In this document: positions 1-31,733 of the stretch, in pieces
Layout: each line of letters opens with the position of its first letter
Numbering within the stretch: the first letter of the stretch is position 1
IMG/VR virus record: IMGVR_UViG_3300037296_000115
Span: 1 to 31,733 of that record
Source: a virus
DNA: 31,733 nt
Strand: one strand, 5' to 3'
Translations under genes and position numbers: made by a program
Notes under the pieces: generated by a model
What the model saw: only the letters and a program-made list of their open reading frames with translations
Databases searched by the model: none
What the model was told of the DNA's origin: nothing

Positions 1-127
1 CAGCGATAATCAGCGCGCCGAAACCGGTGCGCATGATTGCGCCGCGCAACAGCGCCAGCCCGCCGGTCAGGCCCGTTGTGGCCCCCGCTGCCATGACGAA
101 ACCCGTCACCCAGCGCACCGCCATAAA
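1..127. repeat. terminal direct repeat, copy 1 (circular overlap)
   Basis: Bases 1-127 are repeated exactly at 31607-31733. The repeat lies inside the tape-measure gene and keeps its reading frame across the join (955 and 31730-31606=124 differ by 277 codons). It is best explained as the overlap left by a circular assembly. A length of 127 matches a commonly used maximum k-mer of de Bruijn assemblers, so it is probably not a biological repeat. Confidence 0.95.
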
Positions 128-955
128 TGTTGCAAAAGATGCCGCGACCGATGCGATCGTGCCGATATTCGCCCCTAGCGTTTCGATCACAACGCGCAGC
201 GCGCCGCCCTCTTGCATCAGGGACACGAATGCGACGGATACGGCCTGCAGCGCCGGCGCGAATGCGATCGCCAGACGGTTCGACACCGCCTCCGACACAA
301 ACCCCATGCGGGAAAACGCGTCATTTGCGCTTTCAACCTTGGCAGCATCAACCGCACTGATCGACAGCCCCATCGCTTCGATTTCGGTGCGTGCGTTGCG
401 GATCGCATCGCCGCCCTGCGCGACCAGCAGCGCCATCGACGCATTTCGGATCCCAAGTTCACCTAGAAACCCAGCAGTTTGCTGCGCCGACCAGCCCAGC
501 TCTTTCGCCTTATCCGCGATCGCAGCAAGCCGTGCGTCAGCATCCATTCCCATCAGGGACTTTGCAGACAGCCCGACCCGCGCTAATGCGTCAGCAGCGG
601 GCCCGCCATCCTGCGCAGCATCTGCCAGCTTGCGCCCCAGCTTCTGCATCGCAGACCCAACGTCGGCGGCATTCACCCCCGCATCGCCGCCAGCCTGCTG
701 CAGCGCGCGCAGACCGTCGATCGTGCCGTCGATCGACCGTGCCATCTTGGCCTGACTGTCGACAAAGGCCAAACCGCTTTTGGTCATTTTCGTGATCGCG
801 GCAGCAAGCGCCCCAGCACTTAGCGCCGCAGCATACTTCTTTGCGACTGCCGTGAATTTCTGCAATCCCGACTGACTTTTCGCCAGACCGCTTTGAAATT
901 TCGCACTGTCCAAGCCCAATTCGACCCGCAGCGCGCCGATCACAGCACCCGCCAT
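1..955 (-). CDS. tail tape measure protein, N-terminal part
   Basis: This is the first 318 codons of the tape measure, which sets tail length and leads DNA ejection. It starts at ATG 955 with AAGGG upstream and runs off the window edge. On the circle it continues in frame into 30336-31733, giving 741 residues. The start reads MAGAVIGALRVELGLDSAKF, followed by Ala-, Lys- and Gln-rich helical sequence (roughly residues 20-260), as expected for a tape measure N-terminus. It directly follows the two tail-chaperone ORFs, the normal siphophage order. The total length implies a fairly short tail, by the usual scaling with tape measure length. Confidence 0.9.
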   Translation of the reverse strand, partial: MAGAVIGALRVELGLDSAKFQSGLAKSQSGLQKFTAVAKKYAAALSAGALAAAITKMTKSGLAFVDSQAKMARSIDGTIDGLRALQQAGGDAGVNAADVGSAMQKLGRKLADAAQDGGPAADALARVGLSAKSLMGMDADARLAAIADKAKELGWSAQQTAGFLGELGIRNASMALLVAQGGDAIRNARTEIEAMGLSISAVDAAKVESANDAFSRMGFVSEAVSNRLAIAFAPALQAVSVAFVSLMQEGGALRVVIETLGANIGTIASVAASFATFMAVRWVTGFVMAAGATTGLTGGLALLRGAIMRTGFGALIIA

Positions 956-959
956 TTAT

Positions 960-1235
960 TTAGCCCTTATTGATTTTCTGATCCCAGCGCATGACGATCG
1001 CCAGCATGTCGCTTGCAGATTGCTTCTGCGCGCTGCGCGGCTCTCCGGTCAGTTCCGCCAGACGCGGCATTTTCTTGGCCCGGCCCAAGGTCGCGACAGT
1101 CAAGGCATGATGCATCCGCGCATGATGCTCCCGCTTAATTCGCCGCCCAGCCCCATCCATAAGGCAAACATATTCCCGCAAGGTCAGACGCCAGAAACCA
1201 TCCGGCGCAAACCCTGCGGAAACATACTCTGCCAA
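960..1235 (-). CDS. tail assembly chaperone, frameshift-encoded C-terminal half (GT-type)
   Basis: The open frame lies -1 relative to the preceding chaperone ORF. Its only start-like codon at the upstream edge is TTG 1235, with no convincing ribosome site. The same frame is open back to the slippery site at 1274-1280 and reads through DVNWADLLAEYVSAGFAP and FWRLTLREY, a Trp/aromatic pattern typical of the C-terminal half of tail chaperones. The likely product is therefore a 221-aa fusion: 117 residues from the upstream ORF plus 104 from this frame. Such fusions bind the tape measure and recruit tail tube protein during assembly, and are absent from the virion. The stop at 960-962 is only 4 bp from the tape-measure ATG. 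Confidence 0.85.
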   Translation of the reverse strand: MAEYVSAGFAPDGFWRLTLREYVCLMDGAGRRIKREHHARMHHALTVATLGRAKKMPRLAELTGEPRSAQKQSASDMLAIVMRWDQKINKG

Positions 1236-1249
1236 CAGATCAGCCCAGT

Positions 1250-1624
1250 TTACGTCGTGCGTCTGGCCCGCTTCTTTTTTCCGGGTGCCCCCCCGGCCCC
1301 GGCAGGCGCAGCGTCAGGATCCGGCAGAGATCGCGCCATCGCCGTCGCCATCTTGTCGCCCATCGCATCCAGCCCGACCGCATCGATCAGCTGACCCGCT
1401 TCTTTCAGCGTCATCCCGTGCTGATCTAGCAAGCCCGCCCAAAGCAAAAGGCGGATTTCCGTAAAGCCCGGCGGATTTTTTGGATCCTCCAAACCGGCCA
1501 AGAATTTCGGCACGCTCTGGCCTGTCGCTTCTTCCAGTTCGCACATCGCGTTTGCAGTGAAAGCCAGCGTAAAATCGACGCCGTCGACGTTCAGGCTTGT
1601 TTGCCCCTTTGCCGCGTTCCCCAT
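1250..1624 (-). CDS. tail assembly chaperone, upstream ORF (GTA-gp10 / Phage_TAC_11-like)
   Basis: This 124-aa protein resembles the family named after gp10 of the Rhodobacter gene transfer agent (Pfam PF11836). It has a short beta-rich N-terminus, then FTANAMCELEEATGQSVPKF near residues 23-42 and an amphipathic helical region. Proteins at this position chaperone the tape measure during tail assembly. The start ATG (1624-1622) overlaps the stop of the tail-tube gene as TGATG, giving translational coupling. The C-terminus GKKKRARRTT is encoded over A AAA AAG, where a -1 shift enters the next ORF. The short form should dominate, with the shifted form a minority, by analogy with lambda gpG/gpGT. 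Confidence 0.85.
   Translation of the reverse strand: MGNAAKGQTSLNVDGVDFTLAFTANAMCELEEATGQSVPKFLAGLEDPKNPPGFTEIRLLLWAGLLDQHGMTLKEAGQLIDAVGLDAMGDKMATAMARSLPDPDAAPAGAGGAPGKKKRARRTT
1274..1280 (-). promoter_or_regulatory. programmed -1 ribosomal frameshift site (A AAA AAG)
   Basis: On the minus strand the heptamer AAAAAAG lies exactly in the X XXY YYZ phase of the upstream chaperone ORF (GGA AAA AAG). This is the same heptamer used in E. coli dnaX. A -1 slip enters the frame of the 960-1235 ORF, which is open from here, and the zero frame ends eight codons later. A run of G and C just 5' (1281-1300) could help stall the ribosome. No 3' pseudoknot was worked out. Confidence 0.88.
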
Positions 1625-2064
1625 CAGGCCACCGGCGCAGCAGCTGCAACATAACTGCCCGTCACCTTAAAAGTGACTTGCGCCGTCATGCGATCATCCA
1701 GCGGCACGCTTGGCTCGTATGACGTCAAGAAACCGCGAAACGTCCACGTTGCCCCGCCGGGAAACGTAATGCGGTAATTGCCCAGCTCGCGGGCAGTACG
1801 GATCGACTGAATACGCGCATCGTCGCCAACACCGGGCAGAAAATGGATGCCGAACGAACATTCACCGCCATCATTCAGGCCCGGCCCAAATTCCTTATTG
1901 CGATCAGGCGATGCCATATGCGTCTTTTCGATCACGTCGACCGAGTCCGACGGCGGCGTGATATCGATCACTTCCGCTAGCGCCGGGAACGCTTCCGACC
2001 CTGCCGCACCGTCACCGATGCCAAACGCCGTCCCGAAACCGATTTCGGCTGTTGCTTCTGCCAT
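1624..2064 (-). CDS. major tail tube protein
   Basis: A 146-aa protein in the position of the siphophage tail tube, directly before the tail chaperones. It carries features common in the TP901-1/phage_tail_2 type: DSVDVIEKTH, a central NDGGE, and a C-terminal beta region with ITFPGGATWTFRGFLTSYEP and VTFKVTGS. Many copies form the tube around the tape measure. The start is ATG 2064 (MAEATAEIGFG) because GGAG lies about 8 bases upstream on the minus strand. The longer open frame to 2307 has no ribosome site and overlaps the previous gene. The stop overlaps the next ATG as TGATG. Confidence 0.88.
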   Translation of the reverse strand: MAEATAEIGFGTAFGIGDGAAGSEAFPALAEVIDITPPSDSVDVIEKTHMASPDRNKEFGPGLNDGGECSFGIHFLPGVGDDARIQSIRTARELGNYRITFPGGATWTFRGFLTSYEPSVPLDDRMTAQVTFKVTGSYVAAAAPVA

Positions 2065-2068
2065 TTCT

Positions 2069-2458
2069 TCACTCCGTTTTAAAATAGTTGATTTGGTAAT
2101 CCTGCGACACGCCAAACAGGCGATCAGGATCGTCGGCACCGGCGCTGCGCAGATCGCGCGACGCCAGCAAAAACACACCTTGGAAAATGCCGCCGAAATA
2201 CCCCGACAGCAGATCCCGGACCGCCTCAGCCGTGGCGTTCCCTCCGCCATAGTCAGCCGCAAAAATGTCGATCTGTACCCGCGCGCCGCACCAGTTCGAT
2301 CGGCCACGCATGTGATACACTTCGCCAGGACTGATCGCCGTCAAAACCACAGAAGGTACTGCGTCAGCCTGCGGCCTTTCACCCCAGTCGACACGACCCG
2401 AAACCAGCGCCGCCAGCTTTGGATCCGCTAGCATTAAGGCCCGCAATTCAATTTTCAT
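2069..2458 (-). CDS. DUF3168-like tail terminator / completion protein
   Basis: A 129-aa protein starting MKIELRALMLADPKLAALV. It has the DUF3168 pattern: an N-terminal helix, then GRVDWGERPQADAVPSVVLTAIS, and a central RVQIDIFAAD strand. Related proteins cap the tail tube and join it to the neck. ATG 2458 is preferred because it lies 4 bases after the stop of the gp10-like gene, with GACGGG before it. The open frame to 2536 only overlaps that gene. Order connector, head-tail adaptor, gp10-like, DUF3168, tail tube is the usual siphophage neck cassette. Confidence 0.82.
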   Translation of the reverse strand: MKIELRALMLADPKLAALVSGRVDWGERPQADAVPSVVLTAISPGEVYHMRGRSNWCGARVQIDIFAADYGGGNATAEAVRDLLSGYFGGIFQGVFLLASRDLRSAGADDPDRLFGVSQDYQINYFKTE

Positions 2459-2462
2459 CCCG

Positions 2463-2912
2463 TCAGCCTTTCGCCAGTTTTGCCGCCTTGCGTGCCGCCC
2501 GCGCCGCCGTGGCTTTGATCTCTGACCACAGTTCACGCTTGACGTCCGACAGCACCTTCTCCCGCCCTGCGTCCCACGCCGGGCGCAGATGCGGGCGCGG
2601 TGCCTCTGTCACGTTGCCAAATTCGGTTTGGATAGCCTGCGGCAGCGAACCCGGCCCAGCGAAAACCTCGATTGCCGATTTTTTGCCCTTCACTGCAGTG
2701 CGATGCAGCTTGGCCTGATTTTTTGACAGCTTTGTGCCGACGCCATAGCTTTCTTTCAGATCGCCCTGACCTTTCGGCGCGGCATCGCGGCCCGCCTCTG
2801 CAATCGGCGTCAGCGCCTTGATACCGGCGCGACGCAAAACCGCCCGGCCCGTCGACTTCTTCAGCCCGTCCATGGCCTTTTCGATTTCACGAAATCCCGT
2901 CACGCGCGCCAT
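2463..2912 (-). CDS. HK97 gp10-like neck / tail-joining protein
   Basis: A 149-aa basic protein resembling the HK97 gp10 family (PF04883). Residues 1-35 (MARVTGFREIEKAM, then RRAGIKALTPIAEAGRDAAP) form the typical N-terminal helix followed by an AP-x-G segment. Residue region 80-115 contains FAGPGS, the E-F-G-N-V segment and APRPHLRPAWD, the family's C-terminal signature. The tail is Lys/Ala-rich. It is thought to act in head-tail joining. Its ATG (2912-2910) overlaps the previous stop as TGATG. Confidence 0.87.
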   Translation of the reverse strand: MARVTGFREIEKAMDGLKKSTGRAVLRRAGIKALTPIAEAGRDAAPKGQGDLKESYGVGTKLSKNQAKLHRTAVKGKKSAIEVFAGPGSLPQAIQTEFGNVTEAPRPHLRPAWDAGREKVLSDVKRELWSEIKATAARAARKAAKLAKG

Positions 2913-3241
2913 CAGGACACCACCGCCCCGGCGGTAATTTCCAACCGCGCGAGCCGACCAATCTCTTTAATTCCGGTAATGTCGAAGGTGTCACCCTCAC
3001 ACTGAAGGCGATCACCCCGCGTGATCGATGCGGCAAAGGCGGTATAAGGCACGACAAAACGCGCCGTGACCTGCGCGCTGGCCTGCATTGCAGCATAGCG
3101 TTCGGCGTCCTTTATGGCGTCTTTCGCGCCCCAAAGTTCATCGCCAAACGCTGCGAAATCGCCTGCAGCTGACGTAAAGCCGTTATCCAGCTTTGCCTTG
3201 CGATAGAACTGGATCCGGCGGTCATATCTGATCGCAACCAT
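2912..3241 (-). CDS. head-tail adaptor / head closure protein (SPP1 gp16-like)
   Basis: A 109-aa protein of the phage head-tail joining family (PF05521-like). It has a small beta-rich fold beginning with RIQFYRKA, an Asp/Ala-rich centre, and the C-terminal pattern GDRLQCEGDTFDITGIKEI followed by LEITAGAV. It would bind the connector and close the head after packaging. ATG 3241 is chosen because it overlaps the previous stop as TGATG. An upstream GTG/ATG-like extension to 3256 adds five residues without a better ribosome site. Confidence 0.85.
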   Translation of the reverse strand: MVAIRYDRRIQFYRKAKLDNGFTSAAGDFAAFGDELWGAKDAIKDAERYAAMQASAQVTARFVVPYTAFAASITRGDRLQCEGDTFDITGIKEIGRLARLEITAGAVVS

Positions 3242-3807
3242 CAGACCGCCCCCCATTCAACCGGGCGCAGATAGCGCACCTGCCGGATCAGGTTTTTTGC
3301 AGCGAATGATAGTTCGGACAGCGCCGCGCCCTCTGGCGCGATGCCTGCCTCATACCATTCGCCCGCAATCAATTTGACCGCCTGCGTCATTTGCAAAGGC
3401 CAGTCGCCAACGTCATGCCCAACGACTGCCGTGATCTGCAGTTCTGCCCCGGATACAATGCCCGGCACCCCCGACAGCAGCAGCTGCGGATCATGCCACG
3501 CCGACCACAGCTGCAGCCGATCAATCGCTAGATCCGTCAGCGTGCCGCGTCCGTCGCTGACCTCAATCTTGTCGATCGACACCACCGGGCGCACCGGGAA
3601 CCACCACCGCGCCCAGCCCTGCGCGACCACAGTGAAAACCGCCGTGCGTTGCCCCATCGGACAGGCGCAGGCGGTTTCGACCACCGCCTGCGCCGCCATC
3701 AAATAGGCATTGATCGTGTCGTCGTCGTCGCCAGCATCCGGCAGATGCCGGGCGCGCTTCAGTTCAGCGGCGCTAACCGCCTGCGGTGTTGCACCTAATA
3801 CGCGCAC
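3241..3807 (-). CDS. head-tail connector protein (gp6-like, phiE125 gp8 type)
   Basis: A 188-aa protein of the head-tail connector family. Residues 28-45 (DDDTINAYLMAAQAVVET) match the typical helix, then a beta-rich middle with VRPVVSIDKIEV and a C-terminal helix pair (MTQAVKLIAGEWYEAG, LIRQVRYLRPVEWG). It forms the ring below the portal. The start is GTG 3807 with GGGG about 7 bases upstream; no better ATG is seen. It is 21 bp after the previous gene and overlaps the next by TGATG. Confidence 0.87.
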   Translation of the reverse strand: MRVLGATPQAVSAAELKRARHLPDAGDDDDTINAYLMAAQAVVETACACPMGQRTAVFTVVAQGWARWWFPVRPVVSIDKIEVSDGRGTLTDLAIDRLQLWSAWHDPQLLLSGVPGIVSGAELQITAVVGHDVGDWPLQMTQAVKLIAGEWYEAGIAPEGAALSELSFAAKNLIRQVRYLRPVEWGAV

Positions 3808-3828
3808 GATCGATCCCCTTTTGCCGGT

Positions 3829-4299
3829 TTACTTGGTCGCAGTTTTTGGCGGTGCGCCGGTTTCACCCTTCGCCGCGTCGTCGCCCGCCTTCGGACCCCC
3901 TTCTGCAGCCTTGCCAGCTGCCGTGTCTGCGGGCGGTTTGCTTGTCGCCTGCTTGCCGGTATTAGCATACGCGACAGGCGCACCCGTCAGCGCGACAGGA
4001 TCGCCCGCAGCAACTGCCACCGGCACGACACCGCCCGGCGGCGGCGTGATCGCGCCCGGCTCACTCAATGCTGCCTCGCGCATTGCGACAGCAACTTCGC
4101 GTTCGGCGATTGCCTGCAGCTGGCGTTCAAGGTCGCGCGGATCCATGCCGCCGACGTCGGCTTTCAGATCGTGCTTTTTCTTGTCATACGGCACAGCCAC
4201 GCCGCGCAGCTTTTCGGCCATTGCGTCGCTGAAACCTGCGACGTCACCGACGACATAGATGCCGTAGGGTTTTGTAAATTTAAGGATATTCTTAGCCAT
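3829..4299 (-). CDS. unknown protein between capsid and connector, Ala/Pro-rich C-terminus
   Basis: A 156-aa protein not recognised as a named family. The N-terminal 55 residues look folded (FTKPYGIYVVGDVAGFSD, then VAVPYDKKKHDLK). Residues 85-156 are low-complexity, rich in Ala, Pro, Gly and Lys. The position between the major capsid and connector genes suggests a head decoration, head-completion or capsid-associated role, but this is inference from position only. ATG 4299 (MAKNILKF) is chosen over ATG 4371 because GGAG lies about 9 bases upstream and the region before it contains the post-capsid hairpin. Confidence 0.7.
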   Translation of the reverse strand: MAKNILKFTKPYGIYVVGDVAGFSDAMAEKLRGVAVPYDKKKHDLKADVGGMDPRDLERQLQAIAEREVAVAMREAALSEPGAITPPPGGVVPVAVAAGDPVALTGAPVAYANTGKQATSKPPADTAAGKAAEGGPKAGDDAAKGETGAPPKTATK

Positions 4300-4356
4300 T
4301 TGGCACACTCCAAAGGAATTGACCGGATCCGCCACAACGGCAGACCGTGATTTGTG

Positions 4357-4387
4357 CCTGCCGCCCATCACATCAACAGGCGGCAGG
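4357..4387 (-). terminator. hairpin just downstream of the major capsid gene
   Basis: CCTGCCGCC (4357-4365) and GGCGGCAGG (4379-4387) form a perfect 9-bp GC-rich stem with a 13-base loop, starting 9 bp past the capsid stop. No clear U-tract follows, so it may be a partial terminator or an mRNA 3'-end stabiliser that raises capsid expression over downstream genes. Confidence 0.45.
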
Positions 4388-4395
4388 CGGCAGAC

Positions 4396-5709
4396 TTACA
4401 GGGTCCAGCCGATGCCGTTCAGACCGGCCAAAGCAGCTTCATGCTGCGGTGCCAGATCGTGTTCGCTGATTGCCCGCATCAGGGTCATATCGGTCTGGAA
4501 TGCCGACACCGTGTCGCCCGCCTGATTGACGTATGCAGCCTCTGTCGACGTCGCGATCGTGACGTTCAACGCATCGCCGATCATCACTTCGTTAAAATCG
4601 GCGAAGTAGACTTCGACCTCATCGCCGCCAGCGCCAAGGTTTGCCGGGATCTGCGACGTCGTGCGGATCGGATAGCCCAACAGTTCGCCGTTCGTTTCGA
4701 TCGATGGAAAGACCTTCTCGCGCGTGTCTGTATACCGCAGCGACGCCAAGAAATTCTTGGTGCCAGAACGCATGATCCAGCCCGGCGATACCATCATCAC
4801 GTTGGCATCTTCGACCTTGGAAGCCATACCGCGCACCGCGGCCTCGACAGCTGCGACGCTCGCGGCGACCGGACCCAGCCAGTTTGCGGGCGGCGTCCAA
4901 AATTTCAGACCGTAAGGCGTACCCGCGACACCCTGATCGCGCAGAAATGCAAGATCCTCGCGGGTCGCCATGACGTTCAGCAGATCATCGCGCACCATGA
5001 TAGCGATCGCTGCCGACGAATGCCGCAGCAGCGCATTGCCGATCGGCACCAAGGCTTTCAGCGTGCGGAATGCTTTATTGACGCCGTCGAAAGTTGGCTC
5101 GCTTTCAATGGCGGGCGCATTTTCCACGCCATAAGACGCGGTTGCACTGGACGCCAGCCGCCCGGTACGCAGTTCGCCCGCGGGCATCGGCACCGTCCGC
5201 GCACCTGATGCGCGCACAGTCACGCGCGGCCGCAGCAGCTCGATGATCGTTTCGGCCTGCGGACGCGGCAGCAGTACGCCGCCTGCAGAAGGTGTAGCGC
5301 CGGAAAGCGCCGCCGAGACCCCGGAATGACCGGCAGCGTCCAGCATGGCGCAAGCCTGCGTAAGATCGCCCCGCGCATTTGTCAGCGCCTGTACTGCAAA
5401 ACCGATTTCGATACCGCGTTCGGCAGGGTTAGCTGCCATCGCGGGTGCCGTGCGGCGATCGCCAGCGCCAGCCGCTTCGCTTGTCGCCGATGCAGCCTGC
5501 GCCGCCTCAACCTGTTCGGCACGCTGCACCCGCGTATTGCCTGCAGCGAATTCAGCCTGCGCCGTGGCGAAAGCTGCTTCGGCGGCAGTCATATCGGCAT
5601 GATCTGCAGCGGTGCCTGCCGCTTCCAGCGTTGCGATATTATCCGCAGCGGCCTGCATGGCGGCTGCAGCTTGCGCCCGCAGGCGGCGCAGATCGTTGAT
5701 ATCTGGCAT
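4396..5709 (-). CDS. major capsid protein, HK97 fold
   Basis: A 437-aa protein of the Phage_capsid family (PF05065 type). Residues 1-90 are Ala/Gln/Glu-rich coiled coil, matching the scaffolding delta domain removed by the prohead protease. The mature part shows GGVLLPRPQAETIIELLRP near 140-160, then a P-domain/E-loop region with AIESEPTFDGVNKAFRTLKA, and MVSPGWIMRSG with ETNGELLGYPIRTT near the C-terminal third. It forms the icosahedral head. The protease gene lies just upstream and the start has AAGGAA 8 bases before ATG 5709. The exact cleavage site cannot be set by eye. Confidence 0.95.
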   Translation of the reverse strand: MPDINDLRRLRAQAAAAMQAAADNIATLEAAGTAADHADMTAAEAAFATAQAEFAAGNTRVQRAEQVEAAQAASATSEAAGAGDRRTAPAMAANPAERGIEIGFAVQALTNARGDLTQACAMLDAAGHSGVSAALSGATPSAGGVLLPRPQAETIIELLRPRVTVRASGARTVPMPAGELRTGRLASSATASYGVENAPAIESEPTFDGVNKAFRTLKALVPIGNALLRHSSAAIAIMVRDDLLNVMATREDLAFLRDQGVAGTPYGLKFWTPPANWLGPVAASVAAVEAAVRGMASKVEDANVMMVSPGWIMRSGTKNFLASLRYTDTREKVFPSIETNGELLGYPIRTTSQIPANLGAGGDEVEVYFADFNEVMIGDALNVTIATSTEAAYVNQAGDTVSAFQTDMTLMRAISEHDLAPQHEAALAGLNGIGWTL

Positions 5710-5748
5710 TATGTCTTTCCTTATGAAAGCCGCGCACGCGGCATTAAT

Positions 5749-5798
5749 CCCTGCGCGTGCGCGGCAGGGGTTCGGTCGCGCCCGGCATCATGCCGGGC
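5749..5798. promoter_or_regulatory. two inverted repeats between protease and capsid genes
   Basis: The 110-bp gap before the capsid gene holds CCCTGC-N9-GCAGGG (5749-5769) and a perfect 19-bp palindrome with GCCCGGCAT arms (5780-5798). The latter is short-looped and GC-rich with no U-tract. Together with the post-capsid hairpin they bracket the most highly needed structural gene. They may process or stabilise the capsid mRNA. Confidence 0.4.
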
Positions 5799-5819
5799 TG
5801 CATTGTGGTTAAGTCAGGA

Positions 5820-6728
5820 TCAGCTGGCGGCGATGGCTGCAGCAGCTGCGGCGCGCGCGCCGAATGCGCGCGTCCCGGCAGGTCGCGCAGCTGGCGCATA
5901 GCGCGATAGCGTCTGCTCATAGAAGGCGGCACGCGTTAGCAATGCATCAGCCAACCTCCGGCGCTGCGCATCAGCGAATGCAAACAGCCCGCCGCCGTCT
6001 GCCGGATCATCCGTCGCACTGATCATCGCCGCAAGATCCGCCGCAGCAATACCGCGCCCCGCCGCGATAGCAGCATGAAAGTCTGCCTCCATCGCATCGA
6101 TCTGACCTTGGATCAGCGACGCACCTTTTTCGGTCGACGCATCAGCATTTTTGCCGCGCGCAAAGCTGGACCGAAAAACGAAATTCTGATCACCATACGA
6201 CCCCGGCTGCACCGGACTAGATGCCTGCACTTGCGTGCCGATGCTGCCGACGATCGCCCCCGGCGTCATAGTGATATCGCTGGCCTGCGATGCCAGCCAA
6301 TAGGCGGCAGACGTTGCCAGCGGGTTCACTAACGCATGAATTGGCTTAACCGCACGGAACGCCGCGATCGCCTCTGCTGCCGCTTGGATCCCGACAACCA
6401 TGCCCCCAGGACTATCGATTTCGATCACTGCCGCCGCACAATCATCAGACGCCATCAGATTCGCCAATGTGTCGGCGATGCCGTGATAGGTCGACCAGCC
6501 CATGTATCGCTCAAACGCAAACATGTTTGCCGTTAGTAGCCCGCGCACCGGCACGATTGCGACGCCCCGCTGCAGCGCATAGCGTTCGCCCGGCTCAAGT
6601 GATGCAGCAGCTTCGCCCCGCGCCATTTCGGCGGGCAGCTGCGCCTGCAACAGCGGCGCGGCACTGGCGTCGCACAAGGCGGTTGCACTGCCACCTAGCA
6701 GCGCCGCGATCGTTGTGGCCTTGGTCAT
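5820..6728 (-). CDS. capsid maturation protease, S49 (SppA-like) family
   Basis: A 302-aa S49-type serine protease. After a ~45-residue lead-in, GVAIVPVRGLL starts the fold. VIEIDSPGGMVVG (about 100-112) is the conserved S49 oxyanion/SPGG motif. LVNPLATSAAYWLASQA (about 137-153) carries the nucleophile Ser of the TSAAYW type, followed by GAIVGSIGTQVQ. It would cut the capsid delta domain during head maturation. The C-terminal ~40 residues are Ala/Arg-rich and could act as internal scaffold. ATG 6728 overlaps the portal stop as ATGA, and the order portal-protease-capsid is typical. Confidence 0.93.
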   Translation of the reverse strand: MTKATTIAALLGGSATALCDASAAPLLQAQLPAEMARGEAAASLEPGERYALQRGVAIVPVRGLLTANMFAFERYMGWSTYHGIADTLANLMASDDCAAAVIEIDSPGGMVVGIQAAAEAIAAFRAVKPIHALVNPLATSAAYWLASQASDITMTPGAIVGSIGTQVQASSPVQPGSYGDQNFVFRSSFARGKNADASTEKGASLIQGQIDAMEADFHAAIAAGRGIAAADLAAMISATDDPADGGGLFAFADAQRRRLADALLTRAAFYEQTLSRYAPAARPAGTRAFGARAAAAAAIAAS

Positions 6729-8029
6729 TTTTCTTTTCCCTTGTCAGTTGCTGGCGCGTCTTTGTCCGGCGCGTCGTCGCGGGTCATATTGGATGGCGGA
6801 TAAAGTTTATCATCGCCCGGCGTGATCGGCAGACGCGCCATGCGCTGCCCAGCGTTCGGCGTCATAAATGGCCCGCCTACGGCCAGCTTGATCGCGCCAT
6901 AAAGTTCTGCCGTCGTCGGCTCTAAAAGCGCTGTGAAGTCATGGCGGAAAAACAGACCCGCCTGACGTTCGGCCTGCGTCAACAGTGCTTGATCATACTG
7001 CGGCTGGATCAGCGCCGACCAATGCATCAGGCAGTCAGTTAGATAGTCGATCGCCTGCTGCTGCCCGTTCGCCTTGACGCCGTTTTCCAGCATCTGCAAC
7101 TTTGAAGGCGGCATCCGGTAAATGCCCGCAATCATTTCACGATCGAATTTTCGGCTCGATAGCAATTCCTGATCAGCTGCTGACAGGTCCAGCTTTTTGA
7201 TATCCTCGCCTTCATTTAGAATTGGAAACGACCCGTCCGTCGGATCCGTCAGCGACGCCTTGATGCGCTGCCCCGATCGCAACCGCGCATCGTTGTCCTC
7301 GTAATCGTCGCGCAGGACGATCGCCGCTTTCGTTGTGCCGCCCGACGCCGTGCGTGCTGCCGCCTCTTGCCCGGCCATCGCTAGGCCCATGCTTTCAGCG
7401 GCAACCATCAGCGGCGATCGATGCGACCAGCCATCAAGCGCAAGGTATCGCATATGGATCATGGATCGATCGCGAGCGCGGCGTTGAAATCCGGCCCCAT
7501 CCTCGAAATCATAAAAACGCACGCGGCCCGATCGCTGCACGCTGACTGTGTCAGGCAACAGCGTGTCAATCAGTTCTAGTTCGCCACCCCCGTCGCGCGG
7601 TGCATAGCCATAAGAGACGCCGCGCAGCGTGAACGAATAGACCATCGCCATTCGAGCGACGACAGCAGGCACACCCGGCGACGATTGCACGTTCATCAGG
7701 TAAATCGCAGGATGACTGAAAACCTGTTTTTCCGTGCCGTCAGCCGCCCGCTGCCATAGCTGCAGCGGCACCTTTGCATGATCGCCCGCAATGTTATTGC
7801 AGCAGGCAAACACCGTGGCGTGACGTTCAGCTGACTGCGGCGTGACGCGCGGCAGCGTTTTAACGCGCGACTGCACACCGCCGCCGCCCCAGCCGATATC
7901 CTGCAGCCAAGGCGCAGGCACGGCGGTGCCGCTGACCTGATCGCCAGTTGCCGCCATTACTGGCGGTTCCAAACGCATTTCAGGTTCCGCGACCGCAGCC
8001 CGGCCAAAGATCCGCCCGATGCCCATCAT
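6725..8029 (-). CDS. portal protein, HK97 family
   Basis: A 434-aa HK97-type portal (PF04860). It has VFACCNNIAGDHAKVPLQLW near 72-92 (the first conserved helix), LLPDTVSVQRSGRVRFYDF, then IHMRYLALDG, and ILNEGEDIKKLDLSAADQELL with MIAGIYRMPPSKLQ, the classic C-terminal portal motifs. Twelve copies form the DNA entry ring and bind the terminase. The start is one of two adjacent ATGs (8029, 8026); both overlap the large-terminase stop. The stop is coupled to the protease start. Confidence 0.95.
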   Translation of the reverse strand: MMGIGRIFGRAAVAEPEMRLEPPVMAATGDQVSGTAVPAPWLQDIGWGGGGVQSRVKTLPRVTPQSAERHATVFACCNNIAGDHAKVPLQLWQRAADGTEKQVFSHPAIYLMNVQSSPGVPAVVARMAMVYSFTLRGVSYGYAPRDGGGELELIDTLLPDTVSVQRSGRVRFYDFEDGAGFQRRARDRSMIHMRYLALDGWSHRSPLMVAAESMGLAMAGQEAAARTASGGTTKAAIVLRDDYEDNDARLRSGQRIKASLTDPTDGSFPILNEGEDIKKLDLSAADQELLSSRKFDREMIAGIYRMPPSKLQMLENGVKANGQQQAIDYLTDCLMHWSALIQPQYDQALLTQAERQAGLFFRHDFTALLEPTTAELYGAIKLAVGGPFMTPNAGQRMARLPITPGDDKLYPPSNMTRDDAPDKDAPATDKGKEK

Positions 8030-9693
8030 ACTGATGCCGCCTCCATTGCTTTCGCCTTCTTTTCATTCGCTTCGGCACGCCCAAGCGCCATGATCGCAGC
8101 GACCGCCGCGTCAATCCGGCCCGTCGATTTCTTCTTGTTTGGCTTTACGTTTTCCGCCGCATCTTCGTCGCGGTGTACGTTGCCGACTTGCCACGCCAGC
8201 ACCGGGTTTCCGCCGTGGCGGATCCGGCCTTGCGCGACCTTTTCTTCAAATCGTTTCATCGGGTTCGACATGGACGCAAATCCCTGCCGATGTTCCAGCA
8301 TTGGAAACCGCTTTTTATCCAGCTTTTCGGCCATGTATTTCATGCCCCACGGATCGTAAGCGACCTCCTGCACGTCGAATTTTGCCCGGATCCAATCCAG
8401 TCTGTTTTCGATTTCCTGTTCGTCGATCGTGCCGCCGTGATGCACCTCCAGCCAGCCAGCATCCCGCCAGCCGACAAACTCGCGCTTTTCAGTCTGCGCC
8501 CGCGCGATGAAACCTTTTGGTCCGGCGGGCAGGAATGTGTAGCAAATCAAATAAACCAGACCGTCGACCGGCACCGCGATCACGATCGCCGTCGTGTCCA
8601 CTTTGTTCGACAGGTCCAACCCTACCCACGCCTTGCGGCCATATAGCATCGCAGGGTCAAACGGCGCGGCCATCAGACCATGATCCCAGACGTCGCGGGC
8701 GATCCAGCTTTCAGCGCCCTCTGTCCACAGGTTCAAGTGAAACCGCCGAAAGTTCGGCATCTGCCCGGCTATCGCCAGGGCCTTATCTGCCGCAGCCTGC
8801 AGGCGGTCGACCGGCTTGGAAATCCCAAGGTTCGGATTGCCCTTGGCCCATGCGATAGGATCCAGCGGGTCGCAGTCGGCAGGCGGTTCGGCAACGTATC
8901 CGAAAAACCGATCGTCAGCCACATCGCCGCGCAGCACGCTTTCTGCATAGGTTCGCAGTTCGCCACACAGCGACCCGCGATCGTGCCCTGCTGTCGTGAT
9001 CACCCAGTCGATCGGCTGCGCCCGCGCGATCATACTTTCGGTCAGGGTTTCCGCTAGTTCGCGATCTGACCAGCGGTGCATTTCGTCGCGCGCCAGAAAT
9101 GACGGGTTAATGCCGTCCGACGAATTGCCGTCGCGGCTGACTGCTTTGATCAGTCCGTCATTGCGCGGCATCGTGATTTCGTGCGTCTGGACCTGCAGCA
9201 GCTGCGACAGCACTGGCGACTTTTTGATGATCCGCTTTAGACCCTTGAACAACAGCCCGGCCTGATCACGCGTTGTCGCGGCGCAGTAGGCTTCCGGCGC
9301 ACTCTCGCCGTCAAATAATTGCGTAAACAGCAGCGGCACCGCCGTGTCAGTCGTCTTGCCGTTTTTCTTGCCGACTTGATGATATGTGTCGACAAACCGG
9401 CGCTGCCCGGTGTCCTCGCGCTTCCATCCAAATACCGACCCATGCCGAAACACTTGCCAAGGCTCTAAGGTCAGCGGGTCGCCTGCTTTCGGGCCGGCGG
9501 TATGCTGCAGCATGTTTGCGAAATTGCAGATCATTGATGCCGCCTGCGGATCGAAATACAGGCCACGATCACGGCCCGTTTCCAAATCCATCAGGTGCCG
9601 TTCGCAGGCCATCCGCACCATATCGCCCGCGACGATTGTGCCATCGACCACGCCTGCAGCATAGCGCGACACCCCATGATCACGCGGATCCAT
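8026..9693 (-). CDS. terL: terminase large subunit, Terminase_1 / HK97-like
   Basis: A 555-aa DNA-packaging motor. The adenine motif LEPWQ is at 76-80, Walker A GKKNGKT at 108-114 and Walker B FLARDE ends at D203/E204. The nuclease domain begins with VGLDLS (D360), continues with YDPWGMKYM and ends with the conserved RIDAAVAAIMALGRA helix. It cuts concatemers and pumps DNA into the head using ATP. It overlaps the small terminase gene by 14 bp. Relatives of this class with an HNH gene beside them usually cut at cos sites with 3' overhangs; here that is inferred, not seen. Confidence 0.96.
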   Translation of the reverse strand: MDPRDHGVSRYAAGVVDGTIVAGDMVRMACERHLMDLETGRDRGLYFDPQAASMICNFANMLQHTAGPKAGDPLTLEPWQVFRHGSVFGWKREDTGQRRFVDTYHQVGKKNGKTTDTAVPLLFTQLFDGESAPEAYCAATTRDQAGLLFKGLKRIIKKSPVLSQLLQVQTHEITMPRNDGLIKAVSRDGNSSDGINPSFLARDEMHRWSDRELAETLTESMIARAQPIDWVITTAGHDRGSLCGELRTYAESVLRGDVADDRFFGYVAEPPADCDPLDPIAWAKGNPNLGISKPVDRLQAAADKALAIAGQMPNFRRFHLNLWTEGAESWIARDVWDHGLMAAPFDPAMLYGRKAWVGLDLSNKVDTTAIVIAVPVDGLVYLICYTFLPAGPKGFIARAQTEKREFVGWRDAGWLEVHHGGTIDEQEIENRLDWIRAKFDVQEVAYDPWGMKYMAEKLDKKRFPMLEHRQGFASMSNPMKRFEEKVAQGRIRHGGNPVLAWQVGNVHRDEDAAENVKPNKKKSTGRIDAAVAAIMALGRAEANEKKAKAMEAASV

Positions 9694-10123
9694 TCTTCAG
9701 TTGCTCCATCATATCCGCAAACAGATCGCCCTGACCGCCGCCCTTGAGGCGGGCTTCATCGACAGGCGACAAACCGAACAGCGCACTATCGCGCCGCATA
9801 GCGTTCATAGCCTCCTGCTGCGCACCCCATGCCGCTGTTTTCTTCTGCTGCAAACCGTTGCGGGTTTTCGTCTCAAACCAGAAACCGTCCACCGCAATCA
9901 CCGCAGTCGCCTGCAGGAAATTCGACACGCTCTCGCAGTAGGCTGAAAATTGGTAGGTATAGGCGGGCTGCAAGCGATCCTTTTGCACCAAATCCGGCGC
10001 TAGTTCGCGCCATACGGCCCGCGCTTGCTCTGACATGAATTCCGGCGCAGCAGGCACCGGGCGGGCAGTGTCGCCGCGCATCGGAATAACGTTTCCGATC
10101 GGGTCTGGCTTACGTCCCTTCAT
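9680..10123 (-). CDS. terS: terminase small subunit, P27 family
   Basis: A 147-aa protein of the P27/Terminase_4 type (PF05119). It opens MKGRKPDPIGNVIPMRGD, has the LTEEARAVWRELAPDL-like helix near residues 33-46 and the WFETKTRNGLQQ segment with the following basic helix. It recognises the packaging site and hands DNA to the large subunit. A strong purine-rich leader (AAGGAAAGGGAAAGG) precedes ATG 10123. The gene follows the HNH nuclease after a 99-bp gap. Confidence 0.92.
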   Translation of the reverse strand: MKGRKPDPIGNVIPMRGDTARPVPAAPEFMSEQARAVWRELAPDLVQKDRLQPAYTYQFSAYCESVSNFLQATAVIAVDGFWFETKTRNGLQQKKTAAWGAQQEAMNAMRRDSALFGLSPVDEARLKGGGQGDLFADMMEQLKNGSA

Positions 10124-10222
10124 GACCTTTCCCTTTCCTTACAGCCCTCAAAATGTGGCTTTTTTCTCCAATTTGCCCTGCGCAAAGAAAATGGTTTCCC
10201 CGCCGGTCTATTTTTGGGGCCC
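10124..10222. other. HNH-terS gap, candidate cos region
   Basis: The 99-bp gap holds the terS leader, a T-rich stretch (10160-10167), a GGGGCCCC palindrome (10216-10223) touching the HNH stop, and a run of eight C just beyond in the HNH coding end. In HNH-containing phages the packaging site often lies beside the HNH and terS genes, so this is the first place to look for cos. Nothing in the sequence alone proves it. Confidence 0.25.
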
Positions 10223-10627
10223 CTAGTTTTCAGATACCCCCCCCACCTTGGCACCGTGAAAAACCTCGCGCGCCGTTTTGCGGTTGTGGCACGAACAACA
10301 AAGCGCCTGCCAATTCGACCGCCGCCAGAACAAATTCACGTCGCCCTTGTGCGGCTCAATGTGATCCGTCACCCGCGCTGGCACGATCGCGCCAAGTTCG
10401 CCGCAGTCGACGCACAGCGGGTTCCGCTTCAAGTATCGCTTAGACGCGGCCACCCATTGTGGATTGCTATACAGCGCACGCCAGCTTGCAGCGTGCTCTG
10501 TCTGCTGCGCTGCCTTGCGCCGGGCGATCAGCTTGTCGCGCCGCGCCCGATCGTGCTGATCACAATGCGGCGCGCCATCGATCGCCAAATCATCGCACCC
10601 CGGCGCAACGCACATCAGTCGCGCCAT
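10223..10627 (-). CDS. HNH endonuclease next to terminase
   Basis: A 134-aa HNH protein. The N-terminus has a small Cys/His cluster (MCVAPGC near 5-11, HCDQH near 21-25). The nuclease part has CVDC at 72-75, TDHIEPH with H89, SNWQALC with N105 and CSCHNRK with H114, matching the HNH/ββα-metal fold with a structural zinc. HNH proteins encoded beside the terminase in HK97-type phages work with it for cos cleavage. ATG 10627 is chosen because GGGGG lies 7 bases upstream; the open frame to 10702 crosses a hairpin. Confidence 0.9.
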   Translation of the reverse strand: MARLMCVAPGCDDLAIDGAPHCDQHDRARRDKLIARRKAAQQTEHAASWRALYSNPQWVAASKRYLKRNPLCVDCGELGAIVPARVTDHIEPHKGDVNLFWRRSNWQALCCSCHNRKTAREVFHGAKVGGVSEN

Positions 10628-10647
10628 GCCGCACCCCCAAACACAAA

Positions 10648-10677
10648 GCGCCCGCGCGGTATTATACCGGCGGGCGC
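10648..10677 (-). promoter_or_regulatory. hairpin with embedded TATAAT before the HNH gene
   Basis: GCGCCCGC then CGGTAT pairs with ATACCG then GCGGGCGC as a 14-bp stem with one bulged G and a one-base loop. On the minus strand a TTTGTGTTT tract follows, which fits a terminator for the upstream early genes. The same palindrome contains a perfect TATAAT on the minus strand with GAGACA 16 bases upstream, which fits a late promoter. Either reading places the early/late border here. Confidence 0.5.
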
Positions 10678-10766
10678 AAATCTGTCTCGTGTTGTATGGC
10701 AAGGGGGCTAGAATTCGTCAACGTCTTTTTTCATACGCAAGCTGCAGCGCCTACCGACTTGCGGGC

Positions 10767-11438
10767 CTAGGGTGCCTGCCAAGGCTTCATCGGCGGCATC
10801 GCATCCGTCACCACCCACGCCGACAGATCGCGGCCCAGCTGAAACGTCGTGCGCAATTCCAACAGCGCCGACCACCATTGCAGATAGGCGCGGCGCTTGG
10901 CTGCGATTGTGGATGCGGTTCCGACAATCGTGACCGGGCAATATAGCACAGGCTCCTCGGCCACACCGCCACGTCGCCGCGTGCGCTGCACTGCAGGCCA
11001 TCCGGCATCGCCCAGACCAGCCGCGTCGGCGGTATTGGAAAACAAGCCGTGACGGTTTTGCATGTAGCTAACTGGCGCGATCGACTGTTCGACGTGCCAA
11101 TCGGGGCAACGCCCGGCCCGCGCCAGTTCCACGATATCGACCGCCATGCGCCGACCGCCGCAGCCCTCTGGCAACGTCGCCAGCGCTGCCGCGATCAGGT
11201 CGGCGTCCGGGTGCGGATCAGACCGGCCACCGCCGTCGACCTTGCACCCGACCCGGCAGCGTTCCATCAAAATCGCTTCCATGCCCATGTGTGACCGACG
11301 CCCGCTTGCCTCTGACGCCAGATCGTCAAAGTCCAGCTGCGCGAACTCTGACCGAAAAGCCCAGATGATCAGCGGCCAGATACCGATTTCCCGCGCCGAG
11401 CCGCGCGACGCCCGCACCATTGCCCGATCGACCATCAT
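10767..11438 (-). CDS. conserved phage protein of unknown function
   Basis: A 223-aa protein, not assigned to a named family. The N-terminus (REIGIWPLIIWAFRSEFAQLDF) is hydrophobic and helical. The centre has several Cys and His (RCRVGCKVDGG; CPDWHVE), and the C-terminus ends in RRAYLQWWSALLELR with VTDAMPPMKPW, a pattern I recall from hypothetical proteins of alphaproteobacterial phages. It overlaps the preceding gene by ATGA (11435-11438), so they are co-translated. It is the last gene before the early/late hairpin. A role in replication or late control is possible but not shown. Confidence 0.75.
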   Translation of the reverse strand: MMVDRAMVRASRGSAREIGIWPLIIWAFRSEFAQLDFDDLASEASGRRSHMGMEAILMERCRVGCKVDGGGRSDPHPDADLIAAALATLPEGCGGRRMAVDIVELARAGRCPDWHVEQSIAPVSYMQNRHGLFSNTADAAGLGDAGWPAVQRTRRRGGVAEEPVLYCPVTIVGTASTIAAKRRAYLQWWSALLELRTTFQLGRDLSAWVVTDAMPPMKPWQAP

Positions 11439-12094
11439 GCCGCCCGCCCCGCGCTCTTGCCCTGCACCGCGCGCTTATCCTGACCCGCATCGATAATCGC
11501 ACGGATCCGCTGCTGCTGGCGCAGATACCATTCCAGCCACTGCCGATCGTCAGGATCAGCTGCGCCGCGCCCCAGTTGTTCACGCACCCGCGTCGCCCGG
11601 CGCGCATTGTCAGACGCCTGCAACTTAATTTTGTCCATATCATAGGGCAAAGGCGGGCGACCGGTGCGCGCCAGATGCAGACCCAATTCGACCTCGAAAC
11701 CGCCAGCGATGGCGGGCGGACCTTCGATGGACGCCAGCCAGCTGGACACGATCGGGAATTCAACAGGTGGCGGCGTCTGCAGCGCCTTCGCTTCGGTAAG
11801 GATTGCAGCCTCTGACCAGATCGCGCCGCGCGGTCGATCGACAGCGTTCTGCACAATCAATTCTGCCAGCGTCTGCAGGTTCACCGGGTCAAGATACGCC
11901 AAGCGCTCGCACAACCGCGCCCGCATGGCATCGTGATCGCCAGCAGACTGCCGACGTGGTCGCACCATTCCCGCCTGATCCAGCCTATCGAACAGCAAAG
12001 CCCGCACCCGCGCACGCGCTTCTGCCCGGCCTTCACTTGCCCCGCTGTCGCTTTGCCCTGTTGCTTTGTCTTGCGCTTCCATATCGCACCCCAT
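11435..12094 (-). CDS. conserved phage protein of unknown function
   Basis: A 219-aa protein. Residues 1-45 are charged and probably disordered. A helical core follows (AMRARLCERLAYLDPVNLQTLAELI), then VSSWLASIEGPPAIAGGFEVEL and LARTGRPPLPYDMDKIKL, and a basic helical C-terminus (EWYLRQQQRIRAII). No catalytic motif is recognised. It is the first gene after the AT-rich iteron-like gap, so it could act in replication initiation. ATG 12094 and 12082 (MEAQDK, preceded by GGGGTG) are both possible starts. Confidence 0.75.
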   Translation of the reverse strand: MGCDMEAQDKATGQSDSGASEGRAEARARVRALLFDRLDQAGMVRPRRQSAGDHDAMRARLCERLAYLDPVNLQTLAELIVQNAVDRPRGAIWSEAAILTEAKALQTPPPVEFPIVSSWLASIEGPPAIAGGFEVELGLHLARTGRPPLPYDMDKIKLQASDNARRATRVREQLGRGAADPDDRQWLEWYLRQQQRIRAIIDAGQDKRAVQGKSAGRAA

Positions 12095-12309
12095 TCTAAG
12101 CCTGCACCGTTTGCCAAATTATCCACAGCCTGCGTTCGCCGTGCCGCCTAATGTCTTTTCATTTCATGTCTTTTCTTTTCCTTTTAGCGGTCACGGAAAG
12201 AGGCGAAATAAAAAGCGCATCACGCGCAATTCCGAAAAATTCTGTATTAATTCCGTAAATTTTCGTGACGTTTTCGTAAATTTGTGTGACCGTCACACTT
12301 TCGCACAGA
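12095..12309. promoter_or_regulatory. AT-rich gap with iteron-like repeats and palindrome (candidate origin or operator)
   Basis: This 215-bp noncoding stretch is unusually AT-rich for this genome. It holds three tandem 21-bp units (12228-12248, 12249-12269, 12270-12290) around the core TTCCGTAAATTTTCGTGAC; units 2 and 3 match at about 16 of 21 positions and unit 1 is weaker. They run into a perfect palindrome GTGTGACCGTCACAC (12284-12298). A pyrimidine-rich run (12150-12185) lies beside it. The pattern suits a replication origin or a regulated promoter for the 12094 gene. Confidence 0.5.
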
Positions 12310-12915
12310 TCACGAACGGCCCATCGACACCGCGTCCAACGCCTGCCGCACGGCCAATTCGGTGCGGTATCCGGTGCAATGATTGATCAACCACGCGTCG
12401 ACCTGTTCGACCAGCTGGCGATCGTCAGCCTGCCGCGATAGGCCCATCGCCCGCAGCCGCGCCTCCAGATCCTTAACCGCCTTCGCAGCCTTGCGCGCCT
12501 GCCGTTCGGCATCCCGATCGCGACGCGTGTCGATCGCCTCGCTGGCGACCTCTGTGACGACGTGATGCATCAGCCGCACCTGATCACCAGCACGGCACGG
12601 CACCCAATGGCGCAGCGGTGAAACCTCGCGGTCGCATAGCACTTTGAAATGCTCAAACGTGATACCCAGCAGGCGCGCGATCAGCTTGTGATCCGTCGGC
12701 AGCGTGCCGACCGGCGATTGATCCTGCGCGATCATAAACAATTCCAGAATAGCGGCGCGCACTTCCATATCAGCCAGCAGCCGCGTATCGCTGCCAAGCC
12801 AGCGGCGGAAATACATTGGCAAAAAGAAATGGCTTTCCAGCCGTTCATCTGCGGCGATCGGATAGATCGGCAGATCATCGACACTTGTCGCGATCGACAG
12901 CTGCGGCGCGATCAT
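12310..12915 (-). CDS. DUF1376-like protein, candidate replication protein
   Basis: A 201-aa protein. Residues 28-110 resemble the winged-helix DUF1376 domain found in phage replication proteins: HFFLPMYFRRWLGSDTRLL, EVRAAILELFMIAQDQSPVG, then TLPTDHKLIARLLGI. A charged coiled-coil segment (about 130-160, Arg/Ala/Glu-rich) and a final helix follow. No primase, helicase or polymerase is visible elsewhere, so this is the best candidate to steer host replication to the phage. It overlaps the HTH gene upstream by ATGA, and the iteron-like gap follows directly. Confidence 0.65.
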   Translation of the reverse strand: MIAPQLSIATSVDDLPIYPIAADERLESHFFLPMYFRRWLGSDTRLLADMEVRAAILELFMIAQDQSPVGTLPTDHKLIARLLGITFEHFKVLCDREVSPLRHWVPCRAGDQVRLMHHVVTEVASEAIDTRRDRDAERQARKAAKAVKDLEARLRAMGLSRQADDRQLVEQVDAWLINHCTGYRTELAVRQALDAVSMGRS

Positions 12916-13283
12916 GCTGCAACCCCCGACAATTCATCGCGACGCGCCAGCGCCTGCAAACGGCAGCGCACCGATACCGGCTTGCGCCCGATCGCCCGCG
13001 CGATTTCCGTGATCGTCGCACCGTCGACGCGCATCGACACGGCCCGCGCATCCTCTGCCCGCGTAAACAGCCGCACTAGATGATTGCCGCGCCGCACGAC
13101 CCGCGTGCGGTTTAGGAAAACGACAGGCCCGTCGCCAAGCGACACGCCCTGCGCCAAACAGTGATACTCGACAGCGCCGCGCGTCATGTCCAGATCCGCC
13201 GCGATCCGCGACAGGCCATGCCCTTGCGCACGGCGATCGACAGCTGCAGCGATCTGCGCTTCGGAATACTTGCGACCCGGCAT
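12912..13283 (-). CDS. double helix-turn-helix DNA-binding protein
   Basis: A 123-aa protein with two HTH-like segments. The first is YSEAQIAAAVDRRAQGHGLS with the recognition helix in RIAADLDMTRGAVEYHC (residues 6-43). The second is ATITEIARAIGRKPVSVRCRLQ near 95-116. Both have the typical Ala/Ile-x-x-hydrophobic spacing and a likely role in transcription control or replication. ATG 13283 overlaps the previous stop as TGATG. The longer frame to 13466 has no ribosome site and lies over that gene. Confidence 0.75.
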   Translation of the reverse strand: MPGRKYSEAQIAAAVDRRAQGHGLSRIAADLDMTRGAVEYHCLAQGVSLGDGPVVFLNRTRVVRRGNHLVRLFTRAEDARAVSMRVDGATITEIARAIGRKPVSVRCRLQALARRDELSGVAA

Positions 13284-13576
13284 CAGCTTGCCCCCGCGTT
13301 CTGCGTCGCAGGCTCGGCAGACTTGCGCGACCAGTCGGCGCATTCGGCAGCATTGCGCCCGCCGCGCACATCGCCGCCCAGCTTGGCGCACGGCCCCTCC
13401 GAAACGATCTTGTCGCCGCCGAAATGCGCGCAGACACCGCAGACCCGGCGCAGATGCATCGGGCAACCCGGCGTCAAAGGGTTGCGGTCACTAGGGCGCA
13501 TCTGCACCGCCGGACGATACCCGCCCGCGCTTTCAAAAATGAAACGGCCCGTATTTTTAAGCTGACCCTTTGCCAT
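13283..13576 (-). CDS. small cysteine-rich (zinc-type) protein
   Basis: A 97-aa protein. It opens MAKGQLKNTGRFIF. Cysteines cluster in the second half: CPMHLRRVCGVCAHFGG, then GPCAKLGG and AECADW, which suggests a metal-binding fold. Similar small proteins occur in phage early regions but I do not recognise a family. ATG 13576 is chosen because AAGGAA lies 8 bases upstream; the TTG at 13582 lies in the previous stop. It is followed by the HTH gene with a TGATG overlap. Confidence 0.7.
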   Translation of the reverse strand: MAKGQLKNTGRFIFESAGGYRPAVQMRPSDRNPLTPGCPMHLRRVCGVCAHFGGDKIVSEGPCAKLGGDVRGGRNAAECADWSRKSAEPATQNAGAS

Positions 13577-13578
13577 GA

Positions 13579-13992
13579 TCAAAATTCCTTATTGGTAAAT
13601 TGGTTGCTGGCCCGAACGGACCACGCGGGAACCGGCACCAGACCATCAGCCCGCGCCGCCAGCATCGATCCCCAGCGGTGCCCATTCAGCGCCCGCGCTT
13701 CGGCCCGCCAGTCTGGCGACCGGGCATCGACATGCAGGACGATCAGCCCCAATCGGCAGCAGACCGTCACGCAAAGATCACGGCCCTGCACCTGCAGGAT
13801 CTGCAGACTGCCAGCGCCGATTGTGAAAATGTTTAGGCTGCGGCTGGCGACAGCGACGTCGCCCTGCAGCGCTTCGATCACCTCCGACGACAGCCGTGTC
13901 GCGGCAGCAGTCGGCACGACGTAAATGACCGTTTGGCCCTCGCGCGCCAAAACGACAGCACGCGCCAGACAAGGCGTGATCACCCCGATCAT
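13579..13992 (-). CDS. unknown early protein
   Basis: A 137-aa protein with no recognised family. The sequence has alternating hydrophobic strands (TVIYVVPTAAA, DVAVASRSLNIFTIG, LQILQVQGRDLCVTVCC, GLIVLHVDA), suggesting an alpha/beta fold. The order strand, VVPTAAATRL loop, helix is loosely like the second motif region of a nucleotide-binding fold, but no Walker A is present. It overlaps the zinc-finger gene upstream by ATGA and is part of the tightly packed leftward early operon. Confidence 0.65.
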   Translation of the reverse strand: MIGVITPCLARAVVLAREGQTVIYVVPTAAATRLSSEVIEALQGDVAVASRSLNIFTIGAGSLQILQVQGRDLCVTVCCRLGLIVLHVDARSPDWRAEARALNGHRWGSMLAARADGLVPVPAWSVRASNQFTNKEF

Positions 13993-14387
13993 GCGCGACC
14001 ACCCGCAGCGATGCGGCGGCGATCGCGATCAGCAGCCCATGCGCTTTGCACCTGCGTCAGATACCGGCGCGCAGCTGCACACAATGCCGCCTCTGGCGTG
14101 CCCGCCTTGGCATATTTATGCCGACGCCACGTCAAAAGCGCCGGTGCCAGCTTGTGCCCCACGGCGCGCGCCTCATTCACCGCAACGCGGCGGCAAGCGT
14201 CGCCGCAATACTTTTGCCAAGGCGTCGACGGCGTGAATTCAACGCTGCAGCCGGGATTGTCACAAACACCCGCCGCGTGCATCGGGCAGGCGGTCAATTC
14301 TGGCTCGCACGCAACCTCGAACGGCTCTACGTCTAGATGCAGTGTCACCGCATTTTCGACAGGACGCACTGCGCGACAGGCGGTCAT
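13989..14387 (-). CDS. small zinc-finger protein
   Basis: A 132-aa protein. The centre (about residues 41-67) has CDNPGC, then about 15 residues later YCGDACRR, giving two Cys pairs typical of a treble-clef-like zinc site. The rest is basic and helical (KLAPALLTWRRHKYAKAG; AARRYLTQVQSAW). It probably binds nucleic acid. The start ATG 14387 overlaps the previous stop as ATGA, and its stop overlaps the next ATG the same way. Confidence 0.75.
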   Translation of the reverse strand: MTACRAVRPVENAVTLHLDVEPFEVACEPELTACPMHAAGVCDNPGCSVEFTPSTPWQKYCGDACRRVAVNEARAVGHKLAPALLTWRRHKYAKAGTPEAALCAAARRYLTQVQSAWAADRDRRRIAAGGRA

Positions 14388-14629
14388 TGCGACACCTTGA
14401 ACGCGGCCTGCGCGCCCTGCATCAGAAAACCGAAATCAAAAAAACCGGCGGGGCGATGCGGGAGGAATGCACCGCGCCCGCCGGTGCCGATCGGCGCTGC
14501 CACACCGGATCGGCAGTCAGGCGACAGACGACGCGCCCCAGACGCGCCCCCCGCCACCCGGCAAACCCCGATCGACGCAGCACCGGCACCCAAAACGGCG
14601 GCGACGATCAGGGATTTCGGCGACAGCAT
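14384..14629 (-). CDS. small protein with hydrophobic N-terminus
   Basis: An ~81-aa protein if it starts at ATG 14629 (MLSPKSLIVAAVLGAGAASIGVC), which gives an N-terminal membrane or signal segment followed by a Cys and then a Gly/Arg-rich tail. ATG 14680 or 14737 would lengthen it. No start has a clear ribosome site. The stop is coupled to the zinc-finger gene by ATGA, which supports a real gene. If the segment is a signal peptide, Cys21 might be a lipid-attachment site, but the lipobox is poor. Confidence 0.45.
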   Translation of the reverse strand: MLSPKSLIVAAVLGAGAASIGVCRVAGGASGARRLSPDCRSGVAAPIGTGGRGAFLPHRPAGFFDFGFLMQGAQAAFKVSQ

Positions 14630-14709
14630 CGGAAAGTTTTCCAAGACGCTGCCGCTGTTATTGATAGGGTGACCGGCCATAATCAGCGACGACCGGAAAG
14701 TTTTCCAAG
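14630..14709. repeat. pair of 16-bp direct repeats, operator-like
   Basis: CGGAAAGTTTTCCAAG occurs exactly at 14630-14645 and again at 14694-14709, 64 bp apart. Each copy contains the inverted repeat GGAAA-GT-TTTCC. A related CGGAAAACTTTT occurs at 15032-15043 near the start of the next gene. The pair lies upstream of the best start of the 14384-14629 gene and may bind a regulator such as the Cro-like or HTH proteins. Confidence 0.5.
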
Positions 14710-14798
14710 GCGACGGGCGGCAGAAGCCGCCCACCACTTGCCAAACGTCGCGACGTGCGTCGCCGTCCAGAATTCTGCCATAAACAACTTAAAGCGCA

Positions 14799-15053
14799 TC
14801 ACCGGCCACCAAACGCGGCCAGCGCCGCATCATGGGTCGCCGGATCCGACAGCGCACGCGCCACCACCCAGCCCTGCGGCGCGTTCGATCCCTGCCACCA
14901 GTTTTCAGCAGTCGACGGGTCGACCCGAAAAACGAACGCAGCCTCGGTCGCACTCTCAAAGTTCGCTTGGATAAAATCGCGCCATGTTTCGGCGAATTGC
15001 TGGCGATACGTCAGCACTTCGGAACGCTTTGCGGAAAACTTTTGGTAAGACAT
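14799..15053 (-). CDS. small helix-turn-helix-like early protein
   Basis: An 84-aa protein. After MSYQKFSAKRSEVLTYRQ it has two helices (FAETWRDFIQANF; ATEAAFVFRVDPSTAENW) with the spacing of an HTH of the CI/Cro or YdaS type, then a WWQGSNAPQGWVVARAL helix. It is the second gene of the leftward early operon. ATG 15053 is chosen because AAGGAACC lies 8-9 bases upstream; the frame to 15131 lacks one. It may be a second regulator, like CII. Confidence 0.7.
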   Translation of the reverse strand: MSYQKFSAKRSEVLTYRQQFAETWRDFIQANFESATEAAFVFRVDPSTAENWWQGSNAPQGWVVARALSDPATHDAALAAFGGR

Positions 15054-15127
15054 TGTTGAGGTTCCTTTCCTATGTCTGGTTTGTGAGACGGCAGACATGG
15101 AAACACACAAGGATCGGGCGGCGGCGG

Positions 15128-15355
15128 TCATACCGTCTCCCGGTCCGACAATTCAGAGGGCACAGGCTTGAAAGCAAAAAGACACGGCGGACATTCGACG
15201 CCCTGCACAGCGCAAAGCCGTGAAAGGACAAGCCACCAGCTAGACGGGCAGCGATTGCCTACCGCAGCGACCGAAAGTGACTTTCCAGTCACCCCAAGCG
15301 CCTTGCCGACCACATCACGACCCAACTCATCGAAGATTTTGCGAACAGTTTTCAT
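15128..15355 (-). CDS. Cro-like early regulator
   Basis: A 75-aa protein. MKTVRKIFDELGRDVVGKALGVTGKSLSVAAVGNRCPSSWW has the compact helix pattern of the phage Cro type (RDVVGKALGV as helix 2, SLSVAA as recognition helix), followed by a Cys-containing C-terminus. It is divergent to the repressor gene and 86 bp away, the position of cro. It probably competes with the repressor at the shared operator. Ribosome site before ATG 15355 is weak (GCGG). Confidence 0.75.
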   Translation of the reverse strand: MKTVRKIFDELGRDVVGKALGVTGKSLSVAAVGNRCPSSWWLVLSRLCAVQGVECPPCLFAFKPVPSELSDRETV

Positions 15356-15441
15356 GTCCGCTAAAATCTATGAAATTTGGATATTGTCAATCCTATGTGG
15401 ACCGGATCGTCTATGTTTTTGCGATAAGTTACACTAAGCAC
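15356..15441. promoter_or_regulatory. divergent immunity promoter region with operator O1
   Basis: Between the Cro-like and repressor genes lies the 17-bp operator ATCTATGAAATTTGGAT (15366-15382). On the minus strand a consensus -35 TTGACA (15390-15385) sits directly upstream of it and the -10 of the leftward promoter would fall inside it. The repressor ATG has no ribosome site and a TACACT 7 bases before it, which suggests a leaderless transcript, as known for lambda cI. Confidence 0.7.
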
Positions 15442-15756
15442 ATGATAGAAAAGAAAGTTTCCGGTAGATTTTCAGACATCGCACACCGCTTGCGCGCGGT
15501 GCGGGCGTTCTATGAGATGTCATCTATCGACTTTGCGAGACAGGCGGACGTCAATCACAAGTCTTATTCCCAATGGGAAAGCGGCGATCACCGCATATCC
15601 ATTGATGGTGCCATTCTACTGCGGGACAGGTACGGGATTTCTCTTGATTTCATATATCTCGGCAGCATCGACACGTTGCCAGCAAAGATTGCGAACGCCG
15701 TATCATCCAGCCCCCTACTCAAAACTTCCAATAAATCAATTGAAATGCCCGACTGA
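15442..15756 (+). CDS. CI-like repressor (short XRE-family)
   Basis: A 104-aa protein. Residues 9-60 form an XRE HTH domain: FSDIAHRLRAVRAFYEMSSI, then DFARQADVNHKSYSQWESG with the recognition helix, and ISIDGAILLRDRYGISLDFIYLG. It lacks the C-terminal peptidase domain of lambda CI, so the phage may not be induced by RecA-stimulated self-cleavage. It likely binds the three ATCYA-N7-TRGAT sites. ATG 15442 is preferred; an upstream in-frame ATG at 15370 would put the start inside the operator. No ribosome site is seen. Confidence 0.85.
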   Translation: MIEKKVSGRFSDIAHRLRAVRAFYEMSSIDFARQADVNHKSYSQWESGDHRISIDGAILLRDRYGISLDFIYLGSIDTLPAKIANAVSSSPLLKTSNKSIEMPD

Positions 15757-15948
15757 TCAGCCATGTCGATAATTTTTGACAAACGAGCATCAGACATAAG
15801 AATCCCAAACCATAATAAGAACATTTAGAGAACATATCTATACGACAAGGCAAGCCTGTCGCGCAACAAACACGCAAAGATTGCAATGTCGCCATACGCC
15901 AGACAAAGTCAGCGCACCGTCATTAGATAGCAGACAAAGGCCCGCCCC
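15757..15948. other. noncoding gap after the repressor gene
   Basis: This 192-bp stretch has no supported gene. It holds a bulged hairpin, CGACAAGGC/GCCTGTCG (15843-15861), without a U-tract, and AT-rich sequence at 15780-15840 that could contain the membrane-protein promoter. A ribosome site (AAAGG) lies just before 15949. Confidence 0.5.
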
Positions 15949-16269
15949 ATGCAAACCTACACCACAGCTAAGATATTAACCGCCATGCAGGAAATCACTG
16001 GGCTCGGCCTTGCTGTGATCGGCGGCACTGTCGCAGCGATCGCGTTCAGCAAAGGGGCATCGCTGCAGTCTTACGCCCTGCCGGGCACAGCCCTGATCAT
16101 TGGATTGACACTGACCGCTGCGGCACAGCTGACCCGCGCCATGATCGCCACCGCCGAAAATACAGCAAAAATGCTGCATATTATGCAAGGCCAAGCCCAT
16201 CAAAAGCCGACAACAATCCCAAATGCAGCACCGCCCTTGAGGGCTGAACCCAAAATTAACCTAAGATGA
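15949..16269 (+). CDS. small membrane protein in the immunity region
   Basis: A 106-aa protein with two hydrophobic segments (about residues 17-33: GLGLAVIGGTVAAIAF; 43-60: LPGTALIIGLTLTAAA), then a polar C-terminus. It follows the repressor on the same strand and lies between operator O1 and operators O2/O3, the segment that stays expressed in a lysogen. This is the rexAB position of lambda, so a role in superinfection exclusion or lysogenic conversion is plausible but not shown. Confidence 0.65.
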   Translation: MQTYTTAKILTAMQEITGLGLAVIGGTVAAIAFSKGASLQSYALPGTALIIGLTLTAAAQLTRAMIATAENTAKMLHIMQGQAHQKPTTIPNAAPPLRAEPKINLR

Positions 16270-16270
16270 A

Positions 16271-16318
16271 ATCTATGAAAATTGGATAAAAGTTCTTGAC
16301 CATCTAATTTTGATAGAT
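16271..16318. promoter_or_regulatory. rightward early promoter with operators O2 and O3
   Basis: O2 is ATCTATGAAAATTGGAT (16271-16287), one base different from O1. O3 is ATCTAATTTTGATAGAT (16302-16318) with perfect ATCTA/TAGAT arms. Both fit ATCYA-N7-TRGAT. A promoter TTGGAT-N17-TAATTT (16282-16310) overlaps both, and a TTGACC (16296-16301) offers an alternative -35. Repressor bound at the pair should shut the rightward early operon. Confidence 0.75.
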
Positions 16319-16320
16319 GT

Positions 16321-16350
16321 ATCACTCCTGCATATAACCGCAGGAGTGAT
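16321..16350 (+). promoter_or_regulatory. hairpin that hides the ribosome site of the next gene
   Basis: ATCACTCCTGC (16321-16331) pairs perfectly with GCAGGAGTGAT (16340-16350) across an 8-base loop. The AGGAG ribosome site (16342-16346) lies inside the 3' arm, 8 bases before ATG 16355. The stem would be at the very 5' end of the mRNA if transcription starts just after O3. It could limit translation until opened, stabilise the mRNA, or act as a DNA operator. Confidence 0.7.
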
Positions 16351-16354
16351 CCAA

Positions 16355-16627
16355 ATGGCAGACCCGCAGACCCTTCCCGAATTCTTTATCGAACAGCACG
16401 GCGCAGCCGATGCAGACAAGCGCGCAGACGCGATCCGCGCCGCCATCGCCACAGGCTTCGGCACTTGGCTTTCGCCCGACGACGGCAACGCCCAGCACCG
16501 CCCGGCAACACACCTTTACGAAATTGGCCTGTTCGGCGTCGCCGCGACCGGCCAGACCGCCGAACAGGCGATCGGGAATTGGTTCACCGTTGCGACGCGC
16601 GTGCTGGCCCCGCAGGTGGCGGCATGA
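16355..16627 (+). CDS. small early protein of unknown function
   Basis: A 90-aa acidic protein with no recognised family. MADPQTLPEFFIEQHGAADADK is followed by RADAIRAAIATGFGTWLSPDD and an aromatic C-terminal part. It is the first gene of the rightward operon and its translation may depend on the hairpin above. ATG 16355 is chosen because of the AGGAG 8 bases upstream. Its stop overlaps the next ATG as ATGA. Confidence 0.75.
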   Translation: MADPQTLPEFFIEQHGAADADKRADAIRAAIATGFGTWLSPDDGNAQHRPATHLYEIGLFGVAATGQTAEQAIGNWFTVATRVLAPQVAA

Positions 16628-16842
16628 TCCCCGGCAGCATCGGCGACGCCGTCGGCATTTTCTTTTATTTGGCAGGCTTCGGGTGCGCGGCAATCGCGGC
16701 CAGATGCGCAGCCAAAGGCATCGCCGAAATCTTTGTCGGCACACTGACCGGCACCAAAATCGAAAGCGACAGCGGCACCGCGGCTGTCCTGTTCGCTGGC
16801 GCGTTCGTGCTGATCATGCTTGCACGCGTCGCAACAGCGTGA
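16624..16842 (+). CDS. small two-segment membrane protein
   Basis: A 72-aa protein with two hydrophobic stretches (about 11-27, GIFFYLAGFGCAAIAAR region; 52-68, AAVLFAGAFVLIMLAR) joined by a polar loop. It overlaps both neighbours (ATGA at 16624, GTGA at 16839), so the three are translated together. An inner-membrane role early in infection is likely. It differs from the holin candidate and lies far from the lysis genes. Confidence 0.7.
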   Translation: MIPGSIGDAVGIFFYLAGFGCAAIAARCAAKGIAEIFVGTLTGTKIESDSGTAAVLFAGAFVLIMLARVATA

Positions 16843-16985
16843 CGCACCTTGCAATTTTTGCCGCCGCCGAAGTCGGCATCGTTGCAATTATGATTGCGCG
16901 GCCCGGCGTCGGCATGTTCGCCGCGCTGGCCTGCGCCGCACCCCTCCAAATCATTGCCCACGTCGCCGCCATAGCTGCGGCCTAA
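16839..16985 (+). CDS. very small membrane protein
   Basis: A 48-aa hydrophobic ORF starting GTG 16839, in GTGA overlap with the previous stop. VTHLAIFAAAEVGIVAIMIA and PGVGMFAALACAAPLQIIAHVAAIAA form two short hydrophobic segments. The overlap, the AAAGGA ribosome site of the next gene just after its stop, and the membrane bias support a real gene. No function is recognised. Confidence 0.55.
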   Translation: MTHLAIFAAAEVGIVAIMIARPGVGMFAALACAAPLQIIAHVAAIAAA

Positions 16986-17003
16986 CCCATCAAAGGATCC
17001 CAG

Positions 17004-17423
17004 ATGATGCCCAGCCAAAAACCACCCGCAAAAATCAACAGCGCCGAAAAGCCTGACCCGTATCGGATGCGGACCCTCGAACAAATCCTGTCCCTTTTCG
17101 ACGGCGGCGATTTTCTCGAAAAACTTATGGAAGGCCACCGCCAGCTGCAGACCGACCTGCTGGACCATCACGCCGACCACGGCGGCAAAGCAAAAGGCAG
17201 CATGACAATCGGCGTCAGCTACAACCTTGGCAAAAGCGGCGACGTCGGCATGACCGCGACAGTCGCATTTAAAGCGCCGCAGAAACCCGCCAGCAGCGCC
17301 GCCGCATTCATAAACGATAACGGCGAATTGACGCTTTACAGCCCCTTTATGGCGCGAATGCAGCCCGGCATCCGCGACGTCACAGACCACGACCCCGAAA
17401 CCGGCGAAGTCCGCGACACTTGA
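17004..17423 (+). CDS. conserved phage protein next to a DUF2303 gene
   Basis: A 139-aa protein. The middle has TLEQILSLFDGGDFLEKLMEGHRQLQ, followed by a Gly-rich beta part (GSMTIGVSYNLGKSGDVGMTATVAFKAP) and an aromatic SPFMARMQPG tail. I recall proteins of this pattern next to DUF2303 genes, but assign no family. It is preceded by AAAGGA and 29 bp before the DUF2303 gene, so both are probably made together. It may act with that protein. Confidence 0.7.
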   Translation: MMPSQKPPAKINSAEKPDPYRMRTLEQILSLFDGGDFLEKLMEGHRQLQTDLLDHHADHGGKAKGSMTIGVSYNLGKSGDVGMTATVAFKAPQKPASSAAAFINDNGELTLYSPFMARMQPGIRDVTDHDPETGEVRDT

Positions 17424-17452
17424 TCGCCAGCCACAAACCGAAAGGCCATTAA

Positions 17453-18436
17453 ATGACCACCGAAAACAAAAAAACGAATGTCGCCGAAACCATGCGCGAC
17501 GTGATGCGCGATCTAAGCAAACACGGCAACCTCGACACCAGTAGCATCGAAAAGCCGTTCAGTCAGGCCAGCCTGATCACGCTGCCGCAAGGTCGCACTG
17601 TTCACGATCTAACCAAACAGATCCGCGACGCCGCAGAATTCATCGCACCGGCCCGGCGCAAAGGCACGGCCCAGCTGCAGGATCTTGTCAGCCTAATTGA
17701 TTGGGCAAACCGCTTTAAAGGCGACGCGTCAGCCCTGTTTGCCGATAACACGCGCACCGCCCCATCGCTGACCTGCGTCGCAAATTATCACGTTGGCGGC
17801 GCGTTCGATCCGAACCCAAGCGGCGACACCGCTGCCCGCCATTGCGATCATCGCGGCGTTTACCGCTTCCCCCTGTCCGATGAATGGAAGGCATGGACCG
17901 AAATTTCCGGCAAGCCTCTGGATAAGGACGACATGGGCGAATTTATTGAAGCGAACGCAAAGGATCTGCTGGACCCGACACCGCCCGTCCTGCAGCTGAA
18001 ACATGCACCCGAAAATGAAGCATGGGAAAATCGCCTGATCGCGACTGCGCAACAGATCGAAGGTCGCTTCGGTCAGATCGGGCAGCTGCTGGCCATGTCG
18101 CGCCAGTTCCAAGTTTACGAAACGTCAAATCTTGAGGTTTCCAGCAACCGCGACACCGGCGAACAGTCCGTGCAATTTCTAAACGAACACCGCGACAAAG
18201 ACGGCGCACCCCTCAAAATCCCAAATTTGCTGATTATCGCAATTCCGGTTTTCGCAGGTGGCGCACCTTACCGGATGCCAGTGCGGTTTCGTTACCGGAA
18301 AAACGGCGGGTCGATCAAATTTATCCTGTCAGCCTACAACCCCGACAAGGCGTTCGATGCGGCGTTCGATGAAGCGCTGCAAATGGCAAAGCAGGAAACC
18401 GCCTTGCCTCTCTTTATGGGCAAGCCAGAAGCCTAA
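17453..18436 (+). CDS. DUF2303 / YfdQ-like protein
   Basis: A 327-aa protein matching the DUF2303 family (PF10065), named after YfdQ in E. coli prophage CPS-53. It has the typical central HRGVYRFPLSDEWKAWTEISG, then a ~60-residue helical part, LSVSRQFQVYETSNLEVSS-like strand region and a C-terminal FRYRKNGGSIKFILSAYNPDK with an acidic helix. The family's function is not known; it is an early protein often found near replication or recombination genes. GAAAGG precedes ATG 17453. Confidence 0.85.
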   Translation: MTTENKKTNVAETMRDVMRDLSKHGNLDTSSIEKPFSQASLITLPQGRTVHDLTKQIRDAAEFIAPARRKGTAQLQDLVSLIDWANRFKGDASALFADNTRTAPSLTCVANYHVGGAFDPNPSGDTAARHCDHRGVYRFPLSDEWKAWTEISGKPLDKDDMGEFIEANAKDLLDPTPPVLQLKHAPENEAWENRLIATAQQIEGRFGQIGQLLAMSRQFQVYETSNLEVSSNRDTGEQSVQFLNEHRDKDGAPLKIPNLLIIAIPVFAGGAPYRMPVRFRYRKNGGSIKFILSAYNPDKAFDAAFDEALQMAKQETALPLFMGKPEA

Positions 18437-18442
18437 ACACCC

Positions 18443-18470
18443 CGCCGGTGTGGCAGCAGCTGCACCGGCG
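18443..18470. terminator. hairpin after the DUF2303 gene
   Basis: CGCCGGTG (18443-18450) and CACCGGCG (18463-18470) form a perfect 8-bp stem with a 12-base loop, 7 bp past the DUF2303 stop. There is no U-tract, so it is probably an incomplete terminator or a factor-dependent stop for the rightward operon. Confidence 0.4.
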
Positions 18471-18504
18471 ACACACTCCCCACACAAAGCCGATGGAACG
18501 CACC

Positions 18505-18666
18505 ATGACAGCGCAGCCCCGACACCCGATCGCCGCATCGACCGATCAGCGCATCGCCGCCGCGATCGCAAAGGTCGAAATGCTCTGCCGTCCAAATCCG
18601 GCCGATCCGCACCACGACCCGCTGCAATATCATGCCATCTTGCAGCGCCTGCGCGCCGCAGCCTGA
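18505..18666 (+). CDS. small unknown protein at the end of the rightward operon
   Basis: A 53-aa protein starting MTAQPRHPIAASTDQ at ATG 18505, with GGAACG 6 bases upstream; ATG 18493 is an alternative. It has a helix (RIAAAIAKVEMLC) and a His-rich segment (PHHDPLQYH). Its stop is 3 bp from the end of the convergent integrase gene, so the two transcripts must overlap. Confidence 0.6.
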   Translation: MTAQPRHPIAASTDQRIAAAIAKVEMLCRPNPADPHHDPLQYHAILQRLRAAA

Positions 18667-18669
18667 CGC

Positions 18670-19923
18670 CTACAAGGCGACCAGCTGGACCGCAGCCAGC
18701 TTAACCGGCAATCCGCCGCCCTCGCCATACCGCTGCCGCCCCAGCGCGTGCCCCATCAAATCGCGGCGCACCCTTTCATCGACACCGGCAGTCAGCAGGC
18801 GATCCTCAAAGGCATGACGCAGCCCATAGATCGTATGATCTGGCGTTTCCTGCAGCCCATTTTCCGACATGAATTTATTGACCGTCGCCGACAGGCCCGG
18901 CTTATCGTGATACCGCGACAGCCCCCCATCGCGCAGCGCTTCTAGCGACACGCCCGCCAACGGGATTTCGCGTTCGCTTGTGTGACTTTTCAGCTGCCGC
19001 CCCTCGCCCCTGATCAGGACATGCGGCACGTTCGCGGTCAGATCGATATGATGCGGGTGCAGCGCCGCAGCCTCGCTTAGTCGCATTCCAGTATTGACCA
19101 TCGACAAGACAACGCGCCGCGCGTCCGCATTCATGCCCGCCAGCCCCGGCAGAATGCGCGTGCGTATCCAGTCCGTCGAATAAGGCGGGCGCGTGCCCGG
19201 CTTGCCCTCCTTAAACGCCAGACCCGACACCGGCGGCACAAAGCCCAGACGCTTGCGCGACGCAACCGTGCGCAAGACTGTCCCAATATAAGTAAAATCC
19301 TTATTGGCTGAATGCGGCTGGACGTCGCCGGTCGCGATCCGATCCAGCCACCAATCGCGAAAATCCTGCATATCGTCGTGACTGATTTGGTCGATCGGCA
19401 CATCGCCGATCACCCCGATCAGATTGCCGATCGCCTTAACGTGCGGATTGCGCCAGCGGCGCAGCTGATCCGGCGATTTTTGCAGCGTCTTTTCGCGCGC
19501 CATTGGCCAATATAATTCCAACGCCTTGCTGATCGTGATCGTCGGAGGCTTGGCTCCCCCCAGGACGGCGCGCGCCTCCACCGGATCCGGCACCCCGTCG
19601 CGCACCGCGACAGCCTCGACACGCGCCAGCAGCTGATCGATCGGAAGCTGCGCGACGTCCTGCGCCTGCCGAAACCGAAACCCACGCGCAGCGGCCAGAT
19701 CACGCGCTGCAGTCCACGCCGCATCAGCGTCGCCGTCAGCGCCCGCGCGCCGCGCCTCCCATCCGTCGACCAATTCAGCCCAAACCCGCGCCGCCTTTTC
19801 CTGCGCGATTGTTTCGCTGTCAGTATGCAGCGACAGCTTTATAAAAGGTCGCGGATCGATCGCCGCATACCTCGAAGGCACCCGCCGCCGTAAAATGTAA
19901 TTTTTGCCGCGTTTGATAATCAT
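18670..19923 (-). CDS. int: tyrosine integrase
   Basis: A 417-aa phage integrase. The N-terminus (MIIKRGKNYILRRRVPSRYA) resembles the small domain common in alphaproteobacterial integrases, followed by a SAM-like core-binding domain (about 125-240). The catalytic domain has R281 (NTGMRLSEAAAL), K312, YGLR with R369, H392 (LMGHAL) and the nucleophile Y399 (RQRYGEGG). The usual His of HxxR is Tyr here, as in other phage integrases. It recombines attP with a tRNA gene. ATG 19923 lies 45 bp from the first arm-site array, so integrase binding probably controls its own promoter. Confidence 0.95.
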   Translation of the reverse strand: MIIKRGKNYILRRRVPSRYAAIDPRPFIKLSLHTDSETIAQEKAARVWAELVDGWEARRAGADGDADAAWTAARDLAAARGFRFRQAQDVAQLPIDQLLARVEAVAVRDGVPDPVEARAVLGGAKPPTITISKALELYWPMAREKTLQKSPDQLRRWRNPHVKAIGNLIGVIGDVPIDQISHDDMQDFRDWWLDRIATGDVQPHSANKDFTYIGTVLRTVASRKRLGFVPPVSGLAFKEGKPGTRPPYSTDWIRTRILPGLAGMNADARRVVLSMVNTGMRLSEAAALHPHHIDLTANVPHVLIRGEGRQLKSHTSEREIPLAGVSLEALRDGGLSRYHDKPGLSATVNKFMSENGLQETPDHTIYGLRHAFEDRLLTAGVDERVRRDLMGHALGRQRYGEGGGLPVKLAAVQLVAL

Positions 19924-19967
19924 CGCAAAGTCATTGCACGCCAGCAGCCTGCCGATCAATCGACGTT

Positions 19968-20003
19968 GTGACCTATTTTGTGACCCAAAATGTGACCCAA
20001 AAC
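19968..20003 (-). repeat. attP arm-type site array 1 (three 12-bp repeats)
   Basis: GTGACCTATTTT, GTGACCCAAAAT and GTGACCCAAAAC follow in tandem with no gap, 12 bp each. The spacing of about one DNA turn fits several integrase N-terminal domains binding the same face. It lies between the integrase start and the core site. Confidence 0.8.
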
Positions 20004-20090
20004 TACAAAGATGGCGGAAATATCAAAACGCAAAACAACGCAAAACCCTTTATTATTAGGGGCTTACGCTGTCTTGAGTGGGGGAAATTC

Positions 20091-20110
20091 TGGCGGAGAC
20101 GAAGGGATTT
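20091..20110 (-). other. attP: attP core, tRNA-Ser 3'-end-like
   Basis: TGGCGGAGACGAAGGGATTT is the reverse complement of a tRNA 3' end: CCA, discriminator G, acceptor strand CGTCTCC and the 3' part of the T arm. The pattern suits tRNA-Ser with a GGAGACG acceptor stem, as in alphaproteobacteria. The homology stops in the T loop, so no whole tRNA is present. It lies between two arm-site arrays. Confidence 0.8.
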
Positions 20111-20156
20111 AACCCCCTAACGAAAACCCTTATCTATATGGATATTCCATCAGGAC

Positions 20157-20192
20157 GTGACCCAAAATGTGACCCAATTTGTGACCCACAGC
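20157..20192 (-). repeat. attP arm-type site array 2 (three 12-bp repeats)
   Basis: GTGACCCAAAAT, GTGACCCAATTT and GTGACCCACAGC follow in tandem in the same direction as array 1. The core is 87 bp from array 1 and 46 bp from array 2, an asymmetric P/P' layout. The array ends 1 bp before the stop of the next gene. Confidence 0.8.
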
Positions 20193-20405
20193 CTAAACTG
20201 CCGATCGATCACCCGGTCGCTGATAAACTATTCTAAATTGCCAGACCGCAGCCCCGCAATCTTTGCAGCGATACTTTGCCAAAACATCATCAGTCGTCGC
20301 GCACCCGGCGTCGACAGCGTCTGGAACCTGCAGGGGCACCGCACCCCGCCCGCACTCAAATTCCAGCCATAAAACGTGATCCGGTATTTCTTCTAATACG
20401 GTCAC
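20193..20405 (-). CDS. small zinc-ribbon-like protein
   Basis: A 70-aa protein. LWLEFECGRGAVPLQVPD is followed by TTDDVLAKYRCKDCGAAVWQFRIVYQRP, with YRCKDCG giving a CxxC half of a zinc site. I recall similar short proteins in alphaproteobacteria. It is the last gene of the 22-20 kb operon, next to attP. GTG 20405 is the likely start (GGGGCG about 7 bases upstream). An excisionase role is possible from position only. Confidence 0.65.
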   Translation of the reverse strand: MTVLEEIPDHVLWLEFECGRGAVPLQVPDAVDAGCATTDDVLAKYRCKDCGAAVWQFRIVYQRPGDRSAV

Positions 20406-20416
20406 ACCGTTCGCCC

Positions 20417-20563
20417 CTATCGCGCCTCACCTGACCTTAGATCAGCCTCAAGGCGCGCAATCAATCGCCGCTGCACCACGGCCTTGCCGTCGCCCTCGGT
20501 CTCATACTTTGCCAAGGTGCGGCGATAGATCACCAGCAATTCCCCCGGCGTAGGTTTAGCCAT
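20417..20563 (-). CDS. small unknown protein
   Basis: A 48-aa helical protein, MAKPTPGELLVIYRRTLAKY, then a Glu-rich turn and a basic C-terminus (VVQRRLIARLEADLRSGE). ATG 20563 is chosen because GGAGG lies 8 bases upstream; ATG 20569 is too near. The larger open frame to 20653 overlaps a zinc-ribbon peptide in another frame and lacks a ribosome site. It may be a coiled-coil partner protein. Confidence 0.6.
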   Translation of the reverse strand: MAKPTPGELLVIYRRTLAKYETEGDGKAVVQRRLIARLEADLRSGEAR

Positions 20564-20577
20564 CTGCATCGCCTCCC

Positions 20578-20682
20578 CTACGGTTTGTTCGTTTTGGCAG
20601 CGCCGCACGACCAGCACTTGCCCGAAGTCTTTTTCGGGTATCCGCAGCCGCACGGCTTGGCGGGCGATCCTTTAGGTTTCAT
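20578..20682 (-). CDS. 34-aa zinc-ribbon peptide
   Basis: A 34-aa ORF in a frame other than the longer one: MKPKGSPAKPCGCGYPKKTS followed by GKCWSCGAAKTNKP. It has CGC and CWSC, two Cys pairs 10-12 residues apart, a complete tiny zinc ribbon. AAGGAG lies 8 bases before ATG 20682, and the next gene's GGAGG begins right after its stop. It lies between two tight operon genes with no other ORF in the gap. Confidence 0.65.
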   Translation of the reverse strand: MKPKGSPAKPCGCGYPKKTSGKCWSCGAAKTNKP

Positions 20683-20694
20683 CGGTCAGTCTCC

Positions 20695-20898
20695 TTAGTT
20701 TGATGTTCGGACTTGGGACCGCTGGTTTTCACGACCAGCGCACCAATGCTCAAAATCATCATCTACGCTGTGATAATCACAACCGTTCCACCCGCGTCGG
20801 TACGACCCCCCATTTCGGTCTTTGGCTGACATCTGTTGATCGTGTTGCGTCCGCGCAACTTCGTATCTGTGGCGGTTTTCTGGTGTATCAAATGCCAT
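20695..20898 (-). CDS. small unknown protein with Trp/Cys-rich end
   Basis: A 67-aa polar protein. MAFDTPENRHRYEVARTQHD is followed by SYRRGWNGCDYHSVDDDFEHW and a short tail. The GW/NGCD pattern loosely recalls ribosome-modulation-type small proteins but this is weak. AGGAG lies 8 bases before ATG 20898; the frame to 20970 has no such site. It is part of the leftward 22-20 kb operon. Confidence 0.6.
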   Translation of the reverse strand: MAFDTPENRHRYEVARTQHDQQMSAKDRNGGSYRRGWNGCDYHSVDDDFEHWCAGRENQRSQVRTSN

Positions 20899-20929
20899 GT
20901 CATTTCTCCTATTGTGAACACTTAAAAAA

Positions 20930-21298
20930 TCAGCTGGCGCAGCTGACAAGAGCGCGCATTGCCTTGGCATCGATCCACGCTCGGCTTACAATTACAGATG
21001 ATCTAACAGCCATCAGACCTATCAGCTTCCCCGCATCGTCAAACGTCTCCGAATAACTGCAGAACGGGTCGCGCTCAAAATCCTCAAACGACGATTGAGA
21101 CCGCGGGAGTATCCTTCTGAACAGTATCTCTTTGACCAATATCTTGACTTCATCCAAGTCCAACGGCCTCGCATTTACGCCGCGTGCGCGCTTTTCAATG
21201 CGACCTGCCCGATATAAAATCCTATAGACGTTCTTCATGTCGCCTAGCTCCAAACCAAGCGACGCCGCCATGACCTCAAACTGCTGACCTAACATCAT
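20930..21298 (-). CDS. unknown protein with HTH-like N-terminus
   Basis: A 122-aa protein. The N-terminus MLGQQFEVMAASLGLELGDMKNVYRILYRAGRIEKRARG has helix-turn-helix-like spacing and a basic linker. LDLDEVKILVKEILFRRILP forms a third helix, and an acidic, aromatic C-terminus follows. It could be an excisionase or regulator in this operon, but no family is recognised. GGGGGC precedes ATG 21298; ATG 21295 is an alternative. Confidence 0.6.
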   Translation of the reverse strand: MMLGQQFEVMAASLGLELGDMKNVYRILYRAGRIEKRARGVNARPLDLDEVKILVKEILFRRILPRSQSSFEDFERDPFCSYSETFDDAGKLIGLMAVRSSVIVSRAWIDAKAMRALVSCAS

Positions 21299-21313
21299 AG
21301 AAAATTGCCCCCA

Positions 21314-21556
21314 TCAGCACCAGATCAGGCGCGATGCCCGGTCTGCCATATCTGCCCGCATATCAGCCAGCGCTTGAAAAACATCAGCTTCGCTTTCAGC
21401 TTGAAACCCGACACCCGACTTTCGGAATGATTGCCAGACGCCCGGCCTGACTTCATGTGGCTTGGGCCAAATCGACCAAAACACCCGGTCAGATAGAGAC
21501 TGCATCGCGCAGCCCAAAATCGCATTTCGTCTTATAGAAAAGGTTGAACCGATCAT
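21314..21556 (-). CDS. unknown small protein
   Basis: An 80-aa protein. MIGSTFSIRRNAILGCAMQS is followed by a Trp-rich middle (VFWSIWPKPHEVRPGVWQSF) and a helical acidic C-terminus (ADVFQALADMRADMADRAS). A strong AGGGAGG site lies 7 bases before ATG 21556. It is tightly spaced with its neighbours in the leftward operon. Confidence 0.6.
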   Translation of the reverse strand: MIGSTFSIRRNAILGCAMQSLSDRVFWSIWPKPHEVRPGVWQSFRKSGVGFQAESEADVFQALADMRADMADRASRLIWC

Positions 21557-21569
21557 CCGTCAGCCTCCC

Positions 21570-21797
21570 TTAAATGTTGTTTGGTTTGATGCTGGCTGGA
21601 TAGTAGCGCGGCCCGCCGTCCTCGGTCAGGTGCGCGGGGTGCAAGGCCTCATTCAGACAGGCAGGCACCGAATTACTTGGATTGCCGCATTGGCTGCACG
21701 TCACCGCCTTCTGACAGTGAATGGATTGGATGAAGCCATTAGCGCAAATCCGTGACGTGTCTTGATACGCCGAACATTCTTCTGCTTTGTCAAACAT
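21570..21797 (-). CDS. small cysteine-rich protein
   Basis: A 75-aa protein with six to seven Cys: MFDKAEECSAYQDTSRICAN, then HCQKAVTCSQCGNP and VPACLNE. The clusters suggest a zinc fold. The end is Pro/Asn-rich. GGGAG lies 8 bases before ATG 21797, which is why this start is chosen over upstream Mets. No family is recognised. Confidence 0.6.
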   Translation of the reverse strand: MFDKAEECSAYQDTSRICANGFIQSIHCQKAVTCSQCGNPSNSVPACLNEALHPAHLTEDGGPRYYPASIKPNNI

Positions 21798-21816
21798 GTC
21801 TCTTGCTCCCTTTGTG

Positions 21817-22374
21817 TCAGTCAGATTTATTGCCATACCGGCGCACCAACGCAGACCGATCGACACCCAAAAGGCCGCAATGGCCGTTCACATAATCCAC
21901 AGCCACCTGATACTTGACGCCGGGATGCTTCACCAACCAACGCGCCGTGGCGTCCTGTTCGTCGGTCAATTCTGACAGCTTGGCTTTGCGGCCAACTGAC
22001 GAACGGGTCGCAAGCATATGCTTGGCCGTCGCCTGCCGTGAAGCCGTTACAGCCTGTTTCGCAAAAAAGTCGATTGACGTCGGGTCCTTAGTATCAACGT
22101 CAGTGCCGTCCAAAACGCGCACAGTGACGCCGATCCGGCCCATCTCTGACAGCGCCTTCACTATATCCAGTTTGCCATTGCCGATCAGAAAGCTGCGACA
22201 GAAAGCAACCTCATCGCCAGCGCGAAAACCGTGAGCCTCGATGTGGGCATCCCGCATGTCGCGGGATGCAACATCATCCACGATCACCTTAGTGCAGCCC
22301 GCATTATCCAACGCTACGCGCTGGGTCGCTTCATCCGGCGTTCGCGGACCAACTGCTATGTATCCAATCATCAT
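21817..22374 (-). CDS. degenerate serine recombinase-like protein
   Basis: A 185-aa protein with the outline of a resolvase N-terminal domain: MIGYIAVGPRTPDEATQRVALDNAGCTKVIVDD, then RAGDEVAFCRSFLIGN and IVKALSEMGRIGVTVRVLDG. The usual nucleophile Ser in the ARVS motif is replaced (IAVGPRT), and the following Arg-rich active-site signature is not intact. A C-terminal basic region (GRKAKLSEL, then RWLVKHPGVKY) looks like a DNA-binding HTH. It probably binds DNA rather than recombining it and may bind the TGTTCG repeats upstream. Two adjacent ATGs (22374, 22371) are possible starts. Confidence 0.75.
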   Translation of the reverse strand: MMIGYIAVGPRTPDEATQRVALDNAGCTKVIVDDVASRDMRDAHIEAHGFRAGDEVAFCRSFLIGNGKLDIVKALSEMGRIGVTVRVLDGTDVDTKDPTSIDFFAKQAVTASRQATAKHMLATRSSVGRKAKLSELTDEQDATARWLVKHPGVKYQVAVDYVNGHCGLLGVDRSALVRRYGNKSD

Positions 22375-22390
22375 TTCGCCATTTGTCAGA

Positions 22391-22499
22391 GAATATCGAA
22401 CAGAGTCAAATCCGCGCGAAACTATTACCGCACATTATGTTCGTAAATACTTATTGTCAAACGTGCGAAAACAGTTTTACAACCGTGTTCGAAAATACT
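22391..22499 (-). promoter_or_regulatory. strong leftward promoter overlapped by TGTTCG repeats
   Basis: On the minus strand TTGACA (22460-22455) and TAATGT (22437-22432) are 17 bp apart, a near-consensus promoter for the 22.37-20.19 kb operon. TGTTCGTAAATACT (22438-22451) fills the spacer, and TGTTCGAAAATACT is at 22486-22499. An inverted relative, TGTTCGATATTC, lies at 22402-22391. Binding of a repressor at the spacer copy would block the promoter. Confidence 0.7.
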
Positions 22500-22534
22500 C
22501 TCATTACTGACACAAAGGGACCGCCCAACGCAAA

Positions 22535-22572
22535 AAAGACCCGCCGCGCCCAATCGGACGCGGCGGGTCTTT
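22535..22572 (-). terminator. bidirectional terminator at the end of the late operon
   Basis: AAAGACCCGCCGCG (22535-22548) pairs perfectly with CGCGGCGGGTCTTT (22559-22572) across a 10-base loop. On the minus strand the stem is followed by six U. It ends the late operon after the holin gene and separates it from the next leftward operon promoter. A shorter U-run on the plus side would allow some stop in the other direction. Confidence 0.92.
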
Positions 22573-22597
22573 CTGTTAATCCGGCGTTAGGCAAGGT

Positions 22598-22870
22598 TCA
22601 CGTTCGACCAGCGAATGACAGCCGAAAATTCGGCGCGCGCCTCTCAAACCAAAACCACGCGACGCCGACCACGCCGATCGCTACATTTACGGCATTGACG
22701 AAAGTCTGCGCACCCTGCTGTATCGCGTCACCGTTCGCCACGACGTCGGCAGCAACTTCGCCAACCCCGCCGCCCAGCATCGGCGCAAACACCGACAGCA
22801 ATGCCAAGCCCGCCGCGATCGTGCTGCGCGCCTTCAACGGATTTAAAACCGGCAAATTTCGATTGGTCAT
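22598..22870 (-). CDS. putative holin
   Basis: A 90-aa protein with two hydrophobic segments (about 17-46, STIAAGLALLSVFAPMLGGG and following; 58-74, AVNVAIGVVGVAWFWF), and a basic C-terminus. It follows the lysozyme gene in the lysis cassette and is the last late gene before the terminator. It could form the membrane pore that lets the lysozyme reach the wall. No family signature is seen; the call rests on size, segments and position. Confidence 0.7.
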   Translation of the reverse strand: MTNRNLPVLNPLKARSTIAAGLALLSVFAPMLGGGVGEVAADVVANGDAIQQGAQTFVNAVNVAIGVVGVAWFWFERRAPNFRLSFAGRT

Positions 22871-22883
22871 TTTATGGCCCCTT

Positions 22884-23594
22884 CTAGGCTGTTTGAATTT
22901 GTGAAAGCGCGACGCCGATCGCGTCCTGCGCCGCGATTAGCTGGTCAGCCAGATCCTGCGCCCGGCGCAGCGCCAGCGCCGCAGGCGACACGTCGACCAT
23001 CTGCGGCAGCACTGCAGGCACTGGCTTGCCTTGCAAACGCTCCAACAGTTCGCCGCCCCTGATCGTCGTCAGGACGCCAGACAGCCTCCCTTTGCCATCG
23101 GTGCGCCAGATCGCGATCGCGTCGCCGTTTGCGTCATAGTCTCCCGTTTCAAACAGGCGCATTTCAGCGGTGCGCCGCTTGCGGATTTCCGGCGGTTTCA
23201 GCCAGCCCATAAAATGCCGCGCCGCATCCGGGTCGCCCGCGTTGATCGCCTTAGTCAACAGCGCCCGATTGATTCCGCCAGTGTTAAGGTCAAAGGATCC
23301 GACAGCGTCGAATTGATACTGCAGCAGCGGCACCGTGATCGCGTTGCGCACCCGTGCCGCGTAGCCCGCCGCATCGATGCGAAATTGCCCGATCGCCAGA
23401 TCGACCGCGGCGTCGACGTCGTCAGGCATCACACGCGGCAGACGCGCCGGATCCGGCCCGCCAGCTGCCGCAGTGTGACCTATGCCCCACGTCCAGACGC
23501 CGACGCTGTCCAGATAAGGCGCGGGCACGATGCCCTCATGCTCTGCAATTTCCAGCAGGCCCCGATCGCTGAAATCCATTTCCGCAAGTTTCAT
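22884..23594 (-). CDS. endolysin, GH24 lysozyme
   Basis: A 236-aa muramidase of the T4/P22 type. The catalytic triad fits T4 spacing: E20 (EIAEHEG), D29 (APYLDS) and T35 (VGVWTWGIGHT). The region 70-160 has LLQYQFDAVGSFDLNTGG and FMGWLKPPEIRKRRTAEMRLF, both typical of GH24. The last ~65 residues are an Ala/Leu-rich helix. It cuts peptidoglycan at the end of infection. No signal peptide or SAR segment is seen, so a holin is needed. Confidence 0.93.
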   Translation of the reverse strand: MKLAEMDFSDRGLLEIAEHEGIVPAPYLDSVGVWTWGIGHTAAAGGPDPARLPRVMPDDVDAAVDLAIGQFRIDAAGYAARVRNAITVPLLQYQFDAVGSFDLNTGGINRALLTKAINAGDPDAARHFMGWLKPPEIRKRRTAEMRLFETGDYDANGDAIAIWRTDGKGRLSGVLTTIRGGELLERLQGKPVPAVLPQMVDVSPAALALRRAQDLADQLIAAQDAIGVALSQIQTA

Positions 23595-23650
23595 CCATCA
23601 CCCCCAAGGTGCTATGCTATTTTGTTCTGTCGTGAAATTGTGCTGCCCGG

Positions 23651-24226
23651 TCAGGCTGGCGTCGCGTAGTAAAAGACCGGCTTTGTTAGCTCGAAAATCG
23701 GGTCGCCGCCGCAGACATATTCTAACTGCAGCTGCACCCGCATTCGACCGGCGACCATGCCGCCCGGCGGATCTAGCTGCAGTTCGCGCCGCACCACGTC
23801 CGGCCCCAGCTGCCGCGACGGCCTACGCGGCACCCCCGATCGCTGAACGTCGTTTTCGTCCGTAAATTGCGGGATGATTTCGCGCAGCGTGCAAGCCGAC
23901 CCGACGTCCGTGCGACCGATGAAAAGCACCAAAACGATCGGCAGGCCAACCGTGACAGGTTCGCGCACATATGACATACCGTCAGGCTGGCGGGTCACGC
24001 GCCCGTCACCCGTCAACCGCATCAGCGTGTCACCGATCGCGTCTAGCTTGCTATCCATCGCCGCTAGATCCGCAGGCGAATTCCAAATCGCTTTGACCTT
24101 AAAGCCCAACGGCGTCGCAGCCGCCACGATCGCGACCGTCAGGCCCGCAAAAGATGCCCGCGCGACCCATTTTTTTGCCTCATCCCGCATAAATACAGCA
24201 AGGCCCGGCTGCGGATCGTCTGCCAT
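23651..24226 (-). CDS. membrane-anchored protein in the lysis region
   Basis: A ~191-aa protein. A hydrophobic segment (about 27-46, SFAGLTVAIVAAATPLGF) anchors it, then a short helix pair (DLAAMDSKLDAIGDTLMRL) and a beta-rich C-terminal domain (VTVGLPIVLVLFIGRTDVGS; RMRVQLQLEYVCGG). It lies between the fibre gene and the lysozyme, so a role in lysis (spanin-like or holin-regulating) or in tail-fibre function is possible. ATG 24226 or 24229 starts it. Confidence 0.6.
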   Translation of the reverse strand: MADDPQPGLAVFMRDEAKKWVARASFAGLTVAIVAAATPLGFKVKAIWNSPADLAAMDSKLDAIGDTLMRLTGDGRVTRQPDGMSYVREPVTVGLPIVLVLFIGRTDVGSACTLREIIPQFTDENDVQRSGVPRRPSRQLGPDVVRRELQLDPPGGMVAGRMRVQLQLEYVCGGDPIFELTKPVFYYATPA

Positions 24227-24229
24227 CAT

Positions 24230-24411
24230 CGCAATCCCGCTTGCAGAATCAGGCGCAATGACCTCATTGGTTTGTTACTCATGCCGATGCCCTTCGTGTC
24301 GGTTGTGGGGAGCCAGCGCGATCAGGGTTGCTGCCCTACGCGCTGGCGATCGCGTCAGCTGCGTCTGCATCTGCGTCTGCGTCTGCATCTGCGTCTGCGT
24401 CTGCGTCTGCG
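24230..24411. other. gap with possible 50-aa ORF
   Basis: Most of this stretch is a hexanucleotide repeat. On the minus strand an ORF from ATG 24427 (overlapping the fibre gene's last codons in another frame) to TAA 24275 would give 50 residues starting MLLNL, with a Thr-Gln repeat, then LTRSPARRAATLIALAPHN. There is no strong ribosome site. It may be a real short gene or what is left of one. Confidence 0.3.
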
Positions 24412-24413
24412 TC
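24361..24413. repeat. hexanucleotide tandem repeat (GCGTCT)n
   Basis: Eight full hexamers plus five bases: GCGTCT in units 1, 3, 4, 6, 7, 8 and GCATCT in units 2 and 5. It begins exactly at the stop codon of the fibre gene. Read on the minus strand in one frame, the units are GAC GCA with GAT as the only change, a synonymous Asp-Ala repeat, which suggests earlier coding. Another frame gives Thr-Gln repeats. Confidence 0.85.
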
Positions 24414-26592
24414 AAATTAAGAAGCATCGCAAAAACTCGGCAAGCAAAAGCCGCCCGCCGGATGCTGACAGCGGATGCACCTTATCTGCGCCCATTAGCG
24501 GCACCGCACCCGTATTTCCGTATTCCGTTGGATTGTCAGCATCGCCAAACGCCCCCTGCATATCAGTGAACGTAAAGCGCAGACTTGAGGCTAATGCACG
24601 CGCCTGCGGCGCATAAAATTTCATGGGATAACTTGAATTCCCAAGCTGGTTTTCTGGCGGCGTCGCGATCAGCACATCCACCCCCGGCATCGCAGCGCGA
24701 AACCTGCCGACAAGCGTGCCGAGGTTATCCGCCCACGTCAGCGCGGACATATTCGCCATCTGGCTGTTTGTCCCATCCATGTACGAAATCAAATCAGGAG
24801 CAAGTGCCGCGAATGCTGCCTGTTGCTGCGCCGCGCTTACTGCAGTCCATTGCGTAATCCGCGACCCAGTGCCGCCGCACTTGTGGACGACGACGCCAGA
24901 TGCCGCAGACTTCAAGTTGACACCGCACAGCTTGGCAGTGCCGGAAACATGCTCAATGCGCAAAGTTCCGGCACCCGTTGGTATGCCTATATTCAAGGCC
25001 ATAGTCTGCGTATTGCCGACAGATCCCTGCACGTTCACCGTTGTCCACGCCGCCCCAGCGTCCCACGAGTATCGGATCACGCCGTCAGCAGTGCCGATGA
25101 AAACAAGAATGCAGTTATTGTGAACAGGCGCAGCCGGAATGCCGACAGTGACCGCCTCGCCCGCACCATCAAAAACCGCACAGGCTAAGTCAGGCGACGC
25201 AACGCCGTTATAGATATCCGTTACCGCGCCAAACATTTTGACAGGATACAGGGCTGGACGCACATTGCCGTTTAAATACGCGGGCTGCGTTCCTGTCGTC
25301 CATGGGCCAGTGCCGGGGCTTGTTCCACCAAAACCGCACCAACCACCGCCAGCATCGCCAAACTTAGAAATAAGGTATTCAGCCAATGTTTGCGAGTAAT
25401 GACCGGGAAAATGCGTCCAGCTATCACCAGCCAGCAAAATACTAAGCTGGTCCGGTTCTGGAACAGGCAGCATTCGCTTTGCAATTTTGTAGTGAGTCTT
25501 TCGCAGCTTTTCCGGCTGGTAAGGATTTGCGACGGAAATGGTATCGACCCCGCCCGACGCAGTCGGCAGGTATTTCTGCTGAATGATATTGGCAAACGCC
25601 TCATAGGACGTTGGCGCAGCGCCTTCCTCTACCTGATAAGTGTTGACGTTCGGCGTATCCATCGACGTGCGAATGAATGCGACGTCAGCTTCCGGGGTGA
25701 AGGTCAAAAGGTTGCTTGTAGAAAACCCTCGCAAAAATGTTTTGTTGGCATCGTAATATGCAAGGCCCCAATACGTTTGGCCCGGCGACCGGGAATAAGC
25801 TTTATTTTCAACGGGAATAAAACCAGTCGTCGCATAAGCCGCAGACCCGTGCGTGATTAGTGTTCCGTCTGCTGGATTGACGTATTTACCCGGCGCAAAA
25901 TCAGCCGCCGCCTTATCGAACAGGTTTTTGCCGGGTCCAAAGAAGGGCAGATTGAATTCATTTACGGCACCCGGCGCAAGCGCAGTGCCGGGGATAGACC
26001 CGGTTTTTACTTTTGCACCTTCAACAACAGGCCCAAAAGCTGCGTAAGCGGTTGCCACGGACCCAATCTCAAGCTGCGTTGTCCCGATGCTTGCCGTCGC
26101 GTACTGAAAACGCATTTTCGATGCACCGACAGGCATGGTGAATGATGCGGGGGCACTGGCAACCCCCGAAACAAAAGTGCCTGCGTCGTTGTAGAAAGAC
26201 ACTGCACCTGCACCACCCCACCCAGACCTGACGTAAGTCTGCCCCGCAATACCATCGATCAAATGCGTGATGCCAACGCTGCCGGTGCTGGACGTCATTG
26301 CGCCAGTCAGACCATTTAAGATCATCGGGGAAATGATGCCGGGATTCGTTCTGTCGAATAAATTCGATCCGGGCACCAAAACAGCCGAAACCCCTAAATT
26401 TGCCAAGGCCACCGATTTGTCAGCAAGCCCTGCCAGATTGCTGGCCTTCGTCAGCGCCACAGACAAGTCAGCCTTTAATGCAAGTGCAGTGGCCTGCGCT
26501 GTGCTTACCGGCTTTCCCGCATCCGACGTGTTATCAACATTGCCAAGCCCCAGCAGTCCACGCGCCGTGATCGGCGGTTGAAAATCGGTCAT
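24412..26592 (-). CDS. tail fibre with SGNH/GDSL hydrolase domain
   Basis: A 726-aa fibre. Residues 1-75 have short fibre repeats (GLGNVDNTSDAGKPVSTAQ; ALANLGV). Two similar beta domains follow (about 76-190 and 219-335), each starting NLFD and ending with an LE-x-G/EEG...T-x-Y-x-AF pattern, probably sugar-binding. The C-terminal part is an SGNH hydrolase: GDSW with S391, a GTN segment (SYMDGTNSQ), and DKVHP with D703 and H706. It may deacetylate host capsule or LPS sugars. The gene follows the tail-tip gene, and the stop abuts a tandem repeat. Confidence 0.9.
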   Translation of the reverse strand: MTDFQPPITARGLLGLGNVDNTSDAGKPVSTAQATALALKADLSVALTKASNLAGLADKSVALANLGVSAVLVPGSNLFDRTNPGIISPMILNGLTGAMTSSTGSVGITHLIDGIAGQTYVRSGWGGAGAVSFYNDAGTFVSGVASAPASFTMPVGASKMRFQYATASIGTTQLEIGSVATAYAAFGPVVEGAKVKTGSIPGTALAPGAVNEFNLPFFGPGKNLFDKAAADFAPGKYVNPADGTLITHGSAAYATTGFIPVENKAYSRSPGQTYWGLAYYDANKTFLRGFSTSNLLTFTPEADVAFIRTSMDTPNVNTYQVEEGAAPTSYEAFANIIQQKYLPTASGGVDTISVANPYQPEKLRKTHYKIAKRMLPVPEPDQLSILLAGDSWTHFPGHYSQTLAEYLISKFGDAGGGWCGFGGTSPGTGPWTTGTQPAYLNGNVRPALYPVKMFGAVTDIYNGVASPDLACAVFDGAGEAVTVGIPAAPVHNNCILVFIGTADGVIRYSWDAGAAWTTVNVQGSVGNTQTMALNIGIPTGAGTLRIEHVSGTAKLCGVNLKSAASGVVVHKCGGTGSRITQWTAVSAAQQQAAFAALAPDLISYMDGTNSQMANMSALTWADNLGTLVGRFRAAMPGVDVLIATPPENQLGNSSYPMKFYAPQARALASSLRFTFTDMQGAFGDADNPTEYGNTGAVPLMGADKVHPLSASGGRLLLAEFLRCFLI

Positions 26593-26603
26593 TCTAGTTT
26601 TCC

Positions 26604-28652
26604 CTAAGTAACTGTTATAGAAACCGGCCCGGCATCGGCGGCATTCAGCACGCCGCTGACGTTCACCGATCGCGCCTTATAAGAAACGGCACCCGCGCCC
26701 GGCGTATCGATAAAGCTGGCGGGCAGATCCGGCCCATTGAACAGCGTCGCCACGACAGACCCACCGCGAATAATTTGCGTTTTCCAAAGGTTTTCAGAAA
26801 CCGACGTGCGCAAACTGACCTGCGCTTCACCGCCCCCGCGATCAGTGACCACCAGATTAGTCGGCGCGGCTGGCGCATCGCTTGCCGCTGTCGCGGTCAC
26901 TCCATCAAAAACCGCAGCAGCCGACAGCAGCCCGTCGTTTGTTTTGAAATACAGCCGCAAATCGTAATCAGCGCCGTCGACTAGCCCCGTGATTTGCGCC
27001 CGCGTCGTCGTCGCCGAAACTGGCCATTCTTCAAACTGACCAGTGCCTGCCCGCGCAAACTTTATAGCGGGCGACAGCGCAGGCGACGGTCTCGGATCCC
27101 AGACCACGACAATGCCCGCCGTGTAGCCATTCTGCGCAGACCGGACCCCCGATCCGGCAGCGACCGGATTTTCAGGCACCGGCACCGGCAGCGATACATC
27201 AGGCTCTGGCAACGTCTGTGCCTCACCTTCAAACGCAGACGACCATTCCGGCGGATTATAGCCCCGCAGCTGCAGCGTGACGCCGCCGGTCGAGAGGTCC
27301 AGCTGGCGACTAGCGACCCGCCAAAACGTCGACGGCAGCTCTGGCGCATTCAGCTGAATGTAACGCTCAAACGCGGCCCGCCGCGCCGACGGCTTAAAAC
27401 GCATCGTCAGCTGCATGACAGGATTGTCGCGCTCGATCTGGATCTGCGCCAGCCTGCGCCCCTGCGTCGGCGACGGGCACATGCTTAAATCATACTCCGG
27501 CCCGATCGCCGCCTGACCGTTCTGCGCCTCGCGCACGGCGTCGACCCAAGGGTCGCCCGTCGTCGCCTGAAACGCCAGATCCGGGTCGACATATGTGAAC
27601 GGCAATTCCGTGTATCGGTCCAGCTGATCCGGCCCGCCGTTCCAATCGTCAAAACCAATAATTTCGGACCGTTCCAGCGTGACTGTCGGCGCACGCCAGC
27701 GCCCGACATAAATGCCAATCTTACCAGACGGCAGCAGCTGGACGTCGCCCGCACAGGCCCGCATCATGCGCTTTAAAACTTCGCCCGGCTTTTCCGTCAG
27801 GGAATAGCTGCCCCAAATCCTATATCGGCTTTCAGTGCCGCCAGCCGCCAGTGCGATCTGATCGTCGCAATCGTCAGCCGCCTGCGCCAGCAGATCCAGA
27901 TCGATCTGCCCCGACAGGTTCAACCCGTCGGGATGCTGGATAAAGTCAGCAATAATAAGCGCCGCATTGTCGCTCCATGCGGTCACACCGCTGCGCGGGT
28001 CATAGACTTTACACCCCCGCCCGACCAACTGCAGCGCAGGTTCATTGTGCGGATACACTTCCCGATAGGACTCTGCGTCGACGCTTTCCGCGATCGTTAG
28101 CGTTGCCCACAAGCCCGCCAGACGGTGCGTCGCGTCATACTCTGGCCAGACGCTTGCGATCTGCGAAAAGTAGCCCTGCCCGGCGGTGCCCGATCGATTA
28201 AAAATACGCACCAATGGCGACCCGCCGCCAAGACCTAAGATTTTCCCATCTGTTTGATACTGCGCATCAGTCACCCAGCCGTCGCCGTTTATGCTGACAG
28301 CCACACCGTCCAGGATGTAGCTTTCAACCGCGTCGATCGGCCCTTCGCCATGCACTAGCACCCGGTAAAACTTGCCGCCCGACGTGCGGAAAAATACCCG
28401 CGTGCCGCCGACCCGCACCCGGCCATAGTGCCGCGTGCGATCGCCGATCGCCTGCTCAATTTCCAACTTGATATTATCCGGGTCGACACTTGGCGGCGCA
28501 TTCAATGCGGCCACTGCCGTCGACAACAACAGCGACCCGCCGATGCTGGTTGCGATGCCCAGACCGGTCAGGCCGCCAGCCGCCGTAAACAGCGCAAAAC
28601 TGCCGCCAGCACCGAACACGCCCTGCGCGACAAAAAGCAAAGCCTGCGGCAT
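26604..28652 (-). CDS. tail tip / host specificity protein (J-like)
   Basis: A 682-aa protein. A hydrophobic Gly/Ala N-terminus (about 5-50) is followed by an IEQAIGDRTRHYGRVRVGG segment, typical of tail-tip proteins. The middle has the Phage-tail_3-like region (about 290-480; LKRMMRACAGDVQLLPSGKI, RWRAPTVTL). The last ~190 residues form two FN3-like beta domains (VVVWDPRPSP; APAAPTNLVVTDR). It probably forms the central tip that touches the receptor. The fibre gene starts 11 bp past its stop. Confidence 0.9.
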   Translation of the reverse strand: MPQALLFVAQGVFGAGGSFALFTAAGGLTGLGIATSIGGSLLLSTAVAALNAPPSVDPDNIKLEIEQAIGDRTRHYGRVRVGGTRVFFRTSGGKFYRVLVHGEGPIDAVESYILDGVAVSINGDGWVTDAQYQTDGKILGLGGGSPLVRIFNRSGTAGQGYFSQIASVWPEYDATHRLAGLWATLTIAESVDAESYREVYPHNEPALQLVGRGCKVYDPRSGVTAWSDNAALIIADFIQHPDGLNLSGQIDLDLLAQAADDCDDQIALAAGGTESRYRIWGSYSLTEKPGEVLKRMMRACAGDVQLLPSGKIGIYVGRWRAPTVTLERSEIIGFDDWNGGPDQLDRYTELPFTYVDPDLAFQATTGDPWVDAVREAQNGQAAIGPEYDLSMCPSPTQGRRLAQIQIERDNPVMQLTMRFKPSARRAAFERYIQLNAPELPSTFWRVASRQLDLSTGGVTLQLRGYNPPEWSSAFEGEAQTLPEPDVSLPVPVPENPVAAGSGVRSAQNGYTAGIVVVWDPRPSPALSPAIKFARAGTGQFEEWPVSATTTRAQITGLVDGADYDLRLYFKTNDGLLSAAAVFDGVTATAASDAPAAPTNLVVTDRGGGEAQVSLRTSVSENLWKTQIIRGGSVVATLFNGPDLPASFIDTPGAGAVSYKARSVNVSGVLNAADAGPVSITVT

Positions 28653-29036
28653 TTAAATTTCCCACTGTTCCAAGATTTCAAATTCAGACGGCGACACGAC
28701 GCCGCCGTCAGATTTTAAAAAAAGCCGATCGGCAGACATGATGCCCGCCAGCTGCCGCCCCGCCACCCGCGCGACGCAGACGCCATCCCCAGCGCCGCCT
28801 GCCGCGTGACCGGCCATCAGCGCCCGCGACAGCGCCAATAGGCCGCCCGATCGCAGCAGCACCTGCCGACAGGCAAAGGCGGTGCAATAGGTGCCCCGCA
28901 GCGCCGCTGCCGGATCCCGGCCCGCCGCCGCCGCGACATAGGACGCCGACCACAGTGCGCAGTCATTCACGCCCCAGCGCCACGGATCCGCAGCGGTGCC
29001 CCGAATGAAATCGGCCGCGCTTACCATTCCGTCCAC
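28653..29036 (-). CDS. NlpC/P60-like tail protein (DUF6950-like)
   Basis: A 127-aa protein. FIRGTAADPWRWGVNDCALWSASYVAAAAGRDPAAALRG has the W-x-x-G-x-NDC-x-x-W pattern of the DUF6950/NlpC-like tail assembly group, with the Cys in NDC as the likely nucleophile. A catalytic His is not certain. Such proteins cut peptidoglycan locally or process the tail tip. The start overlaps the previous gene by 7 to 16 bp (ATG 29027 or 29036). Confidence 0.8.
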   Translation of the reverse strand: MDGMVSAADFIRGTAADPWRWGVNDCALWSASYVAAAAGRDPAAALRGTYCTAFACRQVLLRSGGLLALSRALMAGHAAGGAGDGVCVARVAGRQLAGIMSADRLFLKSDGGVVSPSEFEILEQWEI

Positions 29037-29665
29037 ACTGGATCTGTCGACATGACCTCCGGCACATAACGCAGCCCGCGATCGCCCGGATACCGGCGCA
29101 GCTGATCGCGGTGCGTCAACCGGCCAAAAACCGGCGCACCAGCCCGCGCCAAAGCCCCCTCGACCGTCAGCGTCAAAACAGCAGCCGATGCATCAAACGA
29201 CACCGACACCGTGTCCATGACGCCGCGATGCAAGGCGACCGGGTCGCCGACCGGCTGCGGCCTGCCATGAACGTCGCGTGCGGTTTCACTAAAAATCTGC
29301 TCCCACAAAACCGCCGGTCGATTAACATATTCCGCCGGGCTTCCGACCAAACGCGGAATGACGCCCAGCCCCTGCATGGCCCGCTGCTCTGCGGTCATAG
29401 CCTCCCACGGAATGCCCAGCGTATAGGACATGGAGGGCGCGAGCGTATCGTCGCCCGACGACACCGTCGACGCCGCAACCAGATTGCCCATGCCCCGCCA
29501 AGTGCGGCCCCACTTGCCATCGATAAACGGCACCGATCGATTTGACAGATACGCGGTGCCGGTCGCGAATTGCAGCTCCAGCAAAAGCGACACTTGGATC
29601 ACGTCGCGGTTTAGCGCTGCCGTGACCGCTGCCGGATTCGACTGCCCAGACAAATAAACGCTCAT
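29021..29665 (-). CDS. minor tail protein
   Basis: A 214-aa beta-rich protein between the distal-tail-like gene and the NlpC-like gene. LLLELQFATGTAYLSNRSVPFI starts the first sheet, WEQIFSETARDVHGRPQPVGDP is central, and the C-terminus ends RDQLRRYPGDRGLRYVPEVM. It resembles hub or baseplate-type minor tail proteins by position and pattern, but no family is assigned. It overlaps the gene before it by 4 bp (29662-29665). Confidence 0.75.
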   Translation of the reverse strand: MSVYLSGQSNPAAVTAALNRDVIQVSLLLELQFATGTAYLSNRSVPFIDGKWGRTWRGMGNLVAASTVSSGDDTLAPSMSYTLGIPWEAMTAEQRAMQGLGVIPRLVGSPAEYVNRPAVLWEQIFSETARDVHGRPQPVGDPVALHRGVMDTVSVSFDASAAVLTLTVEGALARAGAPVFGRLTHRDQLRRYPGDRGLRYVPEVMSTDPVWTEW

Positions 29666-30336
29666 CTTTGAAACGCCTCGACCACAGTCAGCATATAATC
29701 GCCCTGGAAGGCCGAAAACTTATGCGCTGCCGCTGCCGCATCATCATCGGGCAACCGCACGCGGATCTGCGGTGCGTTTACATTCAGCTTATTTCCGACC
29801 GACACTGCCGACCGCAAAGGCGGATTGAACGTGACCGCCGCGCCGCTGACCGACTGCACCCGGTAAAGATAATCTGCCCACGAAAAGAACGCGCCCGGCC
29901 GCAGCACCACCGCACCGCCGCCCTGCGTCTGTATGATCTGCGCACCAGCTGGCGCGGCCACCGCGACCAGCAGATCAGGGTCGCCATTCAAAACCAAAGC
30001 GTTTGGCTGGCCATCCTCAAAAGCCATATTTGATGCATTGAACACAAACAGCGGACCCGTTAGCCCATATCCGCCCCGGTTAAAGTTCGGCACCGGGATC
30101 GAAAACGTGCCAGCAGGACCGCGCAGCTGATCAAGAAACGCCATGTAAGCGCCAGACGATCCGCCCCATTCCCACGCATCATCGACGCGATAGGTGCAGG
30201 CCCAGCTGCGATTTTCCGTTGTGACGAATTGCTGCCACCCGTCCAGACCCTTGCCCGGCGACCGGGTTTCCGTGACCAGCCGCCAGTTTTCCATCTGCCG
30301 CAGCGTTAAGCTGCCCGGCACTGCGATCGCTGCCAT
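29662..30336 (-). CDS. distal-tail-like protein
   Basis: A 224-aa protein right after the tape measure, the place of Dit. It opens with beta strands (MENWRLVTETRSPG), then FLDQLRGPAGTFSIPVPNFN, common in distal tail/minor tail proteins, and a second beta domain around 120-200 (FFSWADYLYRVQSVSGAAVTF). It likely forms the ring below the tail tube and holds the fibre proteins. The start overlaps the tape-measure stop as TAATG. Confidence 0.8.
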   Translation of the reverse strand: MAAIAVPGSLTLRQMENWRLVTETRSPGKGLDGWQQFVTTENRSWACTYRVDDAWEWGGSSGAYMAFLDQLRGPAGTFSIPVPNFNRGGYGLTGPLFVFNASNMAFEDGQPNALVLNGDPDLLVAVAAPAGAQIIQTQGGGAVVLRPGAFFSWADYLYRVQSVSGAAVTFNPPLRSAVSVGNKLNVNAPQIRVRLPDDDAAAAAHKFSAFQGDYMLTVVEAFQR

Positions 30337-31733
30337 TAGGGTCGCCTTTGCTTTTCAATCAAACTTTGGTTGTTTTTCTGCACGACCTGCACCGACACGT
30401 TTGCCGCCTCTTGCCGCACATCCTGCAGCGTGACGCCCTCCGGCACATGCAAGAACAGATCCAGCTTACCGCCGCCCATGCCCCCGAGCCGCGTCGCAGG
30501 AATAATCTGCGACCCGTTCGGCAGGTTCACCAACTCCTGACCGCGCTCATTAATGCGGGTCAGACCACCGGACCAATTTGGCGTGCCGTTCGCATTGCCC
30601 GGCAGCGTCAGCGCCGACCCGATCGCCCCAAATAAGCCGCCGCCGCCCGACATGGCAGACAACGCCGCCTTTTGCAGCGACACTTTGATCATTTGTGCCA
30701 GCAGCTGCCGCAACGCCTCCATCGGCTTCATCGCGCCCGTACCGATTTCCGCAAACATATCAGCCAGCGTTGTGCGGCCTGTTTTGGCGTTTTCTTCGAC
30801 AGTCGTGATGCCGCTGGCAGCATTTTCTGCAGCTGCAGCTGCATTTACGTATGCCGCCGCCAAACCATCAATTTCAGTGCGCAGCTGCGGCGTAACAGTT
30901 GTGCCCGCCTCCTGCGCTGCGCTTAACAGTTCGGCCTGCTTCTGCGCATAGCTGACCGCTGCATCGCCCGTCAGTCCGCTGGATCCGGCACCATTCAAAG
31001 ATGCCGTTTCGACCTTGAGACGCGCGATTTCATCTTTTGCGCCCTTTATCGCCTGCTGAAATGTATTGAGTGACGCCGCCGCCGTCTTTGCAGATCCGCC
31101 TTTTCCACCGCCATCGCCGCCCAGATCGTCCAGACTACCGGACAGATCGACATTGCTGTCAGTCAGGCTATCCGCTTCATCCGCTGCAGTTCCCATCACG
31201 TCGCGCAATGCCTGCAGGCTTTTCAACGGCGCACCAGCTGCGGCCACCAGCCCAGACAAGGCCCCGGTCGCCGCGCCAGCTGCCGCATCAGCTGCAGCAG
31301 TCACGCGATTCAATTCCGTGACCATGCCCGCGCCAAGCGGCTGCAGGTTCGTATTGAAAATAGCGTTTAAACCGTCCGTCACGTCCGCAGTGAAGTCGAC
31401 AAATGCCTGCGCCATTGCGGCCAGACCACCGATGAAAAACGCCTTCATCTTTGCAGATCCAGCATCAAATGCCGCTGGCACAATTGCAAATGCGGTGCCG
31501 ATCCGCTGGAACACTTCGACGGCCACGTTTTTCAGCAGCCCTAGCGCTTTTCCAAACCCGCCTGCCTTGCCGACCAGCGTCAGAAACTTTTCGACCAGAT
31601 ATCCGGCAGCGATAATCAGCGCGCCGAAACCGGTGCGCATGATTGCGCCGCGCAACAGCGCCAGCCCGCCGGTCAGGCCCGTTGTGGCCCCCGCTGCCAT
31701 GACGAAACCCGTCACCCAGCGCACCGCCATAAA
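30336..31733 (-). CDS. tail tape measure protein, C-terminal part
   Basis: This part continues the N-terminal segment at 1-955 across the circular join. It includes long helical repeats (about residues 380-620 of the full protein, Ala/Gly-rich) and a hydrophobic segment near the join (FVMAAGATTGLTGGLALL). The C-terminus has a conserved-looking RINERGQELVNLPNGSQIIP motif, common in siphophage tape measures, and ends LIEKQRRP. It is the longest tail gene, as expected. Its stop overlaps the distal-tail-like start. Confidence 0.93.
   Translation of the reverse strand, partial: FMAVRWVTGFVMAAGATTGLTGGLALLRGAIMRTGFGALIIAAGYLVEKFLTLVGKAGGFGKALGLLKNVAVEVFQRIGTAFAIVPAAFDAGSAKMKAFFIGGLAAMAQAFVDFTADVTDGLNAIFNTNLQPLGAGMVTELNRVTAAADAAAGAATGALSGLVAAAGAPLKSLQALRDVMGTAADEADSLTDSNVDLSGSLDDLGGDGGGKGGSAKTAAASLNTFQQAIKGAKDEIARLKVETASLNGAGSSGLTGDAAVSYAQKQAELLSAAQEAGTTVTPQLRTEIDGLAAAYVNAAAAAENAASGITTVEENAKTGRTTLADMFAEIGTGAMKPMEALRQLLAQMIKVSLQKAALSAMSGGGGLFGAIGSALTLPGNANGTPNWSGGLTRINERGQELVNLPNGSQIIPATRLGGMGGGKLDLFLHVPEGVTLQDVRQEAANVSVQVVQKNNQSLIEKQRRP
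31607..31733. repeat. terminal direct repeat, copy 2 (circular overlap)
   Basis: Identical to bases 1-127. It is part of the tape measure and should be counted only once on the circular genome. Confidence 0.95.

Follow-up and report, generated by a model that had tools for sequence, protein, structure and literature searches.

A putative tail assembly chaperone gene pair of the TAC_11/TAC_6 kind, probably joined by a −1 frameshift

Frameshifted tail chaperones are well known and widely conserved in phages, and they have been missed or split in annotation (PMC5009743; PMC10885494; PMC8601537). For an HK97-like chaperone cluster, 6–7% frameshifting has been measured (PMC3711429). We have analysed a candidate for this mechanism in a viral DNA stretch of 31,733 nucleotides (the window; positions 1 to 31,733 of IMG/VR record IMGVR_UViG_3300037296_000115). 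Among the closest known systems is gpG/gpGT of phage lambda (Levin 1993; Xu, Hendrix and Duda 2004, 2013, as cited in PMC5009743). As in lambda, the window's pair is flanked by the tail tube and tape measure genes, and its second open reading frame overlaps the first in a shifted frame, without a good start of its own. Unlike in lambda, the heptamer is A AAA AAG and not the lambda site, and the probable families of the window's pair (TAC_11/TAC_6) are only remotely similar to lambda G/T. The heptamer is that of E. coli dnaX, whose protein is unrelated. The same two families, in the same order, are found in g10/g10.1 of gene transfer agents (GTAs), where, unlike in the window, an ATG for g10.1 frequently overlaps the stop or lies close to it.

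The gene pair and its slip site

The upstream neighbour of the pair is a lambda-type tail tube protein (PF16461, 1.3e-20), and the downstream one is a tape measure protein (tape measure PHROGs, 9.4e-47). The window ends cut through the tape measure gene. Positions 1–127 and 31607–31733 form an exact 127-base direct repeat, which makes it probable that the record represents a complete genome, either circular or circularly permuted. The features of the pair are as follows.

1250 to 1624, minus strand: G part, a putative tail assembly chaperone resembling TAC_11/GTA-gp10, 124 aa, 0 frame, ATG start
1274 to 1280, minus strand: slippery heptamer A AAA AAG, in phase, 31 nt ahead of the end of the G stop codon
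1250 to 1252, minus strand: TAA, the 0-frame stop codon of the G part
960 to 1274, minus strand: T part, a TAC_6-like domain, 104 aa past the junction, predicted to be reached by a −1 slip
1233 to 1235, minus strand: TTG, the sole near start codon of the T frame, lying within the first helix predicted for T; replaced by CTG in the closest relative

The ATG of the G part overlaps the stop codon of the tail tube gene (TGATG). Its product matches PHROG_2115 (tail protein, 7.7e-18) and, under the curated cut-off, PF11836 (TAC_11/GTA-gp10, 0.00014), a family matched by 45 of the 65 aligned G members. The T product matches PHROG_19318, which has no named function (1.9e-18), and PF09550 (TAC_6), again under the curated cut-off (0.00032). 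Among the aligned T members, 21 of 55 match PF09550; PF06223 (lambda minor tail protein T) is matched by a single T relative. A structure search with the G and T models gave no PDB match, and the T model had one weak viral match.

The G part ends in the 0 frame with GGA AAA AAG AAG CGG GCC AGA CGC ACG ACG TAA. The sequence-only reading had placed A AAA AAG in the exact phase for a −1 slip in the upstream frame, and both the phase and the coordinates (1280–1274) are right. It had also described the −1 frame as open into the downstream frame. This frame has no stop from 1313 until the one at 960, and its overlap with the G part amounts to 64 nt. Translating across the slip gives the same junction as proposed there (...GAPGKK-EAGQTHDVNW), and the predicted fusion would have 117 + 104 = 221 aa. 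The heptamer alone is ordinary in the window, with 6 copies of AAAAAAG observed against 3.9 expected. By simple arithmetic, about 0.001 in-phase copies are expected within the 64-nt overlap.

We consider a −1 frameshift that joins the two chaperone parts to be the explanation best fitting all the data, with a probability of about 0.93. That is, the frames 1624–1250 and 1280–960 would be one gene of the lambda G/G-T kind, a well-supported new example of a known mechanism and no new mechanism. Most ribosomes would stay in the 0 frame and stop at TAA 1252–1250, giving the 124-aa chaperone. A minority would slip back by one base on A AAA AAG, where both lysine tRNAs could re-pair on AAA AAA, and would then follow the −1 frame to 960, giving the 221-aa fusion with the TAC_6-like domain. 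If the roles are as in lambda, the short form would bind the tape measure protein and the fusion would recruit tail tube subunits, at a controlled ratio. The sequences themselves show the anatomy, the phase, the conservation and that no usable start is present, while the slip, its efficiency and the roles of both products are what we infer.

Conservation of frame, heptamer and start among relatives

We have searched viral contigs with profiles and obtained 105 loci, which were pooled with earlier ones into 112 loci with both parts. The full 7-member alignments lacked a sufficiently conserved stretch for profiles, and narrower alignments were used. One viral-contig match (L001) was dropped as a 10-residue chance match, and with the tail tube protein as query the viral contigs gave no match. 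In all 112 loci T is in the −1 frame relative to G, and none has both parts in one frame. As the site is a homopolymer run, a typical place for indel errors, the two frames might have arisen by an error of sequencing or assembly in what is really one frame, but the same −1 arrangement throughout the relatives, with differing heptamers, makes the probability of such an error negligible.

The decisive evidence for the predicted frameshift is comparative. In the last 60 nt of G, 79 heptamers of the X XXY YYZ form are in phase, versus 4 and 1 in the other two phases (that is, 5 out of phase), among 100 distinct loci. Since these survey counts take related sequences separately, they measure consistency rather than independent events. 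Over the rest of the G gene the phases differ little (0.073, 0.041 and 0.055 per 60 nt). An in-phase heptamer near the G end is present in 62 of the 100 distinct relatives. In the other 38 the last 60 nt contain no perfect in-phase heptamer, which means that some members of the family must slip at sites of another kind. We have also looked at codon-position variability across the slip site, which shows no clear phase switch there and was not used as evidence.

The heptamers themselves vary. Most relatives have G GGA AAC, G GGA AAG or A AAC CCT at comparable positions, and a Syntrophomonadaceae phage has C CCA AAC immediately ahead of the stop. The occurrence of several different heptamers speaks for repeated selection. 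The heptamer of Paracoccus phage Shpa is A AAA AAG, identical to the window's. In the closest relative (L137/L139), whose G part is 62% identical in the best segment, A AAA AAA stands at the exact position of the window heptamer and T is in the −1 frame. The comparison with relatives that had been proposed for the heptamer thus agrees with the initial proposal. This variety also bears on a fusion made by transcriptional slippage, in which a mixed mRNA population would arise on the A run. The window site is a run of six A, and there are seven in L137, which would suit such slippage. RNA polymerase slippage usually needs longer runs than these, and the sites of most relatives contain no long homopolymer. 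We therefore regard transcriptional slippage as very unlikely.

As the initial reading had said, the downstream frame has only a weak TTG as its start. TTG 1235 is the first ATG/GTG/TTG in the window's −1 frame. It lies 14 nt past the G stop, near enough for coupled re-initiation after TAA 1252–1250, which would give two separate proteins without any frameshift; in some chromosomal GTA relatives an ATG even overlaps the stop. On the other hand, the TTG is replaced by CTG in L137/L139, and 78 of the 100 distinct loci lack ATG, GTG and TTG throughout a stretch that begins 60 nt ahead of the T domain and ends 45 nt into it, so that no strong start is conserved before the second frame. In the T model the first helix begins at residue 12 and the TTG is residue 16, and the TAC_6-like match in the T frame begins upstream of it. 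A protein started there would lose part of the first helix and the start of the match. Re-initiation would also leave the in-phase heptamers unexplained. Since the TTG is not conserved while the slip site is, and since it lies inside the predicted first helix, we have judged from sequence and model that it is not the T start, and re-initiation is improbable, though less so than slippage by the polymerase. Overall, the constant −1 frame, the in-phase heptamers and the lack of a conserved start support the lambda-type fusion by −1 slip as it had been claimed.

The suspicion that such a pair would be mis-annotated as two frames is borne out by several deposited records. The Paracoccus Pthi1 and Shpa and the Caulobacter Kronos records annotate the G and T parts separately, mostly as hypothetical proteins, and the second part is given a CTG start in the Pthi1 and Shpa records. 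The present analysis corrects this annotation, and the survey of about 100 distinct relatives shows which slip signals the family uses.

RNA structure around the slip site

The proposed slip had been called dnaX-type. This holds for the heptamer, and it does not hold for the rest of the dnaX signal. In dnaX a stem-loop lies 5–9 nt downstream, while in the window we have found no unusual structure directly 3' of the heptamer (first 44–71 nt). The Shine-Dalgarno-like element of dnaX lies about 10 nt upstream. The window has GGGGGGG ending 7 nt upstream, whose effect as a stimulator is doubtful, and L137 has GAGG 10 nt upstream of its heptamer.

Further downstream, the window contains one more feature.

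1170 to 1225, minus strand: very stable hairpin in the T coding region, starting 48 nt downstream of the heptamer

This hairpin has 24 pairs, an energy of −37.4 kcal/mol and a z of −8.8. When the whole window was scanned, only one hairpin had a lower energy, and none of the others listed had a more extreme z. At such a distance from the heptamer it is too far for a usual stimulator. L137/L139 keep it with 22 of the 24 pairs (z about −7 in L137). Where the window and L137 encode the same residue, they share the codon at 10 of 11 positions in the outer stem, versus 201 of 370 in the rest of G and T and at the tape measure N-terminus. As calculated on this one sequence pair, such codon identity would occur by chance in about 1% of cases. 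It is suggestive of a synonymous-site constraint in the outer stem.

The hairpin of lowest energy in the scan (22577–22522) is a separate observation. It is a very strong hairpin of the terminator type (GACCCGCCGCG...CGCGGCGGGTC), flanked by runs of A and T.

Among the relatives, those with an NNC CCN site only have a hairpin of z < −2 directly downstream in 16 of 18 cases (mean z −3.6), while the two AAAAAAG sites have no close downstream hairpin (mean z 0.0) and the AAACCCT and GGGAAAx sites are intermediate, with all these z values derived from shuffles that preserve base content only. The survey suggests that weak slip sites come with a close hairpin and strong ones without. This looks like a trade-off, across relatives, between the strength of the slip site and that of the stimulator. 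Folded as a consensus, the close hairpin of the relatives gave 3 pairs only, and we make no claim of covariation and use the energies of the individual sequences. The low pairing of the consensus probably reflects shifts in the register of the hairpin arms between sequences.

In a group of rhizobial-type prophages (L010–L066, for example L025, L031 and L039), the relatives that lack a perfect heptamer have NNC CCN in common, with a strong hairpin immediately behind it. These may use the slip of a single proline tRNA together with a stimulator.

Chromosomal copies and gene transfer agents

We have also searched Alphaproteobacteria with PF09550 and found chromosomal copies (L117–L136, L145–L160). 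In one of these regions, which was inspected, the genes follow the GTA order, with GTA_TIM and Rcc01698_C domains among them; this is the only one of the chromosomal PF09550 loci at which a GTA cluster was confirmed. Of the 35 chromosomal loci, 29 have the second gene in the −1 frame. Heptamers near the stop are in phase in 27 cases and in another phase in 2. C CCT TTC is found in nine loci, mostly 22–25 nt before the end of the stop. When read in the −1 frame, CCCTTTC codes for PF, and selection on the peptide could therefore account for its conservation.

The chromosomal loci also have a conserved PFPW in the −1 frame, ahead of the usual g10.1 ATG; a peptide conserved at this place would in turn have to be translated in the −1 frame. 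Two loci (L125 and L158) have no ATG at the usual g10.1 position. We have found no report of g10/g10.1 frameshifting in the literature searched.

The survey points to a possible frameshift in gene transfer agents. Tentatively, and at slightly less than even odds, we suggest that the TAC_11/TAC_6 −1 frameshift is an ancestral signal still used by GTAs, where g10 and g10.1, so far regarded as two genes, would be one frameshifted gene, and that the conserved distal hairpin of the present phage may act as a second element controlling the product ratio.
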